Origin: Mesotoga sp. Brook.08.105.5.1
Lineage (GTDB): Bacteria; Thermotogota; Thermotogae; Petrotogales; Kosmotogaceae
Direction: 5' to 3'
Length of the DNA stretch: 64,000 nt
Assembly (NCBI RefSeq): GCF_002752635.1
Contig: NZ_AYTW01000005.1
Location: forward strand, 124,001-188,000
Every line of letters begins with the position of its first letter. Position 1 is the first letter of the stretch. A program made the translations under genes and the position numbers. The notes beneath the pieces are model-generated. The model did not search any database and had not been told where the DNA came from. It was given only the letters and a program-made list of their open reading frames with translations. Of this stretch, positions 1-64,000 are shown piece by piece.

Positions 1-559
1 GCTAACATCGAGAGCCGCATCGAAATTTTTCTTTCGGAAGTCTCTTTCCCACAAAAGCTTCCCCGAACTGTCGGTCTTGATCAGAAAGGCTTGGAAGTAA
101 TTCTTGTCGGTCAAGCATTGATCGGCAATCAAGAAGTCATCTCTCGTGGTACATGCCTTCCTTGGCAAATAGTCTCTGTTCTTACCATAGAATGTCTGTC
201 AAATTTGATCCCGTCTTTCTCGACAAGAGTTGCCATAAGCCTTTCACTGCCTGCATTTTCGACACGCGAAACCAGAAGAATACTGCCTTCGTCAGTGACG
301 GTTAGGCATCTGCCGATATCATCTCCGGGAGTTCCGTACTTCTTTACCCACAAGACTTCACCCGAGAAATCGATCTTCAAAACAAGAGTCTCTATATATG
401 GCTCATCGTATTTCTCGAAAGACCGATCATGACTAATCTTTCAGATACTCTGATAACACCGTTGATTTCTTCGGTTCTTGCCGTCTCAAAACTTCCCGAA
501 AAAGCGAGAGTTGTGCGAACAACCGCTGTTGCGTACATAAGCAAAGCGAGTATTCTCAT
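1..559 (-). pseudogene. Secreted propeller-repeat protein, broken by two frameshifts (partial, runs off left edge)
   Basis: Reading leftward from an ATG at 559 gives a signal-peptide-like start (MRILALLMYATAVV, cleavage plausible near LAFSG) and about 47 residues, then the frame closes at 392-394. Coding sense continues in a second frame from about 417 to 190 (EPYIETLVLKIDFSGEVLW) and in a third from about 190 to position 1 (DDFLIADQCLTDKNYF). Both later segments carry the same repeat, with K(I/T)D-SG--LW followed by a D/G-rich turn, which is typical of SBBP/PQQ-like beta-propeller repeats in secreted proteins. One base added near 417 and one near 190 would restore a single reading frame. Function is unknown. 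The gene is either a recent pseudogene or carries two sequencing errors; its 3' part lies outside the window. Confidence 0.7.
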
Positions 560-863
560 CTTTCGCCTCTCATCAAAGATAGATTACACGCCACATGACT
601 CTTTCTATCTAGAGGTAGTAAAGAACAGCCTCATTATCGGATTGTGATGACTTCTCGTTTGCAGTGAGAAAAACCAGTATGGTAGCGACCTAGAAGCGGC
701 TCTTGCTTATGTATCAAAAGTGGAGTTTTGTTCGCAAAAAAGAAGATATCTGGAGCCGGTAACAAGAATTTCAGGTCTTTGGTAAAGAGTTTCTTGGATT
801 GGGTTAATGAGTAATATAATGGGTCTATAGCCTGTTGATTCCATTTTGAGAGGGTGATTCTCA
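560..863. other. Intergenic region between divergent genes, 304 bp
   Basis: This stretch separates the leftward broken propeller gene from the rightward ABC exporter. The only supported element is the exporter promoter at 794-820. An 84-codon leftward reading frame at 634-888 crosses that promoter and the exporter start, has no SD site and resembles nothing, so it is not called. I see nothing else convincing here. Confidence 0.5.
794..820 (+). promoter_or_regulatory. SigmaA-type promoter for the ABC exporter
   Basis: TTGGAT at 794-799 is followed after 15 bp by a perfect TATAAT at 815-820, 44 bp before the exporter ATG. The spacer is short for a sigma70-type promoter, but the -10 element is ideal. 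TCTTGG at 792-797 would give a 17 bp spacer with a poorer -35. Confidence 0.5.
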
Positions 864-3206
864 ATGCTTCAGCTGAAGGAAGTATCAAAAATCTACGAAA
901 CCGGTGAACTCAAACAAGAAGCACTGAGTGAAGTCTCAGTTTGTTTCCCAAAAAGTGAGTTCGTTGCCATACTCGGTCCCAGCGGTTCAGGCAAAACTAC
1001 ATTACTGAATATTATTGGAGGTTTAGATAGATGTGACTCGGGTGATCTGGTTGTAGAAGGCAAATCAACCAAGGAGTTCAAGGATTGGGAACTTGATTCA
1101 TATAGAAACAAAAGCGTTGGGTTCATTTTTCAGAGTTTTGGCTTGATTCCTCACCTTTCCATCCTTGACAATGTTGGGTTGGCTATGACTCTCGGTGGAG
1201 TGTCGTCTTCAGAGCGAAAGAAGAGGGCTCTCGGTTTGCTTGAAAGAGTAGGCTTGAGCGATCAGGTTCACAAGAAGCCAAGTCAGCTCTCAAATGGGCA
1301 GATGCAGAGAGTGGCTATTGCAAGGGCTCTGGCAAACGACCCTGAGATAATCCTGGCCGACGAACCTACTGGATCTCTAGATTCTGTGACTGGCGAACGG
1401 ACGATTAGGCTAATAAAGGAAGTAGCCAGTGACAAGTTGGTAATCATGGTTACTCATAACGAACAGATTGCAGAGGATTTTGCTGACAGAATCATCGCGC
1501 TTCAGGATGGTCGAATTGTTTCAGACACAAGACCATGCTCGGAAGATGATCCCAAGTCAGAACTCAAACTTAAGAAGACGAGTATGGGTTTCTCGACAGC
1601 TCTCAAGCTTTCCGCAACCAATATTCTCACTAAGAAGTGGCGAACGGGGCTCACGGTTCTAGCTTCAAGCATTGGAATTATCGGAATTTTTCTTGTTCTT
1701 TCGCTTTCAAGCGGTTTTGGAAAACAGCTATCGGGTTTTGAAGCTCAGACTCTATCTACGTTTCCAATAATGATTAGTCAGACAACTATTGACATTGAGT
1801 CCCAGAAGCCCCAATTGCTAGAGTATGACGGTCGGTTCGTCTATCCGTATGATCCAAGCGATGAGATCTTGATTCACAACAACGATCTGTCCGAAGAGTA
1901 TTTGAACTACGTTGAGAGCATAGATCCAAAGCTTCTTTCGGGGTTCACTTACACGCGGCACGTTAACATGAATCTGGTTGCGAGATTCGGAGATATGGCG
2001 AAGACGGTAGATCAAACACAGGTGAACTTCACAGCATATCCGGAGAACCGGGATCCCGACACCCCTGGGTATCTGGAAAGCAATTTCGATCTGGTAGCCG
2101 GCTCACTCCCAGTAGAGCCAACTGATCTGCTGCTAATAGTAGGCCGAAACAACAGGTTGTCTAAGGAGGTCCTTCAGGCCATAGGAATTGACTATGAAAG
2201 AGAGAGAATCGATTTTGGAGATATTCTTGGACTCGAGATTAAGGCAATCTACAACGATGACTTCTACGTGAGGAATGGAATGCGTTTTTCTCCCAGGACG
2301 TCTTTGAGCGATCTGATTGAACTGTACTACGGTGACTATGGAATCACTTTACGGATTGTAGGAATTATTAGGCCAAAGAAGCACATTGAGTTCTCGGTTC
2401 TTGATGAAGGAATTACTTATTCCGATCGACTGGCTCAGATGTTTATTGAGAATGCACGGCAGTCTGAAATAGTACGAACTCAGAAGGATCTCTACATCAA
2501 TGTTTTCACTGGAGAGCAATTCGCTTCAGATCTCTTCAACGTTCTTTCGGTTATCCCGCCCGATATCACGGCCCGTCTTGTCGGGGGGATTTCATTGCCT
2601 GTGACAAAGAGAAATACCCTTCAGAAGCTCGGAGCATTTGAGACACCGGTTTCCGTAGTACTTTATCCGAAGGACTTCAAATCCAAGGAAAAGATTCTCC
2701 AGCATCTTGATGCCTGGAACGAAGGCAAAGCGGAAAATGAAAGAGTTGTCTATATTGATCTCGCATCAACAATTTCAAGATTGCTGGATGGTGTGTTGAA
2801 CGCCTCGACACTAGTACTGCTTTCGTTTGCTGCGATTTCACTGGTAGTCTCGTTAATAATGGTAGGAATCATAACGTTCATCTCAGTGACAGAGAGAACA
2901 AAGGAGATAGGCATTCTCAGGGCGCTTGGAGCAAGGAAGAAGGACATCGGTGCTGTATTCAACGCAGAGAATTTCGTTATAGGGTCATTTTCGGGCGTGA
3001 TTGGAGTAGCTATCGGCTCATTGCTGGTGCCGGCGATGAATTCGGTAATCGAAAGTTTAACGGGTCTTGCCAATGTGGCTTGCCCGGATCTGATTCATTT
3101 TTTTGGGCTCAGTGGAGCAACCATTCTGCTGACAGTTATTGGAGGGTTGATACCCTCAAGGATAGCTGCCAGCAAAGATCCTGTGGAAGCTTTGCGTACT
3201 GAATAG
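864..3206 (+). CDS. ABC exporter, ATPase fused to FtsX/MacB-type permease
   Basis: This 780-residue protein joins an ABC ATPase to its own permease. The ATPase occupies residues 1-225: Walker A GPSGSGKTT at 38-46, signature LSNGQMQR at 142-149, Walker B ILADEP at 163-168 and the switch His at 198. The order is NBD, one TM helix (about 261-282), a large extracytoplasmic domain of about 370 residues, then three TM helices ending near the C terminus, as in MacB and LolCDE-type mechanotransmission exporters. It is longer than MacB (about 650) because of the extracytoplasmic part. The ATG follows GAGAGGGTGAT. The substrate cannot be read from sequence; family members move lipoproteins, peptides or antibiotics. 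It stands alone, with no adaptor protein or regulator gene beside it. Confidence 0.88.
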   Translation: MLQLKEVSKIYETGELKQEALSEVSVCFPKSEFVAILGPSGSGKTTLLNIIGGLDRCDSGDLVVEGKSTKEFKDWELDSYRNKSVGFIFQSFGLIPHLSILDNVGLAMTLGGVSSSERKKRALGLLERVGLSDQVHKKPSQLSNGQMQRVAIARALANDPEIILADEPTGSLDSVTGERTIRLIKEVASDKLVIMVTHNEQIAEDFADRIIALQDGRIVSDTRPCSEDDPKSELKLKKTSMGFSTALKLSATNILTKKWRTGLTVLASSIGIIGIFLVLSLSSGFGKQLSGFEAQTLSTFPIMISQTTIDIESQKPQLLEYDGRFVYPYDPSDEILIHNNDLSEEYLNYVESIDPKLLSGFTYTRHVNMNLVARFGDMAKTVDQTQVNFTAYPENRDPDTPGYLESNFDLVAGSLPVEPTDLLLIVGRNNRLSKEVLQAIGIDYERERIDFGDILGLEIKAIYNDDFYVRNGMRFSPRTSLSDLIELYYGDYGITLRIVGIIRPKKHIEFSVLDEGITYSDRLAQMFIENARQSEIVRTQKDLYINVFTGEQFASDLFNVLSVIPPDITARLVGGISLPVTKRNTLQKLGAFETPVSVVLYPKDFKSKEKILQHLDAWNEGKAENERVVYIDLASTISRLLDGVLNASTLVLLSFAAISLVVSLIMVGIITFISVTERTKEIGILRALGARKKDIGAVFNAENFVIGSFSGVIGVAIGSLLVPAMNSVIESLTGLANVACPDLIHFFGLSGATILLTVIGGLIPSRIAASKDPVEALRTE

Positions 3207-3348
3207 GACTCTGCGGTTGAGTCTTAGTCATTTGCGGATGGTCTTCTCCATTTGTTTGGAGTGGTTTCAAGGGCTCTTCGTGGAAAACGTTTGCTGTTAC
3301 ACTTCGCCCAAGACTTCCTTCAGAATGGCTTGAACGAGAGTTGGATGA

Positions 3349-3987
3349 TCATGATCCGGGTATATACAGATTCAGGTCCTTTGAAAGATTTGTGATCTCG
3401 ACTGAGGGCATCCTGACAAGTTTGCCCGAATCAAATCCGAAAAAAATGAGATAGACTGATTCCGGTGCACCTGCCCTTAGGTAGGCGTCTTTTCCGACCA
3501 TGATTGTATACTTGGTCTCTACCTCTGGATTCTTGAAGTAGTAGAACTTCTCTTGAGAAAGGCCTGGTTTGAAATTCTTCTGAAAGAAATACCCAGAGTC
3601 AGTAGAAGCTTTTTTTATTCCAACCCAGATATCTTTGGTGCCCGTTACGAAAACCCTGAAATACGGTCTATCGCTCGCTTTCTGAGCCTCTGTGATTATG
3701 GCTTCCAGATCTACCGTTGTGTTCGAGAGAAAGTTCTTTGCAACTATATACTGCTCCAGTGTCCCTCCCGATCCAAGAAGTCTTTCAACACTTGCGAGCT
3801 TTGCCTTGAAATCATCTTCTATTGACAGCAACTCCTGATCATACTGCTTGCGCATTTGAGTAAGCTCGGCTTCCATCTGTCCAACTTTGTTGATGGCAAT
3901 TAGCGAGAATATGAAACCGATTATCGCCGCCATTATCAGGAAAAGACCGATAGCGAGCGCAGGGGAAGTTCTTCGTCTCTTTGCCAT
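3349..3987 (-). CDS. Membrane-anchored coiled-coil protein of unknown function, probably frameshifted at its C terminus
   Basis: The 212-residue product begins with a basic stretch (MAKRRRTS), one TM helix (about 10-32) and a charged heptad-like segment (about 33-70), followed by a mixed domain. It is likely a bitopic protein facing outward. I do not recognise the family. The ATG at 3987 has AGAGGTGA upstream and lies 4 bp beyond the stop of the methyltransferase gene, so the two are co-transcribed. The reading frame ends at 3349 in IPGS-stop, but the next frame continues from a CCC run at 3358-3360 as PDHDHPTLVQAILKEVLGEV to a stop at 3297-3299, which looks like genuine coding sequence. A one-base insertion probably removed the native tail. 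Confidence 0.65.
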   Translation of the reverse strand: MAKRRRTSPALAIGLFLIMAAIIGFIFSLIAINKVGQMEAELTQMRKQYDQELLSIEDDFKAKLASVERLLGSGGTLEQYIVAKNFLSNTTVDLEAIITEAQKASDRPYFRVFVTGTKDIWVGIKKASTDSGYFFQKNFKPGLSQEKFYYFKNPEVETKYTIMVGKDAYLRAGAPESVYLIFFGFDSGKLVRMPSVEITNLSKDLNLYIPGS

Positions 3988-3990
3988 TCT

Positions 3991-4761
3991 TCACCTCTTT
4001 CTCCCGCAAAAGAAGAGATGCTCGGAACGGGCAAAAGTCTCGCGGTTTCTGCAGTATTTGTATTCCCAGTCTGCCGCCGCGCTTATTCTTGAGGCCAGTG
4101 CCCTCTCATCATACGGATAGAAGGCAACAACCGATGCTGTGTCAATTAGATCGAACCCACTCTCGCTCAGGCGAAATTCAACTTCGCCCGGAAAGAAAGG
4201 TCTGGTCACAAAGACCTTTCTGCTGAGTGAACTATCTCCTATGGGGACCTCTCCACCTTCAATGAGAGCCTTGGCCATCGAATACTCTCCCCTTGAGAGG
4301 AAATCCTGCAAGAAGGCCCAAGCATTATCAACGGTAGCTATAAGTACCCCATCTTTCTTAAGTACCCTGCACGCTTCTTTGAGTACTTTCGTCGAGTCTT
4401 TGACATAAGAAAGAAGATCGCCCATTGCAAGAACGTAGTCAAAACTCTCCCCTTCAAATGGAAGGTTATCTGCGTTCGACCTGAGAAACCTCACGTTGAG
4501 TTCGGCTATCTCGGCCTTCATGGACGCGACCTTCAACATCTCTTCGGCGAGATCCACTCCTGTGACTCTATGGCCTTTTTCTGCAAGATACAATGCCCAT
4601 CTTCCTGTTCCAGTACCGATATCAAGTACCTCTCCCAAGGTCTCGACATGGTCGGCCAGAAGTCTTTCAACAATGACGTGGAAAAGCCTCCAGTAGGGTT
4701 CTTCGTACAAATAATCATATCTACCTGCAATTTCGTTATAGTATTCCCATGACTCCCTCAA
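3991..4761 (-). CDS. Class I SAM-dependent methyltransferase
   Basis: The product is about 256 residues with a Rossmann-type SAM-binding fold. Motif I is VLDIGTGTGRWALYLAEKG, followed by an acidic residue ending beta-2 (VTGVD), a motif near SNADNLPFEGESFDYVLAMG, and a loop like those of Methyltransf_11/25 proteins. The substrate is not indicated. The open frame extends to 4950, but the start chosen is TTG at 4761 (MRESWEYYNEIAGRYDYLY), which has GAGGTG seven bases upstream; the family normally begins just before the YD--Y segment. Its stop lies inside the SD of the downstream coiled-coil gene, so the two form an operon. The upstream region is shared with the divergent ASCH gene. Confidence 0.8.
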   Translation of the reverse strand: MRESWEYYNEIAGRYDYLYEEPYWRLFHVIVERLLADHVETLGEVLDIGTGTGRWALYLAEKGHRVTGVDLAEEMLKVASMKAEIAELNVRFLRSNADNLPFEGESFDYVLAMGDLLSYVKDSTKVLKEACRVLKKDGVLIATVDNAWAFLQDFLSRGEYSMAKALIEGGEVPIGDSSLSRKVFVTRPFFPGEVEFRLSESGFDLIDTASVVAFYPYDERALASRISAAADWEYKYCRNRETFARSEHLFFCGRKR

Positions 4762-4870
4762 ACCGGCGCACCTCACAAGAAGAATTACGGCAAATGAGCA
4801 ATTAACTATAGTATAATACATACTTGCCTGGGATTCAGAAGTTTGTTGACCATAAGAGGAAGTACGATCT

Positions 4871-5209
4871 GTGAAGATCCCCATGAAACTTCTCAAAGAA
4901 CCCTTTGAACTCATTAGGGCCAGCAGGAAGACGGTTGAAGTGAGACTCAACGATGATAAGAGAAAGAAGATTTCGGCCGGAGATGTAATTGTCTTAACAA
5001 AAATCAGTAGCGGAGAGACTTTGTAAGTGCAGGTCTTGGGGGTAAGATCATTTGCGACTTTTGAAAAATTGTTTGATTCGTATGACGTTGAAAGACCCGG
5101 CGAGGATGTTGATAGCTTGCCGAAGGGAATCAGATCTATATTTTCAGATAACGACGAACAAAGATTTGGTGTTCTTGCTATCGAAATTGAGCTTGTCTTA
5201 GGGACCTAG
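4871..5209 (+). pseudogene. ASCH-domain protein interrupted by an in-frame TAA
   Basis: Reading from GTG at 4871 (SD AAGAGGAAG) or ATG at 4883 gives MKLLKEPFELIRASRKTVEV and a frame that stops at TAA 5024-5026. The same frame continues after it without a break as VQVLGVRSFATFEKLFDSYD to a stop at 5207-5209. Together they form a complete ASCH domain of about 110 residues, including the family signature G/R-K-T-x-E-x-RL near the N terminus and a GVLAIEIEL strand at the end. ASCH domains are PUA-related beta barrels thought to bind RNA or modified nucleotides. One base change (for example AAA or GAA to TAA) explains the break. Restart at the adjacent GTG 5027 would yield only the C-terminal half. 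The 3' end overlaps the convergent membrane-protein gene by 12 bp. Confidence 0.75.
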
Positions 5210-5974
5210 AATCGTACTCTCTTCGCTAAAAAACTCTCCAAGCTTCTTTCCCATATCCTTCACGAATGTGTTTATGTCCTTCGACCTTTTTAGGTACCAC
5301 CAGAAGACCAGTATTCCGATCGTTGCGCCGATATTGTTATATATGAGATCAAGCATTGTGTCGTCGAGACTATTTTCCTGAGCCATACGGTAACCGGGAT
5401 AACCGCCAAAGATCTTGTCGGAGATGAACTCACCTATTTCCCAAAATACACCTATCATATTGACAATTGATATTCCGGAGAGCCAGACCTTCCACCTAAC
5501 TGCCTTTTGGGGAAGGTTCGACCAGGCGATCGCCGAGCCGAAAATAAACGGAAAAAGAAAAAAGGCCCCCCAGAATCCACCGAAAATGTGAAGGAAATCG
5601 TCGAAAAGGGCGAATTTGTTGTAGAATTCATGCCACAAGCCAAAGAAACTATGAAGAGTGAGGTGCATCAATATGAGAAACCGCGTCTCCTCGTAAATCG
5701 GAACTCCTGTAATACCCTGGAATATCCAGGTAGAGTAGCCCAAAAACGCCATGATGAGGTAACCTAGCATATGAGGTAGATGGAAATCGCCAAGAGATCC
5801 AAATACCGGTACGAAAAGGAGAAACGAGGAAAGTATATTGATCCATTTAAGTGTGGTATAGAACTTTATGTTGGTTGACAGCATGGACTTGTTTAAAGTT
5901 GGTTTGTCGATTAGAGTCTCCCCAAAACTCCACGCGTATGCTCCAAGGATTCTAAGGACGTTCTTTAGAGTCAT
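5198..5974 (-). CDS. Polytopic membrane protein, DUF2238/YjdF-like
   Basis: The 258-residue product has about six hydrophobic segments. It carries the conserved pattern of the DUF2238 family: DDFLHIFGG in one membrane segment and WEIGEFISD followed by SLDDTMLDLIYNNIGA in the next, with acidic and His residues placed within the membrane. The biochemical role of this family is not established; the fold is thought to be VanZ-like. The start is ATG 5974, because GGAGG at 5981-5985 sits six bases upstream; the open frame runs five codons further. It is a single gene, convergent with the broken ASCH gene. Confidence 0.72.
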   Translation of the reverse strand: MTLKNVLRILGAYAWSFGETLIDKPTLNKSMLSTNIKFYTTLKWINILSSFLLFVPVFGSLGDFHLPHMLGYLIMAFLGYSTWIFQGITGVPIYEETRFLILMHLTLHSFFGLWHEFYNKFALFDDFLHIFGGFWGAFFLFPFIFGSAIAWSNLPQKAVRWKVWLSGISIVNMIGVFWEIGEFISDKIFGGYPGYRMAQENSLDDTMLDLIYNNIGATIGILVFWWYLKRSKDINTFVKDMGKKLGEFFSEESTILGP

Positions 5975-6142
5975 CAAAGGCCTCCGCAAATTGTCATTTT
6001 GTTCCCATTATACACTTATACACAAACTTGCCGGTTCACTATCGATATAATTTAACATAGCAGTTTACAAGTGAAACAGACTGCGGATATTCGCGCGGCT
6101 TTGTCAAACTCATTTGTTAGACTATTCAAGAGGTGAGGTTAT
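5975..6142. other. Divergent intergenic region with two TATAAT boxes
   Basis: A TATAAT on the minus strand at 6007-6012 could serve the membrane-protein gene, and one on the plus strand at 6046-6051 could serve the methyltransferase at 6143. Neither has a good -35 hexamer at 16-18 bp, so they are recorded as possible -10 elements only. Confidence 0.3.
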
Positions 6143-6946
6143 ATGAATTCGAGAAAGAGCTTTGACTTCGATAAGTTAGCCACAATATACTCTCAGCACA
6201 GATATCCCAACGAGAAGTTGGTTGAGCACATTTTCAACAGAGTGCACTACGCCGACAGAATACTGGAAGTTGGATGTGGGACTGCTGATTACGTGAGCGT
6301 CCTATCAGAACTGCTCTATGCGGATGGTTTTGGATTCGATATTAGTCCATCAATGATTTCCGAGGCTGAAAAGAAGAATCGAACCGTCGATCTGAGAGTA
6401 GCTGATGCCAATAAAGCATTTCCTTACGAGGATTCTCAGTTTGATTTTGTTTTTAACATAAATCTTGTCCACTACATTTCCGATCTTGAAAACCTCTTCA
6501 TGGAGAGCTACAGAGTTATGCAAATCGATGGAAGTGTTCTCACGGTAACTGATTCATGCCAGGACATAGGAGAGAGAACTTTGACTCAGTATTTTCCTGA
6601 GACATTGGAGATAGATAGGGAAAGATATCCTGGAAACTCAGCTATAATGTCGGCTATGAAGAAGGCTGGATTCGAAGGCATCTATACTACAAAAGTGAAG
6701 ACCACCTTTGAGTTCAAGAAGCATCACTATGACCAATACAGAAGCAAGGCCTATTCAGCATTGAGATTGGTATCCGAAAGGGGTTTCAGAGAGGGAATGA
6801 AGAAACTTGAAGCGGACATGAACAAAGGACTTGTGATGGGAAGAAAGGCTTATACTCAGATTTGGGGTATCAAGGTAGCGAAGAGAGACTTCGATCTTCC
6901 AACGATATTTTCAACAAGGTTCGATGGCAGAGAAAGAAGCAGTTAA
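6143..6946 (+). CDS. Class I SAM-dependent methyltransferase
   Basis: The 267-residue protein has SAM motif I ILEVGCGTADYVSVLSE (about residues 40-56), GFGFDISPSMI as motif II, DANKAFPYEDSQFDFVF as the motif IV region and a Methyltransf_11-like core. The C-terminal third is helical and charged and may form the acceptor-binding part. The substrate is unknown. The start ATG has GAGGTGA eight bases upstream. It is only distantly similar to the other methyltransferase at 3991-4761. The 26-codon ORF and the threonine-synthase-like gene follow at once on the same strand, so they are likely co-transcribed. Confidence 0.8.
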   Translation: MNSRKSFDFDKLATIYSQHRYPNEKLVEHIFNRVHYADRILEVGCGTADYVSVLSELLYADGFGFDISPSMISEAEKKNRTVDLRVADANKAFPYEDSQFDFVFNINLVHYISDLENLFMESYRVMQIDGSVLTVTDSCQDIGERTLTQYFPETLEIDRERYPGNSAIMSAMKKAGFEGIYTTKVKTTFEFKKHHYDQYRSKAYSALRLVSERGFREGMKKLEADMNKGLVMGRKAYTQIWGIKVAKRDFDLPTIFSTRFDGRERSS

Positions 6947-6963
6947 CAGATGGAGGTATTGTT

Positions 6964-7044
6964 GTGAGGAAGACGGCGATTAATACTCTGGTCGTAGCTG
7001 TTGGTTCATGTTTCTTTTCGTCTGCTATGAGCGGTGGAAAATGA
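6964..7044 (+). CDS. 26-codon ORF, possible leader peptide or coupling ORF
   Basis: A GTG at 6964 preceded by GGAGG (6952-6956, seven-base spacing) opens a 26-residue frame, MRKTAINTLVVAV then GSCFFSSAMSGGK. It ends at TGA 7042-7044, overlapping the ATG of the threonine-synthase-like gene as ATGA. That gene has only a weak SD of its own (GGTGG four bases before ATG), so its translation may depend on this ORF. The peptide is basic then hydrophobic, somewhat like a signal peptide. It is not rich in Thr or Ile codons, so a classical attenuation leader is not well supported. The peptide may have no function beyond coupling. Confidence 0.45.
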   Translation: MRKTAINTLVVAVGSCFFSSAMSGGK

Positions 7045-8138
7045 GTCACTTTCTCTGTTCTAAGTGTGGCCGGAGGTATCCTGCAGATACGAGGCAATTC
7101 AGGTGCTCATGCGGAGGGACATTCGATCTCGATTTTAGATCTCGGTTTCCAGTGCATGAGATTGAGAAACGCTCTCACAATATGTGGCGCTATCGTGAAG
7201 CTTTACCAATCGAGTTTGATTGCTCTATTGTCTCTATGTCTGAAGGGTGCACTGCGTTAGTCGAAGAGGTAATTGGAGGAAGAAGCGTTTTTATCAAGAA
7301 TGACACACTGTTTCCGACGGGCTCATTCAAGGATAGGGGAGCAAGTGTTCTCATAAGCTATGCGCGCGAACATTCAGTGAAATCGGTAGTCGAAGATTCG
7401 TCGGGTAATGCTGGTTGCTCAATCGCTGCTTATGCGTCCAGAGCTGGTATGCGTTGTGAGATATTCGTCCCTGATAGCACATCTCAGAGCAAGTTGAACC
7501 AGATCGCGGCCTACAATTCGAGAGTGAAGTTGGTCAAGGGATCTAGAGATGATGTGGCGAGGGAGATTCTCGAAACTGCAAGTATGGAGTTCTATGCTAG
7601 CCATGTATACAATCCATTCTTTCTTCACGGGACAAAGACATTTGCCTTCGAAGTATGCGAGCAGCTTGGTTGGAAGAGTCCAGATGCAGTAGTCGTTCCA
7701 GTGGGCAATGGGACACTTCTCCTCGGAGTGGCTATAGGATTTGACGAATTGCGTTCTGAAGGCGTAGTTAACAAAGTTCCGAAAATCATTGCGGTTCAAT
7801 CGAAGAATTGCTCTCCTCTTTTGCAAGCGTTCAATAAGAAGTCTGATCTGCCGTTGCCCCTGAAGATCGAGAAGACCATTGCTGAAGGAATCGCAATTGA
7901 AAGGCCAGTTAGGGGAGCGCAAATACTAAAGGCCGTTACCAGAAGCAATGGAACATTTATTGGTGTTGCTGAAGACGAGATTGTTGAGGCGGGAATCGAA
8001 ATGGCAGGACGTGGGTTCTTCATTGAACCAACTGCGGCAGCAACGATTGCAGGCCTTAAGAAGTATGTCACGTCCAGTAGTTCTCACGAATTGATTGTTT
8101 CAGTCTTCTCCGGTCATGGCCTGAAGACGGATCGATAA
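7041..8138 (+). CDS. thrC: Threonine synthase-like PLP enzyme
   Basis: The 365-residue protein starts with a zinc-ribbon-like segment (CSKCGRRYP and RCSCGG) common in archaeal-type threonine synthases. It continues with a fold-type II PLP domain: SFKDRG with the Schiff-base Lys (about residue 98), SSGNAGCSIAAYASRAG for the phosphate loop, and VGNGT. Threonine synthase converts O-phosphohomoserine to threonine. The start is taken as ATG 7041 because the zinc ribbon begins there; the open frame extends 11 codons upstream without an SD. hom and thrB are not nearby. Related paralogues (cysteate synthase, other PLP lyases) cannot be excluded from sequence alone. Confidence 0.78.
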   Translation: MSHFLCSKCGRRYPADTRQFRCSCGGTFDLDFRSRFPVHEIEKRSHNMWRYREALPIEFDCSIVSMSEGCTALVEEVIGGRSVFIKNDTLFPTGSFKDRGASVLISYAREHSVKSVVEDSSGNAGCSIAAYASRAGMRCEIFVPDSTSQSKLNQIAAYNSRVKLVKGSRDDVAREILETASMEFYASHVYNPFFLHGTKTFAFEVCEQLGWKSPDAVVVPVGNGTLLLGVAIGFDELRSEGVVNKVPKIIAVQSKNCSPLLQAFNKKSDLPLPLKIEKTIAEGIAIERPVRGAQILKAVTRSNGTFIGVAEDEIVEAGIEMAGRGFFIEPTAAATIAGLKKYVTSSSSHELIVSVFSGHGLKTDR

Positions 8139-8265
8139 CTCTGCGTACTTCCTTGGTGAGTGTCTTAGTTGAATGTGAGCCTGCTTTTTTTTCAGCTCCT
8201 TGAAGCAACTGAGATTCTACTGAGTTCTCTCGATTCGCCAAAGAAGGTTGAACTGGAAGTTTGAG

Positions 8266-8277
8266 TGAAGATCTTCA
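8266..8277. repeat. 12-bp perfect palindrome upstream of the Zn-protease operon
   Basis: TGAAGATCTTCA is a perfect inverted repeat lying in the 283-bp gap between the threonine-synthase-like gene and the Zn-peptidase, 96 bp upstream of the -35 box at 8373. It could be an operator or chance. The rest of the gap shows no gene; a T8 run at 8185-8192 lacks a proper stem. Confidence 0.3.
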
Positions 8278-8372
8278 TTCACGTCGCAGGTTAAGAAGCA
8301 TCAAGATCACTGTCACTCTTCAGAACTGCGGCTTGCGAGTCAATTATGAATCCAGGTAGAGATTGTGTTACG

Positions 8373-8401
8373 TTGACCACCCGATTCACTGGTTATATAA
8401 T
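8373..8401 (+). promoter_or_regulatory. Near-consensus sigmaA promoter for the Zn-peptidase to rdgB operon
   Basis: TTGACC at 8373-8378 and TATAAT at 8396-8401 are separated by exactly 17 bp. Transcription should begin around 8407-8409, which is at the first base of the SD AAGGAGGTGG (8407-8416), giving a 5' leader of only about 15 nt before the TTG start at 8422. Confidence 0.75.
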
Positions 8402-8421
8402 TGAGTAAGGAGGTGGTTGAG

Positions 8422-9099
8422 TTGTTTTGGGATCCAACGTTCATCATACTTATTCCTGCAATCATCCTGGCAGCTTACGCCCAGTTCACCGTCAGTTCTC
8501 GCTTTTCACAGTATTCGAAGATCAAGTCGAGCTTTGGATTCAACGGCACTCAGCTTGCTAGGCAGCTATTGGACAACGCCGGTCTACATGACGTCAAGAT
8601 AGAGAGAATCAGAGGCAATCTTACCGATCACTTTGATCCAAGGAAAAAGGTGGTGCGTCTGTCTGATACTACTCACAACAGCACATCGATAGCTGCGCTG
8701 GGTGTGGTTGCGCACGAAATAGGCCATGCAATTCAGGACAAAGAAAAGTATGCACCCCTTGTTGTTCGAAATGCTGTTGTTCCTGTTGCCCAGTTAGGTT
8801 CTTCTCTTTCCTGGATAATTTTCATCATAGGTCTCCTCATGGTTTCTCAGATCCTTATAAGAATTGGGATAGTTGTATTCTCTGCGTTCGTGTTCTTTAC
8901 ACTGGTTACGTTGCCGGTGGAGTTCAACGCAAGTTCAAGAGCAAAAAAGCTGCTTTCGTCCATGGGGATGCCTTCGAATGAGCTTAAAGCCGTGAGTTCT
9001 GTTTTGGGAGCTGCTGCAATGACGTATGTGGCTTCTGCGGCCACTGCTATTCTTCAGTTGTTGAGAATGCTTATCCTATCTGGATCAGGAAGAGATTAA
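8422..9099 (+). CDS. Membrane zinc metallopeptidase, YugP-like
   Basis: The 225-residue protein has an N-terminal TM helix, a soluble segment containing AALGVVAHEIGHAIQDKEK with the HExxH zinc site, and two or three further TM helices. This is the layout of the YugP/Zn_peptidase_2 family, whose substrates are unknown. The start is taken as TTG 8422 (MFWDPTFIIL) because AAGGAGGTGG lies just upstream; the TTG at 8401 used by the longest frame is inside the promoter -10 box and cannot be transcribed from it. It is the first gene of the operon, and its stop overlaps the next start as TAATG. Confidence 0.85.
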   Translation: MFWDPTFIILIPAIILAAYAQFTVSSRFSQYSKIKSSFGFNGTQLARQLLDNAGLHDVKIERIRGNLTDHFDPRKKVVRLSDTTHNSTSIAALGVVAHEIGHAIQDKEKYAPLVVRNAVVPVAQLGSSLSWIIFIIGLLMVSQILIRIGIVVFSAFVFFTLVTLPVEFNASSRAKKLLSSMGMPSNELKAVSSVLGAAAMTYVASAATAILQLLRMLILSGSGRD

Positions 9100-10103
9100 T
9101 GCAGGGGGCACGTTCCATAGCCCTCCAGACACTATCCTTTTTTGATACTAACGGGTATATTTCTTTTAAGAAGGTGGAGATGGCACTCTCCACCCTTTCT
9201 TCGAGTGATAGGTCCTTCTGTGTGAACCTGATCTACGGAGTTCTTAGAAAGAGGATTCGAATAGACTACGAGCTCTCGCGGTTTCTGAGAAAACCCAACA
9301 AACTTCCTGTGGCGGTAAGGAACGCCTTGAGGATTGGTATATTTCAAATCATGTTTCTGGATACCGTACCTGAATATGCTGCTGTAAATTCTTCAGTGAA
9401 TTTGGTGGGAGTAAGGGAGTTCAGGGACCTTGTCAACGCAATTTTGAGAAAGATTTCCGATACCGGCTATTCGAAAAATCAGCCGCTGAATGTTTTTTAC
9501 TCCCATCCTGAGTGGCTAGTAGAATACTGGAGAGAAGTAGAATGGATAGACAATGTCGAGGAGCTTCTCGAGTACAATCAGACACCTCCGACTCAAACAG
9601 TCCTGGCTTCAGGCAAAGAGGATGAGCTGATAGAGAAGGGTTTCATCTTTGACAAGAGTGAGTATTCTGAGCTTTGCACTGTCTTTCAGAAGGGAAGCTC
9701 AATTGAGAACCTAGAGACTCTGGATGAAGTCGAGTATATACTTACAGAAGTGGGAGTTCCTGTGGCCAAGCACAGTGGCAGCCTAACCGGCAGAATCAAC
9801 GCAATGCCGTGGCTTCTTCATACGCTGACTCGCGACTCGCTTGATACTGCGTCTCATAAGGCCAAGACTCTTCTGAAGAGCTTCTCAAAAGAACATAACG
9901 ATTTCATCTACTATAGTAAGGCGATCACTAGAGAAGAAAACGATATGGCTATTGGGGTTCTCGGTGAATTCAAATCAAGCAAAATGGGCCACTTTTTCTC
10001 GGAAAGGAATATAGTTGCCAGATTCGATGGAAGAGGGTACTGGTTGCAGCCATGGAAAGCTCCCCTTGTCTGTTATGTGGCAAGACTTAGGAGGAAGAAG
10101 TGA
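9099..10103 (+). CDS. NusB/RsmB-like protein lacking the methyltransferase centre
   Basis: The 334-residue product begins with a NusB-type RNA-binding domain (about residues 1-130, e.g. AVRNALRIGIFQIMFLD and YAAVNSSVNLVG), exactly as in RsmB (16S rRNA m5C967 methyltransferase). The linker SHPEWLVEYW and EELLEYNQTPPT also match RsmB. However, the SAM-binding D-x-CAAPGGKT motif, the D-APC-SG motif and the catalytic TCS cysteine motif are all absent, and the protein is about 100 residues shorter than RsmB. The tail YWLQPWKAPLVCYVARLRR resembles the end of RsmB-like proteins. It probably binds rRNA without methylating it, or is a decaying paralogue. It sits between the Zn-peptidase and rlmN with overlapping stop/start codons on both sides. 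Confidence 0.75.
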   Translation: MQGARSIALQTLSFFDTNGYISFKKVEMALSTLSSSDRSFCVNLIYGVLRKRIRIDYELSRFLRKPNKLPVAVRNALRIGIFQIMFLDTVPEYAAVNSSVNLVGVREFRDLVNAILRKISDTGYSKNQPLNVFYSHPEWLVEYWREVEWIDNVEELLEYNQTPPTQTVLASGKEDELIEKGFIFDKSEYSELCTVFQKGSSIENLETLDEVEYILTEVGVPVAKHSGSLTGRINAMPWLLHTLTRDSLDTASHKAKTLLKSFSKEHNDFIYYSKAITREENDMAIGVLGEFKSSKMGHFFSERNIVARFDGRGYWLQPWKAPLVCYVARLRRKK

Positions 10104-11116
10104 AGGACGTACTTTCTTTTAGTTTGGACGAACTAAGAGAGGAAATGCTTTCCTTAGAAGAAGCAACATTTCGAGCAAAGCAGATCTTTGACTGGATTTA
10201 CAGGAAGAAGGCGGTGGACTATTCGGAGATGACAAATCTTCCCGTTAGTCTTCGGGAAAGACTCTTCGGGCTTCTTCCCTTTCCGGTTATGAAAATGGAG
10301 GAAAGACAGGTGGCCGATGATGGCACTGAGAAGTTCTTGTGGAAGCTGGAAGATCGCAATCACATTGAATCAGTGCTTCTGAGGCATCCAACTCATACTA
10401 CGTTCTGCATCTCTTCACAGGTTGGTTGTGCGCTGAACTGCTCCTTCTGTGCTACGGGAGCCGGAGGTTTCACTCGAGACCTGTCTGCAGGCGAAATTGT
10501 CGGCCAGGTTGTATTCATGGAAAAGATCAGTGATAAACCTGTTGACAACATAGTTTTTATGGGTATGGGAGAGCCTTTTCTGAATGAGTACAATGTATTT
10601 AAAGCGATAAGCATTCTCCACGATCCCGTAGGGAGAGACCTTGGAACGCGGCGATTCACCATATCAACATCCGGTATTCCAGAATCGATAAGGAAGTTGG
10701 CCGATTCGAAAATGGATGTTAGACTGTCAGTATCGCTTCATAGTGCAAGAGACGAACTAAGGAGTAAGTTGATGCCTGTTAACAGGAAGTACCCGTTATC
10801 AACTCTTAGAGAGGCTCTAGAATACTATCAGCACATCACCGGTAACAGGATAACCGTTGAATATGCAATGATAAAGGGAGTGAATGATTCCAAAGAAGAG
10901 GCGCAGCACCTTGTGGAATATCTACGAGGGTTGAAGTCATTCATAAACATAATTCCGGTGAATCCCGTCAATAAGATCTACGACAAACCTTCAGAAAATG
11001 TAGTAGTTTCTTTTGTTGAAACTCTAAGAAAAGCAGGGTTTGAAAGTGCCCTGAGGCATGAAAAGGGAAGTGATATCGATGCAGCTTGCGGTCAGCTCAG
11101 GCAAAGAAGGAGGTAG
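10100..11116 (+). CDS. rlmN: Dual-specificity 23S rRNA/tRNA adenine-C2 methyltransferase RlmN
   Basis: RlmN makes m2A2503 in 23S rRNA and m2A37 in some tRNAs by radical SAM chemistry. The 338-residue protein has the N-terminal RNA-binding helices, the radical SAM cluster motif CALNCSFC, GMGEPFLN, STSGIPESI and SVSLHSA, and the resolving C-terminal Cys in DIDAACGQL. All catalytic features are present. Translation starts at GTG 10100, overlapping the stop of the RsmB-like gene as GTGA with AGGAGGAAG just upstream. Its placement with rsgA and the RsmB-like gene makes a ribosome-maturation operon. Confidence 0.95.
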   Translation: MKDVLSFSLDELREEMLSLEEATFRAKQIFDWIYRKKAVDYSEMTNLPVSLRERLFGLLPFPVMKMEERQVADDGTEKFLWKLEDRNHIESVLLRHPTHTTFCISSQVGCALNCSFCATGAGGFTRDLSAGEIVGQVVFMEKISDKPVDNIVFMGMGEPFLNEYNVFKAISILHDPVGRDLGTRRFTISTSGIPESIRKLADSKMDVRLSVSLHSARDELRSKLMPVNRKYPLSTLREALEYYQHITGNRITVEYAMIKGVNDSKEEAQHLVEYLRGLKSFINIIPVNPVNKIYDKPSENVVVSFVETLRKAGFESALRHEKGSDIDAACGQLRQRRR

Positions 11117-11119
11117 GGC

Positions 11120-12022
11120 TTGGATAGAAGAAAAGGAGTAGTCGTTAGATTCGGAAGCAGAAATATGGAAGTAGTCGATAGCGAAACAGGAGGAAGACTT
11201 GTTTGCACCATGCCTGGGCGTTTTAGAATGCAGGGGATAAGACCTATTGTTGGAGATAGGGTTGAGTATACATTGAGCGGCAACGGTCAGGGTCGAATAG
11301 AAAGCATTCTTCCCAGAGAGACTGAACTATTAAGACCGCGAATCTCCAATATTGAGCAGATACTTCTTGTACTATCGTTGAAGGAACCGGCTGTTCAGAA
11401 TACGGTTACTGACCGTTTTCTAGTTCTGGCAGAGTTCGCAAAACTTCCGGTAGTAATAGTTGTAAACAAAGTCGATCTGCTGCACGGAGACGAAATAGAG
11501 AGTTTCTGTGAAATCTATGGAGAATACTACGATATCTGCCACGTCTCTTCAAAAGAGCAGATCAACATTGATAGGTTACGAGAGATTCTGAAGGGTAAGG
11601 TAAGCGTTATGGCGGGAATGTCGGGCGTTGGTAAGAGCAGTTTGCTTAACACGTTGAATCCCGGTCTAAAGTTGAGGGTGTCAGAAATATCTCGAGGTCT
11701 TGAGAGAGGGAGACACACAACATCGTATGTTGAACTGCTTCAATTCGAATTTGGAGGACTGATTGCTGACACTCCAGGTTTTGCTAATCTTGAAATGCCC
11801 GAGATAACTCCGGAAAACCTGAAGAGCTATTTCTTGGAGATTACTCAGGAAAATGAAATGTGCGCATTTTCCGATTGCAATCACATTGATGAGCCCGGTT
11901 GTTATGTCAAGGAGCTGGTCGAAGCTGGGAGTATTCATAAGAGTCGCTACAACAGTTACCTGAATATGTATAATGAACTGAAGGAAAGAGAAAGAGAGAA
12001 GGGAGGAAGAAAACATGGCTAA
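11120..12022 (+). CDS. rsgA: Ribosome small-subunit biogenesis GTPase RsgA
   Basis: RsgA is a circularly permuted GTPase that helps late 30S assembly. The 300-residue protein shows the OB domain (residues 1-65), then the permuted order G4 NKVD, G1 GMSGVGKSSLLN and G3 DTPGF. The C-terminal zinc domain is CAFSDCNHIDEPGC, which has the expected Cys-His-Cys spacing. The TTG start at 11120 follows AAGGAGG. The 3' end overlaps rpe by eight bases. Confidence 0.95.
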   Translation: MDRRKGVVVRFGSRNMEVVDSETGGRLVCTMPGRFRMQGIRPIVGDRVEYTLSGNGQGRIESILPRETELLRPRISNIEQILLVLSLKEPAVQNTVTDRFLVLAEFAKLPVVIVVNKVDLLHGDEIESFCEIYGEYYDICHVSSKEQINIDRLREILKGKVSVMAGMSGVGKSSLLNTLNPGLKLRVSEISRGLERGRHTTSYVELLQFEFGGLIADTPGFANLEMPEITPENLKSYFLEITQENEMCAFSDCNHIDEPGCYVKELVEAGSIHKSRYNSYLNMYNELKEREREKGGRKHG

Positions 12023-12662
12023 GATATCTCCCTCTATTCTAGCTGCAGATCTTACAAATCTGGCCTGCGAAGTAAAAAAAGTACGCGAAGCAGATTTTCT
12101 TCACATAGATGTTATGGATGGAATGTTTGTCCCCAATATTACTTTCGGAGTGCCTATTATGGAGGCACTTGGAAGACTTGATCATCCTCCATTGGATGTA
12201 CATTTGATGATAGAGGAGCCCTCAAAGTATGTTAAGGATTACGCATTACTCGGTGCCAAAAACCTCCACGTACATGTCGAGGGAAACTATCATCTTCACA
12301 GACTGCTTGGGGAGATAAGGGAGAATGGGGCTAACGCATTCGTTGTGCTGAACCCTTCAACGCCTGTTTCTTCGCTCGAAGAAGTGTTTCCCTTTGTGGA
12401 TGGTATTCTGGTTATGACAGTCAACCCGGGCTATACAGGCCAGAAATTCATCCCCGAAGCTGCCGCAAAGATCGGAGTTCTCGACCGAATTCGTTCTGAA
12501 AAAGGTTTCTCATTCGTTATTGCAGTAGATGGGGGCGTGAGTCTGGGAAACGCGAAGGATTTGGTTGATATGGGAGCGGACATTCTTGTTATGGGGGCAG
12601 CCGTATTTAGAGCGAAAGATCCATCGATTGTTGTTGAAAGGATTAAGGAGATTAGACGGTGA
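12015..12662 (+). CDS. rpe: Ribulose-phosphate 3-epimerase
   Basis: This pentose-phosphate pathway enzyme interconverts ribulose 5-phosphate and xylulose 5-phosphate. The 215-residue TIM-barrel protein shows the family blocks SPSILAADLTNL, HIDVMDGMFVPNITFG, DVHLMIEEP, VMTVNPGYTGQKF and AVDGGV, including the metal-binding His and Asp residues. Length is normal. The ATG overlaps the end of rsgA, and the TGA overlaps the rdgB start as GTGA, so it is translated as part of the operon. The pairing rsgA-rpe is common in bacteria. Confidence 0.96.
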   Translation: MAKISPSILAADLTNLACEVKKVREADFLHIDVMDGMFVPNITFGVPIMEALGRLDHPPLDVHLMIEEPSKYVKDYALLGAKNLHVHVEGNYHLHRLLGEIRENGANAFVVLNPSTPVSSLEEVFPFVDGILVMTVNPGYTGQKFIPEAAAKIGVLDRIRSEKGFSFVIAVDGGVSLGNAKDLVDMGADILVMGAAVFRAKDPSIVVERIKEIRR

Positions 12663-13246
12663 AGCTGTATCTTGTGACTTCAAATGAGAACAAGCTTAGG
12701 GAGGTGCGGTTACTTTCGCCGGAGAATATCGTGATTGATTCTATTGCAACTATTGTAACGGTTAGAGAGGTTATAGAGAATGCGGAGACCTTCATGGGTA
12801 ATTCTCTTAAGAAGATCGAAGCATACAAGGAATTGGGTGTCCCTTTGCTTGCAGATGATTCGGGCCTAGTAATTGATTCTTTGGGAGGCTTTCCCGGGAT
12901 TAGCTCAGCCAGATTCATGGAGGGTAAAGATTATCCTCGAAAGATGGAGGCAATTCTTAGCCGAATGAAAGGCAAAGAAGAAAGGACTGCCAGATTCATC
13001 TGTGCAGCCCTCTTCTATGATCCTTCAAGAGAGATGTTGCTTGGTGTAGAAGGCAAGGTTGAAGGTTCCATTGCCCTAGAGATTTCGGGAGAAGATGGTT
13101 TTGGCTACGATCCGATATTTATCCCTTCTGGTTTCTCCGAAACATTTGGTATCCTAGGCGATTCAGTCAAAAATGAACTTTCACACAGATCCGATGCATT
13201 TAGGAAGCTGTTTTCACTGGTCTCCCTTTATAACGAGAGACAATGA
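12659..13246 (+). CDS. rdgB: XTP/dITP diphosphatase (RdgB/HAM1 family)
   Basis: The enzyme hydrolyses deaminated purine nucleoside triphosphates and so protects DNA and RNA. The 195-residue protein has the nucleotide-binding TSNENKLREV near the N terminus, LLADDSGLVIDSLGGFPG, GIxSARF-like SARFMEG and GEDGFGYDPIF, and ends with SHRSDAFRKL. All are typical of the family. GTG 12659 overlaps the rpe stop. The last 47 bases overlap the convergent lgt gene. Confidence 0.95.
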   Translation: MKLYLVTSNENKLREVRLLSPENIVIDSIATIVTVREVIENAETFMGNSLKKIEAYKELGVPLLADDSGLVIDSLGGFPGISSARFMEGKDYPRKMEAILSRMKGKEERTARFICAALFYDPSREMLLGVEGKVEGSIALEISGEDGFGYDPIFIPSGFSETFGILGDSVKNELSHRSDAFRKLFSLVSLYNERQ

Positions 13247-14087
13247 GCAGAATGATTCCAGCAAACAGCAAAGCAACTGAAACTACCTTGGCCGTTCTTA
13301 TGTCTGTTTGACCTATGTAAAGGCTGTCGAGTCTCAGTCCTTCAACAAAGAATCTAACGATAGAATAGAAGATCATGTACAGCGCAGTGACTTCACCGTA
13401 GTTCTTCCTCTTACCAAGATACCAATAAAGAAAGGAAAAGATGGCGACATTTGCGAGGCTCTCGTAAAGAAAAGTCGGATGGAAAAACTCATCTCCAGAA
13501 TACCCTGGCATCCGGTATCTTAACGGAACAAACATCTTCCATGGGAGCTCGGTAGGTGCGCCATATGCTTCATAATTGAAGAAGTTTCCCCAACGTCCGA
13601 TAGCCTGAGCCAGTGGCAAAACGGCAGTGAAGATATCCGTGGCCTGCAGAAAGGATAGCTTAGCCTTTTTTCTTAAAGTTACATACAAAAAAACCACAAT
13701 CAGAGCTGCAAAGAAAGCTCCGTGGATGGCAAGACCACCATCCCATGTTCTCAAGATACTCCAGAAGTCGCCCCTGTAGAAATCGAAATTGAACGCCACG
13801 TAGTAGAGTCTTGCGCCCAAAACTCCGAAAATAATCCCGATAAAGACTGCTTCTATCATGTAGTCTTCCTCTATTCCTTCTTTGAGACCCTGGTGTCTTC
13901 CTATAAGGTAAGCAACGATGATCCCTGCCGCGATCATCACTCCGTACCATCTGATTGAAAAGGGGCCGAGATTTTCGACTATTACTGGATTAAGTATTAA
14001 CTCCCCGCTGAATACCGCTTTCAAAAGAAAAAACAACGCAACTACGGAAACAACAGCTACCGATATCAGAACTACTTTCTTCTTCAT
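13200..14087 (-). CDS. lgt: Prolipoprotein diacylglyceryl transferase
   Basis: Lgt attaches diacylglyceryl to the lipobox Cys of prolipoproteins in the membrane. The product of about 295 residues has seven or so TM segments and the family motifs IRWYGVMIAAG, GARLYYV, WDGGLAIHGA, GRWGNFFNYEAYG, HPTFLYES and RFFVEGLRLDS. The start chosen is ATG 14087 (MKKKVVLIS) with AGGGGGT upstream; the frame is open 18 codons further. There is an extra TM helix at the N terminus before the usual start. The cognate peptidase lspA is at 17.6 kb in another operon. The 3' end overlaps rdgB on the opposite strand by 47 bp. Confidence 0.93.
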   Translation of the reverse strand: MKKKVVLISVAVVSVVALFFLLKAVFSGELILNPVIVENLGPFSIRWYGVMIAAGIIVAYLIGRHQGLKEGIEEDYMIEAVFIGIIFGVLGARLYYVAFNFDFYRGDFWSILRTWDGGLAIHGAFFAALIVVFLYVTLRKKAKLSFLQATDIFTAVLPLAQAIGRWGNFFNYEAYGAPTELPWKMFVPLRYRMPGYSGDEFFHPTFLYESLANVAIFSFLYWYLGKRKNYGEVTALYMIFYSIVRFFVEGLRLDSLYIGQTDIRTAKVVSVALLFAGIILLIVSRYKGRPVKTAS

Positions 14088-14161
14088 GTAAACCCCCTGT
14101 TTCCAGTTTTCGAAAGGCTTTGGCTTCAGGACGTATTTCACTTACGAAAAACTTGAGCATG

Positions 14162-15463
14162 CTAATCTTGAGAGGAGTTCTCGTGCAAATCAGCGGCCTC
14201 CTGTTGCTCTTCTTCAGATTGGGGTTCCATCTCACTAATAGAAGCCTTTTCTACAACAGCATCCAGAACCTTGTTTCTGATGATCGTGGAAACGATATCA
14301 CTTCTAACGTCTTCACGAGTGCTCACCATTTCTTTTGCTCTGTCGGCAGAAATCCCCCAATATGGAGCCATCTCTTCAGCAAAGGCTTCAATTTCCTCTT
14401 CTTCTGCCTCAAACCCTTCTTTGGATGCTATCTCATGAATGAACCTCGTCTTCTTTATCTCATCGAATACACCCTTTCTGAAGTTATCGACAAGCTTATC
14501 TTCGCTTCCGGCCTGATTCAAGTAGTTCTCATAACTCTTATCCTTCTTTGAATTCTCTATTGTTCTCTGAACGAAATAATCAAGTGTCGAATCTGAGATC
14601 TCTATCTCTACGAGGTCATTGATCTTATCCATTGCCTGTTGCCTGAGGAAGTCTTTCTGCCAATTGATGAAAGACTCCATTCCCTCCTTTTCGACGATTT
14701 CTCTGAGTTCCTCAAGTGAGTTCGCTTCAGCATTCACTGTCTTCGCAAATTCGTCATCTAGATCCAGAGGGTTCTTCTTAAGCACTTCCAAAATCCTTAC
14801 AGAATAGAAGTACTCGTTATCGGAGTCTTCAAATGTTCTCGTAAACTCAACCGATTCTTCCTTCATCTTTCCGATCACATTTTTCACTATAGGTCTATCG
14901 TCTTCTGGGGTGATATTCAACTCCTGGACCTTCTTGTCGGCTATCTTTTTTCCATCTTTTACAATAGTATACTCGATTTTGATTATGTCTCCATTCTCGA
15001 CTGGGCCGTCCTTAGGTTCTAATATTGCATGCTCATTTCTAAGTTCTTCCAGTCTGTTGTTCACATAATTTAGAACAACTTCGTCTTTCTTTGGTATTTT
15101 CAGCTCGAGGTTTGCATAATCGAGAATCTTGATCTCCGGATCTCTGTGAAGCATGACTTCGATGGTTGCTCCCTCTCCCTCCATCTTCTGATCGTTTATC
15201 ACAGCAGGTATAAGAAGATTCTCATCCTTGATCGCATCCTCAATCTTGTCTGACAGGACTTCGAGGACCATTTCTTCAAAGCTCTCTGCCAAAAAGTTCC
15301 TCACTATGTTCAGCGGTACCTTTCCCTTTCTGAATCCTGGTATTGAATATTGTTGGTTCACATATTTGGCTACATCCTTCTCTGCCTGTCTTACTTCTTC
15401 TGAATCAAAGGAAAAGAGAAATGTCTCAACATTCTCTTCCTTCTTAACGAAATTCTTTTCCAC
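14162..15463 (-). CDS. tig: Trigger factor (ribosome-associated chaperone and peptidyl-prolyl isomerase)
   Basis: Trigger factor binds near L23 at the exit tunnel and shields nascent chains. The 433-residue protein shows the N-terminal ribosome-binding signature GFRKGKVP (about residues 44-51). The PPIase domain is reduced and includes ENGDIIKIEYTIVKDG, and the C-terminal substrate-binding arms are rich in E and K. The last 30 residues form an acidic, Q/E-rich tail. The GTG start at 15463 follows GGAGG nine bases upstream. It lies between the upstream phosphoesterase gene (102 bp) and lgt (74 bp); a minus-strand TATAAT at 15509-15514 could be its own -10, though no -35 is clear. Confidence 0.94.
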   Translation of the reverse strand: MEKNFVKKEENVETFLFSFDSEEVRQAEKDVAKYVNQQYSIPGFRKGKVPLNIVRNFLAESFEEMVLEVLSDKIEDAIKDENLLIPAVINDQKMEGEGATIEVMLHRDPEIKILDYANLELKIPKKDEVVLNYVNNRLEELRNEHAILEPKDGPVENGDIIKIEYTIVKDGKKIADKKVQELNITPEDDRPIVKNVIGKMKEESVEFTRTFEDSDNEYFYSVRILEVLKKNPLDLDDEFAKTVNAEANSLEELREIVEKEGMESFINWQKDFLRQQAMDKINDLVEIEISDSTLDYFVQRTIENSKKDKSYENYLNQAGSEDKLVDNFRKGVFDEIKKTRFIHEIASKEGFEAEEEEIEAFAEEMAPYWGISADRAKEMVSTREDVRSDIVSTIIRNKVLDAVVEKASISEMEPQSEEEQQEAADLHENSSQD

Positions 15464-15565
15464 CGGTAATTACCTCCATTCAGTCGCAAACTGTATTTTT
15501 GCTGTCCAATTATACGTATCTGCCTGCTGTTCGGGGTTAAAGTGATGTTATATTAAAGGCTGTGA

Positions 15566-16039
15566 TTACTGGAGTTCTATTAGCTCATACTTTAGGCTTT
15601 CCGGTTCGATTATTACCACTGTTGGTCTTCCTGTGAGGTAGCCGCAGCATTCCCCAGGATTGATTATAACTGGTTTGGAATCAAGTCTTATGTCAAGATT
15701 ATGAGTATGCCCGTAAAGCAAGAAATCTGCTCTAACAGTATCTTTAAGCCCAAAAGGTTCATGCATCACAACCACGCTATAACCCTGGATCTCGATTTCA
15801 TTGGGGCCCTTCACTAACGAATCACCAAGCATACTTTTTAAGCCAATCAACTCTCCGTCGTTATTTCCGACTACTACGTGAAGCTCCCCGCTGAACCTCA
15901 ACAGCTCTTCTGCAGCAAACGGCGAAATAAGATCTCCGCAGTGAATAAGAACATCTACCTCGCGGTCTATTGCCACGCTTACAGCCTCGGAAATTCTTGT
16001 AATGCTGTCATGAGAATCCGACATTATCATCCATGTCAT
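15566..16039 (-). CDS. YfcE/MJ0936-type metallophosphoesterase
   Basis: The 157-residue protein has the calcineurin-like metal-binding motifs of small phosphodiesterases: SDSHD near the N terminus, HCGDLIS, GNND and a HEPFG/GHTHN pair. These bind two metal ions. The family hydrolyses phosphodiester model substrates; the physiological substrate is unknown. The start is ATG 16039 (MTWMIMSDSHD), placed just after GAGGTGAGG; the longer frame begins at a GTG inside that SD. It is transcribed from the minus-strand promoter at 16095-16123, and tig and lgt follow downstream. Confidence 0.88.
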   Translation of the reverse strand: MTWMIMSDSHDSITRISEAVSVAIDREVDVLIHCGDLISPFAAEELLRFSGELHVVVGNNDGELIGLKSMLGDSLVKGPNEIEIQGYSVVVMHEPFGLKDTVRADFLLYGHTHNLDIRLDSKPVIINPGECCGYLTGRPTVVIIEPESLKYELIELQ

Positions 16040-16067
16040 TCCCCTCACCTCTTGGCATCTTGTATCG

Positions 16068-16096
16068 TTGAAAACTTAAGGTGAATCGAATACAAT
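16068..16096 (+). promoter_or_regulatory. SigmaA promoter for the DUF2344-yebC operon
   Basis: TTGAAA at 16068-16073 and TACAAT at 16091-16096 are spaced by 17 bp, 65 bp before the TTG start. Its -10 overlaps the -10 of the divergent phosphoesterase promoter, so the two should compete for polymerase. Confidence 0.65.
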
Positions 16097-16123
16097 TATA
16101 ACTGCACAGGACCCATGGGACAA
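16095..16123 (-). promoter_or_regulatory. SigmaA promoter for phosphoesterase (-tig-lgt), interlocked with the divergent one
   Basis: On the minus strand TTGTCC (16123-16118) is 17 bp from a perfect TATAAT (16100-16095). The -10 overlaps by two bases the plus-strand -10 of the DUF2344 operon. An imperfect inverted repeat GACCC/GGGTC surrounds the -35. Confidence 0.65.
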
Positions 16124-16160
16124 AGGGTCTGATATGCATCAGGTGCCTTCGGAGGTTTGA

Positions 16161-16841
16161 TTGATTAAGAAGAGATTGGTAATTCGTTTCTGCTGTGGAG
16201 GTCTTCTAAGATTTCTTTCGCATCAGGAGACGGTTACGGCAATAGAAAGGACAATCAGAAGATCGAAATTGCCCGTTACTTACACTCAGGGATTCCACCC
16301 TCGGGTCAAAACAGGTTACTCTCAGGCAGTTCCAACAGGGGTGGCAAGTTTTGCGCATTATGTTTTCCTCGAGACAGAGACAGAAGTCTCTGACCCAGTG
16401 AAAGCCCTAAACTTTTCCTCTTGTTTCACTCTAAAGGCTCAGAAAGCATGGTATATTCCTTCGAGTTACACAAGAATAGATAATCTGATTGATTCCTACA
16501 GATTATCGCTTTCACTTCCGAAAGAGCGCTATGTTCCAGATTCGTATGACAGCGAGCTCAAAGTTTCTAAGAAGACTAAGAGAGGTTACAAAGAATTCAG
16601 AGCAGGAGATGTATTTAAGGACCTCACAGTGACTCCCTTGAGAACCGTCTATATGGTAAAATATTCCCAGCCAGTAGACTCAATGGTTTCAGCGGAGGAA
16701 ATACTCAAGATTTTTTCGAAAGATGGTACCGCTTCTTACGAAGGGGTGTTTGTTTTTGTGGAGGAAGCTCTCGTAAAAGGGAAGCGGACTTCAGATATTC
16801 TGGATGAAATAGGAGGGATTCGAAATGTCTGGTCACAATAA
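16161..16841 (+). CDS. DUF2344 / TIGR03936-family protein
   Basis: The 226-residue protein shows the DUF2344 hallmarks near its N terminus: [19 protein letters not shown], then [19 protein letters not shown] and VPTGVAS. The role of the family is unknown; members are usually fused to, or encoded beside, a B12-type radical SAM protein and often an RNase E/G gene. No such partner is present here. The TTG start at 16161 follows GGAGG at 16151-16155. The 3' end overlaps yebC by 17 bases, so the two are translationally linked. Confidence 0.82.
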
Positions 16842-17583
16842 GTGGGCGAATATCAAGCACAGGAAAGGCGCTCAGGATGCCAAGAGATCCAAGGTTTTCA
16901 CGAAAATCATCAGAGAACTAATGGTTGCGGCAAGAGAAGGAGGATCAGATCCTAATACGAACACTTCTCTGAGGGCTGCTATAGAAAGGGCTAGAGGCGC
17001 GAATATGCCAAAAGACACAATGGAGAAGGCAATCAAGAAAGGCGCCGGAGAACTTGAGGGGCAAACGTTCTCCGAAGCTCTTTATGAAGGGTATGCTCCT
17101 GGAGGGGTAGCACTTCTTATAAGATGTCTTACTGATAACAAGAATAGGACCGCTCAAGAGATCAGGCATACCCTTTCGAAGTACGGTGGCTCTATGGCAG
17201 AGAGTGGCGCGGTTAGTTGGATGTTTGAAAGAAAGGGAATCATTACTGTCTCTAAAGAGCAGATTTCCGACCTTGATGAGTTCCAGCTTCTTGCAATCGA
17301 GGCAGGAGCCGAGGACATAAAGGACGACACCGATCCAATAGAGATTATAACCCTTCCTGATTCGGTATCTGATGTCAAAACGGCGCTCGAAGAAAACGGG
17401 TATTCTCTTTCTTACGAGATGAGCTATATACCAAGCAATAGTCTGAAGGTTGAGGGTTCAGAAGCGGGTAAGCTTTTTAAGCTCCTTGACATTCTTGAGG
17501 ACAACGATGATGTTCAGGAGGTTTATGACAACTCGGATATTGATGAAGCCGAAATGGAGGCACTTGCCGATCAGTTTGGCTGA
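16825..17583 (+). CDS. yebC: YebC/PmpR family protein (TACO1-like)
   Basis: The 252-residue protein begins with the family signature [20 protein letters not shown] and carries the three-domain YebC structure, including [20 protein letters not shown] and [18 protein letters not shown]. The family has been described as a DNA-binding regulator and, more recently, as a translation factor that helps ribosomes at polyproline stretches. AGGAGGGA lies upstream of ATG 16825. It overlaps the DUF2344 gene and is followed by lspA after 40 bp. Confidence 0.95.
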
Positions 17584-17623
17584 TATGAACTGCCCGTTTA
17601 GGCGACACTTGGAGTGATAACAA

Positions 17624-18100
17624 TTGCCTTCTCTTCTAGGAATTACCCTAGCTCTGATTCTTGATCAGGTAAGTAAGTACTTTGTTGAGAATGAAATGAC
17701 GTATTTTCAGCGAATAGATTTGGCTGGCGACTTCTTCGGCTTAAGATATGTCAGAAATACGGGTGTTGCGTTCGGTCTATTCAAGAACCAAGAACCCTGG
17801 CTTCTGGCTCTTATAGCTGTTGCAATTGTCGTAACGATTGTGATCCTTTCTAATGCAAACTCATCGAAGTTGTCAAAATGGGAGTCCTTCTTCATTGGTC
17901 TGATTGCTGGAGGTGCGCTCGGAAATAACCTGATAGACAGACTGAGACTCGGCCATGTAGTTGACTTCTTCGAGCTGAGAGGGTTTCCCGCGATATTCAA
18001 CTTCGCAGACATGTGTATAGTGTTCGGTGCAGCATTGCTAACTCTTTCAGTATACCGAAGGGAGAAAAGTGCTTCAAGAGATAACAGTCTCCAGGCGTGA
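17624..18100 (+). CDS. lspA: Lipoprotein signal peptidase II
   Basis: LspA cleaves the signal peptide of lipidated prolipoproteins. The 158-residue protein has four TM helices and the conserved blocks LILDQVSKYFVE, YVRNTGVAFGLF, GGALGNNLIDRLRLGHVVDF and FNFADMCI, with the two catalytic Asp residues in NLIDR and FNFAD. The start TTG 17624 has GGAGTGAT upstream. The 3' end overlaps the pseudouridine synthase by 32 bases, the usual lspA-rluD arrangement. Confidence 0.95.
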   Translation: MPSLLGITLALILDQVSKYFVENEMTYFQRIDLAGDFFGLRYVRNTGVAFGLFKNQEPWLLALIAVAIVVTIVILSNANSSKLSKWESFFIGLIAGGALGNNLIDRLRLGHVVDFFELRGFPAIFNFADMCIVFGAALLTLSVYRREKSASRDNSLQA

Positions 18101-19004
18101 AGACGGCTGGAGGCTTGACAAGATAGTAGTTGAGAAAGCCCCCCCGTGGATTTCACGTACTTTTGTGCAGCGGCAGATTATGGAGTCTAAAGTTTTTGTT
18201 GACGGAAGAGCTAGAAAGCCGGCGTACAAGGTGAAGTCCGGAGAAATAATAACTTTCGAACTGCCGGACAAGCCCCAAATACTATCAGTAGAACCAGAAG
18301 ATATCCCTCTAGACATAATATTCGAAGATAGAGACATAATCGTTGTCAATAAGGAACCAGGTATTATTGTTCACCCTCTTCCGAGAAAACAAACCGGCAC
18401 ACTTGTAAACGCTTTGCTTAATCATTGCGGCGATCTTCAAGGTATTGGTGGTGTAACAAGACCCGGGATAGTTCACAGGCTTGACAAAGACACTAGCGGC
18501 GTAATAATCGTTGCAAAGAATGATCTTGCTCATGTCTCCCTCTCCTCACAGTTCAAGAACAGGCTGACCTCAAAAGATTATCTTGCTCTCGTTAAGGGTA
18601 AGACACCCGCATCTGGCAAGATAGATTACTCCATTGCACGTCATCCCGTAAACAGACTGAAGATGTCAATAAATTGCAACGGTAAGGAATCTCTTACGAA
18701 TTTTCGGACACTAAGGAACTTTTCTGAACTTGCCTCTTTAGTTCTTGTGAGTCCAAAAACTGGCAGAACTCATCAAATAAGAGTTCATATGAAAGAAAAG
18801 GGCTTCCCTCTTCTGGGTGATGCAGTCTACGGAAAGGCAAGAGATGACGAGATATTTGGAGTGAGAAGGCAGATGCTCCATGCACTAAGACTAACCGTCT
18901 TACACCCTCGGTCCGGGAGAAGAATGACTTTCTTGGCAACACTTCCTGAAGACATGAAGGAAGCGATAGTTAATCTAAGCGAATTGGTGGAGAAGAAGGC
19001 ATGA
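18069..19004 (+). CDS. rluD: RluD-family 23S rRNA pseudouridine synthase
   Basis: The 311-residue protein has an N-terminal S4 RNA-binding domain (about residues 12-65) and a RluA/RluD catalytic domain with VHRLDKDTSGVIIVAK containing the catalytic Asp, and TGRTHQIRVH. RluD-type enzymes modify helix 69 of 23S rRNA; the exact target of this member is not certain from sequence, so the symbol is by family. GTG 18069 follows GGGAG. The TGA overlaps the dnaE start as ATGA. Confidence 0.9.
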   Translation: MLQEITVSRREDGWRLDKIVVEKAPPWISRTFVQRQIMESKVFVDGRARKPAYKVKSGEIITFELPDKPQILSVEPEDIPLDIIFEDRDIIVVNKEPGIIVHPLPRKQTGTLVNALLNHCGDLQGIGGVTRPGIVHRLDKDTSGVIIVAKNDLAHVSLSSQFKNRLTSKDYLALVKGKTPASGKIDYSIARHPVNRLKMSINCNGKESLTNFRTLRNFSELASLVLVSPKTGRTHQIRVHMKEKGFPLLGDAVYGKARDDEIFGVRRQMLHALRLTVLHPRSGRRMTFLATLPEDMKEAIVNLSELVEKKA

Positions 19005-21700
19005 AGACTGCTTTTCTAGTCACGAAGTACGAGTTATTCGGTTCTGTCCTCGAGCTGGGCGAGACGATTGCTGAGTTGAAAAAAAACGGATATGAAAGAT
19101 GTGTCATAGTTGACTCTTCATTGTCGTCTTTTGTGAAATGGCATACAGCGCTTTCCCGTGCAGGCATAGTAACTGTACCGGGTTTGCACAAAGGAAATGA
19201 TTATTGGATTGCCAGAAGCGAAAAAGGGTTCAGAGAACTTATGAAAAGCGAGATTATCGAATCCGACGACTTGGTGCATGTTTTGGGAAAACCTCGCAAT
19301 CTGGATCCCTCGTCAAAGAACCCAATCTGGGAGTGCCGTTATCTTGATCAAAATAGCGAAAGGTTCAGAACATACACATCCTTGGGGGATGTCCTCGAAA
19401 CGTCCGACTACTCTTTGCCTGATGAAAGACGCTATCTGGATATGGAGAAAGACCTTGGCAAACTCCTTTCTGAATTGCCTCAGGAGTTTGCTATACGGAA
19501 GCTGAATCACGTTTTTCCTGTTAGATCAAAGCCTGAGGATTTCTCCGCGTTGCTCGAGAAAATTATCGGATCAAAGAAACTTGGAGCTAGTTACGCTATA
19601 AGACTTGAAAGGGAACTTTCGGTGATTCTGGCAAAGGGAATTCAAGATTATTTCATGACTGTCTCAAAGATCGTTGAGATAGCAAAGACCGGTGGTTGTT
19701 GGATTGGCCCTGGAAGGGGATCGGCCGTTGGTTCACTTGTAAGTTATCTGCTTGGAATAACACGTATTGATCCCGTTGAAGAAGAACTCTTTTTTGAAAG
19801 GTTCTTGAGTTTGAAGCGCGAAGATCCACCAGATATTGATCTTGACGTTGATGATGAATCGAGGCAAGCACTTCTAAGGAGTTTGAAAGACCACTTTGGA
19901 AGCGATCATCTATGCCTCATTAGGACGGCATCTACTTACGGATTCAAGGGGGCGGCTCGGGAAATTGGCAGAAAGCTCGGTATTGATGGTCAAAGAATAT
20001 CGAGGCTAATCGAGTGGAGCAAAGAAGGGCAAAGATTTCCCTACGCGTTTGAAGGGGACGTTGACATGAAACAGCTCTTTGATATGTCAAGAAGCATTGT
20101 AGGTCTGTACTCAGGTTTTTCAATTCATGCAGCGGGCCTAATTCTGTCTGATTACCCTATTTCCGGATTGATTCCACTCGATTCAGGCGGTGATCTTCCT
20201 GTCTCTCTATGGGATATGAATTCTCTCAGCATCATGGGTTTGCAGAAGATCGATCTTCTGGGACTCAGGAACCTTTCGCTTCTTAAGAAGATGGCGAAGG
20301 GCAAGGAGCCCTGGCATTCCCCTACGAACGATGCTAGAACGTACGAAATACTGGAAAAAGGCTACACTGCCGGCGTGTTTCAGCTCGAGGCCCCGTACGC
20401 CACGAAGGTTGTTAGATCAGTCAAACCTATATCGTTGAAAGACTTGTCGATATCGATCGCCCTCAATAGACCTGGACCAATCAAATCGGGAGTCACGGAA
20501 CGCTTCCTCAGACTATCCAGAAATCCCTCTGATCTGGAAAGAATTAAAAGAAAGGTTCCAGTGCTTGCGGAGACCGGTGGCCTTCTAGTTTATCAGGAAC
20601 AGGTTCTCAAAATCGCTTCCAGTTTGCTTTCTCTTGAAGCAGACGATGGAGAGCTTTTGAGAAGAGCTCTTTCAAAGAAAGACAAAGAGGTTGTGAATAG
20701 CTTGTTCAGAGCTTCACCCGGGTACAGCAAACTCACTCCTGAAAGAAGAGAGAAACTGCTGTCCTTCCTTATGGACTTCGCTGGATATGCATTCAACAAG
20801 TCTCACAGTCTAAGTTATGCAATGATCTCTTATTGGTTGGCATACTTCAAAGCGAATCACCCCGAAGTCTTCTATCCGCTTATCTTAGTTGAATTACCCA
20901 GAAACTCTCTCACGCGCATTGTTGCTGAGATAAGAGACAGGGGATTTTCATTACGTACAGAAGATAGATCAGTGCAAAGTCGAGATTATGTGACAGTTTC
21001 GATTCCCAGGCTGCTAAATATCGACTACTTGAAACCGGTTCCAGACGAGAATTCCTTTTTCACTTTTGTCAGAAACAATAGGTCCCGTTGTCAGGCGAGG
21101 GACCTGGAAAAACTAATAAAGAGTGGCTACCTCGATCGCTTCGGTCCAAGAAACGAGTTGTTGAAGAGAATGAATGATGCACTGGCCGGAGTTAATCCAG
21201 AACTGAAATCGATTCGTTCGGTGTTCGGGTACAAGGAAGATGAACAAGAAGCAAGGGAGAGCGATACAGATATTGATAGAGCGATGATGGAAGTTGAAGT
21301 TCTTGGTTTCAATTTGACGGAGATACAGCCGCCGGACATTTCCCGAAGACCGACTGATTTCGAACTAACAACGGCTCTTGCACGTTTGAGAACGGGAATC
21401 GCTGCGTTCAAAAGGGTAGACTACCTCGGCAGAAGCTTTGTAACTGATGGGAGGTCCTTTGTGGAGATAGCCGGGCAAGCGCCTCTTCAGGGCTATGTGC
21501 TGTTCAAGATCGGGAGACCAACGGAAATGAAAGAGCGCATTACAGAGGTGAACAGAGTTTTCCACGGTCAAATTGATAGGAGGTTTCTTGCTGCAGGCTC
21601 CGATTACGAAAAAGTCATAATCAAATCTAAAGACTCTCAGACAGTGGTCCCCAATGCAAAGCCTTCGGAAATTGACTCAGATGAGATAATCTGGAAGTAG
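19001..21700 (+). CDS. dnaE: DNA polymerase III alpha subunit, DnaE type, with degenerate PHP domain
   Basis: The 899-residue protein is a C-family replicative polymerase. The palm is intact: GPGRGSAVGS at 236-245, catalytic Asp residues in PDIDLDVDD (D278, D280) and the third Asp in QKIDLLGL (D418). The helix-hairpin-helix and a shortened OB region follow. It is much shorter than E. coli DnaE (1160). The N-terminal PHP domain is reduced, and the metal-binding HxH-YS-LDG start is replaced by AFLVTKYELFGSVLELG, so it should lack PHP proofreading activity. Thermotogota normally also carry PolC. ATG 19001 overlaps the rluD stop. Confidence 0.93.
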   Translation: MKTAFLVTKYELFGSVLELGETIAELKKNGYERCVIVDSSLSSFVKWHTALSRAGIVTVPGLHKGNDYWIARSEKGFRELMKSEIIESDDLVHVLGKPRNLDPSSKNPIWECRYLDQNSERFRTYTSLGDVLETSDYSLPDERRYLDMEKDLGKLLSELPQEFAIRKLNHVFPVRSKPEDFSALLEKIIGSKKLGASYAIRLERELSVILAKGIQDYFMTVSKIVEIAKTGGCWIGPGRGSAVGSLVSYLLGITRIDPVEEELFFERFLSLKREDPPDIDLDVDDESRQALLRSLKDHFGSDHLCLIRTASTYGFKGAAREIGRKLGIDGQRISRLIEWSKEGQRFPYAFEGDVDMKQLFDMSRSIVGLYSGFSIHAAGLILSDYPISGLIPLDSGGDLPVSLWDMNSLSIMGLQKIDLLGLRNLSLLKKMAKGKEPWHSPTNDARTYEILEKGYTAGVFQLEAPYATKVVRSVKPISLKDLSISIALNRPGPIKSGVTERFLRLSRNPSDLERIKRKVPVLAETGGLLVYQEQVLKIASSLLSLEADDGELLRRALSKKDKEVVNSLFRASPGYSKLTPERREKLLSFLMDFAGYAFNKSHSLSYAMISYWLAYFKANHPEVFYPLILVELPRNSLTRIVAEIRDRGFSLRTEDRSVQSRDYVTVSIPRLLNIDYLKPVPDENSFFTFVRNNRSRCQARDLEKLIKSGYLDRFGPRNELLKRMNDALAGVNPELKSIRSVFGYKEDEQEARESDTDIDRAMMEVEVLGFNLTEIQPPDISRRPTDFELTTALARLRTGIAAFKRVDYLGRSFVTDGRSFVEIAGQAPLQGYVLFKIGRPTEMKERITEVNRVFHGQIDRRFLAAGSDYEKVIIKSKDSQTVVPNAKPSEIDSDEIIWK

Positions 21701-21715
21701 TACATGGAGGAGATA

Positions 21716-22336
21716 ATGGAGATCTATTTCGTCAGGCACGGAGAAACTGAGTGGAACAACAGCAATCGCTGGCAGGGAAGATCGGATATTCCACTTTCAG
21801 AAAGGGGCAGGAACCAGGCTATACAGACTGGAGAGTTTCTCAGGAAGATTGGTCTAAGACCGGCGGCTCTCTATGCCAGTGACTTGAAGAGAGCAAAAGA
21901 GACGGCAGAGATTATTGGTCAAACTCTCAGGATCAAGCCAATCGTCAATCCGGTCCTCCGCGAAGCCGATGTTGGTTTGTGGAATGGCCTCGAAATTAGC
22001 GAGGCTTTCAGAAATCACGGCAATCTAATTGAACATTGGCAAAAGGATCCGTGGGCTGACATTGCAAAAACAGAGTCCCTTGGCGAAGTGCAGAGAAGAG
22101 CGGTGAGCTTTCTTAAGTTCGTATCAACCGCTTTCGCGGGAAAACAGGTAGTTGCCGTCTCTCATGCTTTGCTAATAAGGACTGTCATCTGCTACTCAAT
22201 GGGCCTGCCTCTGGAGAACCATTACAGACTCTCAATGCATAACTGTTCAGTGTCTTCGATCATTGTTGAGGGTGGGGAAACAAAGGTTCATGAACTGAAT
22301 CTCTGGCGTCATCTGGAAGAAGAGCAGGTATTATGA
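21716..22336 (+). CDS. Histidine phosphatase (phosphoglycerate mutase-like)
   Basis: The 206-residue protein belongs to the branch-1 histidine phosphatase superfamily. It begins MEIYFVRHGETEWNNSNRWQG with the catalytic RHG His, has ERGRNQA and SDLKRAKETAEI, and has the second active-site His in VVAVSHALLIRT. The family includes cofactor-dependent phosphoglycerate mutases, CobC and broad phosphatases; length and lack of mutase-specific features favour a phosphatase. The start ATG 21716 lies five bases after GGAGG; an ATG at 21704 is upstream of that SD. It overlaps comB by four bases. Confidence 0.85.
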   Translation: MEIYFVRHGETEWNNSNRWQGRSDIPLSERGRNQAIQTGEFLRKIGLRPAALYASDLKRAKETAEIIGQTLRIKPIVNPVLREADVGLWNGLEISEAFRNHGNLIEHWQKDPWADIAKTESLGEVQRRAVSFLKFVSTAFAGKQVVAVSHALLIRTVICYSMGLPLENHYRLSMHNCSVSSIIVEGGETKVHELNLWRHLEEEQVL

Positions 22337-23028
22337 ATCTGAGAGTGAACTTCGTTCCCCGTGTCCTTGACGAACAAACCGATATCGCAGTTGTAATTGA
22401 TGTCTTGCGGGCGACCAGTACTATCACGACGGCGCTTCATCTTGGCGCAAAAAAAGTGATTCCTGTGGAATCGGTCGAGGAGGCTTTGGAGTGCAGAAAG
22501 CGGGATCGCGAGGTGCTTCTTGGAGGAGAGAGAGGATCGATGAAGATAGAGGGATTCGATCTGGCAAACTCCCCAGTTGCTCTCTGCAAGAAGATGATCT
22601 TTGGAAAAGAGTTGGTTATGACGACAACGAATGGGACAAACGCTGCACTCTTGTCGAAACGTGCCGGAAGGCTTGTTGCTGCCTCCTTTTTGAATCTTGA
22701 AAGTATAAACGGGTTTCTTGAGAGTGAAGGCGGCAGGATTGAGCTCCAGTGCGCCGGCTCTAGTGGAAGAGTTTCACTTGAGGATGTCTTGCTTGCAGGT
22801 GCAATTGTATCCGGATTGGGAATGGGTTGTACCGATGATGGTTGCTCGTTAGCTTCGCTCCTGTATGAATCGGCCAAGAGTGATTTGGAGAGCTTTTTAA
22901 TTGAGAACGGCTTTCACGCGAGAAGACTTCTCTCTCTAGGGTTTGGTGATGATATAAGCTTTTGTGCTAGAATCAACATGTACAATCTTCTCCCGTTGTG
23001 GCGGGACGGTGGGTTCGTACGGGGGTAG
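22333..23028 (+). CDS. comB: ComB, 2-phosphosulfolactate phosphatase family
   Basis: The 231-residue protein shows the ComB fold signatures VVIDVLRATSTITTAL, LLGGERGSMKI, DLANSP and MTTTNGTNAA. ComB makes sulfolactate from 2-phosphosulfolactate in coenzyme M synthesis in methanogens. Bacterial homologues are common, but their role is not well established, and no comA or comC is in the window. ATG 22333 overlaps the histidine phosphatase stop. Confidence 0.88.
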   Translation: MNLRVNFVPRVLDEQTDIAVVIDVLRATSTITTALHLGAKKVIPVESVEEALECRKRDREVLLGGERGSMKIEGFDLANSPVALCKKMIFGKELVMTTTNGTNAALLSKRAGRLVAASFLNLESINGFLESEGGRIELQCAGSSGRVSLEDVLLAGAIVSGLGMGCTDDGCSLASLLYESAKSDLESFLIENGFHARRLLSLGFGDDISFCARINMYNLLPLWRDGGFVRG

Positions 23029-23032
23029 TTTA

Positions 23033-23245
23033 ATGGAGTTTGTTTCAAATTTCTTTTTTGTTATCGCGATGGGAGCGCTCTTTCTGTCACTGATTTTCTT
23101 CGAAATTGGAACTAAGAAGGTGCGTAGGCCGAAGAGCGAGGTGAAGCCTGAAGATTACAAACCTTACGATAGGAAAGGCTGGTACTCTCTGTTGGCAGCA
23201 GGAGGGTTTCTAGGTCTATCTTTGTTGTTTGCATTGATTTTCTGA
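23033..23245 (+). CDS. Small two-TM membrane protein of unknown function
   Basis: The 70-residue product has TM helix 1 (about residues 5-24), a basic/acidic loop (KKVRRPKSEVKPEDYKPYDRK) and TM helix 2 (about 52-70). It resembles no family I can name. The ATG at 23033 begins just after the comB stop, with GGGGGT as SD; a longer frame from 22964 would lie inside comB. Its position between comB and the next unknown gene suggests co-transcription. Confidence 0.7.
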   Translation: MEFVSNFFFVIAMGALFLSLIFFEIGTKKVRRPKSEVKPEDYKPYDRKGWYSLLAAGGFLGLSLLFALIF

Positions 23246-23265
23246 TGGTCGAGGGGGTTGATTGA

Positions 23266-23907
23266 ATGCCTAGCAAGCTAGCAGTTGACAGTATCGTCTC
23301 GAAACTGCCGGGGGTGCACAGCGCCAGAATAGTTTATGACGAAAACGGCGAAATGGTCGAGATTCACGTTTTGGCGGACATTTCCAAACCGGCAAAGCAG
23401 TTGGTAAGAGATATTGAAACGGCAATATACGCTTCAACGGGTGTCAAGATCGATAGGAAGATCGTATCTATTGCACAGATATCCCTAGATTCAGACGATG
23501 AAGAGGAAGCTTCGGTTGTAAGACCTTACCAGAAGGAAGAAGTCCAAGGTTACAACTTCCAACTTACAATTCTTGAGACGCGCGCAACGATGCGAAAACT
23601 AGACATTACGGTAATGCTAGATTATGAGGGAAGAGAACTTGAGGGTTCGTCAATTGTAGATATTGGTGACGACGAGAAGTACATGGCAATCGTGGAATCA
23701 ACTGTTGCAGCAATAAGGGATGTCATTCCAAGTTTCAGAATAGAGTTCATCGAAAAGCTGGAGTACGGGATGACTGAAATTGTAATGGCGGTAGGTTCTG
23801 CATTGGTAAATGGAAAGAGAAAGAGAGAAGCCGGCGCTAGACTGTGCAAGAAGGACAGTCTTAGTGATTTCGCACTAGTGGTTCTCGAGATAATCAATAA
23901 GATCTGA
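23266..23907 (+). CDS. Conserved-looking protein of unknown function
   Basis: The 213-residue protein has an N-terminal alpha/beta domain (LPGVHSARIVYDENGEMVEI, then KQLVRDIETAIYASTGVKID) of a kind seen at the start of several uncharacterised bacterial proteins. An acidic linker (LDSDDEEEAS, near residues 74-83) and a second alpha/beta domain of about 120 residues follow. There is no signal peptide or TM segment, so it is cytoplasmic. I do not recognise a function. ATG 23266 is preceded by GAGGGGGTTGAT. It lies 20 bp after the small membrane protein and 35 bp before the aminotransferase. Confidence 0.75.
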   Translation: MPSKLAVDSIVSKLPGVHSARIVYDENGEMVEIHVLADISKPAKQLVRDIETAIYASTGVKIDRKIVSIAQISLDSDDEEEASVVRPYQKEEVQGYNFQLTILETRATMRKLDITVMLDYEGRELEGSSIVDIGDDEKYMAIVESTVAAIRDVIPSFRIEFIEKLEYGMTEIVMAVGSALVNGKRKREAGARLCKKDSLSDFALVVLEIINKI

Positions 23908-23942
23908 ATGAGGATACTAACTAATACTTCGGAGGTGTTCCA

Positions 23943-25100
23943 ATGGTTTTGTCGCGCTTTGTCTCTTCTGTAACGCCTTCGGCGACCTTGGAATTCAATA
24001 AGAAGGCGTTGGAACTCGCTCGATCAGGAGAGGATGTTGTAAAGTTCACTGCTGGTGAACCGGATTTTCCTACTCCCCGCCCAATTGTCGATGCAGCAAT
24101 AAAAGCTCTCAATGAGGGAAAAACGAAGTATACGAACGCCGCTGGAATAGATGAGTTGAGAAAGGCGATAGCTCTGAAACTTCAGAAGGAAAACAACATG
24201 ACTTACTCACCCGAAGAGATTGTTGTTGCGAACGGTGGAAAACAAGCTATCTACAACGTTCTGAAGGCTTTGCTCAACGTTGGCGATGAGGTGATAATCA
24301 TTTCGCCTGCATGGGTAAGCTATGAGGCGCAGATTCTTCTCTGTGGTGGTGTACCGGTCATAGTGCAGGCTGATGTTGAGAGAGACTTCATTCCTGAGAT
24401 CGGCGAAATTGAGAGTTCCATTACCGACAAAACGAAAGCGATTATGATAAATTCTCCGAACAACCCGACCGGGGCAATCTATCCAGAGAGTTTCCTAGGG
24501 GAACTGGCAGACCTTTGCATAAAGGAAGATCTCTTTGTCATCTCCGATGAAGTGTATGAAAAGCTTGTATTCGATGCTTCTCACTTATCAATAGCCTCGA
24601 TGAATGGAATGAAGGAACGTTCAGCGGTCATAAACGCTTTCTCCAAGACATACGCAATGACGGGCTGGAGAGTAGGCTATTCCGCCACATCCACTAAGCT
24701 GGCAAGAGAGATATCTAAAATCCAGAGCCACCTTACATCAAATGTTAATACTATGGCTCAGTATGCAGCCTTGAAGGCGTTTGAGGTCGATACCTCTTCC
24801 ATGGTTGAGGAGTTTCGGAAGAGAAGAGATCTGGTTGTATCAAGGCTTTCTGAGATTGGACTCAAATTCAGCAAGCCTGCGGGAGCTTTTTATGTATTTA
24901 TAGATATCAGACCATTCCTTGGCCAAAGGTATGTGAATTCCAACGAATTTGCTCTTGGGCTTCTCGAGGAGCAGAAAGTGGGGATGGTTCCGGGAAGTGC
25001 GTTCAGTTGCGAAGGCTTCATAAGAATGTCTTACTCCAGTTCGGTTGAAGAACTGAAGAAGGGAATTGACAGATTTGGGAGATTTCTCAAGGCGATTTGA
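23943..25100 (+). CDS. aspC: Aspartate/aromatic aminotransferase, class I
   Basis: The 385-residue PLP enzyme belongs to aminotransferase subgroup I-gamma. It shows FTAGEPDFPTP, YTNAAGIDELRKAI, NSPNNPTGAIYP, SDEVYEKLVF and the PLP-binding Lys in FSKTYAMTGWRVGY. The most likely reaction is aspartate plus 2-oxoglutarate to oxaloacetate plus glutamate; some relatives prefer other amino acids. GGAGGTG precedes ATG 23943. The TGA at 25098-25100 directly abuts the stop of the convergent HD gene, leaving no room for a terminator. Confidence 0.9.
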   Translation: MVLSRFVSSVTPSATLEFNKKALELARSGEDVVKFTAGEPDFPTPRPIVDAAIKALNEGKTKYTNAAGIDELRKAIALKLQKENNMTYSPEEIVVANGGKQAIYNVLKALLNVGDEVIIISPAWVSYEAQILLCGGVPVIVQADVERDFIPEIGEIESSITDKTKAIMINSPNNPTGAIYPESFLGELADLCIKEDLFVISDEVYEKLVFDASHLSIASMNGMKERSAVINAFSKTYAMTGWRVGYSATSTKLAREISKIQSHLTSNVNTMAQYAALKAFEVDTSSMVEEFRKRRDLVVSRLSEIGLKFSKPAGAFYVFIDIRPFLGQRYVNSNEFALGLLEEQKVGMVPGSAFSCEGFIRMSYSSSVEELKKGIDRFGRFLKAI

Positions 25101-26231
25101 CTAGCGGCCAGTCCAGTCCAGGCTCCATTTAAACGATTGAGTTAGAAGCTGGACACTTTCTAGATCGGATTTTGAAAGGTCGTCCAGCATTCTGTTCATA
25201 GCATCTCTAAAGGCGTATTGTGTGTTTCCTGAACGGATCTCCATGAGACATTCTACAGTAGCTGCGAACTGATCGGCTGCCCACACAATTCTGCCTTCCA
25301 ATGATTCAAATGGATCCAGCATTCTGAGTTTAAGCTCTTTGATAAGTTCATCGGGCATTCCGTCCAGCAGGTTCTCGGTAACCATCTGCTCTTCAACTTG
25401 AGCGATCACCTCATCAAATCCAGGGACTTTCTTCTTTGTTGGTGTGATTATGTCACCGGTCATGCTTTCTGGAATGTCGTGCAGAAGGGCGCGTTTTACA
25501 GATTCAACGGGGTTTATTGCAGTGCCTTTCTCCTCCTCAATACAGGAAAGAATGTATGCAGTTATTGTAACATAGGATGAATGGGCTGCTACAGTGGTTG
25601 GAACGTTTCTATTCAGCCGATTCCAGCGGACAGCTCTTAACAGAACGATCAAAGCGTTAGTGTAGCGTTCAAGCCATGGGGTGTCCATGATAAGGCGGTA
25701 TGGTTCGAAGTCTCTGAAGATTTCGATTCGTTTCTCGAGCCCTTTCAATGGTCGGCTGAAGAAGTCCGGGAAACTCCTTGCATGTAGGCCCGCCTCTAGT
25801 CTGGCAGACAAGAGATCTCCCGTCTGGATTATTTTGCCCTCGACAGAATCATCTTTTGAATTGACCATAGACAGATAGAATGGGTTGTGCCGTTCTTCGG
25901 GCAAGTATTGAACGATTTCCTCAACGGTTCTCGAAAAAACATCGTTCCATTTATCTGGTGAAAGAGATTTTATCAGAACCTTGGTGTCAACAGAGATGTC
26001 GGAAAGAAGGCATTTTGGCAGTTCCTTCAGAACCAGTCTCTGAAAGAGTTCCTCCTGGTTGATATCGAGGCCACTCAGCCTGGCCATCTCTGACATCAGT
26101 AAACTGTATTGGGCGGAGATGAAGGCATTCTCTGCTTCGTTAGTCCTTAGAAGAGTGGGTGTGTTGTTCCACCTATACATTGTGAAGAGATTTGTTGCGA
26201 GTTCTAGTAGCTTCACGTATCCTTGAAACAC
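25101..26231 (-). CDS. Tandem YfbR-like HD-domain protein, first repeat degenerate
   Basis: The 376-residue protein contains two related helical HD domains. The second (about residues 190-376) has the phosphohydrolase ligands: VAAHSSYVTI and RALLHDIPESMTGDIITPTK, as in YfbR-type 5'-deoxynucleotidases. The first (about 1-185) aligns with it: RWN is shared, NEAENAFISAQYSLLM replaces the His segment, and RLVLKELPKCLLSDISVDTK replaces the HD segment. Its metal ligands are therefore lost (HD to EL). The likely reaction of the active repeat is dephosphorylation of a nucleotide, but this is inference. GTG 26231 follows GGGGAGGTG. Confidence 0.75.
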   Translation of the reverse strand: MFQGYVKLLELATNLFTMYRWNNTPTLLRTNEAENAFISAQYSLLMSEMARLSGLDINQEELFQRLVLKELPKCLLSDISVDTKVLIKSLSPDKWNDVFSRTVEEIVQYLPEERHNPFYLSMVNSKDDSVEGKIIQTGDLLSARLEAGLHARSFPDFFSRPLKGLEKRIEIFRDFEPYRLIMDTPWLERYTNALIVLLRAVRWNRLNRNVPTTVAAHSSYVTITAYILSCIEEEKGTAINPVESVKRALLHDIPESMTGDIITPTKKKVPGFDEVIAQVEEQMVTENLLDGMPDELIKELKLRMLDPFESLEGRIVWAADQFAATVECLMEIRSGNTQYAFRDAMNRMLDDLSKSDLESVQLLTQSFKWSLDWTGR

Positions 26232-26269
26232 GGAGACACCTCCCCAGCAGGGTCAAAGATCACACTGAT

Positions 26270-26283
26270 ACAATTATAATTGT
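26270..26283. promoter_or_regulatory. 14-bp perfect palindrome containing TATAAT on both strands
   Basis: ACAATTATAATTGT lies in the 97-bp gap between the divergent HD gene and CBS-ACT gene. It reads TATAAT on the plus strand (26275-26280) and on the minus strand (26278-26273), so it may be a shared -10 region. No strong -35 hexamer is found for either direction at 16-18 bp. It resembles the interlocked -10 boxes at 16091-16100, which also read ATACAATTATAA. Confidence 0.4.
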
Positions 26284-26328
26284 TGTGTTGAGTAAAATAA
26301 AGTCTTTAGCAGGGAAAGAGGCGGTTTT

Positions 26329-26943
26329 ATGAACATTTGCAAATGGACAAACAGGACTTATCCACTGTTTAGTGATGACTGTACTGTAGGTGAGATTTTG
26401 AGCGACAGAAAGTCGGCTGGGCTCACGTATATAATCTCGGTGGATAGTGACGGGCGACTGGCAGGCGTTGCAAAAGTGGATGATATCAAAGATGTTGATC
26501 CTGCAACGCCCGTTTCAGAGGTTATTACAGAACCGGTCTTCTACTGTCGAGACTCTGATTTCATTGAAGATGCCGCACTAATGCTTATCGAGAGTCATGA
26601 CTATGTTCTTCCTGTAGTTGACAATGATTTTTTGGTGGTGGGAGCTATCGGAGTCTTCGAGATTCTTGAAGGCCTGATGGAGTTCACTGCAATGGACAAG
26701 CCAGGAACAAGAGTCTCTGTCATTCTGGAGGACAAGCCAGGAGCGTTGCGAGATGTTGTAGATTACCTTGCCGAAAGAGAGGTAAATATCCTTTCGATAA
26801 TCACGTCAGCGGCAGAATCAGATGATGAAAGACGGGTCGTTATCAGAACAGATGAGTCGGACATAGGAATGATCGCTGAAATACTTCAAGAAAAGGGCGT
26901 TTCTTTTGAGAGCATAAGTGAAGAGGAGGGTTTTGGTGTCTGA
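26329..26943 (+). CDS. CBS-pair plus ACT domain protein (AcuB-like)
   Basis: The 204-residue protein has two CBS motifs (about residues 10-125) and a C-terminal ACT domain (about 128-200) containing VILEDKPGALRDVVDYLAER. CBS pairs bind adenosine nucleotides and ACT domains bind amino acids or other small ligands, so it is probably a sensor. The first CBS domain looks degenerate. The target is unknown. The gene overlaps uppP by eight bases, and its start ATG 26329 has GGCGG nearby but a weak SD. Confidence 0.8.
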   Translation: MNICKWTNRTYPLFSDDCTVGEILSDRKSAGLTYIISVDSDGRLAGVAKVDDIKDVDPATPVSEVITEPVFYCRDSDFIEDAALMLIESHDYVLPVVDNDFLVVGAIGVFEILEGLMEFTAMDKPGTRVSVILEDKPGALRDVVDYLAEREVNILSIITSAAESDDERRVVIRTDESDIGMIAEILQEKGVSFESISEEEGFGV

Positions 26944-27724
26944 TTTTGCAAGTTACCTCATTCTAGGTGCGGTTCAGGGAGCAACTGAATTTCTTCCAGT
27001 TTCGTCTTCTGGACATCTGACTATTTTTTCAAGTTTTCTTAATGTTCCGCTCGATGTTGAATCTAAGGCGGCGTTTTTTGCTGTATTGCATCTTGCAACA
27101 TTCTTTGCCGTTTTGTTGTTCACATTTAAGGATGTATGGACCATATTCTCTGGTTTGGGTAAGCCAGAAAAGAGGGACTCTTCAATCAGGTATATATTGT
27201 TGCTTCTGATTGCGACCATTCCGGCAGTTATAGCTGGTTTTCTGCTGGAGGACGAGATAAAGCTACTGTTTTCAGATGTAGCCTTTGCATCTACCATGTT
27301 GTTTGTGACCGCGACTATGTTGTTCATATCGGATAGGCTTAAGGGTGATCGCAAGATATTGGATCTCTCTATTGCAGGGGCTCTTTCAATCGGTATCTTT
27401 CAGGCGGCGGCTATAGTTCCGGGGATATCCAGGAGTGGTTTCACCATCTTCGGAGCCTTACTTGTCGGTATGGTTAGAAGAGACGCCGTTAGATTCTCGT
27501 TCCTCTTGAGCCTCCCGGTTACTCTAGGAGCAGGTCTTCTGGAGCTTTCAAGAGTTAATCTTCCTGTCAGTACGGTTCTATTGTCTTCCATTCTTGCTTT
27601 CCTGACCGGAGTAATGGGACTGTGGCTTCTCAAGAAACTTGTTCTGAAGCGACGTCTGAGTTTGTTTGCCGTTTACTGTATAATTATAGGGACAGTAGGT
27701 TTGATTTTTCGAGGAGTGATGTAA
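26936..27724 (+). CDS. uppP: Undecaprenyl-diphosphatase
   Basis: UppP (BacA) recycles the lipid carrier undecaprenyl diphosphate for cell-wall synthesis. The 262-residue polytopic protein carries the catalytic GAVQGATEFLPVSSSGHL at its N terminus and PGISRSGFTI in the second half. Eight TM helices are expected. The start is GTG 26936 (MSDFASYLILG) after AGGAGGG; the frame is open to 26918 but that would place the SD inside the gene. It overlaps the CBS-ACT gene. Confidence 0.95.
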   Translation: MSDFASYLILGAVQGATEFLPVSSSGHLTIFSSFLNVPLDVESKAAFFAVLHLATFFAVLLFTFKDVWTIFSGLGKPEKRDSSIRYILLLLIATIPAVIAGFLLEDEIKLLFSDVAFASTMLFVTATMLFISDRLKGDRKILDLSIAGALSIGIFQAAAIVPGISRSGFTIFGALLVGMVRRDAVRFSFLLSLPVTLGAGLLELSRVNLPVSTVLLSSILAFLTGVMGLWLLKKLVLKRRLSLFAVYCIIIGTVGLIFRGVM

Positions 27725-27725
27725 C

Positions 27726-28346
27726 TTGGACTTGAATCTCCTCTTTCCCGGCAGTTTGGTATATGTGCCGGGAATGCTGGATTCTCCAACGAGTAGCTGT
27801 GTTCTTCTTGTGGAAGATGAAAAAAAGATTCTCGTCGATCCGGGCGGTTTCCCTTCTCTAGAGATTCTTGAAGATAGACTGACTTCTCTGGGTCTTTCCC
27901 CAGATGGAATTACCGACATATTTCTGACTCACTTTCATCTAGACCACGCCTTCAACAGCATGTTTTTCCCGAACGCAAAAGTTCATCTGCATGAGAGTTA
28001 CAGTAGCAGAGACTACGGTTCGTTTGGTCCAATAGTTGGAGCCATGTACCAGAAGATAGTTCTCTCCTGGAATAGAGTCGAGCCGTTCAGGAATGGAGAC
28101 ATGCTTCTAGATTCAGTAGAAGTTCTGGAGTCTCCTTTTCACTCGAGAGATCATGTTTCTTTTTTTCTTGAAACAAGTAATTGTGGCAATGTCTTTATTT
28201 GTGGAGATATATGCACAAGGCAAATACAGTATCACGAAATGCGAAAAGGTATGCGGACAGACGAGGCCGCTGCTTTCGTAATGAAGTACTTCGACATGGC
28301 AGATACTGTGATCTTTTCTCATGACCTGCCGATATTCAAGAGGTGA
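27726..28346 (+). CDS. Metallo-beta-lactamase-fold hydrolase
   Basis: The 206-residue protein has the MBL metal site: THFHLDHAFN in the middle, a further His in SPFHSRDHVSF, Asp in FICGDIC and His in IFSHDLP. The fold covers thioesterases, phosphodiesterases and other hydrolases; the substrate is unknown. TTG 27726 follows GAGGAGTGAT. It sits between uppP and glgA, with a 4-bp gap to glgA, suggesting co-translation with the sugar genes. Confidence 0.85.
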   Translation: MDLNLLFPGSLVYVPGMLDSPTSSCVLLVEDEKKILVDPGGFPSLEILEDRLTSLGLSPDGITDIFLTHFHLDHAFNSMFFPNAKVHLHESYSSRDYGSFGPIVGAMYQKIVLSWNRVEPFRNGDMLLDSVEVLESPFHSRDHVSFFLETSNCGNVFICGDICTRQIQYHEMRKGMRTDEAAAFVMKYFDMADTVIFSHDLPIFKR

Positions 28347-28350
28347 TTAC

Positions 28351-29757
28351 ATGAGAGTGCTGTTTGTTTCTTACGAAGTGTATCCATTAGCAAAAGTAGG
28401 AGGTCTTGCTGATGTAGCTGGATCCCTTCCGAAGTACTTGAAAGAGCTGGGAGTGGATGTTGATATATTAATGCCTCTTCATGGATCGATAGATAGAAGC
28501 GTTTTATCAAAGACGGGAAGGGTCCAGAAGACAAGATTCTTAAGAAGCCCTCGCTTCTTTGATATCTATAAGACTAAATTGCCTCAAAGTGAAGTGAGTG
28601 TCTTTCTGCTGAGAAATGAAGATCTTATGGACTCCAAGGAGGTCTATGGCTCATCCGATTTAGCTCTTCAAGCAATGAGCTTTTCCGATGCAGCCACGTC
28701 CTTTGCGATTGAGCAAGGTTATGATATCGTTCATCTCAACGACTGGCATACCGGTCTCATGGCAGTCTATCTTAAGCAAGCCGAAGCCGGAATTAAAACA
28801 GTCCTCTCAATTCATAACTTAGCTTATCAAGGTGTCTATGAAGACAGTTATTTTGAACTCTCGGGGATTAAGAAAGATTATCAAAAAGATATTTCGGTGC
28901 AAGAAGGCCTCAATTTCCTTAAGGCGGGCATTGAATTCTCCGATAAGCTTAGTACGGTCTCCCCTACCTACGCAAAAGAAATCCAGACTCCTGAGTACGG
29001 TGCGGGGCTGGAGGCAATCCTTTCCAGAAGGAACAATGATCTGGTTGGAATATTAAATGGAATCGATTATTCCGAATACGATCCCGAAAACGACAAGCGT
29101 TTGTGGGCTAACTTCGGTCTTGATAATCTTAAGAACAAGAAGAGAAACAAATGCAATCTGCAGAAATTGGTAGGTCTTCCCAGAAACAATACGGCAGTTA
29201 TTGGATTGATCTCAAGACTTGTTGATCAGAAAGGGCTCGACCTAATAGAGGAGATTAAGGATGATCTGATGAAGCTTCCCGTCCAACTAATAGTTCTGGG
29301 GACTGGTGAGAGGAAATACGAACTCATGTTTAAGGAGCTTGAAGAAGCTTATCCAGATAGGGTAGCTGCAAAGCTAACCTTCGATTTGGATCTTGCCCAG
29401 AAGATTTACGGGGGCGCAGATATGTTCTTGATGCCTTCCAGATATGAACCTTGCGGCTTGGGTCAGATGTTTGCCATGCGGTATGGGACGATCCCTGTAG
29501 TTAGATTCACCGGTGGATTGGCAGATACAGTGAAGGAATTTGACGGTTTGAATTCCGGAAATGGTTTTGGTTTTTCTGATTACAAAGCTAGTAGACTTCT
29601 TGAAGCAATTGAAAGAGCTATCGAAGTATACAGTCGGCCGGACTGCTGGAGGAAAGTAGTGTACAATGCCATGAGTGAGGACTTTTCTTGGAACGCTTCG
29701 GCGAAGAATTACATATCTCTATACAGCGAGATGCTGGAGGTCAAAGGTAATGCCTGA
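28351..29757 (+). CDS. glgA: Glycogen synthase (ADP-glucose type)
   Basis: GlgA (GT5) elongates alpha-1,4-glucan from ADP-glucose. The 468-residue protein has KVGGLADVAGSLPKYL near the N terminus, HLNDWHTGL, SIHNLAYQG, GILNGIDYSEY, and the C-terminal GT-B block PSRYEPCGLGQMFAMRYG. These mark the bacterial glycogen synthase family. ATG 28351 follows AGAGGTGAT; the frame extends 10 codons upstream into the MBL gene. The 3' end overlaps galT by eight bases. Together with pgm it suggests glycogen turnover. Confidence 0.95.
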   Translation: MRVLFVSYEVYPLAKVGGLADVAGSLPKYLKELGVDVDILMPLHGSIDRSVLSKTGRVQKTRFLRSPRFFDIYKTKLPQSEVSVFLLRNEDLMDSKEVYGSSDLALQAMSFSDAATSFAIEQGYDIVHLNDWHTGLMAVYLKQAEAGIKTVLSIHNLAYQGVYEDSYFELSGIKKDYQKDISVQEGLNFLKAGIEFSDKLSTVSPTYAKEIQTPEYGAGLEAILSRRNNDLVGILNGIDYSEYDPENDKRLWANFGLDNLKNKKRNKCNLQKLVGLPRNNTAVIGLISRLVDQKGLDLIEEIKDDLMKLPVQLIVLGTGERKYELMFKELEEAYPDRVAAKLTFDLDLAQKIYGGADMFLMPSRYEPCGLGQMFAMRYGTIPVVRFTGGLADTVKEFDGLNSGNGFGFSDYKASRLLEAIERAIEVYSRPDCWRKVVYNAMSEDFSWNASAKNYISLYSEMLEVKGNA

Positions 29758-30757
29758 ATTAAGAAAGGATCCGATAATAAAGAGATGGGTAATAATAGCT
29801 ACTGAAAGAGCTAGAAGGCCTCATGATTTCATAAATGCCAGAGAGAAAGCGGAATCGGCTTTCTGTCCGTTTGATTACGGAAATGAGCACACCACTCCAC
29901 CTGAAGTCATGGCTTTCAGACCTGCGGATACTACGAAAGACAGCCCGGGATGGTGGGTTAGGGTAGTTCAGAACAAGTTTCCAGCTCTTGATTCAAGTAC
30001 AGAACCGGATCGCTTTGGCCATGGAATGTACGATGTTATAAAGGGTTTTGGAACGCATGAAGTGATTATCGAGACACCTGATCATAACGCATCTATGGCT
30101 ACTCTATCGTATGAGCAGGTTAGGGAAGTGATCTGGGCATACAAAGAACGTCATCAGGTGCTTGAAAAGGATAATAGGATCAAATACGTGTTGATATTCA
30201 AGAACCATGGAAGAGAAGCTGGGGCATCCCTGATGCACTCCCACAGTCAGTTGATAGCTACTCCAATTGTGCCTAAGAGAGTTGCTGAAGAGATCGCTGG
30301 TGCTGCAGACTACTACCGTTTCAGAGAAAGATGCGTTTACTGCGATATGGTTAACCAGGAAGGACTGGAAGGGACGAGAGTGGTTGAGGAGAATAATGAT
30401 TTTGTTGCTTTCGAACCATTTGCTGCAAGGTTTCCTTTTGAGACCTGGATCGTTCCGAAGGTTCATAAAGACAATTTCGGAGAGATCTCTGCTTCTCAGA
30501 TCGATAGTTTTTCTGTGATACTTAAGAATATGTTGCTGAGGATTCACAAGGCTCTCGATAATCCGCCCTACAATTTCATGTTGCATACGGGAATCAAGGG
30601 TATGGAGCAATCCGCTCACTATCACTGGCATCTGGAGATAGTTCCAAGACTCACAAGGGTCGCTGGTTTTGAGTGGGGTTCAGGCTTCTACATAAACCCT
30701 ATGCCTCCCGAGCATGCTGCGATGTATCTTCGAGAGGTCAGGATTGAGGAGGAGTAG
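29750..30757 (+). CDS. galT: Galactose-1-phosphate uridylyltransferase
   Basis: GalT transfers UMP between UDP-glucose and galactose 1-phosphate. The 335-residue protein shows DPIIKRWVIIATERARRP, VQNKFPAL, KNHGREAGASLMHSHSQL with the nucleophilic His in HSHSQ, CVYCDMV (second zinc pair), and HYHWHLEIVPR. The first zinc pair, usually CPFC, reads CPFD, so one Cys ligand is replaced by Asp. The start ATG 29750 (MPELRKDPI) overlaps the glgA stop. It is part of a glgA-galT run; galK and galE are not in the window. Confidence 0.93.
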   Translation: MPELRKDPIIKRWVIIATERARRPHDFINAREKAESAFCPFDYGNEHTTPPEVMAFRPADTTKDSPGWWVRVVQNKFPALDSSTEPDRFGHGMYDVIKGFGTHEVIIETPDHNASMATLSYEQVREVIWAYKERHQVLEKDNRIKYVLIFKNHGREAGASLMHSHSQLIATPIVPKRVAEEIAGAADYYRFRERCVYCDMVNQEGLEGTRVVEENNDFVAFEPFAARFPFETWIVPKVHKDNFGEISASQIDSFSVILKNMLLRIHKALDNPPYNFMLHTGIKGMEQSAHYHWHLEIVPRLTRVAGFEWGSGFYINPMPPEHAAMYLREVRIEEE

Positions 30758-30758
30758 A

Positions 30759-31058
30759 ATGGAAACCAGAATAAGTGATGAACTGCTGAAGCATCTTGAA
30801 GGACTTGCAAAATTCGAACTGAGTGAACAGGAGCGCGTGAGTCTTAAGAAGGACATCGAAGAGGTTCTGCAGTACATGACGCTTCTAGATCAAGTTGATC
30901 CCAGTGCCGATGAAATGATATCTCCAGTCGAGAAGAGTCTTGAACCAAGAGAAGACGCTCCGATGGAATTTGAAGGTGCAAAGCTAATTCGTGATCTTTT
31001 TCCTGAGCGGGAAGGAGACTATCTCAAAGTTCCAAGGATATACAAAGGGGAGAAATGA
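30759..31058 (+). CDS. gatC: Asp-tRNA(Asn)/Glu-tRNA(Gln) amidotransferase subunit C
   Basis: GatC stabilises the GatAB amidotransferase, which makes Gln-tRNA and Asn-tRNA from mischarged precursors. The 99-residue protein has the family pattern LLKHLEGLAKFELSEQE near the N terminus and SPVEKSLEPREDAP in the second half. ATG 30759 follows GAGGAGGAG. gatA and gatB are not in the window. The stop overlaps the yraN start as ATGA. Confidence 0.9.
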   Translation: METRISDELLKHLEGLAKFELSEQERVSLKKDIEEVLQYMTLLDQVDPSADEMISPVEKSLEPREDAPMEFEGAKLIRDLFPEREGDYLKVPRIYKGEK

Positions 31059-31393
31059 GCAACGCTTCTGGTAAAAGATATGAAGAACTTGCTTGCAGGT
31101 ATCTTAAGAAGTCAGGATACAAGATAATTGCGAGAAATATCTCGTATAGATTTGGTGAGATAGATATTGTTGCATTTGAAGGAAGGACGATGGTCTTTGT
31201 TGAAGTCAAGGGAGGGAGTTCTTTCAGATTGCCGAGATACAGAGTTGACGAAAGAAAGCTAAGGCGACTCGAGTTGGCTGCCCAGAGATACATATCAACT
31301 GAAAAGCCAACCTTTAGTGAAACAAGGCTTGACGTTATTGAGGTTTTGAATGATGGGGAAGTAAATCATTTGAAAGCAGTTGGAAGGTGGTAG
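31055..31393 (+). CDS. yraN: YraN/UPF0102 endonuclease-like protein
   Basis: The 112-residue protein has the PD-(D/E)xK-like core of UPF0102: GKRYEELACRYLKKSGYKI, RNISYRFGEIDIVAF and MVFVEVKGG. These predicted nuclease residues are intact, but the biological role is unknown. In other bacteria the gene often neighbours rnhB or rRNA-modification genes; here it follows gatC and precedes pgm. ATG 31055 overlaps the gatC stop. Confidence 0.9.
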   Translation: MSNASGKRYEELACRYLKKSGYKIIARNISYRFGEIDIVAFEGRTMVFVEVKGGSSFRLPRYRVDERKLRRLELAAQRYISTEKPTFSETRLDVIEVLNDGEVNHLKAVGRW

Positions 31394-31394
31394 T

Positions 31395-33044
31395 GTGCTT
31401 AGAAATAGCCAGAGAATCTTTGAAGAGTACGAAAGATGGCTTAAGAATTCTACGGAAGAGATGAAGGAAGAGCTCAAGATGCTTTCACCGGAAGAAGTTA
31501 GGGATAGGTTTGCTCTGGATCTCGAGTTCGGTACCGGTGGAATGCGAGGGGTTCTTGGTGCCGGAACAAATCGTATGAACATTTTCACAATAAGAAGAGC
31601 TTCTCTTGGCTTCGGTCGCTGGATTTCTGATAAGTACATAGATCCGTCAGTAGTAATAGCCTTTGATACAAGGCACAAATCTTCTCGTTTCGCTGAAGTG
31701 TCGGCCGAGGTCCTCTCCTCAATAGGTATCAAGGTTCACATTTTTGCTGAGCCAATGCCTGTCCCAGTCCTAAGTTTTGCGGTTAGGGAGCTTAAGGCAA
31801 GTGGAGGAATTGTAATTACTGCCAGTCACAATCCACCTCAGTACAATGGCTTTAAGGTCTACACTTCAGATGGAACTCAAGCGGTTCCCCGTTACGCTGA
31901 AGAGATAATTCAAAGCGTTAATGGATCAGACTTTTTCGAAAACTACTCGCCGAAGAGAGAGATAATTTATAACATACCGAACTCTGTTCTTGATGGATTT
32001 TTGGAGATTGTGAAGGAAAACGTTCTCCACCTTTGTAACGATTTTGAATCAATTAGCGTTGTTTATTCCCCTCTTCATGGAACCGGCAACTACCCTGTCT
32101 ACAAGACACTTTCCGATCTTGGCCACAGAGTGAAACGTGTCGAGGAGCAGGCTATACCTGATGGTAGCTTCCCAACCGTGAAGAGTCCAAACCCGGAAGA
32201 TCCGAAAGCATTTTCTATGGCTCTTGATGTTGCAGGTGAAACCGATGCCGATCTTCTGATTGCGACGGATCCGGATTGCGATAGGTTGGGCATAATGGTA
32301 AGGCAAGATGGAAAGTACATCGCGATCAATGGAAATCAAACAGGCGTGATAATGACCCATTTCATTCTTGAGAGATTGAAAGGGTCCCTGCCTGACGATG
32401 CGTTTATTGTGAAGACGATAGTTTCAACGGATTTGGTTAAGAGTATCGCTGCTCGAAGCGGTGTAAAAGTAAGAGAGACCCTAACCGGGTTCAAGTACAT
32501 TGGAGAGATCATTGAGAAATCAGAAATCGAAGGAAGAGGAAAGTATCTTTTCGGTTTCGAGGAGAGCTACGGCTCTCTCTACGGAAGGCATGCAAGAGAC
32601 AAAGATGCTGTTAGCGCTGCTGCTCTTGCCTGTACAATCGCGGGCTTCTTGAAGCGGTCAGGACTTTCATTGATAGAGTATCTTGAAGAGATCTATAAGG
32701 AGTTCGGTTATTATCTCGAGGCACTCGTTAACAAGGATTACGAAGGCATAGAGGGAAAGGAAAGAATAGAAGCAATCATGAAAGGGCTTAGGGAAAGTAG
32801 GCCATCTGCAATTGGGGGTTTTAGGGTAAGAAAATTCAAAGACTATATGGAAGACTCGGGTGATCTCCCCACGGCCGATGTGATTTCTATGGAGATGGAG
32901 GATGGTTCTAAGATTATTGTAAGACCTTCGGGGACAGAACCAAAAATCAAATTCTATCTCATGGCAAAGGGAGTAACCAATGATGAAGCAAGAAGAAAAA
33001 TCGATGAGCTAAAAGAACTGATCGAAGGGATTGTAGGCCTATGA
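31395..33044 (+). CDS. pgm: Phosphoglucomutase/phosphomannomutase family (PGM2-like)
   Basis: The 549-residue alpha-D-phosphohexomutase interconverts sugar 1- and 6-phosphates, probably glucose. Family landmarks are GTGGMRGVLG, the phosphoserine loop TASHNPPQYNGFKVY, the metal loop ATDPDCDRLGIM, the sugar loop GFEESYG and the phosphate site RPSGTEPKIKFY. The start is GTG 31395 after GGAAGGTGG; a TTG at 31380 lies upstream of that SD. It links glycogen synthesis by glgA and galactose use by galT to glycolysis. Its TGA overlaps the next start as ATGA. Confidence 0.92.
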   Translation: MLRNSQRIFEEYERWLKNSTEEMKEELKMLSPEEVRDRFALDLEFGTGGMRGVLGAGTNRMNIFTIRRASLGFGRWISDKYIDPSVVIAFDTRHKSSRFAEVSAEVLSSIGIKVHIFAEPMPVPVLSFAVRELKASGGIVITASHNPPQYNGFKVYTSDGTQAVPRYAEEIIQSVNGSDFFENYSPKREIIYNIPNSVLDGFLEIVKENVLHLCNDFESISVVYSPLHGTGNYPVYKTLSDLGHRVKRVEEQAIPDGSFPTVKSPNPEDPKAFSMALDVAGETDADLLIATDPDCDRLGIMVRQDGKYIAINGNQTGVIMTHFILERLKGSLPDDAFIVKTIVSTDLVKSIAARSGVKVRETLTGFKYIGEIIEKSEIEGRGKYLFGFEESYGSLYGRHARDKDAVSAAALACTIAGFLKRSGLSLIEYLEEIYKEFGYYLEALVNKDYEGIEGKERIEAIMKGLRESRPSAIGGFRVRKFKDYMEDSGDLPTADVISMEMEDGSKIIVRPSGTEPKIKFYLMAKGVTNDEARRKIDELKELIEGIVGL

Positions 33045-33649
33045 ATTACAGGTACGCTCACATTTTGTACCGTGGGGATGATTTTCTCTCTCCAAAGAGA
33101 GCAACATTTGATCACAGAACTAAGACAGGCTTTATGACCACGTGGTCCACTGAGCATTCAACCGATTTACTCAAACACAAATACTGGAGTTGTCTTAGCG
33201 CTTATGGCCTTGAAAGTGCTACTAGACGCAAGATCTCTTTCGAAAGAAAGCACAGTGATGCGAACCTTCTTTACTTCAAGTACGAGCTGGAAGTTCCTGA
33301 AGCGCTTGAAGGTTACTTCGATCCAACGATACTCGAAGTGCTTTCTAAGAATCTTTCCGTAAGAGAGACAACTGAGGAAGTCTATAAAATGCTTAAGGAT
33401 TATGAAGAGGGAACTCTGAGATTTAATGATCAGGGCTTTTCCTCATGGCTTGCAGGAAAAGTTGGAGGCCTTCTGCTAAGTGATGGCGAGAAGAAGGAGC
33501 TTGAAAACTCCTTGATAAAGTACGTCGAGACCATAGTTGGAAGGGTTTTGTGGACTGTTTATAATGGGGATTTACAGAGAATGGGAAAGGACCTCTCTTC
33601 AATGGTTTATCTCTACACCGAGATGCTAGATCTTACGGGTTCAAAATGA
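33041..33649 (+). CDS. Protein of unknown function
   Basis: The 202-residue product is soluble and has no signal peptide, TM helix or motif I recognise. It begins [14 protein letters not shown] and is rich in charged helical sequence with several aromatic residues. ATG 33041 overlaps the pgm stop, and its end overlaps truA by four bases (ATGA), so it is translated within this operon. The tight coupling suggests a real cellular protein rather than a spurious frame. Confidence 0.7.
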
Positions 33650-34404
33650 CTGTGAAGAGATTCGCTGCAGTAGTGTCGTATGACGGGACCGATTTCTTCG
33701 GTTTTCAGAATCAGCCGGATATGCGAACTGTACAGGGCATCTTCGAAGAAGCTCTGGAAAGAATTCACAAGTTCAGAGTCTCGAGTCAGGGAGCCGGTCG
33801 AACAGACACGGGAGTTCACGGCTATGGTCAGGTAATCGCTTTTGATTCGAACCTCGATAGATTGGATGCTCCAACAATGAAAGCTGCGCTCAACGCGAAT
33901 CTTCCGGCGGACGTGTATGTTAGAAAAGTGTATGAAGTAGCGGAGAATTTCAGCCCAAGATTTGCTGCGAAGAAGAGGATCTATCACTATTACATTCTCA
34001 ATTCAAGCGAACCGGACATCTTCAGAAGAAGGTTTGTCTGGTGGTTCCCGTATACTCTGGATATTGAATCGATGCGGAGAGCAGGGAGTCGACTTCTTGG
34101 AGAACACAACTTTACTGCTTTCAGGACTGGCCGGGATGACAGAAATCCAATAAGGACCGTTTCAGCCATTAGAATTGTCAGGACGAGCCCTCGTCTTATA
34201 CTCATTAGGGTCGAGGGAGTCTCCTTTCTCAAGAGAATGGTAAGGAATATCGTCGGTACGCTTGTGAAAGTTGGCACCGGGAGCACTTCTGAAGAAGCCG
34301 TCTCTGAATTCCTTTCTTCACAGGATAGATCAACGCTTCCAGGAACTGCCCCTCCTCAGGGACTTGTATTCTACAAAGCGGTGTTTGATGAGTTTGAAAC
34401 GTAG
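33646..34404 (+). CDS. truA: tRNA pseudouridine(38-40) synthase
   Basis: TruA isomerises uridines 38-40 in the tRNA anticodon arm. The 252-residue protein has [16 protein letters not shown], the catalytic Asp in [15 protein letters not shown], and [14 protein letters not shown] and [17 protein letters not shown]. Length and motifs are normal. The 3' end overlaps tlyA by 17 bases. Confidence 0.95.
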
Positions 34405-35200
34405 ACTTGATGAACTATTGTTTGGGCTTGGGCTGTCTGAGAGTAGAACGAAAGCAGCAGAACTGATCAGGAGCGGAAAAGTTACTGTAGATGGTATGAT
34501 TGTTCTTAAGCCGGGTTACAAGGTGGATTCTGACAGAGAAATAGTCGCCTCGAACTCCTTTATGCCGGTAGGGCGAGGGTATTACAAACTGAAGAAAGCT
34601 ATCGATGAGTTCAGAATAAAACCTGAAGGTAGGAGAGTACTTGATGTTGGTGCATCAACCGGTGGCTTTGCACAACTTCTGCTGGAAAATGGTGCAGCCA
34701 GTGTGATTTGTGTAGATGTTGGGAAAGACCAGATCAGTAACAAACTTAAAGAGGACAGCAGAATCTTGTCAGTTGAGTCAACTGACATAAGAGATTTCTC
34801 TATTGAGCAGTTTGGGGGCGAAGTTGATCTATTGACCGCGGACTTATCATTCATCTCTACAGCAGGTTTGGCAGAGCTCTTTAGGATGTTTCTGAAAGAC
34901 AACGGAGAAGCGGTGGTCCTAATAAAGCCACAATTTGAAGTTGGTCCGGGTGTTGTTAAGAAGGGATTGGTGCGCTCACGTATGGCTCATCGCGAAGTTA
35001 TAGAAGTATTTGTAAAGGCTTTTGTTAGTAGTGGCATGTTTCCCGTAGGAATAACGTTTTCTCCAATCAAAGGCAAAAGAGGTAACATCGAGTATCTTCT
35101 CTATTCGGTTGCTGGGGAGACATTTGTTGAGTTAGACTATGACTATTTGATTGAGAAGGCTTTCGCGTTTTTCGATCGGGATAGCAACCAATTGGTTTGA
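34388..35200 (+). CDS. tlyA: TlyA-family S4/FtsJ rRNA 2'-O-methyltransferase
   Basis: The 270-residue protein has an N-terminal S4 domain ([20 protein letters not shown]) and an FtsJ-like methyltransferase domain with [20 protein letters not shown] and [12 protein letters not shown]. TlyA relatives make 2'-O-methylcytidine in 16S and 23S rRNA; some are annotated as haemolysins. The start is ATG 34388 ([11 protein letters not shown]) with GGTG upstream; TTG 34394 is an alternative. The previous gene, truA, overlaps it. Confidence 0.88.
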
Positions 35201-35213
35201 AGGGAGGGAAAAC

Positions 35214-35237
35214 CCCGGTTCACTTGAGTGATCCGGG
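35214..35237 (+). promoter_or_regulatory. Hairpin covering the SD of the secreted protein gene
   Basis: CCCGG-t-TCAC, a TTGA loop, then GTGA-t-CCGGG form a 9-bp stem with one T/T mismatch. The 3' arm contains GGG of the SD GGGAG (35235-35239) that lies four bases before the TTG start at 35243, and the alternative GTG start 35228 is within the stem. No T-run follows, so it is not a typical terminator. Confidence 0.4.
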
Positions 35238-35242
35238 AGAGC

Positions 35243-36694
35243 TTGAAATCCTTACTCGTTTTTATGCTGGTGCTTGTTTCTTTTTCCGCATTAGTGGCAC
35301 AAGATATTTTCGATTTCGTTCCTGAAGATGTCGGCTATTTTCTCATTCTTCGTGGGTTGAGATCAACGATGGAAGTTCTCAGGGACAGCACCAATTTTTT
35401 CGGTGCCTATCTCGGGGATGACGGGTTCGGTGCTGAACGAGCCTTTTATGGGATAATCGATGCTGCTGGATACAATGCGGAGGTCGATACGAGTTTTCTT
35501 AAGAACGCTTTGAATAATGACATTCTTCTCGTTGGCGAAGGTATCGATCTCTCTCTTGATGATCTGCTGATGTTTGATCCGTTTTATCTCCTTGAGAAAC
35601 TGAAGCTCACCAGGAACAGAGTTTTCATAGCTTGGAGAACCTCTAATTCCTTTCAGTTATTGAAAGCTACGGCAGCCCTTCTGGATATGGCAATATTCGT
35701 TCAACCTGGAGAGACAGTTAACGAGTTGAGGAGCAGTACAGGAACTCTCTTCTACAATGCCGCAGATGACTACCTAATAATCGGCGGTAATAAAGAGGCT
35801 GTTACTCTGGCTATGAAGACATATGCTGGAGAAGGTGGTAGGTTACTGGAGTCAAACGGTAAGGGCAGAGAGGTTGCGGAGAAGAGTTATGACTTCACTC
35901 TTGCCGGTTATATTGATGGAGACCGATTTCAGCTTGATCTGGGACTTGAGTCTACCTTTTCAATCGAAAGTACTGTGGTTTTTGCTCGTCCGGAAGGACA
36001 TACACTTACAGCTACGATTGTTCAGGATACGATGTTTGTGGACAGTGAAGAGCTTGAGAAGATGATTTCCTTGTCTGATGCCAAGGAGGTAGAGGCATCA
36101 AAGGCAACTCTTGGTGACTACACGGTTTTCTTTCCTTCCTCATCTGTAGAGACCTTGAGGAAGGAGCTCGCTCACTGGTTTGAGCTTGATCTCGAACCTT
36201 ACAGAGAACTTGCGGATTTTGTTGTCCTTCTCTCGAGAGAAAGCACAGGAAATACAAGGATATATGGTGATTTGGTCTCTGAGACTCCGAGAGTAACAGC
36301 GGTGTTTACTAACAGAAGCCCGGATACCGAAAGACTCGAAGGACCGCTCAAAGAGTGGGGTGCGGTTCAGTCCTCGTACAGGGGCAGCCGTATCTACGAA
36401 CTTGAGAATGATTTTGATACCATATATTTCATTTTCTCAGCCGAGACAACCGTGCTCACTTCGCTTACACCCGACGAATACTACAGATTGCTTTCTAATG
36501 CAGAGGTTTTGAGTAGTAACACAAGTTACGAATTCGTCAGAAGATTGGGCATGGACAACGATATCTTGCATGCATTTATTGACATGAAGAAGGTTTTTAG
36601 ATCTCTCATGGGGATTTCTGTAGATAGCGCTCTCCTCTACCAGCAAACCTTCTATGAAAACGGTAATATGATTCACGCGCTACGTTTCTATTGA
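35243..36694 (+). CDS. Secreted or lipid-free periplasmic protein of unknown function
   Basis: The product of about 483 residues starts with a clear signal peptide (MKSLLVFMLVLVSFSALVAQ), with cleavage expected after VAQ or ALVA. The rest is a long, mostly beta-and-helix soluble domain without TM helices; it has no motif I recognise, though the overall pattern resembles DUF3352-like proteins. Start TTG 35243 has GGGAG upstream; GTG 35228 would extend it by five codons. It lies between tlyA and secA and is followed by secA after nine bases. Function is unknown. Confidence 0.7.
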   Translation: MKSLLVFMLVLVSFSALVAQDIFDFVPEDVGYFLILRGLRSTMEVLRDSTNFFGAYLGDDGFGAERAFYGIIDAAGYNAEVDTSFLKNALNNDILLVGEGIDLSLDDLLMFDPFYLLEKLKLTRNRVFIAWRTSNSFQLLKATAALLDMAIFVQPGETVNELRSSTGTLFYNAADDYLIIGGNKEAVTLAMKTYAGEGGRLLESNGKGREVAEKSYDFTLAGYIDGDRFQLDLGLESTFSIESTVVFARPEGHTLTATIVQDTMFVDSEELEKMISLSDAKEVEASKATLGDYTVFFPSSSVETLRKELAHWFELDLEPYRELADFVVLLSRESTGNTRIYGDLVSETPRVTAVFTNRSPDTERLEGPLKEWGAVQSSYRGSRIYELENDFDTIYFIFSAETTVLTSLTPDEYYRLLSNAEVLSSNTSYEFVRRLGMDNDILHAFIDMKKVFRSLMGISVDSALLYQQTFYENGNMIHALRFY

Positions 36695-36703
36695 GGTGAT
36701 TTG

Positions 36704-39163
36704 ATGGGGATTTTCTCGAAGATATTCGACAAAAACAAAATGCTTCTCAAGAAGTATTCAAAAACAGTTGAAAAGATAAATGAATTAGAGCGAGAGGTCA
36801 GTAAGTACGATCGACTAGATTTCGTGAAGAAAACTGAGGAATTCAAAGCCAGGATTGACGAGGGCCAGTCGCTTGAGTCTGTTCTGCCGGAGGCCTTTGC
36901 GCTGGCAAGAGAAGCTGCCAAGAGGACAGTGAAGATGAGACCCTTTGACGTGCAGCTTATGGGTGCTCTTTCTCTAAACGAAGGCAAGATCGCAGAAATG
37001 AAAACCGGTGAAGGAAAAACTCTTGTGGCAACGATGCCCCTGTATCTAAATGCTCTGTCAGGTAAGGGTTGTCATCTCGCAACTGTGAACGATTACCTTG
37101 CAAAAAGGGATGCGGGATGGATGGGGCCGGTTTATGAGTATCTTGGGTTGCAAGCTGGGTTCATCCAAGCAGCAATGGAGCCTATGGAGAGAAAAAAAGC
37201 CTATGATTGCGATATAACTTATGGAACTGCAAATGAGTTTGGTTTTGACTACTTGAGAGACAATCTTGTCTACTCTCTCGAGAACAAAGTTCAGAGAGGC
37301 CACAACTACGTGATTGTAGATGAGGCCGATTCAATCCTCATAGATGAGGCGAGAACGCCACTGATCATCTCTGGTCCCGCTCAGGACTCGTCAAGTCTGT
37401 ATAGACAGTTCGCCTTCTTTGCAAAGCGATTTCAGGCCGAAAAAGATTTTGTTGTCGATGAAAAGGACAGAACGGTGACCCTTACAGATGAAGGAATAGA
37501 AAAGGCTGAGAAGCTTCTTCAGATAGAAAATCTTTACGACCCCAGTAATTATGACTACATCTTCCATCTTTTGAATGCATTGAAGGCTATGATTTTCTAC
37601 AGACGAGAAGTTGATTATCTTGTTACTAATGAAGGTGAAGTTGTCATTGTTGACGAGTTCACCGGCAGGTTGCTCCCTGGAAGAAGGTACTCTGAGGGTC
37701 TTCATCAGGCCATAGAAGCCAAAGAAAACGTGCAGATAAGACAGGAATCAGTCACTTTCGCAACTATTACCTTTCAGAATTACTTCAAGCTCTATGAAAA
37801 GGTATCGGGAATGACCGGTACGGCCGCGACTGAAGAATCCGAGTTCATTTCTATGTATAATACTCCGGTCGCCGTTATTCCGACGAACAAGAGAGTAATT
37901 AGGCTGGATAAAGAAGATGCAATCTATAAGACAAGGGAGGAGAAAAACGAAGCGATCACTGCTGAGATCGCTCAACGATATGAGAAGGGACAGCCAGTGC
38001 TCGTTGGTACTACTTCAATAGAAAAGAGTGAGCTCCTGAGCAAAATGCTGCAGAAAAAGGGGGTTCCTCATGAAGTCTTAAATGCAAAATACCATGAGAG
38101 AGAAGCAGAAATCGTGGCTAATGCAGGTGAGCGAAAAACCGTTACTATAGCCACTAATATGGCCGGGAGAGGAACTGACATAAAACTTGGTGATGGGGTT
38201 GTGGAACTTGGAGGACTGTACGTTCTTGGAACGGAGCGGCACGAGAGCAGAAGAATTGACAATCAGCTAGTTGGCAGATCAGGTAGACAGGGCGACCCAG
38301 GAGAGTCAAGATTCTTCCTCTCTACTGAAGATGATCTTCTTCGACTGTTCGGTGGCGAACGAATGCAATCGATTATGAATACCCTCAAGATCGAAAAAGG
38401 TCAACCAATAGAGCATTCGCTTCTAAGCAGGATTATTTCGTCTGCTCAAAAAAAGATTGAGGGAATGCATTTCGAGATTAGGAGACGCCTTTACGAGCTC
38501 GATTCGGTTATTGATCAGCAGAGGAGCGCCATATATGCTCACCGCAACTGGGTATTGAAGGGCGAAGAGATCGATTCGAATGTCTTTGAGATTATTGAAG
38601 ATGTAGTTGATAGAAGACTGTCGGGACTTGCGCAGCTTCCTTCTTTTGAAGATATTAAAGTCTCCTTCAGTTTCCTGCCTGCAGGGGACATTGAGCGGCT
38701 CAAGGACATTAAGAACGTCGAGGAGCTTAGAAACGTAACCTTGTCGCTTCTGCAGAAGATTTATGCCGAAAAGAAGGCTTCATTTGGAGATGAGTTCCCT
38801 CAGGTGATGAAGTACATTATGCTAAGGATGATCGATGAGAGATGGAGAAGACACCTAGAATCTATTGAGCACCTCAAAGACTCGGTGGGTTTAAGAGCTT
38901 ACGGTCAGAAAGATCCTGTGATAGAATTCAAGAAAGAGTCTTTCATTCTTTTTCAGCAGTTGACCGATTCTCTTTATGATGACATTGCCAGTGCCATAGT
39001 CAGAATAGTTAGAGTCGATAGTGATAAGGCCAAGCAAAACGCCGACAAGGAATTCAGAAGTCTTCAAGCTATGCACTCGGATTTCAGTGGAGTCGGAGGA
39101 GAAAAAAAGGCAGACACTGGCGGCAAGAAGAAGGGCACAAAAAGGTTCAAGGTGAAACGTTAG
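36704..39163 (+). CDS. secA: Protein translocase ATPase SecA
   Basis: SecA drives post-translational export through SecYEG. The 819-residue protein carries Walker A MKTGEGKTLVA, VNDYLAKRDA, the Walker B VDEADSILIDEARTPLI, GTAATEESEF, NMAGRGTDIKLGDGV and GRSGRQGDPG. The helical scaffold and wing follow with ERWRRHLESIEHLKDSVGLRA. It is shorter than E. coli SecA (901) and lacks the C-terminal zinc-binding Cys motif; it ends in a basic tail rich in K and G. ATG 36704 follows GAGGTGAT. Confidence 0.96.
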   Translation: MGIFSKIFDKNKMLLKKYSKTVEKINELEREVSKYDRLDFVKKTEEFKARIDEGQSLESVLPEAFALAREAAKRTVKMRPFDVQLMGALSLNEGKIAEMKTGEGKTLVATMPLYLNALSGKGCHLATVNDYLAKRDAGWMGPVYEYLGLQAGFIQAAMEPMERKKAYDCDITYGTANEFGFDYLRDNLVYSLENKVQRGHNYVIVDEADSILIDEARTPLIISGPAQDSSSLYRQFAFFAKRFQAEKDFVVDEKDRTVTLTDEGIEKAEKLLQIENLYDPSNYDYIFHLLNALKAMIFYRREVDYLVTNEGEVVIVDEFTGRLLPGRRYSEGLHQAIEAKENVQIRQESVTFATITFQNYFKLYEKVSGMTGTAATEESEFISMYNTPVAVIPTNKRVIRLDKEDAIYKTREEKNEAITAEIAQRYEKGQPVLVGTTSIEKSELLSKMLQKKGVPHEVLNAKYHEREAEIVANAGERKTVTIATNMAGRGTDIKLGDGVVELGGLYVLGTERHESRRIDNQLVGRSGRQGDPGESRFFLSTEDDLLRLFGGERMQSIMNTLKIEKGQPIEHSLLSRIISSAQKKIEGMHFEIRRRLYELDSVIDQQRSAIYAHRNWVLKGEEIDSNVFEIIEDVVDRRLSGLAQLPSFEDIKVSFSFLPAGDIERLKDIKNVEELRNVTLSLLQKIYAEKKASFGDEFPQVMKYIMLRMIDERWRRHLESIEHLKDSVGLRAYGQKDPVIEFKKESFILFQQLTDSLYDDIASAIVRIVRVDSDKAKQNADKEFRSLQAMHSDFSGVGGEKKADTGGKKKGTKRFKVKR

Positions 39164-39177
39164 TCCGGAGGTGTAAC

Positions 39178-40290
39178 TTGATTAGCTATGAAACAAACTT
39201 GAGAATTCAAGAGCTGAGGGAGAAATTCGATTCAATAAGAGAGACTCTTGATCTCGAGAAGATAGATGAGAAACTGAAGGATATCGAAAAAAGGATGAGT
39301 GATCCCTCAATATGGAACGACCAAAGAGAGGCTTCCAAGCTGGGAATAGATGCGCAGTCGCTCCGCGGAATCCTTGCTCTTCTAAGGGATGTGGAAGAGG
39401 AGTTTGAAAGCATTGACATTGCTGTTGAGCTATCGGGAGAAGACGAAAGCTTCGTCAAGAACGTTGAAGAGCTTGTAAGATCGGCGGAAAAGAAGGTCAG
39501 GGAGTTTGAGCTAACGATCCTCCTGAGCGGAAAGTACGATAATAACAACTGTTTTATGTCAATTCACCCAGGTGCCGGAGGAACCGAGTCCCAGGACTGG
39601 GCGTCAATGCTAATGAGGATGTACATGAGATGGGCCGAAGGAAATGGATACAGAATAACTATAGTCGATGAATTGCCTGGAGATGAGGCAGGAATCAAGA
39701 GTGTAACCCTGAATTTGGCTGGTCCACATGCCTATGGAAAGCTGAAGTTTGAGGCGGGTGTCCACAGGCTAGTAAGAATTTCTCCATTTGATGCAAATCA
39801 CAGAAGACACACTTCTTTTGCTTCTGTTAGTGTCTTTCCCGAGATGGATGAAGTACCTGAAATCGAGATAAAACCTGAAGACCTCAAGGTCGATACATAC
39901 AGATCCGGCGGTGCCGGTGGGCAGCATGTGAACAAAACAGACTCTGCCGTTAGAATTACTCATCTTCCAACAGGAATAGTTGTTGCATGTCAGACGGAAA
40001 GGTCTCAGCACCAAAACAAGGCAAATGCAATGAAGATGCTCTACGCAAAGCTATTTGAAATCGAGATAGAGAAAAAGCGTAACGAGAAACTCAAGCTAAT
40101 GGGTGATCAAAAAGATATTTCGTGGGGAAATCAGATAAGATCATACGTATTCCAGCCTTACACAATGGTTAAAGACCACAGAACAGATGCGGAGACTGGC
40201 GACATTCAATCTGTAATGAATGGAGAGATAGACGAATTCATTGAGAAGGAACTGCTTTTCTTCTCATCAATAGAAAAATCTCTCGAATGA
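39178..40290 (+). CDS. prfB: Peptide chain release factor 2, without programmed frameshift
   Basis: RF2 recognises UAA and UGA and triggers peptide release. The 370-residue protein has the anticodon-mimic SPF tripeptide (RISPFDANHRR), the GGQ loop in YRSGGAGGQHVNKTDSAVRI, and the N-terminal helical domain. The frame is continuous from TTG 39178 (SD GGAGGTG) to the stop, with no internal UGA near codon 25 as used for autoregulatory +1 frameshifting in many bacteria. The secA-prfB order is common. Confidence 0.95.
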   Translation: MISYETNLRIQELREKFDSIRETLDLEKIDEKLKDIEKRMSDPSIWNDQREASKLGIDAQSLRGILALLRDVEEEFESIDIAVELSGEDESFVKNVEELVRSAEKKVREFELTILLSGKYDNNNCFMSIHPGAGGTESQDWASMLMRMYMRWAEGNGYRITIVDELPGDEAGIKSVTLNLAGPHAYGKLKFEAGVHRLVRISPFDANHRRHTSFASVSVFPEMDEVPEIEIKPEDLKVDTYRSGGAGGQHVNKTDSAVRITHLPTGIVVACQTERSQHQNKANAMKMLYAKLFEIEIEKKRNEKLKLMGDQKDISWGNQIRSYVFQPYTMVKDHRTDAETGDIQSVMNGEIDEFIEKELLFFSSIEKSLE

Positions 40291-40304
40291 ATATCGCTAT
40301 GAGT

Positions 40305-40334
40305 TTGACTTTGGCTATAGAAAAATGTTATTAT
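40305..40334 (+). promoter_or_regulatory. Extended -10 promoter upstream of rsmH
   Basis: TTGACT at 40305-40310 is followed after 18 bp by TATTAT at 40329-40334, which is preceded by TGT (an extended -10 TGn). It lies 22 bp before the rsmH GTG start at 40357, so it would drive rsmH, the FtsL-like gene and ftsI as a cell-wall cluster separate from prfB. Confidence 0.6.
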
Positions 40335-40356
40335 TCTTCCGAGCGGAGTGAATTCA

Positions 40357-41256
40357 GTGTCCAGGCAATATGATGAACACCACAGGAGCGTTATGGTTCA
40401 CGAAGCGCTCCATTATTTGCTTGGTGGACGTATTGAGGGTACCTATCTTGATTGTACCGCTGGAGAGGGTGGTCACATAAAGGCAATACTGAAGGCCACC
40501 AACGGTCAGGCAAGAGTCATTGGACTGGATGTAGACCGTGAGGTTCTGGATTTAGCGGAGCAGAATCTCGAAGAATACCGGGGCAAGTTCAGACTATTTA
40601 ATTCTTCTTACGTTGATTTCGAAACAGTATTAAGGCAGGCAGGCGTTGAAAGGGTAGACGGAGTTTTGTTGGATGTTGGCACTTCCACTTTTCAGCTGAA
40701 GGCTAAAGGAAGAGGGTTTTCGTACGAACTGGACGAACCGCTCGATATGCGTATGGATCTCTCAAATAAGATTACAGCAGCAGATGTTGTGAACAGCTAC
40801 AGCGAAAGTGAACTGTCGAGGATCATCTTTGAGTATGGTGACGAGAAGAGATTTGCCAGAAGAATAGCGAAATGCATAGTTAACAGAAGACCTTTATCTA
40901 CTACCAGAGAGTTGCACGATGCAGTGAAAGCAGCAATGCCACCGGCCGAAAGGTACAAGAGGAAAAGACATTTCGCAACAAAGACGTTTCAAGCGATAAG
41001 AATTGTAGTTAACAAGGAATTAGAGAACATCGAAGGTGTCCTGAGAAGCATTCCCGGTTTTCTTAAGCAAGGCGGTAGGATCGTTTTTATTTCATTTCAT
41101 TCTTTGGAAGACGGCATAGCAAAAAGGGTATTCAGGGAGAAATCGGACTCAGAGTTGAAGATCCTTACGAAGAAACCCATACAGCCGTCACAAGAAGAAG
41201 TAGAACTCAATCTAAGAGCAAGAAGTGCAAGGTTGAGGGCAGCGGAGCGGATTTGA
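40357..41256 (+). CDS. rsmH: 16S rRNA (cytosine(1402)-N4)-methyltransferase
   Basis: RsmH (MraW) makes m4C1402 in the decoding centre. The 299-residue protein shows HRSVMVHEALHYLL, the SAM motif LDCTAGEGGHIKAIL, DGVLLDVGTSTFQLK, FATKTFQAIRIVVNKEL and ISFHSLEDGIAKRVF. The start is GTG 40357 after GCGGAGTGA; the frame-opening GTG 40348 is inside that SD. It heads a small dcw-like cluster with the FtsL-like gene and a transpeptidase. Confidence 0.94.
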   Translation: MSRQYDEHHRSVMVHEALHYLLGGRIEGTYLDCTAGEGGHIKAILKATNGQARVIGLDVDREVLDLAEQNLEEYRGKFRLFNSSYVDFETVLRQAGVERVDGVLLDVGTSTFQLKAKGRGFSYELDEPLDMRMDLSNKITAADVVNSYSESELSRIIFEYGDEKRFARRIAKCIVNRRPLSTTRELHDAVKAAMPPAERYKRKRHFATKTFQAIRIVVNKELENIEGVLRSIPGFLKQGGRIVFISFHSLEDGIAKRVFREKSDSELKILTKKPIQPSQEEVELNLRARSARLRAAERI

Positions 41257-41271
41257 AGGGAGGAACATCTC

Positions 41272-41559
41272 GTGCAAGCCATAACAGCGAAGCGGAAATC
41301 GCTGGCGCGTGAGGGCGGCGAAGCCTTAACGAACAGTGAAGTATGGGGTTTATTTGGTTTTCTGCAAGTTCTTGTGATTTTTCTTTCACTGGCAGTTTCA
41401 ATTGCTCTCCCGTTCTATTTTGGCAATGAAGTTGATAAAATTACAGAGGTGGCGACGAATAGAGAGCAGAGCATCACAGTCATGAAGTCTCGACTAGGAG
41501 ATGTCTCTAGGGAAATTTCATATTTACAGACGGTTGTTGGGGTGAGAGCAGAAAAGTAG
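41272..41559 (+). CDS. ftsL: FtsL-like small bitopic membrane protein
   Basis: The 95-residue protein has a basic N-terminal cytoplasmic segment, one TM helix (about residues 29-50) and a C-terminal coiled-coil-like stretch (VMKSRLGDVSREISYLQTVV). This layout, and its position between rsmH and an ftsI-type transpeptidase, identify it as an FtsL-like divisome protein, although FtsL sequences are too divergent for certainty. GTG 41272 follows GGGAGGAAC. The role is to bridge FtsB/FtsW/FtsI at the septum, by analogy. Confidence 0.6.
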   Translation: MQAITAKRKSLAREGGEALTNSEVWGLFGFLQVLVIFLSLAVSIALPFYFGNEVDKITEVATNREQSITVMKSRLGDVSREISYLQTVVGVRAEK

Positions 41560-41582
41560 AACTTTGTCGAGGTGGATCTTAA

Positions 41583-43430
41583 ATCAAGAGACTGGCTAGC
41601 AGAGTTACACTGTTGTATGTTCTTCTTATACTTTGTGTAGGAGTCTTCGCGGTAAGAGCGGGATATATCTCCCTGTTTACTGACCCGGATTTGCCGGTGA
41701 TGCTCGGAGTAAACAAGATTCCTGCTCTGAGAGGCTCTATCTACGATTCAAGAGGCAGACTTCTAGCTAGTGATTCACTGATCTATGAAGCATGGCTTGA
41801 TCTTGGGTATCTACGACTTGCGACTTCGTCCGATCAAGTGGATCGTGTTCTCAAGAATGTTGAGCTTTCTTTCGGCATTTCTTATGAGAAGCTTCAGGAA
41901 AATCTTCAGAGCACAAAGAGTTTTCTCCTTCTTGGCACTGCGCCGACTAACGATGAGATGCAACGAAGAATTACACCGATAACAAGACGGTATATCTCCC
42001 TGGAAATGCAGAGGGAGAGATTGAGTTTTGGAGAATATGGTTTAGATAGGATAATCGGTAAGCTTGACAAGGGCGGGGTTCCGCTTAATGGTATAGAGCT
42101 AAGCTACAACGAGCATCTTTCAGGCAAAGAGGACGGTTTGATAAGAAGGACGCTCACAAGTGCCTGGAGAGAAGAACCAACAAATGGCGATGACATATAT
42201 CTCTCGATTGACATAGACATTCAGAAGATGGTATACGAAGAACTAATGACAACCGTCGAGAAGAACATGGCAGACGGTGGAGTTGCGCTCCTCATAGAGA
42301 GCAAGACGGGAAAGATACTGGCGTATGCAGGTGCTTACGACTGGGACGTTGGATTGATGGGAATCTTTGAACCAGGTTCAACAATAAAACCGTTGATCTA
42401 CTCATTGGCGTTGCAAAGCGGATCTATTACAGAAACCATGACTTTTCAATGCACTGGAAGGATCCAGCCTGTTCCTGGACTCGACATAGTTATCAGAGAT
42501 GTAGAGGGCGAACGACACGGTGTTCAGACTTTCAGGGAGGCAATCATCAATTCATGCAACGTTGCTGCAGTTCAGGTGGGCGGGAAGATACTTAATACTC
42601 TTGGTAAGGAGGAAATGTACAATCAGTTAAGAAATATTGGGTTTGGTAGGCTCTCAGGAGTAGATCTTCCTGGCGAGACTCCCGGAATTCTACCCAGGGC
42701 AAAGGATTGGTCTTTGATTTCTCCCTACCAGTTCCCAATAGGTCAGGGTCTCGGGGTTAACATATTCCAGATGGTAAAAGCTCTCAATGTCTTTCCTTCA
42801 GGGGGGCAATTCATTACTCCAACGTTTGTCAGAGCCATAAGGAGCGGTGAGGGGCTGACAAACATTCCTAAGAAAGTTGATGGGACTCTGTTTTCCCCAG
42901 AACTAGTTTCAACCATGCTTCCAATACTTGAGAGCGTAGTGATCGAGGGAACCGGCACAATGGCCAGAGTTGATGGAATCAGAATAGCCGGGAAGACCGG
43001 AACTGCTCAAAAGGCTGGACCGGGAGGGTATAACGAAGAGACTTATTATTCACTTTTCTACGGTTTCTTTCCTGTTGAAAATCCGACATACACTTTATAT
43101 ATAATGATAGATACACCGAAGGCAGGCGCTTACTACGGAGGATTCGTAGCGGCTCCGATGTTTGCGTCAATTGTGAGAAATCTATACGGGATAGGTGTTG
43201 AAAAAGAGATCTACGAAGGTGTTTACAGCTGGAAGATGCCCGATCTAGGAGGATACTCACTACTAGATGTAAGAGAAATTGCGGAGATCTATGGGGTCGA
43301 CAAGATAGTAATTCACGGCTCGGGTTGTGTCATAAGCCAGTATCCGGAGATAGGCCAGCCTGTTGAAGATAGATTTGAAGTGTGGTTAGGAGCATTAAGC
43401 TATGATATACGAGATAACGGGGGACAGTGA
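41583..43430 (+). CDS. ftsI: FtsI/PBP2-type penicillin-binding protein with PASTA domain, probable ATC start
   Basis: The class B transpeptidase has one TM helix at the N terminus, a dimerisation domain with ALRGSIYDSRGRLLASDS, and a transpeptidase domain. The catalytic motifs are SxxK in EPGSTIKP (S about 266), SCN (about 324) and KTGTAQ (about 471). A single PASTA domain follows (about 545-610). The best SD, GAGGTGG at 41569-41575, lies seven bases before ATC 41583, which opens the basic segment IKRLASRVTLL before the TM helix and follows a TAA stop. The next possible start, TTG 41613, has no SD and would cut the basic segment. The ftsL-ftsI order fits the cell-division cluster. Confidence 0.85.
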   Translation: MKRLASRVTLLYVLLILCVGVFAVRAGYISLFTDPDLPVMLGVNKIPALRGSIYDSRGRLLASDSLIYEAWLDLGYLRLATSSDQVDRVLKNVELSFGISYEKLQENLQSTKSFLLLGTAPTNDEMQRRITPITRRYISLEMQRERLSFGEYGLDRIIGKLDKGGVPLNGIELSYNEHLSGKEDGLIRRTLTSAWREEPTNGDDIYLSIDIDIQKMVYEELMTTVEKNMADGGVALLIESKTGKILAYAGAYDWDVGLMGIFEPGSTIKPLIYSLALQSGSITETMTFQCTGRIQPVPGLDIVIRDVEGERHGVQTFREAIINSCNVAAVQVGGKILNTLGKEEMYNQLRNIGFGRLSGVDLPGETPGILPRAKDWSLISPYQFPIGQGLGVNIFQMVKALNVFPSGGQFITPTFVRAIRSGEGLTNIPKKVDGTLFSPELVSTMLPILESVVIEGTGTMARVDGIRIAGKTGTAQKAGPGGYNEETYYSLFYGFFPVENPTYTLYIMIDTPKAGAYYGGFVAAPMFASIVRNLYGIGVEKEIYEGVYSWKMPDLGGYSLLDVREIAEIYGVDKIVIHGSGCVISQYPEIGQPVEDRFEVWLGALSYDIRDNGGQ

Positions 43431-44331
43431 GGTTCTGAAAGACTTCTTCATTCGAGAGAGAGCAACGGGTTTTTTCCACATAAGCGAAGATATGCCTGAC
43501 AAGAGCGTAAAGTTCAGGACGGCTATTTCGACCGTGGGGATGTTCGGACCGAAACCTGTGAAGCTCTCCAAATTTGATCTTTGGAAGAAAGAGGAGAGGA
43601 AGGCCGTTGAGGCGTTGATTTTTTCCTTAGGTGAGGAGATCGATGTTTTCATCGAGGGACGTTTGAACATAGATGTTGAGTCAGAAAAGCACATCTTCGT
43701 TCTTCCTAAGCCGTGGGAAGACGACAAGTGGCAGTTGCACACAATGAAAATTGCCAAACTTATCGGGAAAACGATCTCTAGGGCTGCTGCTGAGGTCATT
43801 TTAAGCAGAGTGGGAAAGAAAGAATTCAGAATCCTCCGTGAACTTGAAAAATTATCCGTACTCTCTCCCGAAATAGATGAGAAAACTGTTGAGAAGTTTA
43901 TCGATTTCGATATCGCTACAGAGGTTGAATTCCTTGCGGTTTGCTTCTTGAGTAATGATGAGAGTTTTCTTAGCTTCGCCAAGGAATCATCGGTTCCATT
44001 TACTTACTTCTCCTCGGTACTGGCTAAGCTTGCTATTGATTTGGGTACGATACTGGAGAAGAGAAAAGGACGAACAGGAGTGACTTGGACGGAGATAAAA
44101 GATATCTCTAGTTCGACCGGTATAGCTAGTGCAAGAGTTGCAAAACTTCTGGGGTACAGTTTTTCAAACATGAGAGAGAAGAGAGTAAATCTCAGTCTTT
44201 TGCATTCCAGGTTGTTTCTGAAGAATCTAATCGTCTTTCTTCAAGAGCTCGATGAATCAATAAAGAATGGGCAATCAAATCAGCAACTTTCGTTTTTTCA
44301 GTTAGTCGGAGAATCTTCAAACTTGAAGTAA
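43402..44331 (+). CDS. holA: Putative DNA polymerase III delta (HolA-like) subunit
   Basis: The 309-residue protein matches the clamp-loader delta subunit in outline: a RecA-like first part, then WEDDKWQLHTMKIAKLIGKT, and ISRAAAEVILSRVGKKEFR, then a helical C-terminal collar region. These resemble HolA domain II/III segments in which the linker helices precede the collar. No Walker motif is visible, as expected for delta. The assignment rests on pattern, so it is moderate. ATG 43402 overlaps the ftsI end. It lies immediately before the str operon promoter. Confidence 0.5.
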   Translation: MIYEITGDSEVLKDFFIRERATGFFHISEDMPDKSVKFRTAISTVGMFGPKPVKLSKFDLWKKEERKAVEALIFSLGEEIDVFIEGRLNIDVESEKHIFVLPKPWEDDKWQLHTMKIAKLIGKTISRAAAEVILSRVGKKEFRILRELEKLSVLSPEIDEKTVEKFIDFDIATEVEFLAVCFLSNDESFLSFAKESSVPFTYFSSVLAKLAIDLGTILEKRKGRTGVTWTEIKDISSSTGIASARVAKLLGYSFSNMREKRVNLSLLHSRLFLKNLIVFLQELDESIKNGQSNQQLSFFQLVGESSNLK

Positions 44332-44380
44332 CTCTTAGGTAACATTTTCTACCTGAAACATCCCGTTCAGCTAGCTTCAA

Positions 44381-44409
44381 TTGACAGTACCACCAGCGCA
44401 TTGTACAAT
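44381..44409 (+). promoter_or_regulatory. Strong sigmaA promoter of the str-S10-spc-alpha supercluster
   Basis: TTGACA at 44381-44386 is a perfect -35, and TACAAT at 44404-44409 is 17 bp downstream. It precedes rpsL by 42 bp, so all following ribosomal genes could be read from it. A weak hairpin (AGGTA/TACCT, 44337-44354) lies just upstream, after the holA-like stop. Confidence 0.8.
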
Positions 44410-44451
44410 TGCTTTCGGCAAAATGCTTATAAGGAGGCGAATCGCAACCAG

Positions 44452-44826
44452 ATGCCCACTATAAATCAATTGATAAGACACGGAAGGAAACAGTTGAAGC
44501 AGAAGTCTGCTTCTCCGGCTCTTGAAAACAATCCTCAGAAGCGAGGAGTCTGTGTAAGGGTCTCTACAATGACACCTAAGAAGCCGAACTCAGCTCTGAG
44601 GAAAATCGCGAGAGTACGTCTCTCAAATGGGACAGAAGTAACGGCCTACATTCCTGGTGAAGGTCACAACCTGCAGGAGCATTCCGTAGTTCTTGTGAGA
44701 GGTGGAAGAGTGAAGGACCTTCCTGGCGTAAGATACAAGATAGTGAGAGGTACTTTAGACGCTGAAGGTGTAGCGAACAGGAAGCAGTCGAGAAGTCGAT
44801 ATGGCGCCAAGAGGCCGAAGAAATAA
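44452..44826 (+). CDS. rpsL: 30S ribosomal protein S12
   Basis: S12 sits at the decoding centre. The 124-residue protein shows the conserved [11 protein letters not shown] start, [20 protein letters not shown] and the [18 protein letters not shown] loop that holds classical streptomycin-resistance positions (Lys and Pro are wild-type here). The start is ATG 44452 by homology; the SD AAGGAGG is 14 bases upstream, a longer gap than for its neighbours. Confidence 0.97.
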
Positions 44827-44840
44827 GGAGGCAGTTCTAG

Positions 44841-45308
44841 ATGAGAAGACGTCAGTCTGAGAAGAGAGAAGTAGTACTTGATCCAATCTACAATGACGCA
44901 GTAGTAACAAGATTAATCAACAAGATAATGATTGATGGAAAGAAGAGCAAGGCAGAAGCAACGGTATATGGAGCACTCGAAGCTCTCTCTGAGAGAACTA
45001 AGCAGCCCCCGATGGAGGCATTTAAGAAAGCTCTTAACAACGTGAAGCCTCTTTTGGAAGTAAGGCCAAGAAGAGTTGGGGGGTCTACATATCAGATACC
45101 TTTCGAAGTTCCTGAAAGACGTGCAGTTGCGCTTGCGATAAGATGGATAGTAACATCCGCTAGGTCGAAGTCGGGCAAACCACTCAAAGAGAAGCTCGCT
45201 TTGGAACTTGTTGACGCATACAATGGACAGGGAAACGCAGTTAAGAAGAGAGAAGACGTGCACAGAATGGCGGAGGCTGGAAAGGCTTACGCTCATTTCA
45301 GATGGTAG
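44841..45308 (+). CDS. rpsG: 30S ribosomal protein S7
   Basis: S7 is the assembly initiator of the 30S head and contacts E-site tRNA. The 155-residue protein begins [18 protein letters not shown] and has [20 protein letters not shown], typical of the family. ATG 44841 follows AAGGAGGC. It lies 14 bp after rpsL, in the usual rpsL-rpsG-fusA-tuf order. Confidence 0.97.
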
Positions 45309-45333
45309 AGGCAGTTCGGCAGGAGGAAGGATA

Positions 45334-47406
45334 GTGAAAGAGAGAGTCACGACCCTAGAAAAGACCCGAAACATAGGAATAATGGCTCATATAGACGCGG
45401 GTAAGACAACTACCACCGAGCGTATTCTCTTCTATACTGGAAAAAATTACAAGCTCGGTAGTGTTGACGAAGGTACCGCAACAATGGATTGGATGGACCA
45501 GGAGAAGGAAAGAGGCATCACTATCACTTCTGCAGCAACTACAGCATTTTGGAAGGATTATCGGATTAATATTATTGATACACCCGGGCACGTTGACTTT
45601 ACGGTTGAGGTCGAAAGATCGTTGAGGGTTCTTGACGGCGCCGTTGCCGTGTTTGACGCTCAGGCTGGAGTAGAGCCGCAGTCCGAGACAGTTTGGAGAC
45701 AGGCAGACAAATATCATGTCCCTAGAATTGCCTTCATGAACAAGATGGATAAAATCGGAGCTGATTTCAAGGCGGCAGTTGATTCCATGATTGCTAAATT
45801 GAAGGCCAACCCCGTGGCAATTCAGCTCCCAATTGGTTCTGAGGCAAACTTCGAAGGCGTTATTGACCTTGTCGAGATGAAAGCGTTTCGATGGACTAAC
45901 CAAAACGGGACGGAATACGGAGTCTCCATGATACCTGAGAGTATGCTGAACGAGGTGGAAGAGGCTCGTGAAGATCTGGTTACTCACGTCGCTGAGTTTG
46001 ATGAAGAACTCATGGAGTTATATATAGAGGGTAAGGATCTTCCGTCAGATAGAATGAAAGCGGCAATAAGGAAAGCTACTCTTGCGGGACTATTGACTCC
46101 GGTTCTCTGTGGATCTGCCTTTAAGAACAAGGGGATTCAGCTGCTGCTCGATGCTGTTGTCGATTACCTGCCATCGCCGAAGGATCTACCCCCCGTAATA
46201 GGAGAGTTAATTGACAGTGGAAATGAAATTGAGGTTCACCCGGACGAGAACGGACCCTTTGTTGCATTGGCTTTCAAGATAATGGTTGATCCATTTGTTG
46301 GAAAATTGACCTTTTTAAGGGTGTATTCAGGTTCTCTAGAGAAGGGATCATACGTAATTAACGCAAACAAGAACGTCAAGGAGAGGATTTCCAGACTACT
46401 ATTTATGCATGCAGATAAGAGAGAAGAGGTTGACTATATACGTGCCGGGGATATAGTTGCAGTCGTTGGTTTAAAGAATACCATGACCGGAGAAACAGTG
46501 GGTCGTGCTGATGAAAAGATTATCTTGGAGAAGATCGAGTTTCCGGAACCTGTAATCTCGATTGCGATAGAACCACAGACTAAAGATGATGCTTCTAAGC
46601 TGAGTAAAGCGCTTTTTGCTCTCGTAGAGGAGGATCCTTCCCTTAGGAGTTATGTTGACACCGAGATGGGAGAGACGATCTTGTCGGGAATGGGGGAACT
46701 TCATCTTGAGGTAATTGTTGAGAGAATCAAGAGAGAGTTCAACGTTGGCCTAAGGGTTGGAAACCCACAGGTCGCTTATCGAGAGACAATAAGAGCGAAA
46801 GCCATTGGTGAAGCGAAGTATATAAGACAGACCGGTGGCAAGGGTCAGTACGGGCATGTGATCTTAAGTGTTGAGCCCATCACTGACAAGAATTCCAACT
46901 TCGTTTTTGAAGACAGTACGGTTGGCGGAACAATTCCGAGGGAGTTCATAAAGCCTGTTGAGCGTGGAGTCAGAGAAGCGATGGATTCGGGATTTCTTGC
47001 TGGTTACCCAATGGTCAACGTGAAAGTTTCTTTGCTGGACGGTTCTTACCATGAAGTGGATTCTTCGGAGATTGCTTTCAGTATTGCTGGATCGATGGCC
47101 TTCAAAGAAGCTGTACGCAAAGCGAGTCCTTCTTTGCTTGAACCGATAATGGCTGTAGAGATTAATACGCCTGAAGAATATATGGGAGACTTGATTGCTG
47201 ATCTGAATTCCAGGCGAGCCAAGATTGAGGGTTTCGAGACCAGGGCTGGTCTCAAGATTATTAAGGCTCACGTTCCTCTTTCCGAGCTTTTCGGTTATGC
47301 GACAGTTTGCAGATCCCTCTCGCAGGGAAGAGCAATCCACATTATTCAGTTCTCCCACTATTCGGAAGTTCCAGTGAAAATTGCAGATAAGATTCTTGGA
47401 AGATAG
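45334..47406 (+). CDS. fusA: Elongation factor G
   Basis: EF-G catalyses translocation. The 690-residue GTPase has G1 [16 protein letters not shown]2 [12 protein letters not shown]3 [13 protein letters not shown]4 [10 protein letters not shown] and the G5 region, then domains II-V. The start is GTG 45334 after AGGAGGAAGG; the longer frame overlaps rpsG by 101 bases and is not needed. Length matches the family. Confidence 0.97.
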
Positions 47407-47439
47407 AGATCCCAAATAAGTTTTTGGAGGAGGGAAACC

Positions 47440-48636
47440 ATGGCTAAGGAAAAATTTGAACGTTCAAAACCACATCTTAACATCGGTACGATTGGACACA
47501 TTGACCACGGTAAGACTACTCTTACTGCGGCAATTACAAAGAGTCTGGCATTCAAGGGTCTTGCTGACTTCTCCCCGTTTGACTCAATTGACAAGGCGCC
47601 GGAGGAAAAAGCAAGAGGAATCACAATCAACGTTGCTCATATCGAGTACCAGACTGACAAAAGGCATTACGCCCACATCGACTGTCCAGGTCACGCTGAC
47701 TATATCAAGAACATGATCACCGGAGCCGCTCAGATGGACGGGGCTATTCTTGTTGTCGCTGCTACTGACGGTGTCATGCCTCAGACGAGGGAACACGTTC
47801 TCCTTGCGAGACAGGTCAACGTTCCCGCAATGGTGGTGTACATAAACAAGGTCGACGCAGTCGACGATGAAGAATTGGTCGAACTGGTTGAGGAAGAAGT
47901 AAGAGAGCTTCTTTCCTCCTATGAGTTCCCTGGTGACGAGCTTCCAGTTATCAAGGGCTCTGCGCTGAAGGCACTTGAAGCAGATAGTCCAAATGAATGG
48001 ACAGAGAGCATATACGAGCTGATGAATGCCTGCGACGATTACTTCCCGGAGCCTGTCAGAGAAACTGACAAGCCATTCCTCATGCCAGTGGAGGATATCT
48101 TCACCATTACAGGAAGAGGAACGGTAGTTACTGGAAGAATCGAGCGCGGAGCTGTTCATGTCGGTGATGAAGTTGAGATAATTGGACTTTCCTATGAGAC
48201 GAAGAAGACAGTATGTACCGGTGTGGAAATGTTCAGAAAACTCCTTGATGAGGGGCAGGCCGGCGACAATATCGGGGCACTTCTGAGAGGTGTGGCAAAG
48301 GAAGAAGTCAAGAGAGGGCAGGTACTTGCAAAACCAGGATCAATAACACCTCACAAGAAATTCACTGCAAACGTCTATGTTCTGAAGAAGGAAGAGGGAG
48401 GTCGCCATTCTCCGTTTACAAAGGGTTACAGGCCTCAGTTCTTCATTAAGACAGCAGACGTTACTGGAGAAATCGCGGATCTTCCCGAGGGTGTCGAAAT
48501 GGTTATTCCTGGCGATAACGTTGAAATGACTATCCAGCTTATCTACCCCGTTGCGATTGAAAAGGGTTTGAGATTTGCAATCCGTGAGGGTGGCAGGACA
48601 GTTGGCGCCGGAGTCGTCAGCTCAATAATTGAGTGA
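47440..48636 (+). CDS. tuf: Elongation factor Tu
   Basis: EF-Tu carries aminoacyl-tRNA to the ribosome. The 398-residue protein has G1 [16 protein letters not shown] (Ile replaces the usual Val), the switch I/effector [21 protein letters not shown]3 [20 protein letters not shown], and G4 NKVDAVDD. Domains II and III are complete. GGAGGAGGGA precedes ATG 47440. A hairpin (48651-48679) lies between it and rpsJ. Confidence 0.97.
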
Positions 48637-48650
48637 TTAACGGTCTTTCC

Positions 48651-48679
48651 AGGAGAAGGGGGAGTAATCTCCCTTCCCT
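48651..48679 (+). promoter_or_regulatory. Interrupted hairpin between tuf and rpsJ
   Basis: GGGAG and CTCCC (stem with a TAAT loop) extend outward through bulges to GAA/TTC and AGG/CCT, about 11 base pairs in all. No T-run follows, so it may be a partial attenuator, an mRNA-processing or stability element, or chance. It sits in the largest gap (70 bp) inside the supercluster. Confidence 0.4.
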
Positions 48680-48706
48680 GTTAACAGAAGGAGGGAACAT
48701 TTAGGC

Positions 48707-49015
48707 ATGGCCAAGCAAAAAATCAGGATTCGCTTGAAGGCTTACGATCATAAACTGCTTGACTTGTCGGCCAAGAAAATTGTCGAAGCTGTAAAGCTCA
48801 CCAATGCTAAGGTATCGGGTCCGGTGCCATTGCCAACGGAGAGGACGCTCTACACTGTTCTAACTTCGCCACACAAGTTCAAGGATGCAAGAGAGCAGTT
48901 TGAGAAGCTAGTTCATAAGAGGTTGATTGAGATCCTAGATCCTACACCAAAGACGATAGATTCTCTTATGAAAGTCGACCTCCCCGCGGGTGTAGACGTG
49001 GAGATTAAACTGTAA
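48707..49015 (+). CDS. rpsJ: 30S ribosomal protein S10
   Basis: S10 also forms NusE in transcription antitermination with NusB. The 102-residue protein has [20 protein letters not shown] and [16 protein letters not shown], the family signatures. It starts at ATG 48707 after AAGGAGGGA and opens the S10 part of the cluster. Confidence 0.97.
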
Positions 49016-49037
49016 AGAGACTTCGGAGGTGTGATAG

Positions 49038-49670
49038 ATGAAAGGTATATTGGGTAGAAAACTCGGTATGACAACTATATACAAAGATGGAAAAGCCTTC
49101 GGAGTTACCGTAGTGAAAGCCGGTCCATGTACAGTAGTACAGAAAAAGACGAGTGAAGGTGGCGAATACGACGCCGTTCAAGTTGGATTCGAAGAGCTTA
49201 CACCGGAAAGAGCAAAGAAAATACTTACAAAGCCTCTGGTGAAAAAGTTTGAAGCAGCAAAGGTCAAACCACATAGAGTTCTCAAAGAGTTCAAGTTTGG
49301 TAACGTCAATGACTTCAATGTTGGTGATATCATAGAAGTCGGCGTCTTTTCTGAAGGCGAGAAGGTAGATGTGACTGGATTTTCGAAGGGGAGAGGTTTT
49401 TCCGGCGCGATGAAGAGATGGAACTTTAGAGGCGGAGAGGCTTCTCATGGTTCGAAATTCCACAGAGAGCTAGGTTCAGTAGGTAACCACACTGATCCGG
49501 CGAAGATCTGGAAGGGCAAGAAGATGCCCGGTCAGTACGGTAACGAAAAGAAGACAGTAAAGAATCTAACCGTAGTAAAAGTCGATGCAGAGAATGGACT
49601 CTTAGCCATTTATGGCGCAGTTCCAGGAGCGAGGGGCGGCCTCTTAATAATCAAGAGCGCAAACAGATAG
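49038..49670 (+). CDS. rplC: 50S ribosomal protein L3
   Basis: L3 binds near the peptidyl-transferase centre and is an early assembly protein. The 210-residue protein begins [20 protein letters not shown] and has [19 protein letters not shown] followed by [15 protein letters not shown], as in all bacterial L3. ATG 49038 follows GGAGGTGTGAT. Confidence 0.97.
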
Positions 49671-49702
49671 CCCCGAAAATGTGTTGGAAGGAGGACGCAA
49701 CA

Positions 49703-50383
49703 ATGGCTCAAGCCGACGTTGTGAATATGGCCGGCCAGAAAGTTGGCACAGTAGAACTGAGTGAAAGCGTTTTTAACGTTGAACCTAACAAGGATCTGAT
49801 GTACAGATACGTTAATATGCAGCTTTCAGGCAGACGTGCCGGACTGGCTTCGGCGAAGACAAGATCAGAGGTTAGGGGCGGGGGAAGAAAACCCTGGGCC
49901 CAGAAACACACAGGAAGAGCCAGAGTCGGTTCAACCAGAAGTCCACTCTGGAGGCACGGTGGAGTGATTCATGGACCGAAGCCAAAAGACTGGTCGTTCA
50001 ATATGACCAAGAAAATGAAGAAGGTTGCGCTACGATCAGTTCTAAGTATCAGACTCAATGAAGGCAATTTAATTGTGTTGGATGATCTCAAATTCGACAA
50101 ACCAAAGACGAAGCAGCTCAGGGAGGTCTTGAGTAACCTTGGACTCGATAAGTCGCAGAAGACGCTCTTCGTTCTGCCGTGGCAGAAGGATGAGTATCAG
50201 AACGTTAGACTCTCCGGGAAAAACATCTATGGCGTGAAGGTAATAATCGCAGACAATCCCGGAAATACAGCCGTCACCAGTAAGGCGAATATCGACGGGC
50301 TTAACGTCTACGACATAGTAAATCATGAAAAGCTTGTGATCACTACTGATCTTGTTCGTAAGATCGAGGAGGTGCTCGGGTAA
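49703..50383 (+). CDS. rplD: 50S ribosomal protein L4
   Basis: L4 lines the exit tunnel with L22. The 226-residue protein contains [20 protein letters not shown] and [19 protein letters not shown], the tunnel-loop sequence of L4. The start is ATG 49703 ([11 protein letters not shown]) after AAGGAGGA; a frame from 49679 lies before the SD. It is slightly longer than E. coli L4 (201). The stop overlaps the rplW start (TAATG). Confidence 0.95.
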
Positions 50384-50682
50384 TGACTGAAAAGAAGTAT
50401 TACGGAGACGTTCTCCTCAGACCGTTGATCACTGAAAAGACAGTTGCTTCTGGTGAATTGAACAAGTACATTTTTGAGGTTCATAGAGATGCCAATAAGC
50501 AGACAGTCAAAGACGCCGTTGAGAAGCTTTTCAATGTGAAGGTTAAACAGGTAAATATCATGAACATGAAGGGAAAACCAAAGAAGCGCGGTGTCTTTGT
50601 TGGCAAGTCGAGGTCCTGGAAGAAAGCAATCGTTACGCTTGTGACTGGATACAGGATTAAAGAACTCGAAGGCCAACACTAA
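50383..50682 (+). CDS. rplW: 50S ribosomal protein L23
   Basis: L23 sits at the tunnel exit and is the docking site for trigger factor (tig at 14.2 kb). The 99-residue protein has DVLLRPLITEKTVASGELNK, VKQVNIMNMKGKPKKRG and KKAIVTLVTG, as expected. ATG 50383 overlaps the rplD stop. Confidence 0.96.
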   Translation: MTEKKYYGDVLLRPLITEKTVASGELNKYIFEVHRDANKQTVKDAVEKLFNVKVKQVNIMNMKGKPKKRGVFVGKSRSWKKAIVTLVTGYRIKELEGQH

Positions 50683-50698
50683 GGTGAGGTGAGATGAT

Positions 50699-51526
50699 AT
50701 GGCATTGAGAAAGTTTAATCCCGTCACCAAAAGCAGACGGTTTATGCTTCTTCCAGACTTCAAGGAAGTTACAAAGACTGAACCGGAAAAGTCTCTTCTG
50801 GAGCCAATCAACAAGAACGCGGGTAGAAACCATCATGGAAGGATAACTGTTAGACATCAGGGTGGCGGAACCAAAAAGCGTTACAGGGTTATCGATTTCA
50901 AGAGAGACAAGATAGGTATTCCTGCGAAAGTCGTATCGATAGAGTATGACCCGAACAGAACGGCGAGGATTGCTCTTCTCCAATACATCGACGGTGAGAA
51001 GAGATACATGCTGGCTCCGAAGGGTTTGAAGGTCGGAGATGGTATTCAGAACGGCGACCAGGCTGAAATTTCAGTTGGAAATTCAATGCCACTGGAGCGA
51101 ATACCGGTCGGCACGATCGTGCATAACGTTGAGTTTATACCAGGCAAGGGCGGCCAGATTGCGAGAGCTGCGGGTACCTACGCACAGCTAATGGCAAAAG
51201 AGGGAAGATACGCTCTTCTTAGGATGCCGTCTGGTGAGTTGAGAAGAGTAGTTGTGAAATGCATGGCAACTATCGGCATGGTCGGAAATGAAGAACACTC
51301 GAATGAGGTCCATGGAAAAGCAGGTAGAAAGAGATGGCTTGGAGTTAGACCGTCGGTCAGAGGCATGACGATGAACCCGGTCGATCACCCGATGGGTGGA
51401 GGAGAAGGGCGTTCTAAGGGACACCTTCCTCAGAGCCCCTGGGGCCAGCCGGCCAGAGGTTACAAGACAAGGAAGAACAAGAAGCCTTCAGATAACCTCA
51501 TAGTGAAGCGCAGGAACCAGAATTGA
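50699..51526 (+). CDS. rplB: 50S ribosomal protein L2
   Basis: L2 is one of the most conserved 50S proteins and is needed for peptidyl transfer. The 275-residue protein has [20 protein letters not shown], the [20 protein letters not shown] segment, and the C-terminal [20 protein letters not shown] containing the functionally important His. GAGGTGAGATGAT precedes ATG 50699. Confidence 0.97.
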
Positions 51527-51545
51527 TCAGGGGGTGTAGTTGAAG

Positions 51546-51830
51546 ATGTCGAGATCTAAGAAGAAAGGCCCATACGTACACCCGAGTCTCTTGAAAAAGA
51601 TTAGAGAGCTGAATGAAAAGGGAGAAAAGAAACCCATAAAGACTTGGAGCAGGGCGTCCATGATTCTTCCTGAAATGATCGGACACACAATAGCTGTCTA
51701 CAACGGGATGAAGCATATACCTGTTTACATTTCAGAGAATATGATTGGTCACAGACTGGGTGAGTTCTCTCCCACCAGGAGGTTCGGTGGGCATGCCGAT
51801 AAGAAAAGCAAGAAGGGTGAAGTAAGATGA
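51546..51830 (+). CDS. rpsS: 30S ribosomal protein S19
   Basis: S19 is a head protein of the 30S subunit. The 94-residue protein starts [17 protein letters not shown] and contains [19 protein letters not shown] and [19 protein letters not shown]. The start is ATG 51546 (SD GGGGGTG, nine bases); the TTG at 51540 is too close to the SD. The stop overlaps the region of the rplV leader. Confidence 0.96.
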
Positions 51831-51844
51831 GGGAGGGTGCTGAG

Positions 51845-52279
51845 ATGGCGCAGGCTACGCAGAGAGATAAGCGTTCTGTTTTCCATAGGAAGCGCAAAGA
51901 AGAAGCAGCAGCAACTCCTGTCACTCAGGCAAAGGCAGTTGCGAAGTTTGTCAGAATCTCCCCTAGAAAGGCGAGATCAGTTGTCAACGCAATAAGAAAT
52001 AAGGAAGTGGGCGAGGCTTTTCAGATTCTAGAGTTCTCACCAAAAAAGGCCTCCCGTTTGGTTTACAAAGTTCTGCGCTCTGCAGTAGCAAATGCAGAGA
52101 ACAATTTTGGACTGAATATCGATAGTCTCTATGTTGAAAAAGCTGTAGTTGATGACGGTCCGAGAATGAAGCGATTGTGGCCGCGAGGTAGAGGAAGAGC
52201 AGATATTCAGCAGAAAAGATTTAGCCACATAACCGTTGTTGTAGCAAACCGCGAAGAAACTAGCAATCCTCAGGAGTGA
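51845..52279 (+). CDS. rplV: 50S ribosomal protein L22
   Basis: L22 forms the tunnel constriction with L4. The 144-residue protein has an extended N terminus ([20 protein letters not shown]), then [20 protein letters not shown] and the tunnel hairpin [19 protein letters not shown]. The start is ATG 51845 after GGGAGGGTGCTGAG; the upstream ATG 51827 overlaps rpsS and lies before that SD. Confidence 0.94.
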
Positions 52280-52289
52280 GGTGACATAA

Positions 52290-52919
52290 GTGGGTCAGAA
52301 GGTACATCCTTATGGATTCAGGCTTGGTGTAAGTAAAGATTGGAAAGCCCGATGGATTAACGAGAGGAACTACAAAGAATATCTACTCGAAGATCTTAAG
52401 ATAAGGGACTTTCTTAAGAAGAATTACATGGCTGCCGGAGTTTCCGACATTTACATCGAAAGGCCGGAGCCAGGTAAGGTGGTTATTACCATCAAGTGCG
52501 CCAGACCTGGTGTGATGATTGGAAAGAAAGGCAGTGAAGTGAAGCTGCTAAGGCAGCGGCTGGAGAAGCTTATAACCAGGCAGTTCCAGCTGAATATCGA
52601 AGAAGTGAAAACACCCGAGACCGATGCGATTCTTGTTGCTGAGGATATTGCGTCAAGAATTGAGAAGAGAGCTTCTTATAAGAGAGCCATGAAGAGAGCG
52701 ATATTCACTGCAATGAGAAAGGGAGCTAAAGGTATCAAGATAATGGTTTCCGGAAGACTGAACGGAGCTGATATTGCCAGGACAGAGTGGTACCTGGAAG
52801 GAAGACTTCCTCTCCAGACCCTCAGAGCTGATCTGGACTACGGTTACACCACAGCCTTTACTAAGATGGGAATAATCGGAGTGAAGGTATGGATCTACAA
52901 AGGCGACGTACAGGTGTAA
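52290..52919 (+). CDS. rpsC: 30S ribosomal protein S3
   Basis: S3 lies at the mRNA entry channel and contributes to helicase activity. The 209-residue protein has [20 protein letters not shown], the KH domain [20 protein letters not shown] and [23 protein letters not shown] 52290 follows GAGGTGA. Length is normal. Confidence 0.97.
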
Positions 52920-52943
52920 TTGCAAGAGGGGAGGTAGTTCATA

Positions 52944-53369
52944 ATGTTAATGCCCAAAAGGGTAAAATACAGGAAGCAACAAAGAGGTAAGATGAACGGC
53001 AAGGCAAAAGGCGGGACAATCGTTCACTTTGGTGAATGGGGAATAAAGGCTCTCGAACCACACTGGATAACTGCTCAGCAGATCGAGTCCTGCCGAATTG
53101 CGATTACGAGAACACTTAAGAGGAATGGTAATCTCTGGATTCGAATCTTCCCTGACAAACCTATTACATCAAAAGGTATTGGCGTGAGAATGGGGAAGGG
53201 AAAGGGAGATGTCGAAGGCTGGGTAGCTGTCGTGAAGCCCGGGAAGATCATGTTCGAAATAGGAGGAGTGCCTGACCAGCTTGCGAAAGAGGCTCTCGAA
53301 AAAGCTGCTTCTAAGTTACCTATCAGAACAAAGATAGTACCGAGGTATCAGATAGGAGGTGAGCTCTGA
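52944..53369 (+). CDS. rplP: 50S ribosomal protein L16
   Basis: L16 contacts the A-site tRNA elbow. The 141-residue protein shows [40 protein letters not shown] and [20 protein letters not shown]. The ATG at 52944 has GGGAGGTAG upstream. The stop overlaps the rpmC start (TGATG). Confidence 0.97.
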
Positions 53370-53569
53370 TGAAAGCAGTCGAACTTCAAAAGTTCACCGA
53401 TGAAGAACTCACTCAGATGCTCGAAGATTCAAAAAGAAAGCTGATGGACCTCAGGTTCCAGCTGGAAATGAACAGGTTGAAGAACCATTCCCAGATAACT
53501 GTAGTAAAGCGCGACATAGCCAGGATAAAGACTATCCTTCGCGGTCGTGAGCTGGGGATAAGGAGGTAG
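53369..53569 (+). CDS. rpmC: 50S ribosomal protein L29
   Basis: L29 sits beside L23 at the tunnel exit. The 66-residue helical protein has FTDEELTQMLEDSKRKLMDL and NHSQITVVKRDIARIKTILR, the family pattern. It overlaps rplP at the start. Confidence 0.95.
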   Translation: MKAVELQKFTDEELTQMLEDSKRKLMDLRFQLEMNRLKNHSQITVVKRDIARIKTILRGRELGIRR

Positions 53570-53575
53570 TCCGCC

Positions 53576-53881
53576 ATGCCAAGAAAGACACTAGTAGGAA
53601 CGGTAGTAAGTGACAAGATGGATAAAACGATTGTAGTAAGTGTAACAAGAACGCATATACATCCCTTCTATGGGAAGACGATGAAAACTACTAAGAAGTA
53701 TCACGCAGATGATCCCAATGGTCTTGCTGGAATGGGAGACACAGTAGAGATCGAGGAATGCAGACCGTTGAGCAAGATGAAGAAATTCAGACTTGTCAAG
53801 GTTTTGAAGAAGGATATTTATACAGGAGAAATTTCTGAGACTCCCGAGGCCGTTGAAGGCTCCGGAGGTGACCAGAAATGA
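53576..53881 (+). CDS. rpsQ: 30S ribosomal protein S17
   Basis: S17 is an OB-fold protein that binds 16S rRNA early in assembly. The 101-residue protein begins [20 protein letters not shown] and has [20 protein letters not shown]. Its C-terminal tail is about 15 residues longer than that of E. coli and acidic. It starts at ATG 53576 and overlaps rplN by four bases. Confidence 0.95.
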
Positions 53882-54246
53882 TCCAGTCTGAATCTTACCT
53901 GAAGGTCGCCGACAATTCCGGTGCGAGAATGATTAAGGTCATTCAGGTTACCGGTGGTTACAGAAAGAGATCGGGAACCATTGGTGACATAGTAGTTGCT
54001 GCAGTGAGGGATGTGGCGCCGAACACAGATTTCAAGAAGGGCGATATAGTGAGGGCCGTTCTTGTTAGAACGGCGAAGGAGATTCGCAGACCAGACGGTA
54101 CCTACATTCGCTTCGATGACAATGCTGCGGTGATTATTGACAAGCAGAACCAGCCCAGAGGAACACGCGTCTTTGGACCTGTTGCTAGAGAAATAAGGGA
54201 TAAGGGATTCTCCAAGATAGCTTCTCTAGCCCAGGAAGTCTGGTGA
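53878..54246 (+). CDS. rplN: 50S ribosomal protein L14
   Basis: L14 contributes to intersubunit bridges B5 and B8. The 122-residue protein has [40 protein letters not shown] and [20 protein letters not shown], all strongly conserved. ATG 53878 overlaps the rpsQ stop (ATGA). Confidence 0.97.
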
Positions 54247-54258
54247 GGAGTGACGCAA

Positions 54259-54579
54259 ATGAGTAGAGTGAAGAGAGAAGACATTGTAATGGTGATATCT
54301 GGTAAAGACAGGGGCAAGAAGGGCAAAGTTCTTAAGACAATTCCCTCGGAGAAGAAGATAATAGTTGAGGGTGTCAACTTCACGAAAAAGCATCAGAGAC
54401 CAACCAATCAATACCGTGAAGGTGGAATAATTGAAAGGGAATCTCCAATATATGTTTCGAAAGTGATGGTTGTCTGCCCCAACTGTAATAAGCCTACGAG
54501 AGTTGCGCACAAAATCCTTGAGAATGGCGAAAAGGTTAGAGCCTGCAAGAAGTGCGGCGAGATAATCGATAAGGTCTAA
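54259..54579 (+). CDS. rplX: 50S ribosomal protein L24, with C-terminal CxxC pairs
   Basis: L24 is an assembly-initiating KOW-domain protein. The 106-residue protein has [19 protein letters not shown] and [19 protein letters not shown]. Two CxxC pairs in [14 protein letters not shown] and [11 protein letters not shown] suggest a zinc knuckle. The start ATG 54259 (MSRVKRED) follows GAGGAGTGA; a GTG at 54250 is inside that SD. Confidence 0.94.
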
Positions 54580-54595
54580 TGGGGAGGAATTGTTG

Positions 54596-55156
54596 ATGGC
54601 ATACGAATACGTCCCTTTGAAAGATAGATTTGAAAATGAAGTAGTCCCTACCATGACTAAGGAATTTGGTTATAAGAACAGGCTGGAAGTGCCAAGAGTC
54701 TCCAAAATAGTAGTAAACATGGGTATTGGAGAGGGATCTAGAAATGCGGATCTTCTCGATCTCCATGGTAAGGAATTGATGACGATAGCGGGACAGAAGC
54801 CAGTGGTGACGAAAGCCAAGAAGAGTATAGCCAACTTTAAACTTCGTGATGGAATGCCGGTGGGATTGAAGGTTACCCTCAGAGGTCCAAGGATGTACAA
54901 CTTCCTTTACAAGCTGATAAATATTGTTCTTCCGAAGCTGAGGGACTTCAGAGGCGTTGATCCGGACTCGTTTGACGGCAGAGGCAATTATGCAATGGGA
55001 CTTCCCGAACAGCTAGTCTTTCCCGAAATTGTGCCTGATCAGATAAAACGAGTTCAGGGAATGGACATAATAGTTGTTACCACGGCCAAGACTGACGAGG
55101 AGGCCAGAAGGTTGCTTGCTCTTCTAGGACTTCCTTTCAAGAGAGTCATGGTCTAA
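54596..55156 (+). CDS. rplE: 50S ribosomal protein L5
   Basis: L5 binds 5S rRNA and the P-site tRNA loop. The 186-residue protein has [40 protein letters not shown] and [20 protein letters not shown]. The start is ATG 54596 after GGGAGGAAT; TTG 54590 would be too close to the SD. Confidence 0.96.
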
Positions 55157-55168
55157 GGAGGTAGGTGC

Positions 55169-55354
55169 ATGGCGAAGAAATCATTAATCGAAAAGTGGAA
55201 ACGAGAACCCAAGTTCAAAGTAAGGAAATATAACAGATGCAATCTTTGTGGCAGACCTAGAGCAGTGTATAGAGAGTTCGGTCTTTGCAGAGTGTGCTTT
55301 AGACAGCTGGCTTCCGAGGGAAAACTCCCCGGTGTGAAGAAAGCAAGCTGGTGA
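55169..55354 (+). CDS. rpsN: 30S ribosomal protein S14, zinc-binding type Z
   Basis: The 61-residue protein carries two CxxC pairs in [20 protein letters not shown] and [20 protein letters not shown], identifying the short zinc type of S14. AAGGAGGTAGG precedes ATG 55169. Confidence 0.97.
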
Positions 55355-55367
55355 GGAGGGAAATGTA

Positions 55368-55772
55368 ATGTGGAGTGATCCCATAGCCGACATGCTCACT
55401 AGAATAAGAAATGCCAACGCTGCCTTCAAGGAGAGCGTGGATATACCGGCTTCAAATCTGAAGAAGAAGTTGCTTGATATTCTGAAGGCGGAAGGCTATA
55501 TAGACGATTATAAATACATAGAGGATGGCAAACAGGGTGTCTTGAAAGTCTTCTTGAAGTACAAGGGAGACAGAAGGCACAAGATCAACGTCATCTCTGG
55601 AATCGTGAGAATTTCCAAACCTGGCAGAAGGATGTACGTGAACAAGGACAAACTTCCGAAGGTAAAGTCAGGTATGGGAATAGCAATTATAAGTACTTCC
55701 AGCGGAGTGATGACAGACAAGCAGGCCCGTTCGCAAGGCGTCGGCGGCGAAGTCATCTGCTACGTATGGTAG
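55368..55772 (+). CDS. rpsH: 30S ribosomal protein S8
   Basis: S8 binds the 16S central domain and, in E. coli, represses the spc operon. The 134-residue protein begins [20 protein letters not shown] and ends in [20 protein letters not shown] with the family STSSGVMTD motif. GAGGAGGGAAATG is the SD-start region, ATG 55368. Confidence 0.96.
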
Positions 55773-55785
55773 GGAGGGAATTCTG

Positions 55786-56340
55786 ATGTCTAGACTACTT
55801 AAACATTCCATAAAAATCCCTGCTGGTGTATCATACAAAATCGAAGGAAACTTGATCACTGTGAAGGGACCGAAAGGCGAGCTGAAACAGGAACTCCTTC
55901 CTCTTGTGAAGATCGAAGCCGACGAAAAAGAGCTCTGGGTGAAGTCAAATGAGGATGTTGTGATAAGAAAGAGCGATTACAAGAGATTGGCCAAGTATGC
56001 CGGGACCTTTTGGTCGCTAATAAACAACATGGTTGTGGGTGTTACACAAGGGTTTGTTAAGGAACTCGAAATCGTTGGAGTAGGTTACAGAGCTCAGCTT
56101 CAAGGAAAGAAGCTTGTAATGAATCTCGGTTACGCTCATCCGGTTGAGGTCGATCCTCCTGCTGGAATAGAGTTTGAAGTGCCAGCGCCGCAGGCTATAG
56201 TTGTCAAAGGAATTGACAAGTACTTAGTTGGCCAGGTTGCTGCGAACATCAAGCGATGGAGAATACCGATCGTTTATTCCGGAAAGGGAATACGTTACAA
56301 GGGAGAAGCAATCAGAACTAAAGTCGGTAAGAAGGTCTAA
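55786..56340 (+). CDS. rplF: 50S ribosomal protein L6
   Basis: L6 lies near the GTPase-associated centre. The 184-residue protein begins [20 protein letters not shown] and contains [10 protein letters not shown]-like [14 protein letters not shown] and [10 protein letters not shown]-like [20 protein letters not shown] at its end. ATG 55786 follows GGGAGGGAATTCTG. Confidence 0.95.
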
Positions 56341-56357
56341 TCAAGGAGGCGGCTGGA

Positions 56358-56726
56358 GTGTTCAAACATAAAGATAAAAAGGAACAAAGGCGAAAGAGAC
56401 ATCTTCGCGTCAGGTCTGCAGTTTCCGGAACATCGGAAAGACCGAGACTAGCAGTCTTCAGAAGCGAGAAGCACATATATGCTCAACTAATAGACGATTC
56501 TAAGGGAGTAACCCTTGTTGCGGCCTCGACGGTAGACAAGGAAATTAGAGGTTCTGTTGAGAAGTCATGGAATGTCGATGCTGCGAAAAAGGTTGGGGAG
56601 CTCCTCGCAAAGAAGGCGAAAGACAAGGGAATCACCAGCGTGGTCTTCGACCGTGGAGGATTCAAGTTCCATGGAAGAGTCAAGTCACTTGCCGAGGGCG
56701 CTCGAGCAGGTGGACTACAGTTCTGA
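56358..56726 (+). CDS. rplR: 50S ribosomal protein L18
   Basis: L18 binds 5S rRNA with L5. The 122-residue protein has [40 protein letters not shown] and [23 protein letters not shown] 56358 follows AAGGAGG. Confidence 0.96.
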
Positions 56727-56739
56727 GGAGGTGAAGAAG

Positions 56740-57345
56740 ATGGCTGAAGAGATGAAGAATGATCGCAATTCGAAATCTTCACGCGATGGAAGAAGAAGCC
56801 CCAGAGCTTCCAGAAACGCCCCTGTGGAAAAGCAGGTTGAAGACAACGAATTTGAAGAAAGAATCATTGAAATACGTAGAGTGACGAAGGTGGTGGCCGG
56901 CGGCAAGAACTTGTCTTTTAGAGTTGTTGCAGTTGTGGGCAATCGAGATGGAAAGGTCGGTCTTGGAATTGGTAGTGCCAGGGAGGTCCCCACTGCAATC
57001 AGGAAGGCAGTGCTAGAAGCTAAGAAGAATGTTACTGAAGTTGCGGTAAGAAACGAAACCGTACCACATGAGACAATTGGAAGACAGGATTCTGCAAAGA
57101 TAATGCTTAAGCCTGCCGGTCCAGGAACGGGAATTATTGCTAACTCGCCTGTTAGGGCGGTCGTTGAGCTGGCAGGGGTCAAGAATATCCTAACGAAGTC
57201 CCTTGGATCATCGAACACGCTCAATATGGCTAGAGCTGCTCTGAATGGTTTGGTTAGCCTAAGATCTCCCCAGGATTTTGCAAAGCTAAGGGACGTACCT
57301 CTGAAGGCGGTTTTCCACGGAGTCAACGAGGAGGAAGGTCAGTAA
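56740..57345 (+). CDS. rpsE: 30S ribosomal protein S5
   Basis: S5 helps translational fidelity with S4 and S12. The 201-residue protein has [20 protein letters not shown] and [19 protein letters not shown]. The N terminus (about residues 1-35) is an extra basic/acidic extension. The start ATG 56740 follows GAGGAGGTGAAG; the frame reaches back to 56557 within rplR in another phase and is not real. The stop overlaps rpmD (TAATG). Confidence 0.95.
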
Positions 57346-57533
57346 TGGCAAAGAGTTTGAGAATTCGATTAATAAAGAGTCCGATTGGTTATAACAGAAG
57401 ACAGCTGAAGACGGTTAAGGCACTTGGTCTTGGAAAGCTGGACAGTGAAGTGGTTCAGCCTGATTCTCCGCAGATTAGAGGCATGGTGAATGCAGTGCGA
57501 CATCTTCTTGCTGTTGAAGAACTTGATGACTGA
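57345..57533 (+). CDS. rpmD: 50S ribosomal protein L30
   Basis: L30 is a small 50S protein absent from some bacteria. The 62-residue protein has [20 protein letters not shown] and [20 protein letters not shown], the family sequence. ATG 57345 overlaps the rpsE stop. Confidence 0.95.
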
Positions 57534-57546
57534 AGGGGGTAGGAAG

Positions 57547-57993
57547 ATGGCTTTTAAAGTTGAGGATCTAAGTCCGACGCCCGGTTCGAGAACAAGAGAG
57601 AAAAGAATAGGACGCGGTACCGGTTCGGGAATGGGAAAGACCGCCACCAGAGGCCACAAAGGCCAGGGAAGAGCGACAGGCAAGGTGGCTGCACGCTTCG
57701 AGGGCGGACAGACACCCCTATTCAGAAGAACACCAAAAAAAGGGTTCAAAAACCGAGGTTCTATAGCGTATGCAACTGTAAATATCTCGACTCTCGAAGA
57801 GAGATTTGAAAGTGGTAGCGAGATTTCGCCCGAGATACTCGTCAAGAACAAGATACTGAAAGATCTCAAAGACGGAGTGAAAATATTGGCGAGAGGTGAA
57901 TTGACTAAGTCTTTCGTCGTCAAGGCAAATGCATTTAGCGCTACTGCCAAGGAGAAGATTGAAGCTGCTGGTGGAAAGGCAGAGGTGATCTGA
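57547..57993 (+). CDS. rplO: 50S ribosomal protein L15
   Basis: L15 is a late assembly protein of the 50S subunit. The 148-residue protein begins [20 protein letters not shown] with the G-rich N-terminal tail ([20 protein letters not shown]) and has [18 protein letters not shown]. The start ATG 57547 follows GGGGGTAGGA. The frame is open to 57490, inside rpmD. Confidence 0.96.
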
Positions 57994-57995
57994 CA

Positions 57996-59297
57996 ATGTG
58001 GAATGCCCTGAAGAACGCGTTCAAGATTCCTGAGCTCAGAGACAGAATCCTCTTCACATTCCTTGCACTGGCTGTCTTCAGACTAGGGGTTTATATACCA
58101 ATCCCCGGTATTAATATCCAGGCCTGGTCAACTTACTTTGGGGCTCTATCTGAAGGCGGGGCCGGAGGATTCATAGGCTTCTTTGATGTTTTCACAGGTG
58201 GGGCAGTCGAGCAGTTTTCAATATTTCTGATGAGTGTTACTCCATACATAAACGCGCAGATTATGCTTCAACTTCTCACTGCTGTGGTTCCGAGTCTGAA
58301 GGAAATGCTCAAGGAAGGTGAAGAGGGAAAGAAGAAATACGCTCGCTACACGAGGATGTTGACGGTCGGACTTGCGAGTCTTCAAGGATTCCTTATATCA
58401 TTTGGCCTCTCTTCTAACACTGCAATAATGGCAATTCCTAATAGAATTCTGTTTGTTCTTCTGTCCACCTCCACTCTTATAGGTGGTACAATGTTCCTTT
58501 TGTGGCTCGGTGAGAGAATTACCGAGAAGGGAATCGGGAACGGAATATCGGTTCTTATCTTCGGAGGAATAGTTGCCAGATACCCTGCTTCTATAATGCA
58601 GGTAGTAGTCGCGTTGTCGCCAGTTCAGTGGGCGATTTTACTAGCGATAGCTGTCTTCACAGTTGTTGCCATTATTTACGTACAGATGGGGGAGAGAAGG
58701 ATTGAAGTGCAGTATGCCAGAAGAGTTACGGGCAGAAGGGTCTATGGGGGAGTTTCTACCCACATTCCCATTAAGGTTAATCAAGGTGGAGTCATTCCGA
58801 TAATATTCAGTTCTGCAATAATGATGCTACCTCAGTTTATTGCTACTGCCTTTCCTGAGGGAAGTGGCGGTAGGAATGTAATTCAGTCACTTTTTGCCCA
58901 GACTTCTCCCGTATACATTCTCCTGTATGGTGGAATGGTTTTCTTCTTCACGTTCTTCTATAGCTCTTTGGTTTTCGATGTGAGGGAGGTTTCGGATAAT
59001 ATACGTAACTACGGAGGATACATCCCAGGAATCAGGCCCGGATTTTCTACTCAACAATACATTCAGAGAGTTCTGAACAGAGTTGTCTTCATGGGAGCCG
59101 TCTTTTTGGTTGTAATTGCGTTGCTTCCGTTAGTTATAGGCGGGATTTTCAGCATTGGCGGCCTCGCTATTGGAGGAACTTCAATGCTGATTGCTGTGGG
59201 TGTTGCGATTGATATCCTTCAGCAGATGGAAACGCATCTCATGGTCAGACACTATGAGGGATTTGTAAAGAAAGGCAAGTTGCGAGGAAGGAGATAA
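57996..59297 (+). CDS. secY: Protein translocase subunit SecY
   Basis: SecY forms the export channel used with SecA (36.7 kb). The 433-residue polytopic protein has 10 expected TM helices and the family blocks LGVYIPIPGIN, FDVFTGGAVEQFSIFLMSVT, ITEKGIGNGISVLIFGGI and RRVYGGVSTHIPIKVNQGG. The cytosolic loops C4 and C5 are of normal size. It starts at ATG 57996, two bases after the rplO stop. Confidence 0.97.
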   Translation: MWNALKNAFKIPELRDRILFTFLALAVFRLGVYIPIPGINIQAWSTYFGALSEGGAGGFIGFFDVFTGGAVEQFSIFLMSVTPYINAQIMLQLLTAVVPSLKEMLKEGEEGKKKYARYTRMLTVGLASLQGFLISFGLSSNTAIMAIPNRILFVLLSTSTLIGGTMFLLWLGERITEKGIGNGISVLIFGGIVARYPASIMQVVVALSPVQWAILLAIAVFTVVAIIYVQMGERRIEVQYARRVTGRRVYGGVSTHIPIKVNQGGVIPIIFSSAIMMLPQFIATAFPEGSGGRNVIQSLFAQTSPVYILLYGGMVFFFTFFYSSLVFDVREVSDNIRNYGGYIPGIRPGFSTQQYIQRVLNRVVFMGAVFLVVIALLPLVIGGIFSIGGLAIGGTSMLIAVGVAIDILQQMETHLMVRHYEGFVKKGKLRGRR

Positions 59298-59299
59298 GT

Positions 59300-59959
59300 A
59301 TGAATGTGATTCTCATGGGTCCTCCTGGCGCAGGAAAGGGGACGCAGGCAAAGAGATTAGCCCAGAAATTCGATATTCCGCACATATCCACTGGCGATAT
59401 GTTGAGGGAAGCCGTGGCTGCTGGCACTGACCTCGGACTTAAGGTCAAAGAGATAATGGACAGAGGGCTTCTCGTCCCCGATAACCTGATGATCGACCTG
59501 GTTAGGGAGAGGTTGTCAAGAGAGGACGCAAAGTACGGATTCATACTTGATGGCTTTCCAAGAACTGTCGAACAGGCAATAGCTCTTGACGAAATGCTTA
59601 TGTTGCTCGAGAAGAAGATCGATGTTTCACTCCTAGTAAATGCGACTGAAGAGGAAGTTGTGAACCGGATTTCAAGCAGGAGAGTTTGTTCCGAATGTGG
59701 TAAGGTTTACAATCTCCTGACGCTGAAGCCAAGAAATGAAGGTCGATGTGACATTGACGGCAGTAAGCTGGTTCAGCGTGATGACGACAAACCTGAAACT
59801 GTGCGGGCAAGGTATAGAGTTTATTTGGAAAAGACTGAGCCTGTTGTCAACTACTATTCAGAAGAAAAGGGAAACCTAATAGAGGTTGATGGTTCAGGAG
59901 AAATCAATAGTGTCACAGCCCAAATCGTTGATCATCTGGAGAAGGCAAAACATGGTTAG
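59300..59959 (+). CDS. adk: Adenylate kinase, zinc-LID type
   Basis: Adk equilibrates ATP, ADP and AMP. The 219-residue protein has the P-loop GPPGAGKGTQAKRLAQKF, the AMP site STGDMLREAVAAGT, LDGFPRTVEQA and a long LID. The LID carries CSECGKVYNL and, about 23 residues after the second Cys, CDIDGSK, giving a Cys-Cys-Cys-Asp zinc site as in many Gram-positive and thermophilic Adks. ATG 59300 lies just after the secY stop, and the end overlaps map. Confidence 0.96.
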   Translation: MNVILMGPPGAGKGTQAKRLAQKFDIPHISTGDMLREAVAAGTDLGLKVKEIMDRGLLVPDNLMIDLVRERLSREDAKYGFILDGFPRTVEQAIALDEMLMLLEKKIDVSLLVNATEEEVVNRISSRRVCSECGKVYNLLTLKPRNEGRCDIDGSKLVQRDDDKPETVRARYRVYLEKTEPVVNYYSEEKGNLIEVDGSGEINSVTAQIVDHLEKAKHG

Positions 59960-60704
59960 GTTGAAATCTCCAGAAGAAATATGTAAAATCGAATTTGCTG
60001 CGAAGATCGTTGCGGAGGTGTTGGCAGTCGTAGAAGCTTACGCAGTTGAAGGAGCTTCTGCGAACGATATGGAAAGAGCAGCTGAAGATGTGATCAATAG
60101 AAGAGGTGGCATCCCCGCATTCAAGGGCTATAATGGATACCCTTATACTCTCTGTGTATCAGTGAATGAAGAAGTTATTCACGGGTTTCCCTTGAAAGCG
60201 AAAGTCTTCTCTGAGGGCGATATCGTCTCTGTCGATTGTGGAGTAGTCAAAGATGGCTTCATCGGAGACGCCGCAAGGTCTTTTGTTGTAGGAAGTTATT
60301 TATGCGAGAAAGACAGGTTACTCATGGAGCGGACGGAAGAGGCGCTCTGCAAGGGTATTGAAGTGGCCGTTGCCGGCAATAGGCTCGGTGACATAGGCTT
60401 CGCTGTTCAGAGCTGCGTGGAAAGCGCAGGTTTTTCTGTGATAAGAGACTATGTAGGCCACGGAGTGGGCGTAAGTCTTCATGAGGATCCTCAGGTGCCC
60501 AATTATGGAAGACAGGGAAGCGGAATGCTATTGAGAACAGGTATGACCCTTGCGATCGAACCCATGGTTGCGAGCGGACACTACAGTTTAGAGACCCTGG
60601 AAGACGGATGGACCGTAGTTACTGAGGACAGGTCGCGTGCAGCTCATTTTGAGCATGACATAGCGATTATGGAAGACGGTCCAAAAATCCTTTCCAGACT
60701 GTGA
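59952..60704 (+). CDS. map: Methionine aminopeptidase, type I
   Basis: Map removes the initiator methionine. The 250-residue protein has the metal ligands Asp in SVDCGVVKDGFIGDAAR, His in YVGHGVGVSLHEDPQVPNYG, and Glu in AIEPMVASG and HFEHDIAI. It starts at ATG 59952, overlapping the adk stop; the frame is open to 59886. Confidence 0.96.
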   Translation: MVRLKSPEEICKIEFAAKIVAEVLAVVEAYAVEGASANDMERAAEDVINRRGGIPAFKGYNGYPYTLCVSVNEEVIHGFPLKAKVFSEGDIVSVDCGVVKDGFIGDAARSFVVGSYLCEKDRLLMERTEEALCKGIEVAVAGNRLGDIGFAVQSCVESAGFSVIRDYVGHGVGVSLHEDPQVPNYGRQGSGMLLRTGMTLAIEPMVASGHYSLETLEDGWTVVTEDRSRAAHFEHDIAIMEDGPKILSRL

Positions 60705-60716
60705 GGAGGATCACTG

Positions 60717-60962
60717 GTGTCGGACAAGAGCGATATTATAAAGATGGATGGAATAGTTGTGGAATCGATGCCCAACGCGACCTTCAAGGTCGAACTGGAA
60801 AACGGCCACTCTGTTCTTGCTCACATCTCTGGGAAAATGCGCAAGAACTTCATCAGGTTGATCCCCGGCGATAAGGTCGTAGTAGAGGTTTCAATATATG
60901 ACCTGACCAAAGGAAGAATTGTTTATCGAAAAAGGATAGACAAAGGAGGAGAAACGAATTGA
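60717..60962 (+). CDS. infA: Translation initiation factor IF-1
   Basis: IF-1 blocks the A site during initiation. The 81-residue OB-fold protein has [40 protein letters not shown] and [12 protein letters not shown] 60717 follows GAGGAGGATCAC. Its stop overlaps the rpmJ start (TTGA). Confidence 0.96.
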
Positions 60963-61075
60963 AAGTCCGCGCTTCGGTAAAGAAGAGATGTGAACACTGC
61001 AAGGTTATTAGACGTAATGGAAGAATAAGAGTTGTATGCGAGAAAAATCCAAAGCACAACCAGCGTCAGGGTTGA
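60959..61075 (+). CDS. rpmJ: 50S ribosomal protein L36, zinc type
   Basis: The 38-residue protein ([20 protein letters not shown] then [17 protein letters not shown]) carries the C-x2-C, C and H zinc ligands of the C+ form of L36. The TTG start at 60959 overlaps the infA stop and has AAGGAGGAG upstream. The gene is short and easily missed, but the sequence is unmistakable, and its place after infA is the standard one. Confidence 0.97.
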
Positions 61076-61087
61076 GGAGGGATATAG

Positions 61088-61456
61088 ATGGCACGTATCC
61101 TTGGTGTTGAGCTTCCGAATAATAAGAAGACGTTCGTTGCCCTGACCTATATCTACGGTATAGGGTACACAAGAGCAAACGAGATTCTTACTGGAACTGA
61201 GATCAACGGTGACAAAAGAGCAAAGGACCTGACAGACGAGGAAGTAAGTAGAATTGCGAAATTCATCAACGAGCACTACAAAGTTGAGGGTGAGCTAAGG
61301 ACCGAAGTTGACAGGTCAATCAAGCGACTAATCGAGATTGGAAGTTATAGAGGTTACAGGCACAGAAACGGACTTCCTGTTCGCGGTCAAAAGACACATT
61401 CCAACGGAAGAACAAGGAAGGGTTCTAGAGCCAGTAAGATTCGGAAGAAGAGCTAA
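61088..61456 (+). CDS. rpsM: 30S ribosomal protein S13
   Basis: S13 links the 30S head to the 50S subunit. The 122-residue protein has [31 protein letters not shown], and the C-terminal [23 protein letters not shown] 61088 follows GAGGAGGGATATAG. Confidence 0.97.
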
Positions 61457-61474
61457 GACGGGAGGTAAAAGCGA

Positions 61475-61861
61475 ATGGCAAAGAGACCAGCAGCCAAGAA
61501 GAGAAAAAAGCTAACTACTGATAGAGGGGTAATACATATAAAGTCCTCTTTCAACAACACAATAATCACCCTGACGGATCCCGAGGGTAATACCCTTATG
61601 TGGACTTCAGGCGGAACTGCCGGATACTCCGGTTCGAAAAAATCCACACCATATGCTGCCCAACTTGGCGCAGACAGGATAGCCAAAGAAGCTATTAAGT
61701 TGGGAATCACAAGAGTAGGAATAGAAGTTAAAGGCCCAGGTTCGGGACGAGAAGCTGCAATCAGAACTATTCAAGCGGCAGGTCTCACTGTTGAGACGCT
61801 TAAGGATATCACGCCACTGCCTCATAACGGTTGCAGGCCAAGAAGAAGAAGAAGAGTCTGA
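61475..61861 (+). CDS. rpsK: 30S ribosomal protein S11
   Basis: S11 lies on the 30S platform. The 128-residue protein has [39 protein letters not shown] and [15 protein letters not shown], which are conserved. ATG 61475 follows GGGAGGTAAAAGCGA. Confidence 0.97.
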
Positions 61862-61877
61862 TTTAGGAGGGAGTTGA

Positions 61878-62504
61878 ATGGCCAGATATACAGGACCAGT
61901 GTGTAAGCTTTGTCGTCGCGAAGGGTTCAAGCTTTATCTAAAAGGTGAAAGGTGTTTTTCACCAAGATGTGCTCAAGTCAAGAGACCTGTAGCACCTGGA
62001 CAGCACGGAGCCTCGACAAGAAAGCTTACTCAATACGGAATGCAATTAAGATCGAAACAGGTAGTCAAGAGGATTTATGGAGTCCTTGAGAGACAGTTCA
62101 GAAGATATTTCGAAGCGGCTTTGAGAAAGAGTGAAGAGACAGGAAGCGCTCTGGTTAAGATCCTTGAATCAAGACTAGATAACATGGTCTTCAGGATGGG
62201 ATTTGCATCCAGCAGGAGACAGGCAAGACAGCTGGTTAACCATGGACATGTCCTAGTCAATGGTAGAAGGGTCAATAAACCCTCCTTTAACCTTAGAGTC
62301 GGTGATATCGTGGAGATCAGAGAGAAGAGCAGAGCGGTCGTACCGATCAAAGAAGCGGTAGAAGCATCGAAAGAAAGAACAGCCTATCCGTGGGTTGAGG
62401 TAGATTACGAGACATTCAGAGGGACCTACCTGAGATACCCTGTAACCGAAGAAGTAGAGATTCCAGTTGATCTGCAGTCGATTATCGAGCTCTACTCCAA
62501 GTAA
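61878..62504 (+). CDS. rpsD: 30S ribosomal protein S4
   Basis: S4 nucleates 30S assembly and in many bacteria represses the alpha operon. The 208-residue protein begins [20 protein letters not shown] with two CxxC-like pairs (VCKLC here and a second pair RCFSPRC) typical of the zinc form, and has the S4 domain [23 protein letters not shown] 61878 follows AGGAGGGAGTTGA. Confidence 0.96.
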
Positions 62505-62537
62505 ATCCGATTCTTACCTTCTTGGAAGGAGGTGTGT

Positions 62538-62552
62538 GCCCGAATTCTGGGC
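62538..62552 (+). promoter_or_regulatory. Hairpin between the SD and ATG of rpoA
   Basis: GCCC (62538-62541) and GGGC (62549-62552) form a 4-bp GC-only stem around GAATTCT. The SD AAGGAGGTG (62525-62533) is 25 bases from the ATG at 62559, too far for direct use. Folding the stem would bring it to about 10 bases. Confidence 0.45.
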
Positions 62553-62558
62553 GAAATA

Positions 62559-63578
62559 ATGTTGACATCAATAATGCCCAAGAACTTGCGAATTGAAGAA
62601 GAACGAGAGGATCAGAACAGCTATTTCACAAGGTTCATCCTTTCTCCAATGGAAAGAGGATACGCCACTACTATTGGGAACTCGCTAAGGAGGGTTCTAC
62701 TCTCATCGATACCTAGTATGGCGATCACAAAGCTTAAAATACCTGGGAAGTATCACGAATACGATGTTATCGACGGAGTTAAAGAGGACATCCTTGAAAT
62801 CATCCTCAATTTCAAGAAAGTCCAGCTGAAACCTGCTCTAGAGTTCTCTGACGCAGTAAAACTAACTCTTGAAAAGGTAGGACCTGGGGTTATCACTGCA
62901 GGGGATATAAAGACTCCCACCGGTGTTGAAGTGGTAAACCCATCGCAATATGTGGCTACTCTCAACACGGATTCGGTTGTCTATATTGAGCTTTTCGCAG
63001 AGATAGGAAGAGGATTTGTCCCTGTTTCAGAGATGGAGATCGAGCACGACGTAGAAATGATATACATTGATGGAATCTTTAGTCCGGTATTGAAAGTCAA
63101 CTTCCAGACAGAGAACGTTCGTGTAGGAAAGAGGACCGACTATGATAAACTCGTTCTCGACGTCTGGACGAAGAAATCGATAACTCCTTCTGATGCTTTG
63201 ATGAGAGCAACTGATATCCTTATAAGGCATTTTGAGGTTGTTTCAAGCGGGCTTGGTCAACCGACCCAAGGACTAACCGGATCAACCATCGAGCCAGAGG
63301 AAGAAGAGACAATCACCGAAGAGAGTGAGATGAGTTCAGAAGTTTCTCAGGCGGATGAACAAGACTCAAACTCCGTCGCTGCGAAGAAGGTCGAAGAACT
63401 TGATCTTTCAGTGAGATCTCTTAACTGCCTTAAACGAGATAAGATAAACAGAATTGGCGATCTTCTTGACAAGAGTGAGGCCGATCTTCTGAAGATCAGA
63501 AATTTCGGTGAGAAGTCAATGCTTGAAGTCGTTAAGAAACTGAGAGAAAAGTTCAACATCGTGCTCAAGAAAGAATGA
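62559..63578 (+). CDS. rpoA: RNA polymerase alpha subunit
   Basis: The 339-residue protein is the assembly platform of RNA polymerase. The NTD begins MLTSIMPKNLRIEEERED and has GYATTIGNSLRRVLLSSIPS and PGKYHEYDVIDGVKEDILEI. An acidic, Glu/Ser/Gln-rich linker (about residues 230-270) leads to the alpha-CTD LDLSVRSLNCLKRDKINRIG with the two HhH motifs. The start is ATG 62559 by homology to the alpha N terminus; a GTG 62532 inside the SD would add nine codons. Confidence 0.95.
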   Translation: MLTSIMPKNLRIEEEREDQNSYFTRFILSPMERGYATTIGNSLRRVLLSSIPSMAITKLKIPGKYHEYDVIDGVKEDILEIILNFKKVQLKPALEFSDAVKLTLEKVGPGVITAGDIKTPTGVEVVNPSQYVATLNTDSVVYIELFAEIGRGFVPVSEMEIEHDVEMIYIDGIFSPVLKVNFQTENVRVGKRTDYDKLVLDVWTKKSITPSDALMRATDILIRHFEVVSSGLGQPTQGLTGSTIEPEEEETITEESEMSSEVSQADEQDSNSVAAKKVEELDLSVRSLNCLKRDKINRIGDLLDKSEADLLKIRNFGEKSMLEVVKKLREKFNIVLKKE

Positions 63579-63599
63579 TTGTGAGGAGGCCTATAAGAG

Positions 63600-64000
63600 A
63601 TGCGTCATAGAGTTAGTGGAAGCAAACTGAATATGCCCCATAGCCAGAGAGTTGCTCTGATGCGAAACCTGGCTAGGGAGCTGTTTGAACACGGGACAAT
63701 AGTAACGACGGTAACTAGGGCTAAAGAGGTAAGGCCGTTCGTAGAAAGCATAATTACAAAAGCAAAGAAGGCTACAATACTGTCGGCGGAAATCGCCGCT
63801 AAGGATTCCGAGAGTAGCGAATCGCAGGAGCTCAAGTCTAGAAATCTTGCTTTGCGCCGCGAAATCAACAGAAATTTCAATGACAGGAAGCTAGTTAAGA
63901 AGATATGTGATGAGATAGCTGTCAAGTATCTCGAAAGGAACGGCGGATACACAAGGATTGTGAAACTGGGTATGCGAAGAGGAGACGCTAGTGAGATGGC
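63600..64000 (+). CDS. rplQ: 50S ribosomal protein L17 (partial at right edge)
   Basis: The protein begins RHRVSGSKLNMPHSQRVALM and has NLARELFEHGTIVTTVTRAK. An insertion of about 25 residues rich in Ser and Glu follows the second helix. The final segment is RNGGYTRIVKLGMRRGDASE. The ATG at 63600 follows GAGGAGG. The last 133 complete codons end at the window edge without a stop, and only a few residues should be missing. Confidence 0.95.
   Translation, partial: MRHRVSGSKLNMPHSQRVALMRNLARELFEHGTIVTTVTRAKEVRPFVESIITKAKKATILSAEIAAKDSESSESQELKSRNLALRREINRNFNDRKLVKKICDEIAVKYLERNGGYTRIVKLGMRRGDASEM

Follow-up and report, generated by a model that had tools for sequence, protein, structure and literature searches.

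The window, that is, the whole stretch of 64,000 nucleotides analysed, belongs to a genome of 3.0 Mb in 61 contigs and carries on its forward strand a 334-aa ORF with an ATG start and no internal stop codons, hereafter referred to as pseudo-RsmB (Table 1). As described in the earlier note, the gene is embedded between a Zn-peptidase gene and rlmN with overlapping codons. The overlaps measure one and four bases, respectively, and the ATG of the ORF begins on the final base of the Zn_peptidase_2 stop codon. The gene order downstream from pseudo-RsmB is rlmN, rsgA (the product of which has a role in 30S assembly) and rpe. Further upstream, and on the same strand, we found genes for a small class I methyltransferase (6143-6946; Methyltransf_11, 5.1e-18) and a PLP-dependent enzyme (7008-8138; PALP, 6.5e-70). 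There was no match to phage families.

Table 1. Features of the pseudo-RsmB locus, with positions in the window
Feature	Position	Strand	Evidence and remarks
Zn_peptidase_2 family gene	8401..9099	+	PF04298 1.2e-86; upstream, 1-base overlap with the ORF
pseudo-RsmB ORF	9099..10103	+	334 aa plus stop; orthologues in the family
NusB-like domain, RsmB type, aa 1-125	9099..9473	+	Pfam NusB 2.6e-22; structure match to NusB chains
RsmB N1 (ferredoxin-like) domain, ~aa 128-205	9480..9713	+	weak PF22458 trace, AF2, hhalign
Half methyltransferase domain, aa 209-334	9723..10100	+	QDE remnant, then beta4 to C-terminus; profile match, hhalign, AF2
Deletion junction, ~aa 210-223	9726..9767	+	~73 residues with motifs I-III missing; exact breakpoint uncertain
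Motif IV remnant KHSGSLTG (active RsmB: DAPCSGLG)	9768..9791	+	catalytic Cys column = G227
Motif VI remnant YYSK (active RsmB: YSTC)	9909..9920	+	Cys column = K274
rlmN	10100..11116	+	TIGR00048 379.8 bits (cut-off 290); downstream, 4-base overlap (GTGA)
rsgA	11120..12022	+	PF03193 1.3e-51; next in cluster after rlmN

The Pfam search confirmed the N-terminal NusB domain that had been recognized in the earlier note. The score of the protein against the NusB equivalog model TIGR01951 was 42.3 bits, below the 88.35 required. Three NCBIfam RsmB models matched the ORF with scores far below their cut-offs (146 versus 503, 112.7 versus 319 and 83.7 versus 269.05 bits), all of these matches being confined to aa 1-207, and the Pfam search detected no Methyltr_RsmB-F domain in the ORF. 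The RsmF/B ferredoxin family (PF22458) left a weak trace over aa 136-167, at 16 bits and thus below the required 27, and the assignment of an N1 domain is backed by the AF2 elements at residues 166-197 and by the hhalign alignment to full-length RsmBs. The ORF therefore displays the domain order of RsmB, the 16S m5C967 methyltransferase, with a NusB-like N-terminal domain followed by N1.

The earlier note described the catalytic region as kept at its start. The start is indeed present, but the C-terminal half is kept too and, judging from sequence comparisons, the shortness of pseudo-RsmB does not stem from a C-terminal truncation but from the absence of about 73 internal residues that would follow the 'QDE' helix and precede motif IV. 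In a profile-profile alignment (hhalign), pseudo-RsmB and full-length RsmBs were aligned end to end over 330 columns (probability 100, E 4.5e-47), and columns 199-332 of the short-form profile (A1) matched a full-length Thermotogota RsmB in its C-terminal half (G017; 8.0e-11). C-terminal truncation was ruled out by this homology, which three alignments placed from motif IV onward. A C-terminal HMM built from 25 full-length RsmBs did not find the Kosmotogaceae (f1) C-terminus at E 1e-3, and in a PDB profile search the pseudo-RsmB C-terminus was aligned to E. coli RsmB at just -3.4 bits. The QDE-type Q and the Cys of motif IV lie 92 residues apart in L036 (Q225-C317) and 91 residues apart in L043, versus 19 in the window protein as positioned by hhalign, and the loss is estimated from this difference. 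The breakpoint varies with the alignment: one has two separate gaps, and in the other two most of the loss follows the QDE remnant. The missing stretch corresponds to beta1 to beta3 plus motifs I-III, and pseudo-RsmB thus lacks SAM motif I (DxCAAPGGK) together with motifs II and III.

The absence of the SAM motif and of the catalytic Cys, both claimed in the earlier note, extends to the orthologues. An HMM for the SAM lobe matched none of 16 Kosmotogaceae frames, versus 36 of 36 other Thermotogota frames, in a count covering 52 frames from 53 Thermotogota loci (L001-L053), with overlapping loci and several genes represented twice. In a count of 79 RsmB-like frames (80 genome-contig loci), the lobe was present in 73; five of the six frames without it were on Kosmotogaceae contigs and the sixth was cut by a contig end. 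The motif IV Cys column is occupied by Gly in 14 of 15 Kosmotogaceae rows and by Asn in the other, with an ambiguity of one residue in L015 and L016, and the motif VI column contains Cys in none of the 15 rows. Cys is found at both columns in 29 of 30 full-length RsmB rows, the thirtieth being cut there. In L015 and L016, both from genus g2, a Cys adjoins the motif IV column (GC rather than GS) and could be aligned with it by a shift; the SAM lobe and the motif VI Cys are missing from these two sequences, and the adjoining Cys may have persisted from the ancestral motif. Since motifs I-III and both Cys are missing, pseudo-RsmB should not bind SAM in the manner of RsmB, nor should it form an enzyme-RNA cysteine intermediate.

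The predicted structures are in agreement with an internal loss. The AF2 model obtained with 30 rows had a pLDDT of 92.2 and a pTM of 0.88, and a second model based on six short-form rows alone (pLDDT 84.4, pTM 0.78) contained nearly identical elements. The best VIA-align matches were E. coli RsmB structures for both the first (1sqf, Z 28.9, rmsd 2.6, 318 residues) and the second model (1sqg, Z 27.1, rmsd 3.2, 318 residues), and Foldseek concurred (1sqf, E 2.9e-14). The NusB domain, N1 and the Rossmann half from beta4 to the C-terminus are predicted to form one compact fold. In the earlier note, detection of a SAM-binding fold by structure prediction was considered to speak against the proposed loss; neither AF2 model, both being predictions, contains a complete Rossmann sheet with a SAM pocket, and strands 193-197 and 222-225 are joined by a one- or two-residue bridge alone. 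The NusB part of the window protein is basic (+8). The N1 part has a net acidic charge of -11 in the window protein and of -3 to -12 over 15 Kosmotogaceae rows (values for short forms alone), and RNA binding by N1 is therefore not favoured.

The short form was present in all 17 Kosmotogaceae genomes examined, with no stop codon inside any match and with identities to the window protein ranging from 73 to 31% across 16 orthologue rows. In two genomes (G008 and G013) the gene is apparently split over two contigs, and the corresponding loci (L011 and L020) were left out of the omega, tree, identity-ratio and column analyses. The loss is thus shared by the orthologues, as anticipated in the earlier note, and the alternative raised there of a frameshift in this strain only was sought and not found. 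By profile search, 17 of 103 Thermotogota genomes have the short form (all Kosmotogaceae), 46 have a long RsmB, and 40 have none recognizable, although 11 of these 40 match weakly via NusB-type stretches and one of them (G042) has a strong PF01189 match. The long frames measure 411-457 aa, except for a single 289-aa frame that lies at the edge of a contig. The distribution of RsmB is therefore patchy across the phylum, with 40 of 103 genomes without it by profile search.

The pseudo-RsmB gene occupies the place of rsmB. Scored by strict patterns inside short flanks, the HExGH motif of Zn_peptidase_2 type was found upstream from 14 of the 17 Kosmotogaceae loci and an RlmN-type motif downstream from 11 of 17, and of the 23 loci examined that have a full-length or cut RsmB, 9 are likewise flanked by both motifs, in families f2 and f5. 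Pseudo-RsmB thus has the gene neighbourhood of several full-length Thermotogota rsmB genes, which identifies it as rsmB at its own locus. In the phylogeny inferred from aa 1-165 of 45 sequences, the Kosmotogaceae proteins formed a single clade (0.990) inside the Thermotogota RsmBs (0.998). The synteny, the phylogeny and the common deletion point to a single ancestral loss, and the sequence data support the view that the gene is an rsmB orthologue that underwent one ancestral in-frame loss of its SAM-binding lobe. One deletion event followed by vertical inheritance would most simply account for this pattern.

The N-terminal domain has the NusB fold, confidently predicted, with NusB chains matching aa 3-126 of the AF2 model (Z up to 18.0; one of these chains comes from a NusB-NusE-boxA complex). 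The protein might in principle be an additional NusB-like factor, involved in transcription antitermination or targeting S10/boxA; the earlier note had suggested a NusB-like assembly factor. However, the sequence scores as RsmB and not as NusB, and in the aa 1-165 tree, which was built from RsmB-type sequences alone, the protein groups with the RsmBs. Unlike NusB, it also carries N1 and the half-methyltransferase, and almost two thirds of the protein would have no purpose in such a factor. Furthermore, the genome already encodes a separate NusB, and one was found in 16 of the 17 Kosmotogaceae genomes, the exception being G005 (80% complete). We therefore consider a NusB-like role to be decidedly unlikely.

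Evidence for selection was obtained from five close pairs (dS < 0.6), which are not independent, as three of them fall among the same three genomes. Omega was 0.12-0.20 for the whole gene and, by part, 0.04-0.18 for NusB, 0.09-0.36 for N1 and 0.18-0.26 for the half-methyltransferase; among wider pairs, the highest value was 0.55, in the half-methyltransferase part. The ratio of the identity in the half-methyltransferase to that in NusB was 0.58 in Kosmotogaceae (105 pairs), versus 1.06 in f2 (36 pairs), 1.19 in f5 (15 pairs) and 0.91 in f10 (3 pairs) for full-length RsmBs. This lower ratio is what might be expected from a decaying pseudogene, and an assembly error in the window genome might likewise be envisaged. 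However, the presence of the gene, free of stops, in 17 of 17 genomes and an omega of 0.04-0.36 in every part among the five close pairs rule out a pseudogene or strain artefact, and we give this explanation hardly any credence. Since the C-terminal half evolves faster and omega is nevertheless low, the catalytic constraint has gone while another constraint remains. On these sequence grounds, pseudo-RsmB is a conserved pseudo-enzyme. Residues of the RsmB family are kept in the NusB and N1 parts (e.g. R50, D56, L77, R78, G80, N113, R117, P137 and W139), and each of K25, W238 and P322 is shared by at least 14 of 15 Kosmotogaceae rows and by none of 30 full-length rows. The latter three residues suggest an adaptation around the scar, and hence a new constraint rather than decay. 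E210 was dropped as a candidate new residue, since it counts as new in one alignment but coincides with the QDE-motif E in another.

Pseudo-RsmB would still be an active methyltransferase if its half-Rossmann paired with a SAM lobe supplied by another protein, which is conceivable in principle, or if it used another donor. The earlier note had raised the question of a full RsmB elsewhere in the genome; no RsmB/RsmF methyltransferase domain (PF01189) over cut-off was found in the 17 Kosmotogaceae genomes, and 25 of the 61 genomes searched have one. There were ten weak methyltransferase matches in seven Kosmotogaceae genomes, and the five inspected (L208-L212) resemble, as judged by eye, isoaspartate-methyltransferase, RlmD-like and TrmI-like proteins; a detached SAM lobe was rejected for these five of the ten. 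Both Cys columns have been lost too, so an active enzyme is highly improbable, even with the target base kept.

This base was read from one 16S gene per genome, at a position that we take to be 967 in E. coli numbering and that was placed via the conserved h31 flank, 7 of 30 genes having a differing flank and being read by eye. It is C in all seven Kosmotogaceae 16S genes examined, 10 of the 17 genomes having given no 16S match. C967 was found in 28 of 30 Thermotogota 16S genes, the two others, both from genus g7 of f2, which has no RsmB, having G967. In the genomes of these two g7 16S genes (L197 and L201), RsmB is missing and the base is G, as if enzyme and target had been lost together. However, genus g9 (f2) lacks RsmB and keeps C967 in all four 16S genes examined, and the retention of C967 is therefore not diagnostic. 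Loss of the target base was accordingly rejected as a marker of RsmB loss.

On balance, we lean towards the view that pseudo-RsmB is a non-catalytic 16S rRNA chaperone or 30S assembly factor at h31, perhaps acting together with RsmD. The pure rRNA-binding protein of the earlier note is close to this best-supported role, its NusB-like variant being the less likely part. Pseudo-RsmB would bind the nascent 16S 3' domain around h31 (G966/C967), prevent mispairing of the h31 loop before later proteins have bound, and subsequently leave the rRNA; RsmD, which modifies the adjoining G966 and is still encoded, may act with it. We infer the RNA binding, h31 as its site and the action with RsmD.

This view draws on findings for E. 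coli. According to the portions of PMC13004024 considered here, RsmB and RsmD together reduce H30 probe binding in one of the folding classes of the nascent 16S 3' domain, in a SAM-independent manner, and the authors hypothesize that the H31 loop is transiently sequestered and a misfolded subclass thereby avoided. The two proteins were tested jointly, the effect concerned a subset of molecules, the four class shares were hardly altered, and the double-deletion mutant reportedly has a minimal growth phenotype (PMC13004024, same portions). In the part of PMC7056703 consulted, 17S rRNA builds up in delta-rsmB, and RsmB is proposed by the authors to accelerate assembly or to avert misassembly. Together with the findings for KsgA (see below), these data lead us to propose that the Kosmotogaceae protein may be an RsmB reduced to its assembly role. 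The rlmN and rsgA neighbours, the conservation of C967, the RsmD-type matches, the selection and the predicted fold were counted in favour of such a role. The acidic N1 part, the fast-evolving half-methyltransferase and the fact that C967 is not diagnostic were counted against it, as was dispensability: with no RsmB recognized by profile search in 40 of 103 Thermotogota genomes, the role would be dispensable in relatives.

The co-encoded and overlapping rlmN and the RsmD-type match found in 16 of 17 Kosmotogaceae genomes would also be compatible with a non-catalytic protein that scaffolds or activates a different rRNA-modifying enzyme, such as RsmD at G966 or RlmN, and a new contact surface could be formed by newly fixed residues, W238 near the scar being one example. 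Eight of the 16 RsmD-type matches exceed the curated cut-off, and the remaining genome, G016 (83% complete), shows just a weak match on a longer frame. However, the neighbourhood is unspecific, since 9 of the 23 loci examined that have a full-length or cut RsmB are accompanied by the RlmN motif as well, and the RsmD-type matches are just as present in the RsmB-less genera g7-g9. A partner of this kind is therefore unlikely.

The assembly role could be taken further. Pseudo-RsmB may be a natural separation-of-function RsmB, with the SAM lobe and Cys excised and the scar re-adapted, leaving a pure rRNA chaperone that shields h31; we regard this as a serious possibility that stops somewhat short of being probable. 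If true, the selected function of RsmB can be wholly independent of methylation across one bacterial family, suggesting that the protein matters for ribosome building even without methylation. A wider question is what selection preserves in rRNA methyltransferases, the methyl group that they add or a role in rRNA folding, and a selected, family-wide RsmB without SAM lobe and Cys makes this question directly testable. No description of an RsmB lacking the SAM lobe was found among the papers listed by searches of open-licence PMC text, and the portion of the K. olearia transcriptome text consulted (PMC5674127) does not mention the pseudo-RsmB gene.

Among known systems, RsmB/Fmu/Sun of E. coli (1SQF/1SQG) is the closest, sharing its domain order with pseudo-RsmB and providing its best structural match, but pseudo-RsmB lacks the SAM motifs and both catalytic Cys of that enzyme. 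KsgA (RsmA) differs in having a catalytic site that is naturally retained and in acting at a site other than that of RsmB, and NSUN4, which is not known to have a NusB domain, is, unlike pseudo-RsmB, an active methyltransferase. By analogy, KsgA is an rRNA methyltransferase with an assembly role beyond methylation, and the part of a review considered here regards assembly as its primary role and methylation as secondary; as a point of difference, inactive KsgA (E66A) is harmful when overexpressed in a knockout (PMC9032327). NSUN4, which acts with MTERF4, belongs to the m5C-methyltransferase family and has a role in mitoribosome assembly besides methylation, according to the section of PMC3916286 consulted.

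For annotation purposes, matches to RsmB need to be checked for motif I. In both genomes of family f7 (G042:C130 and G048:C124), the NusB-type match lies in a 433-aa frame, which is longer than the other NusB frames.
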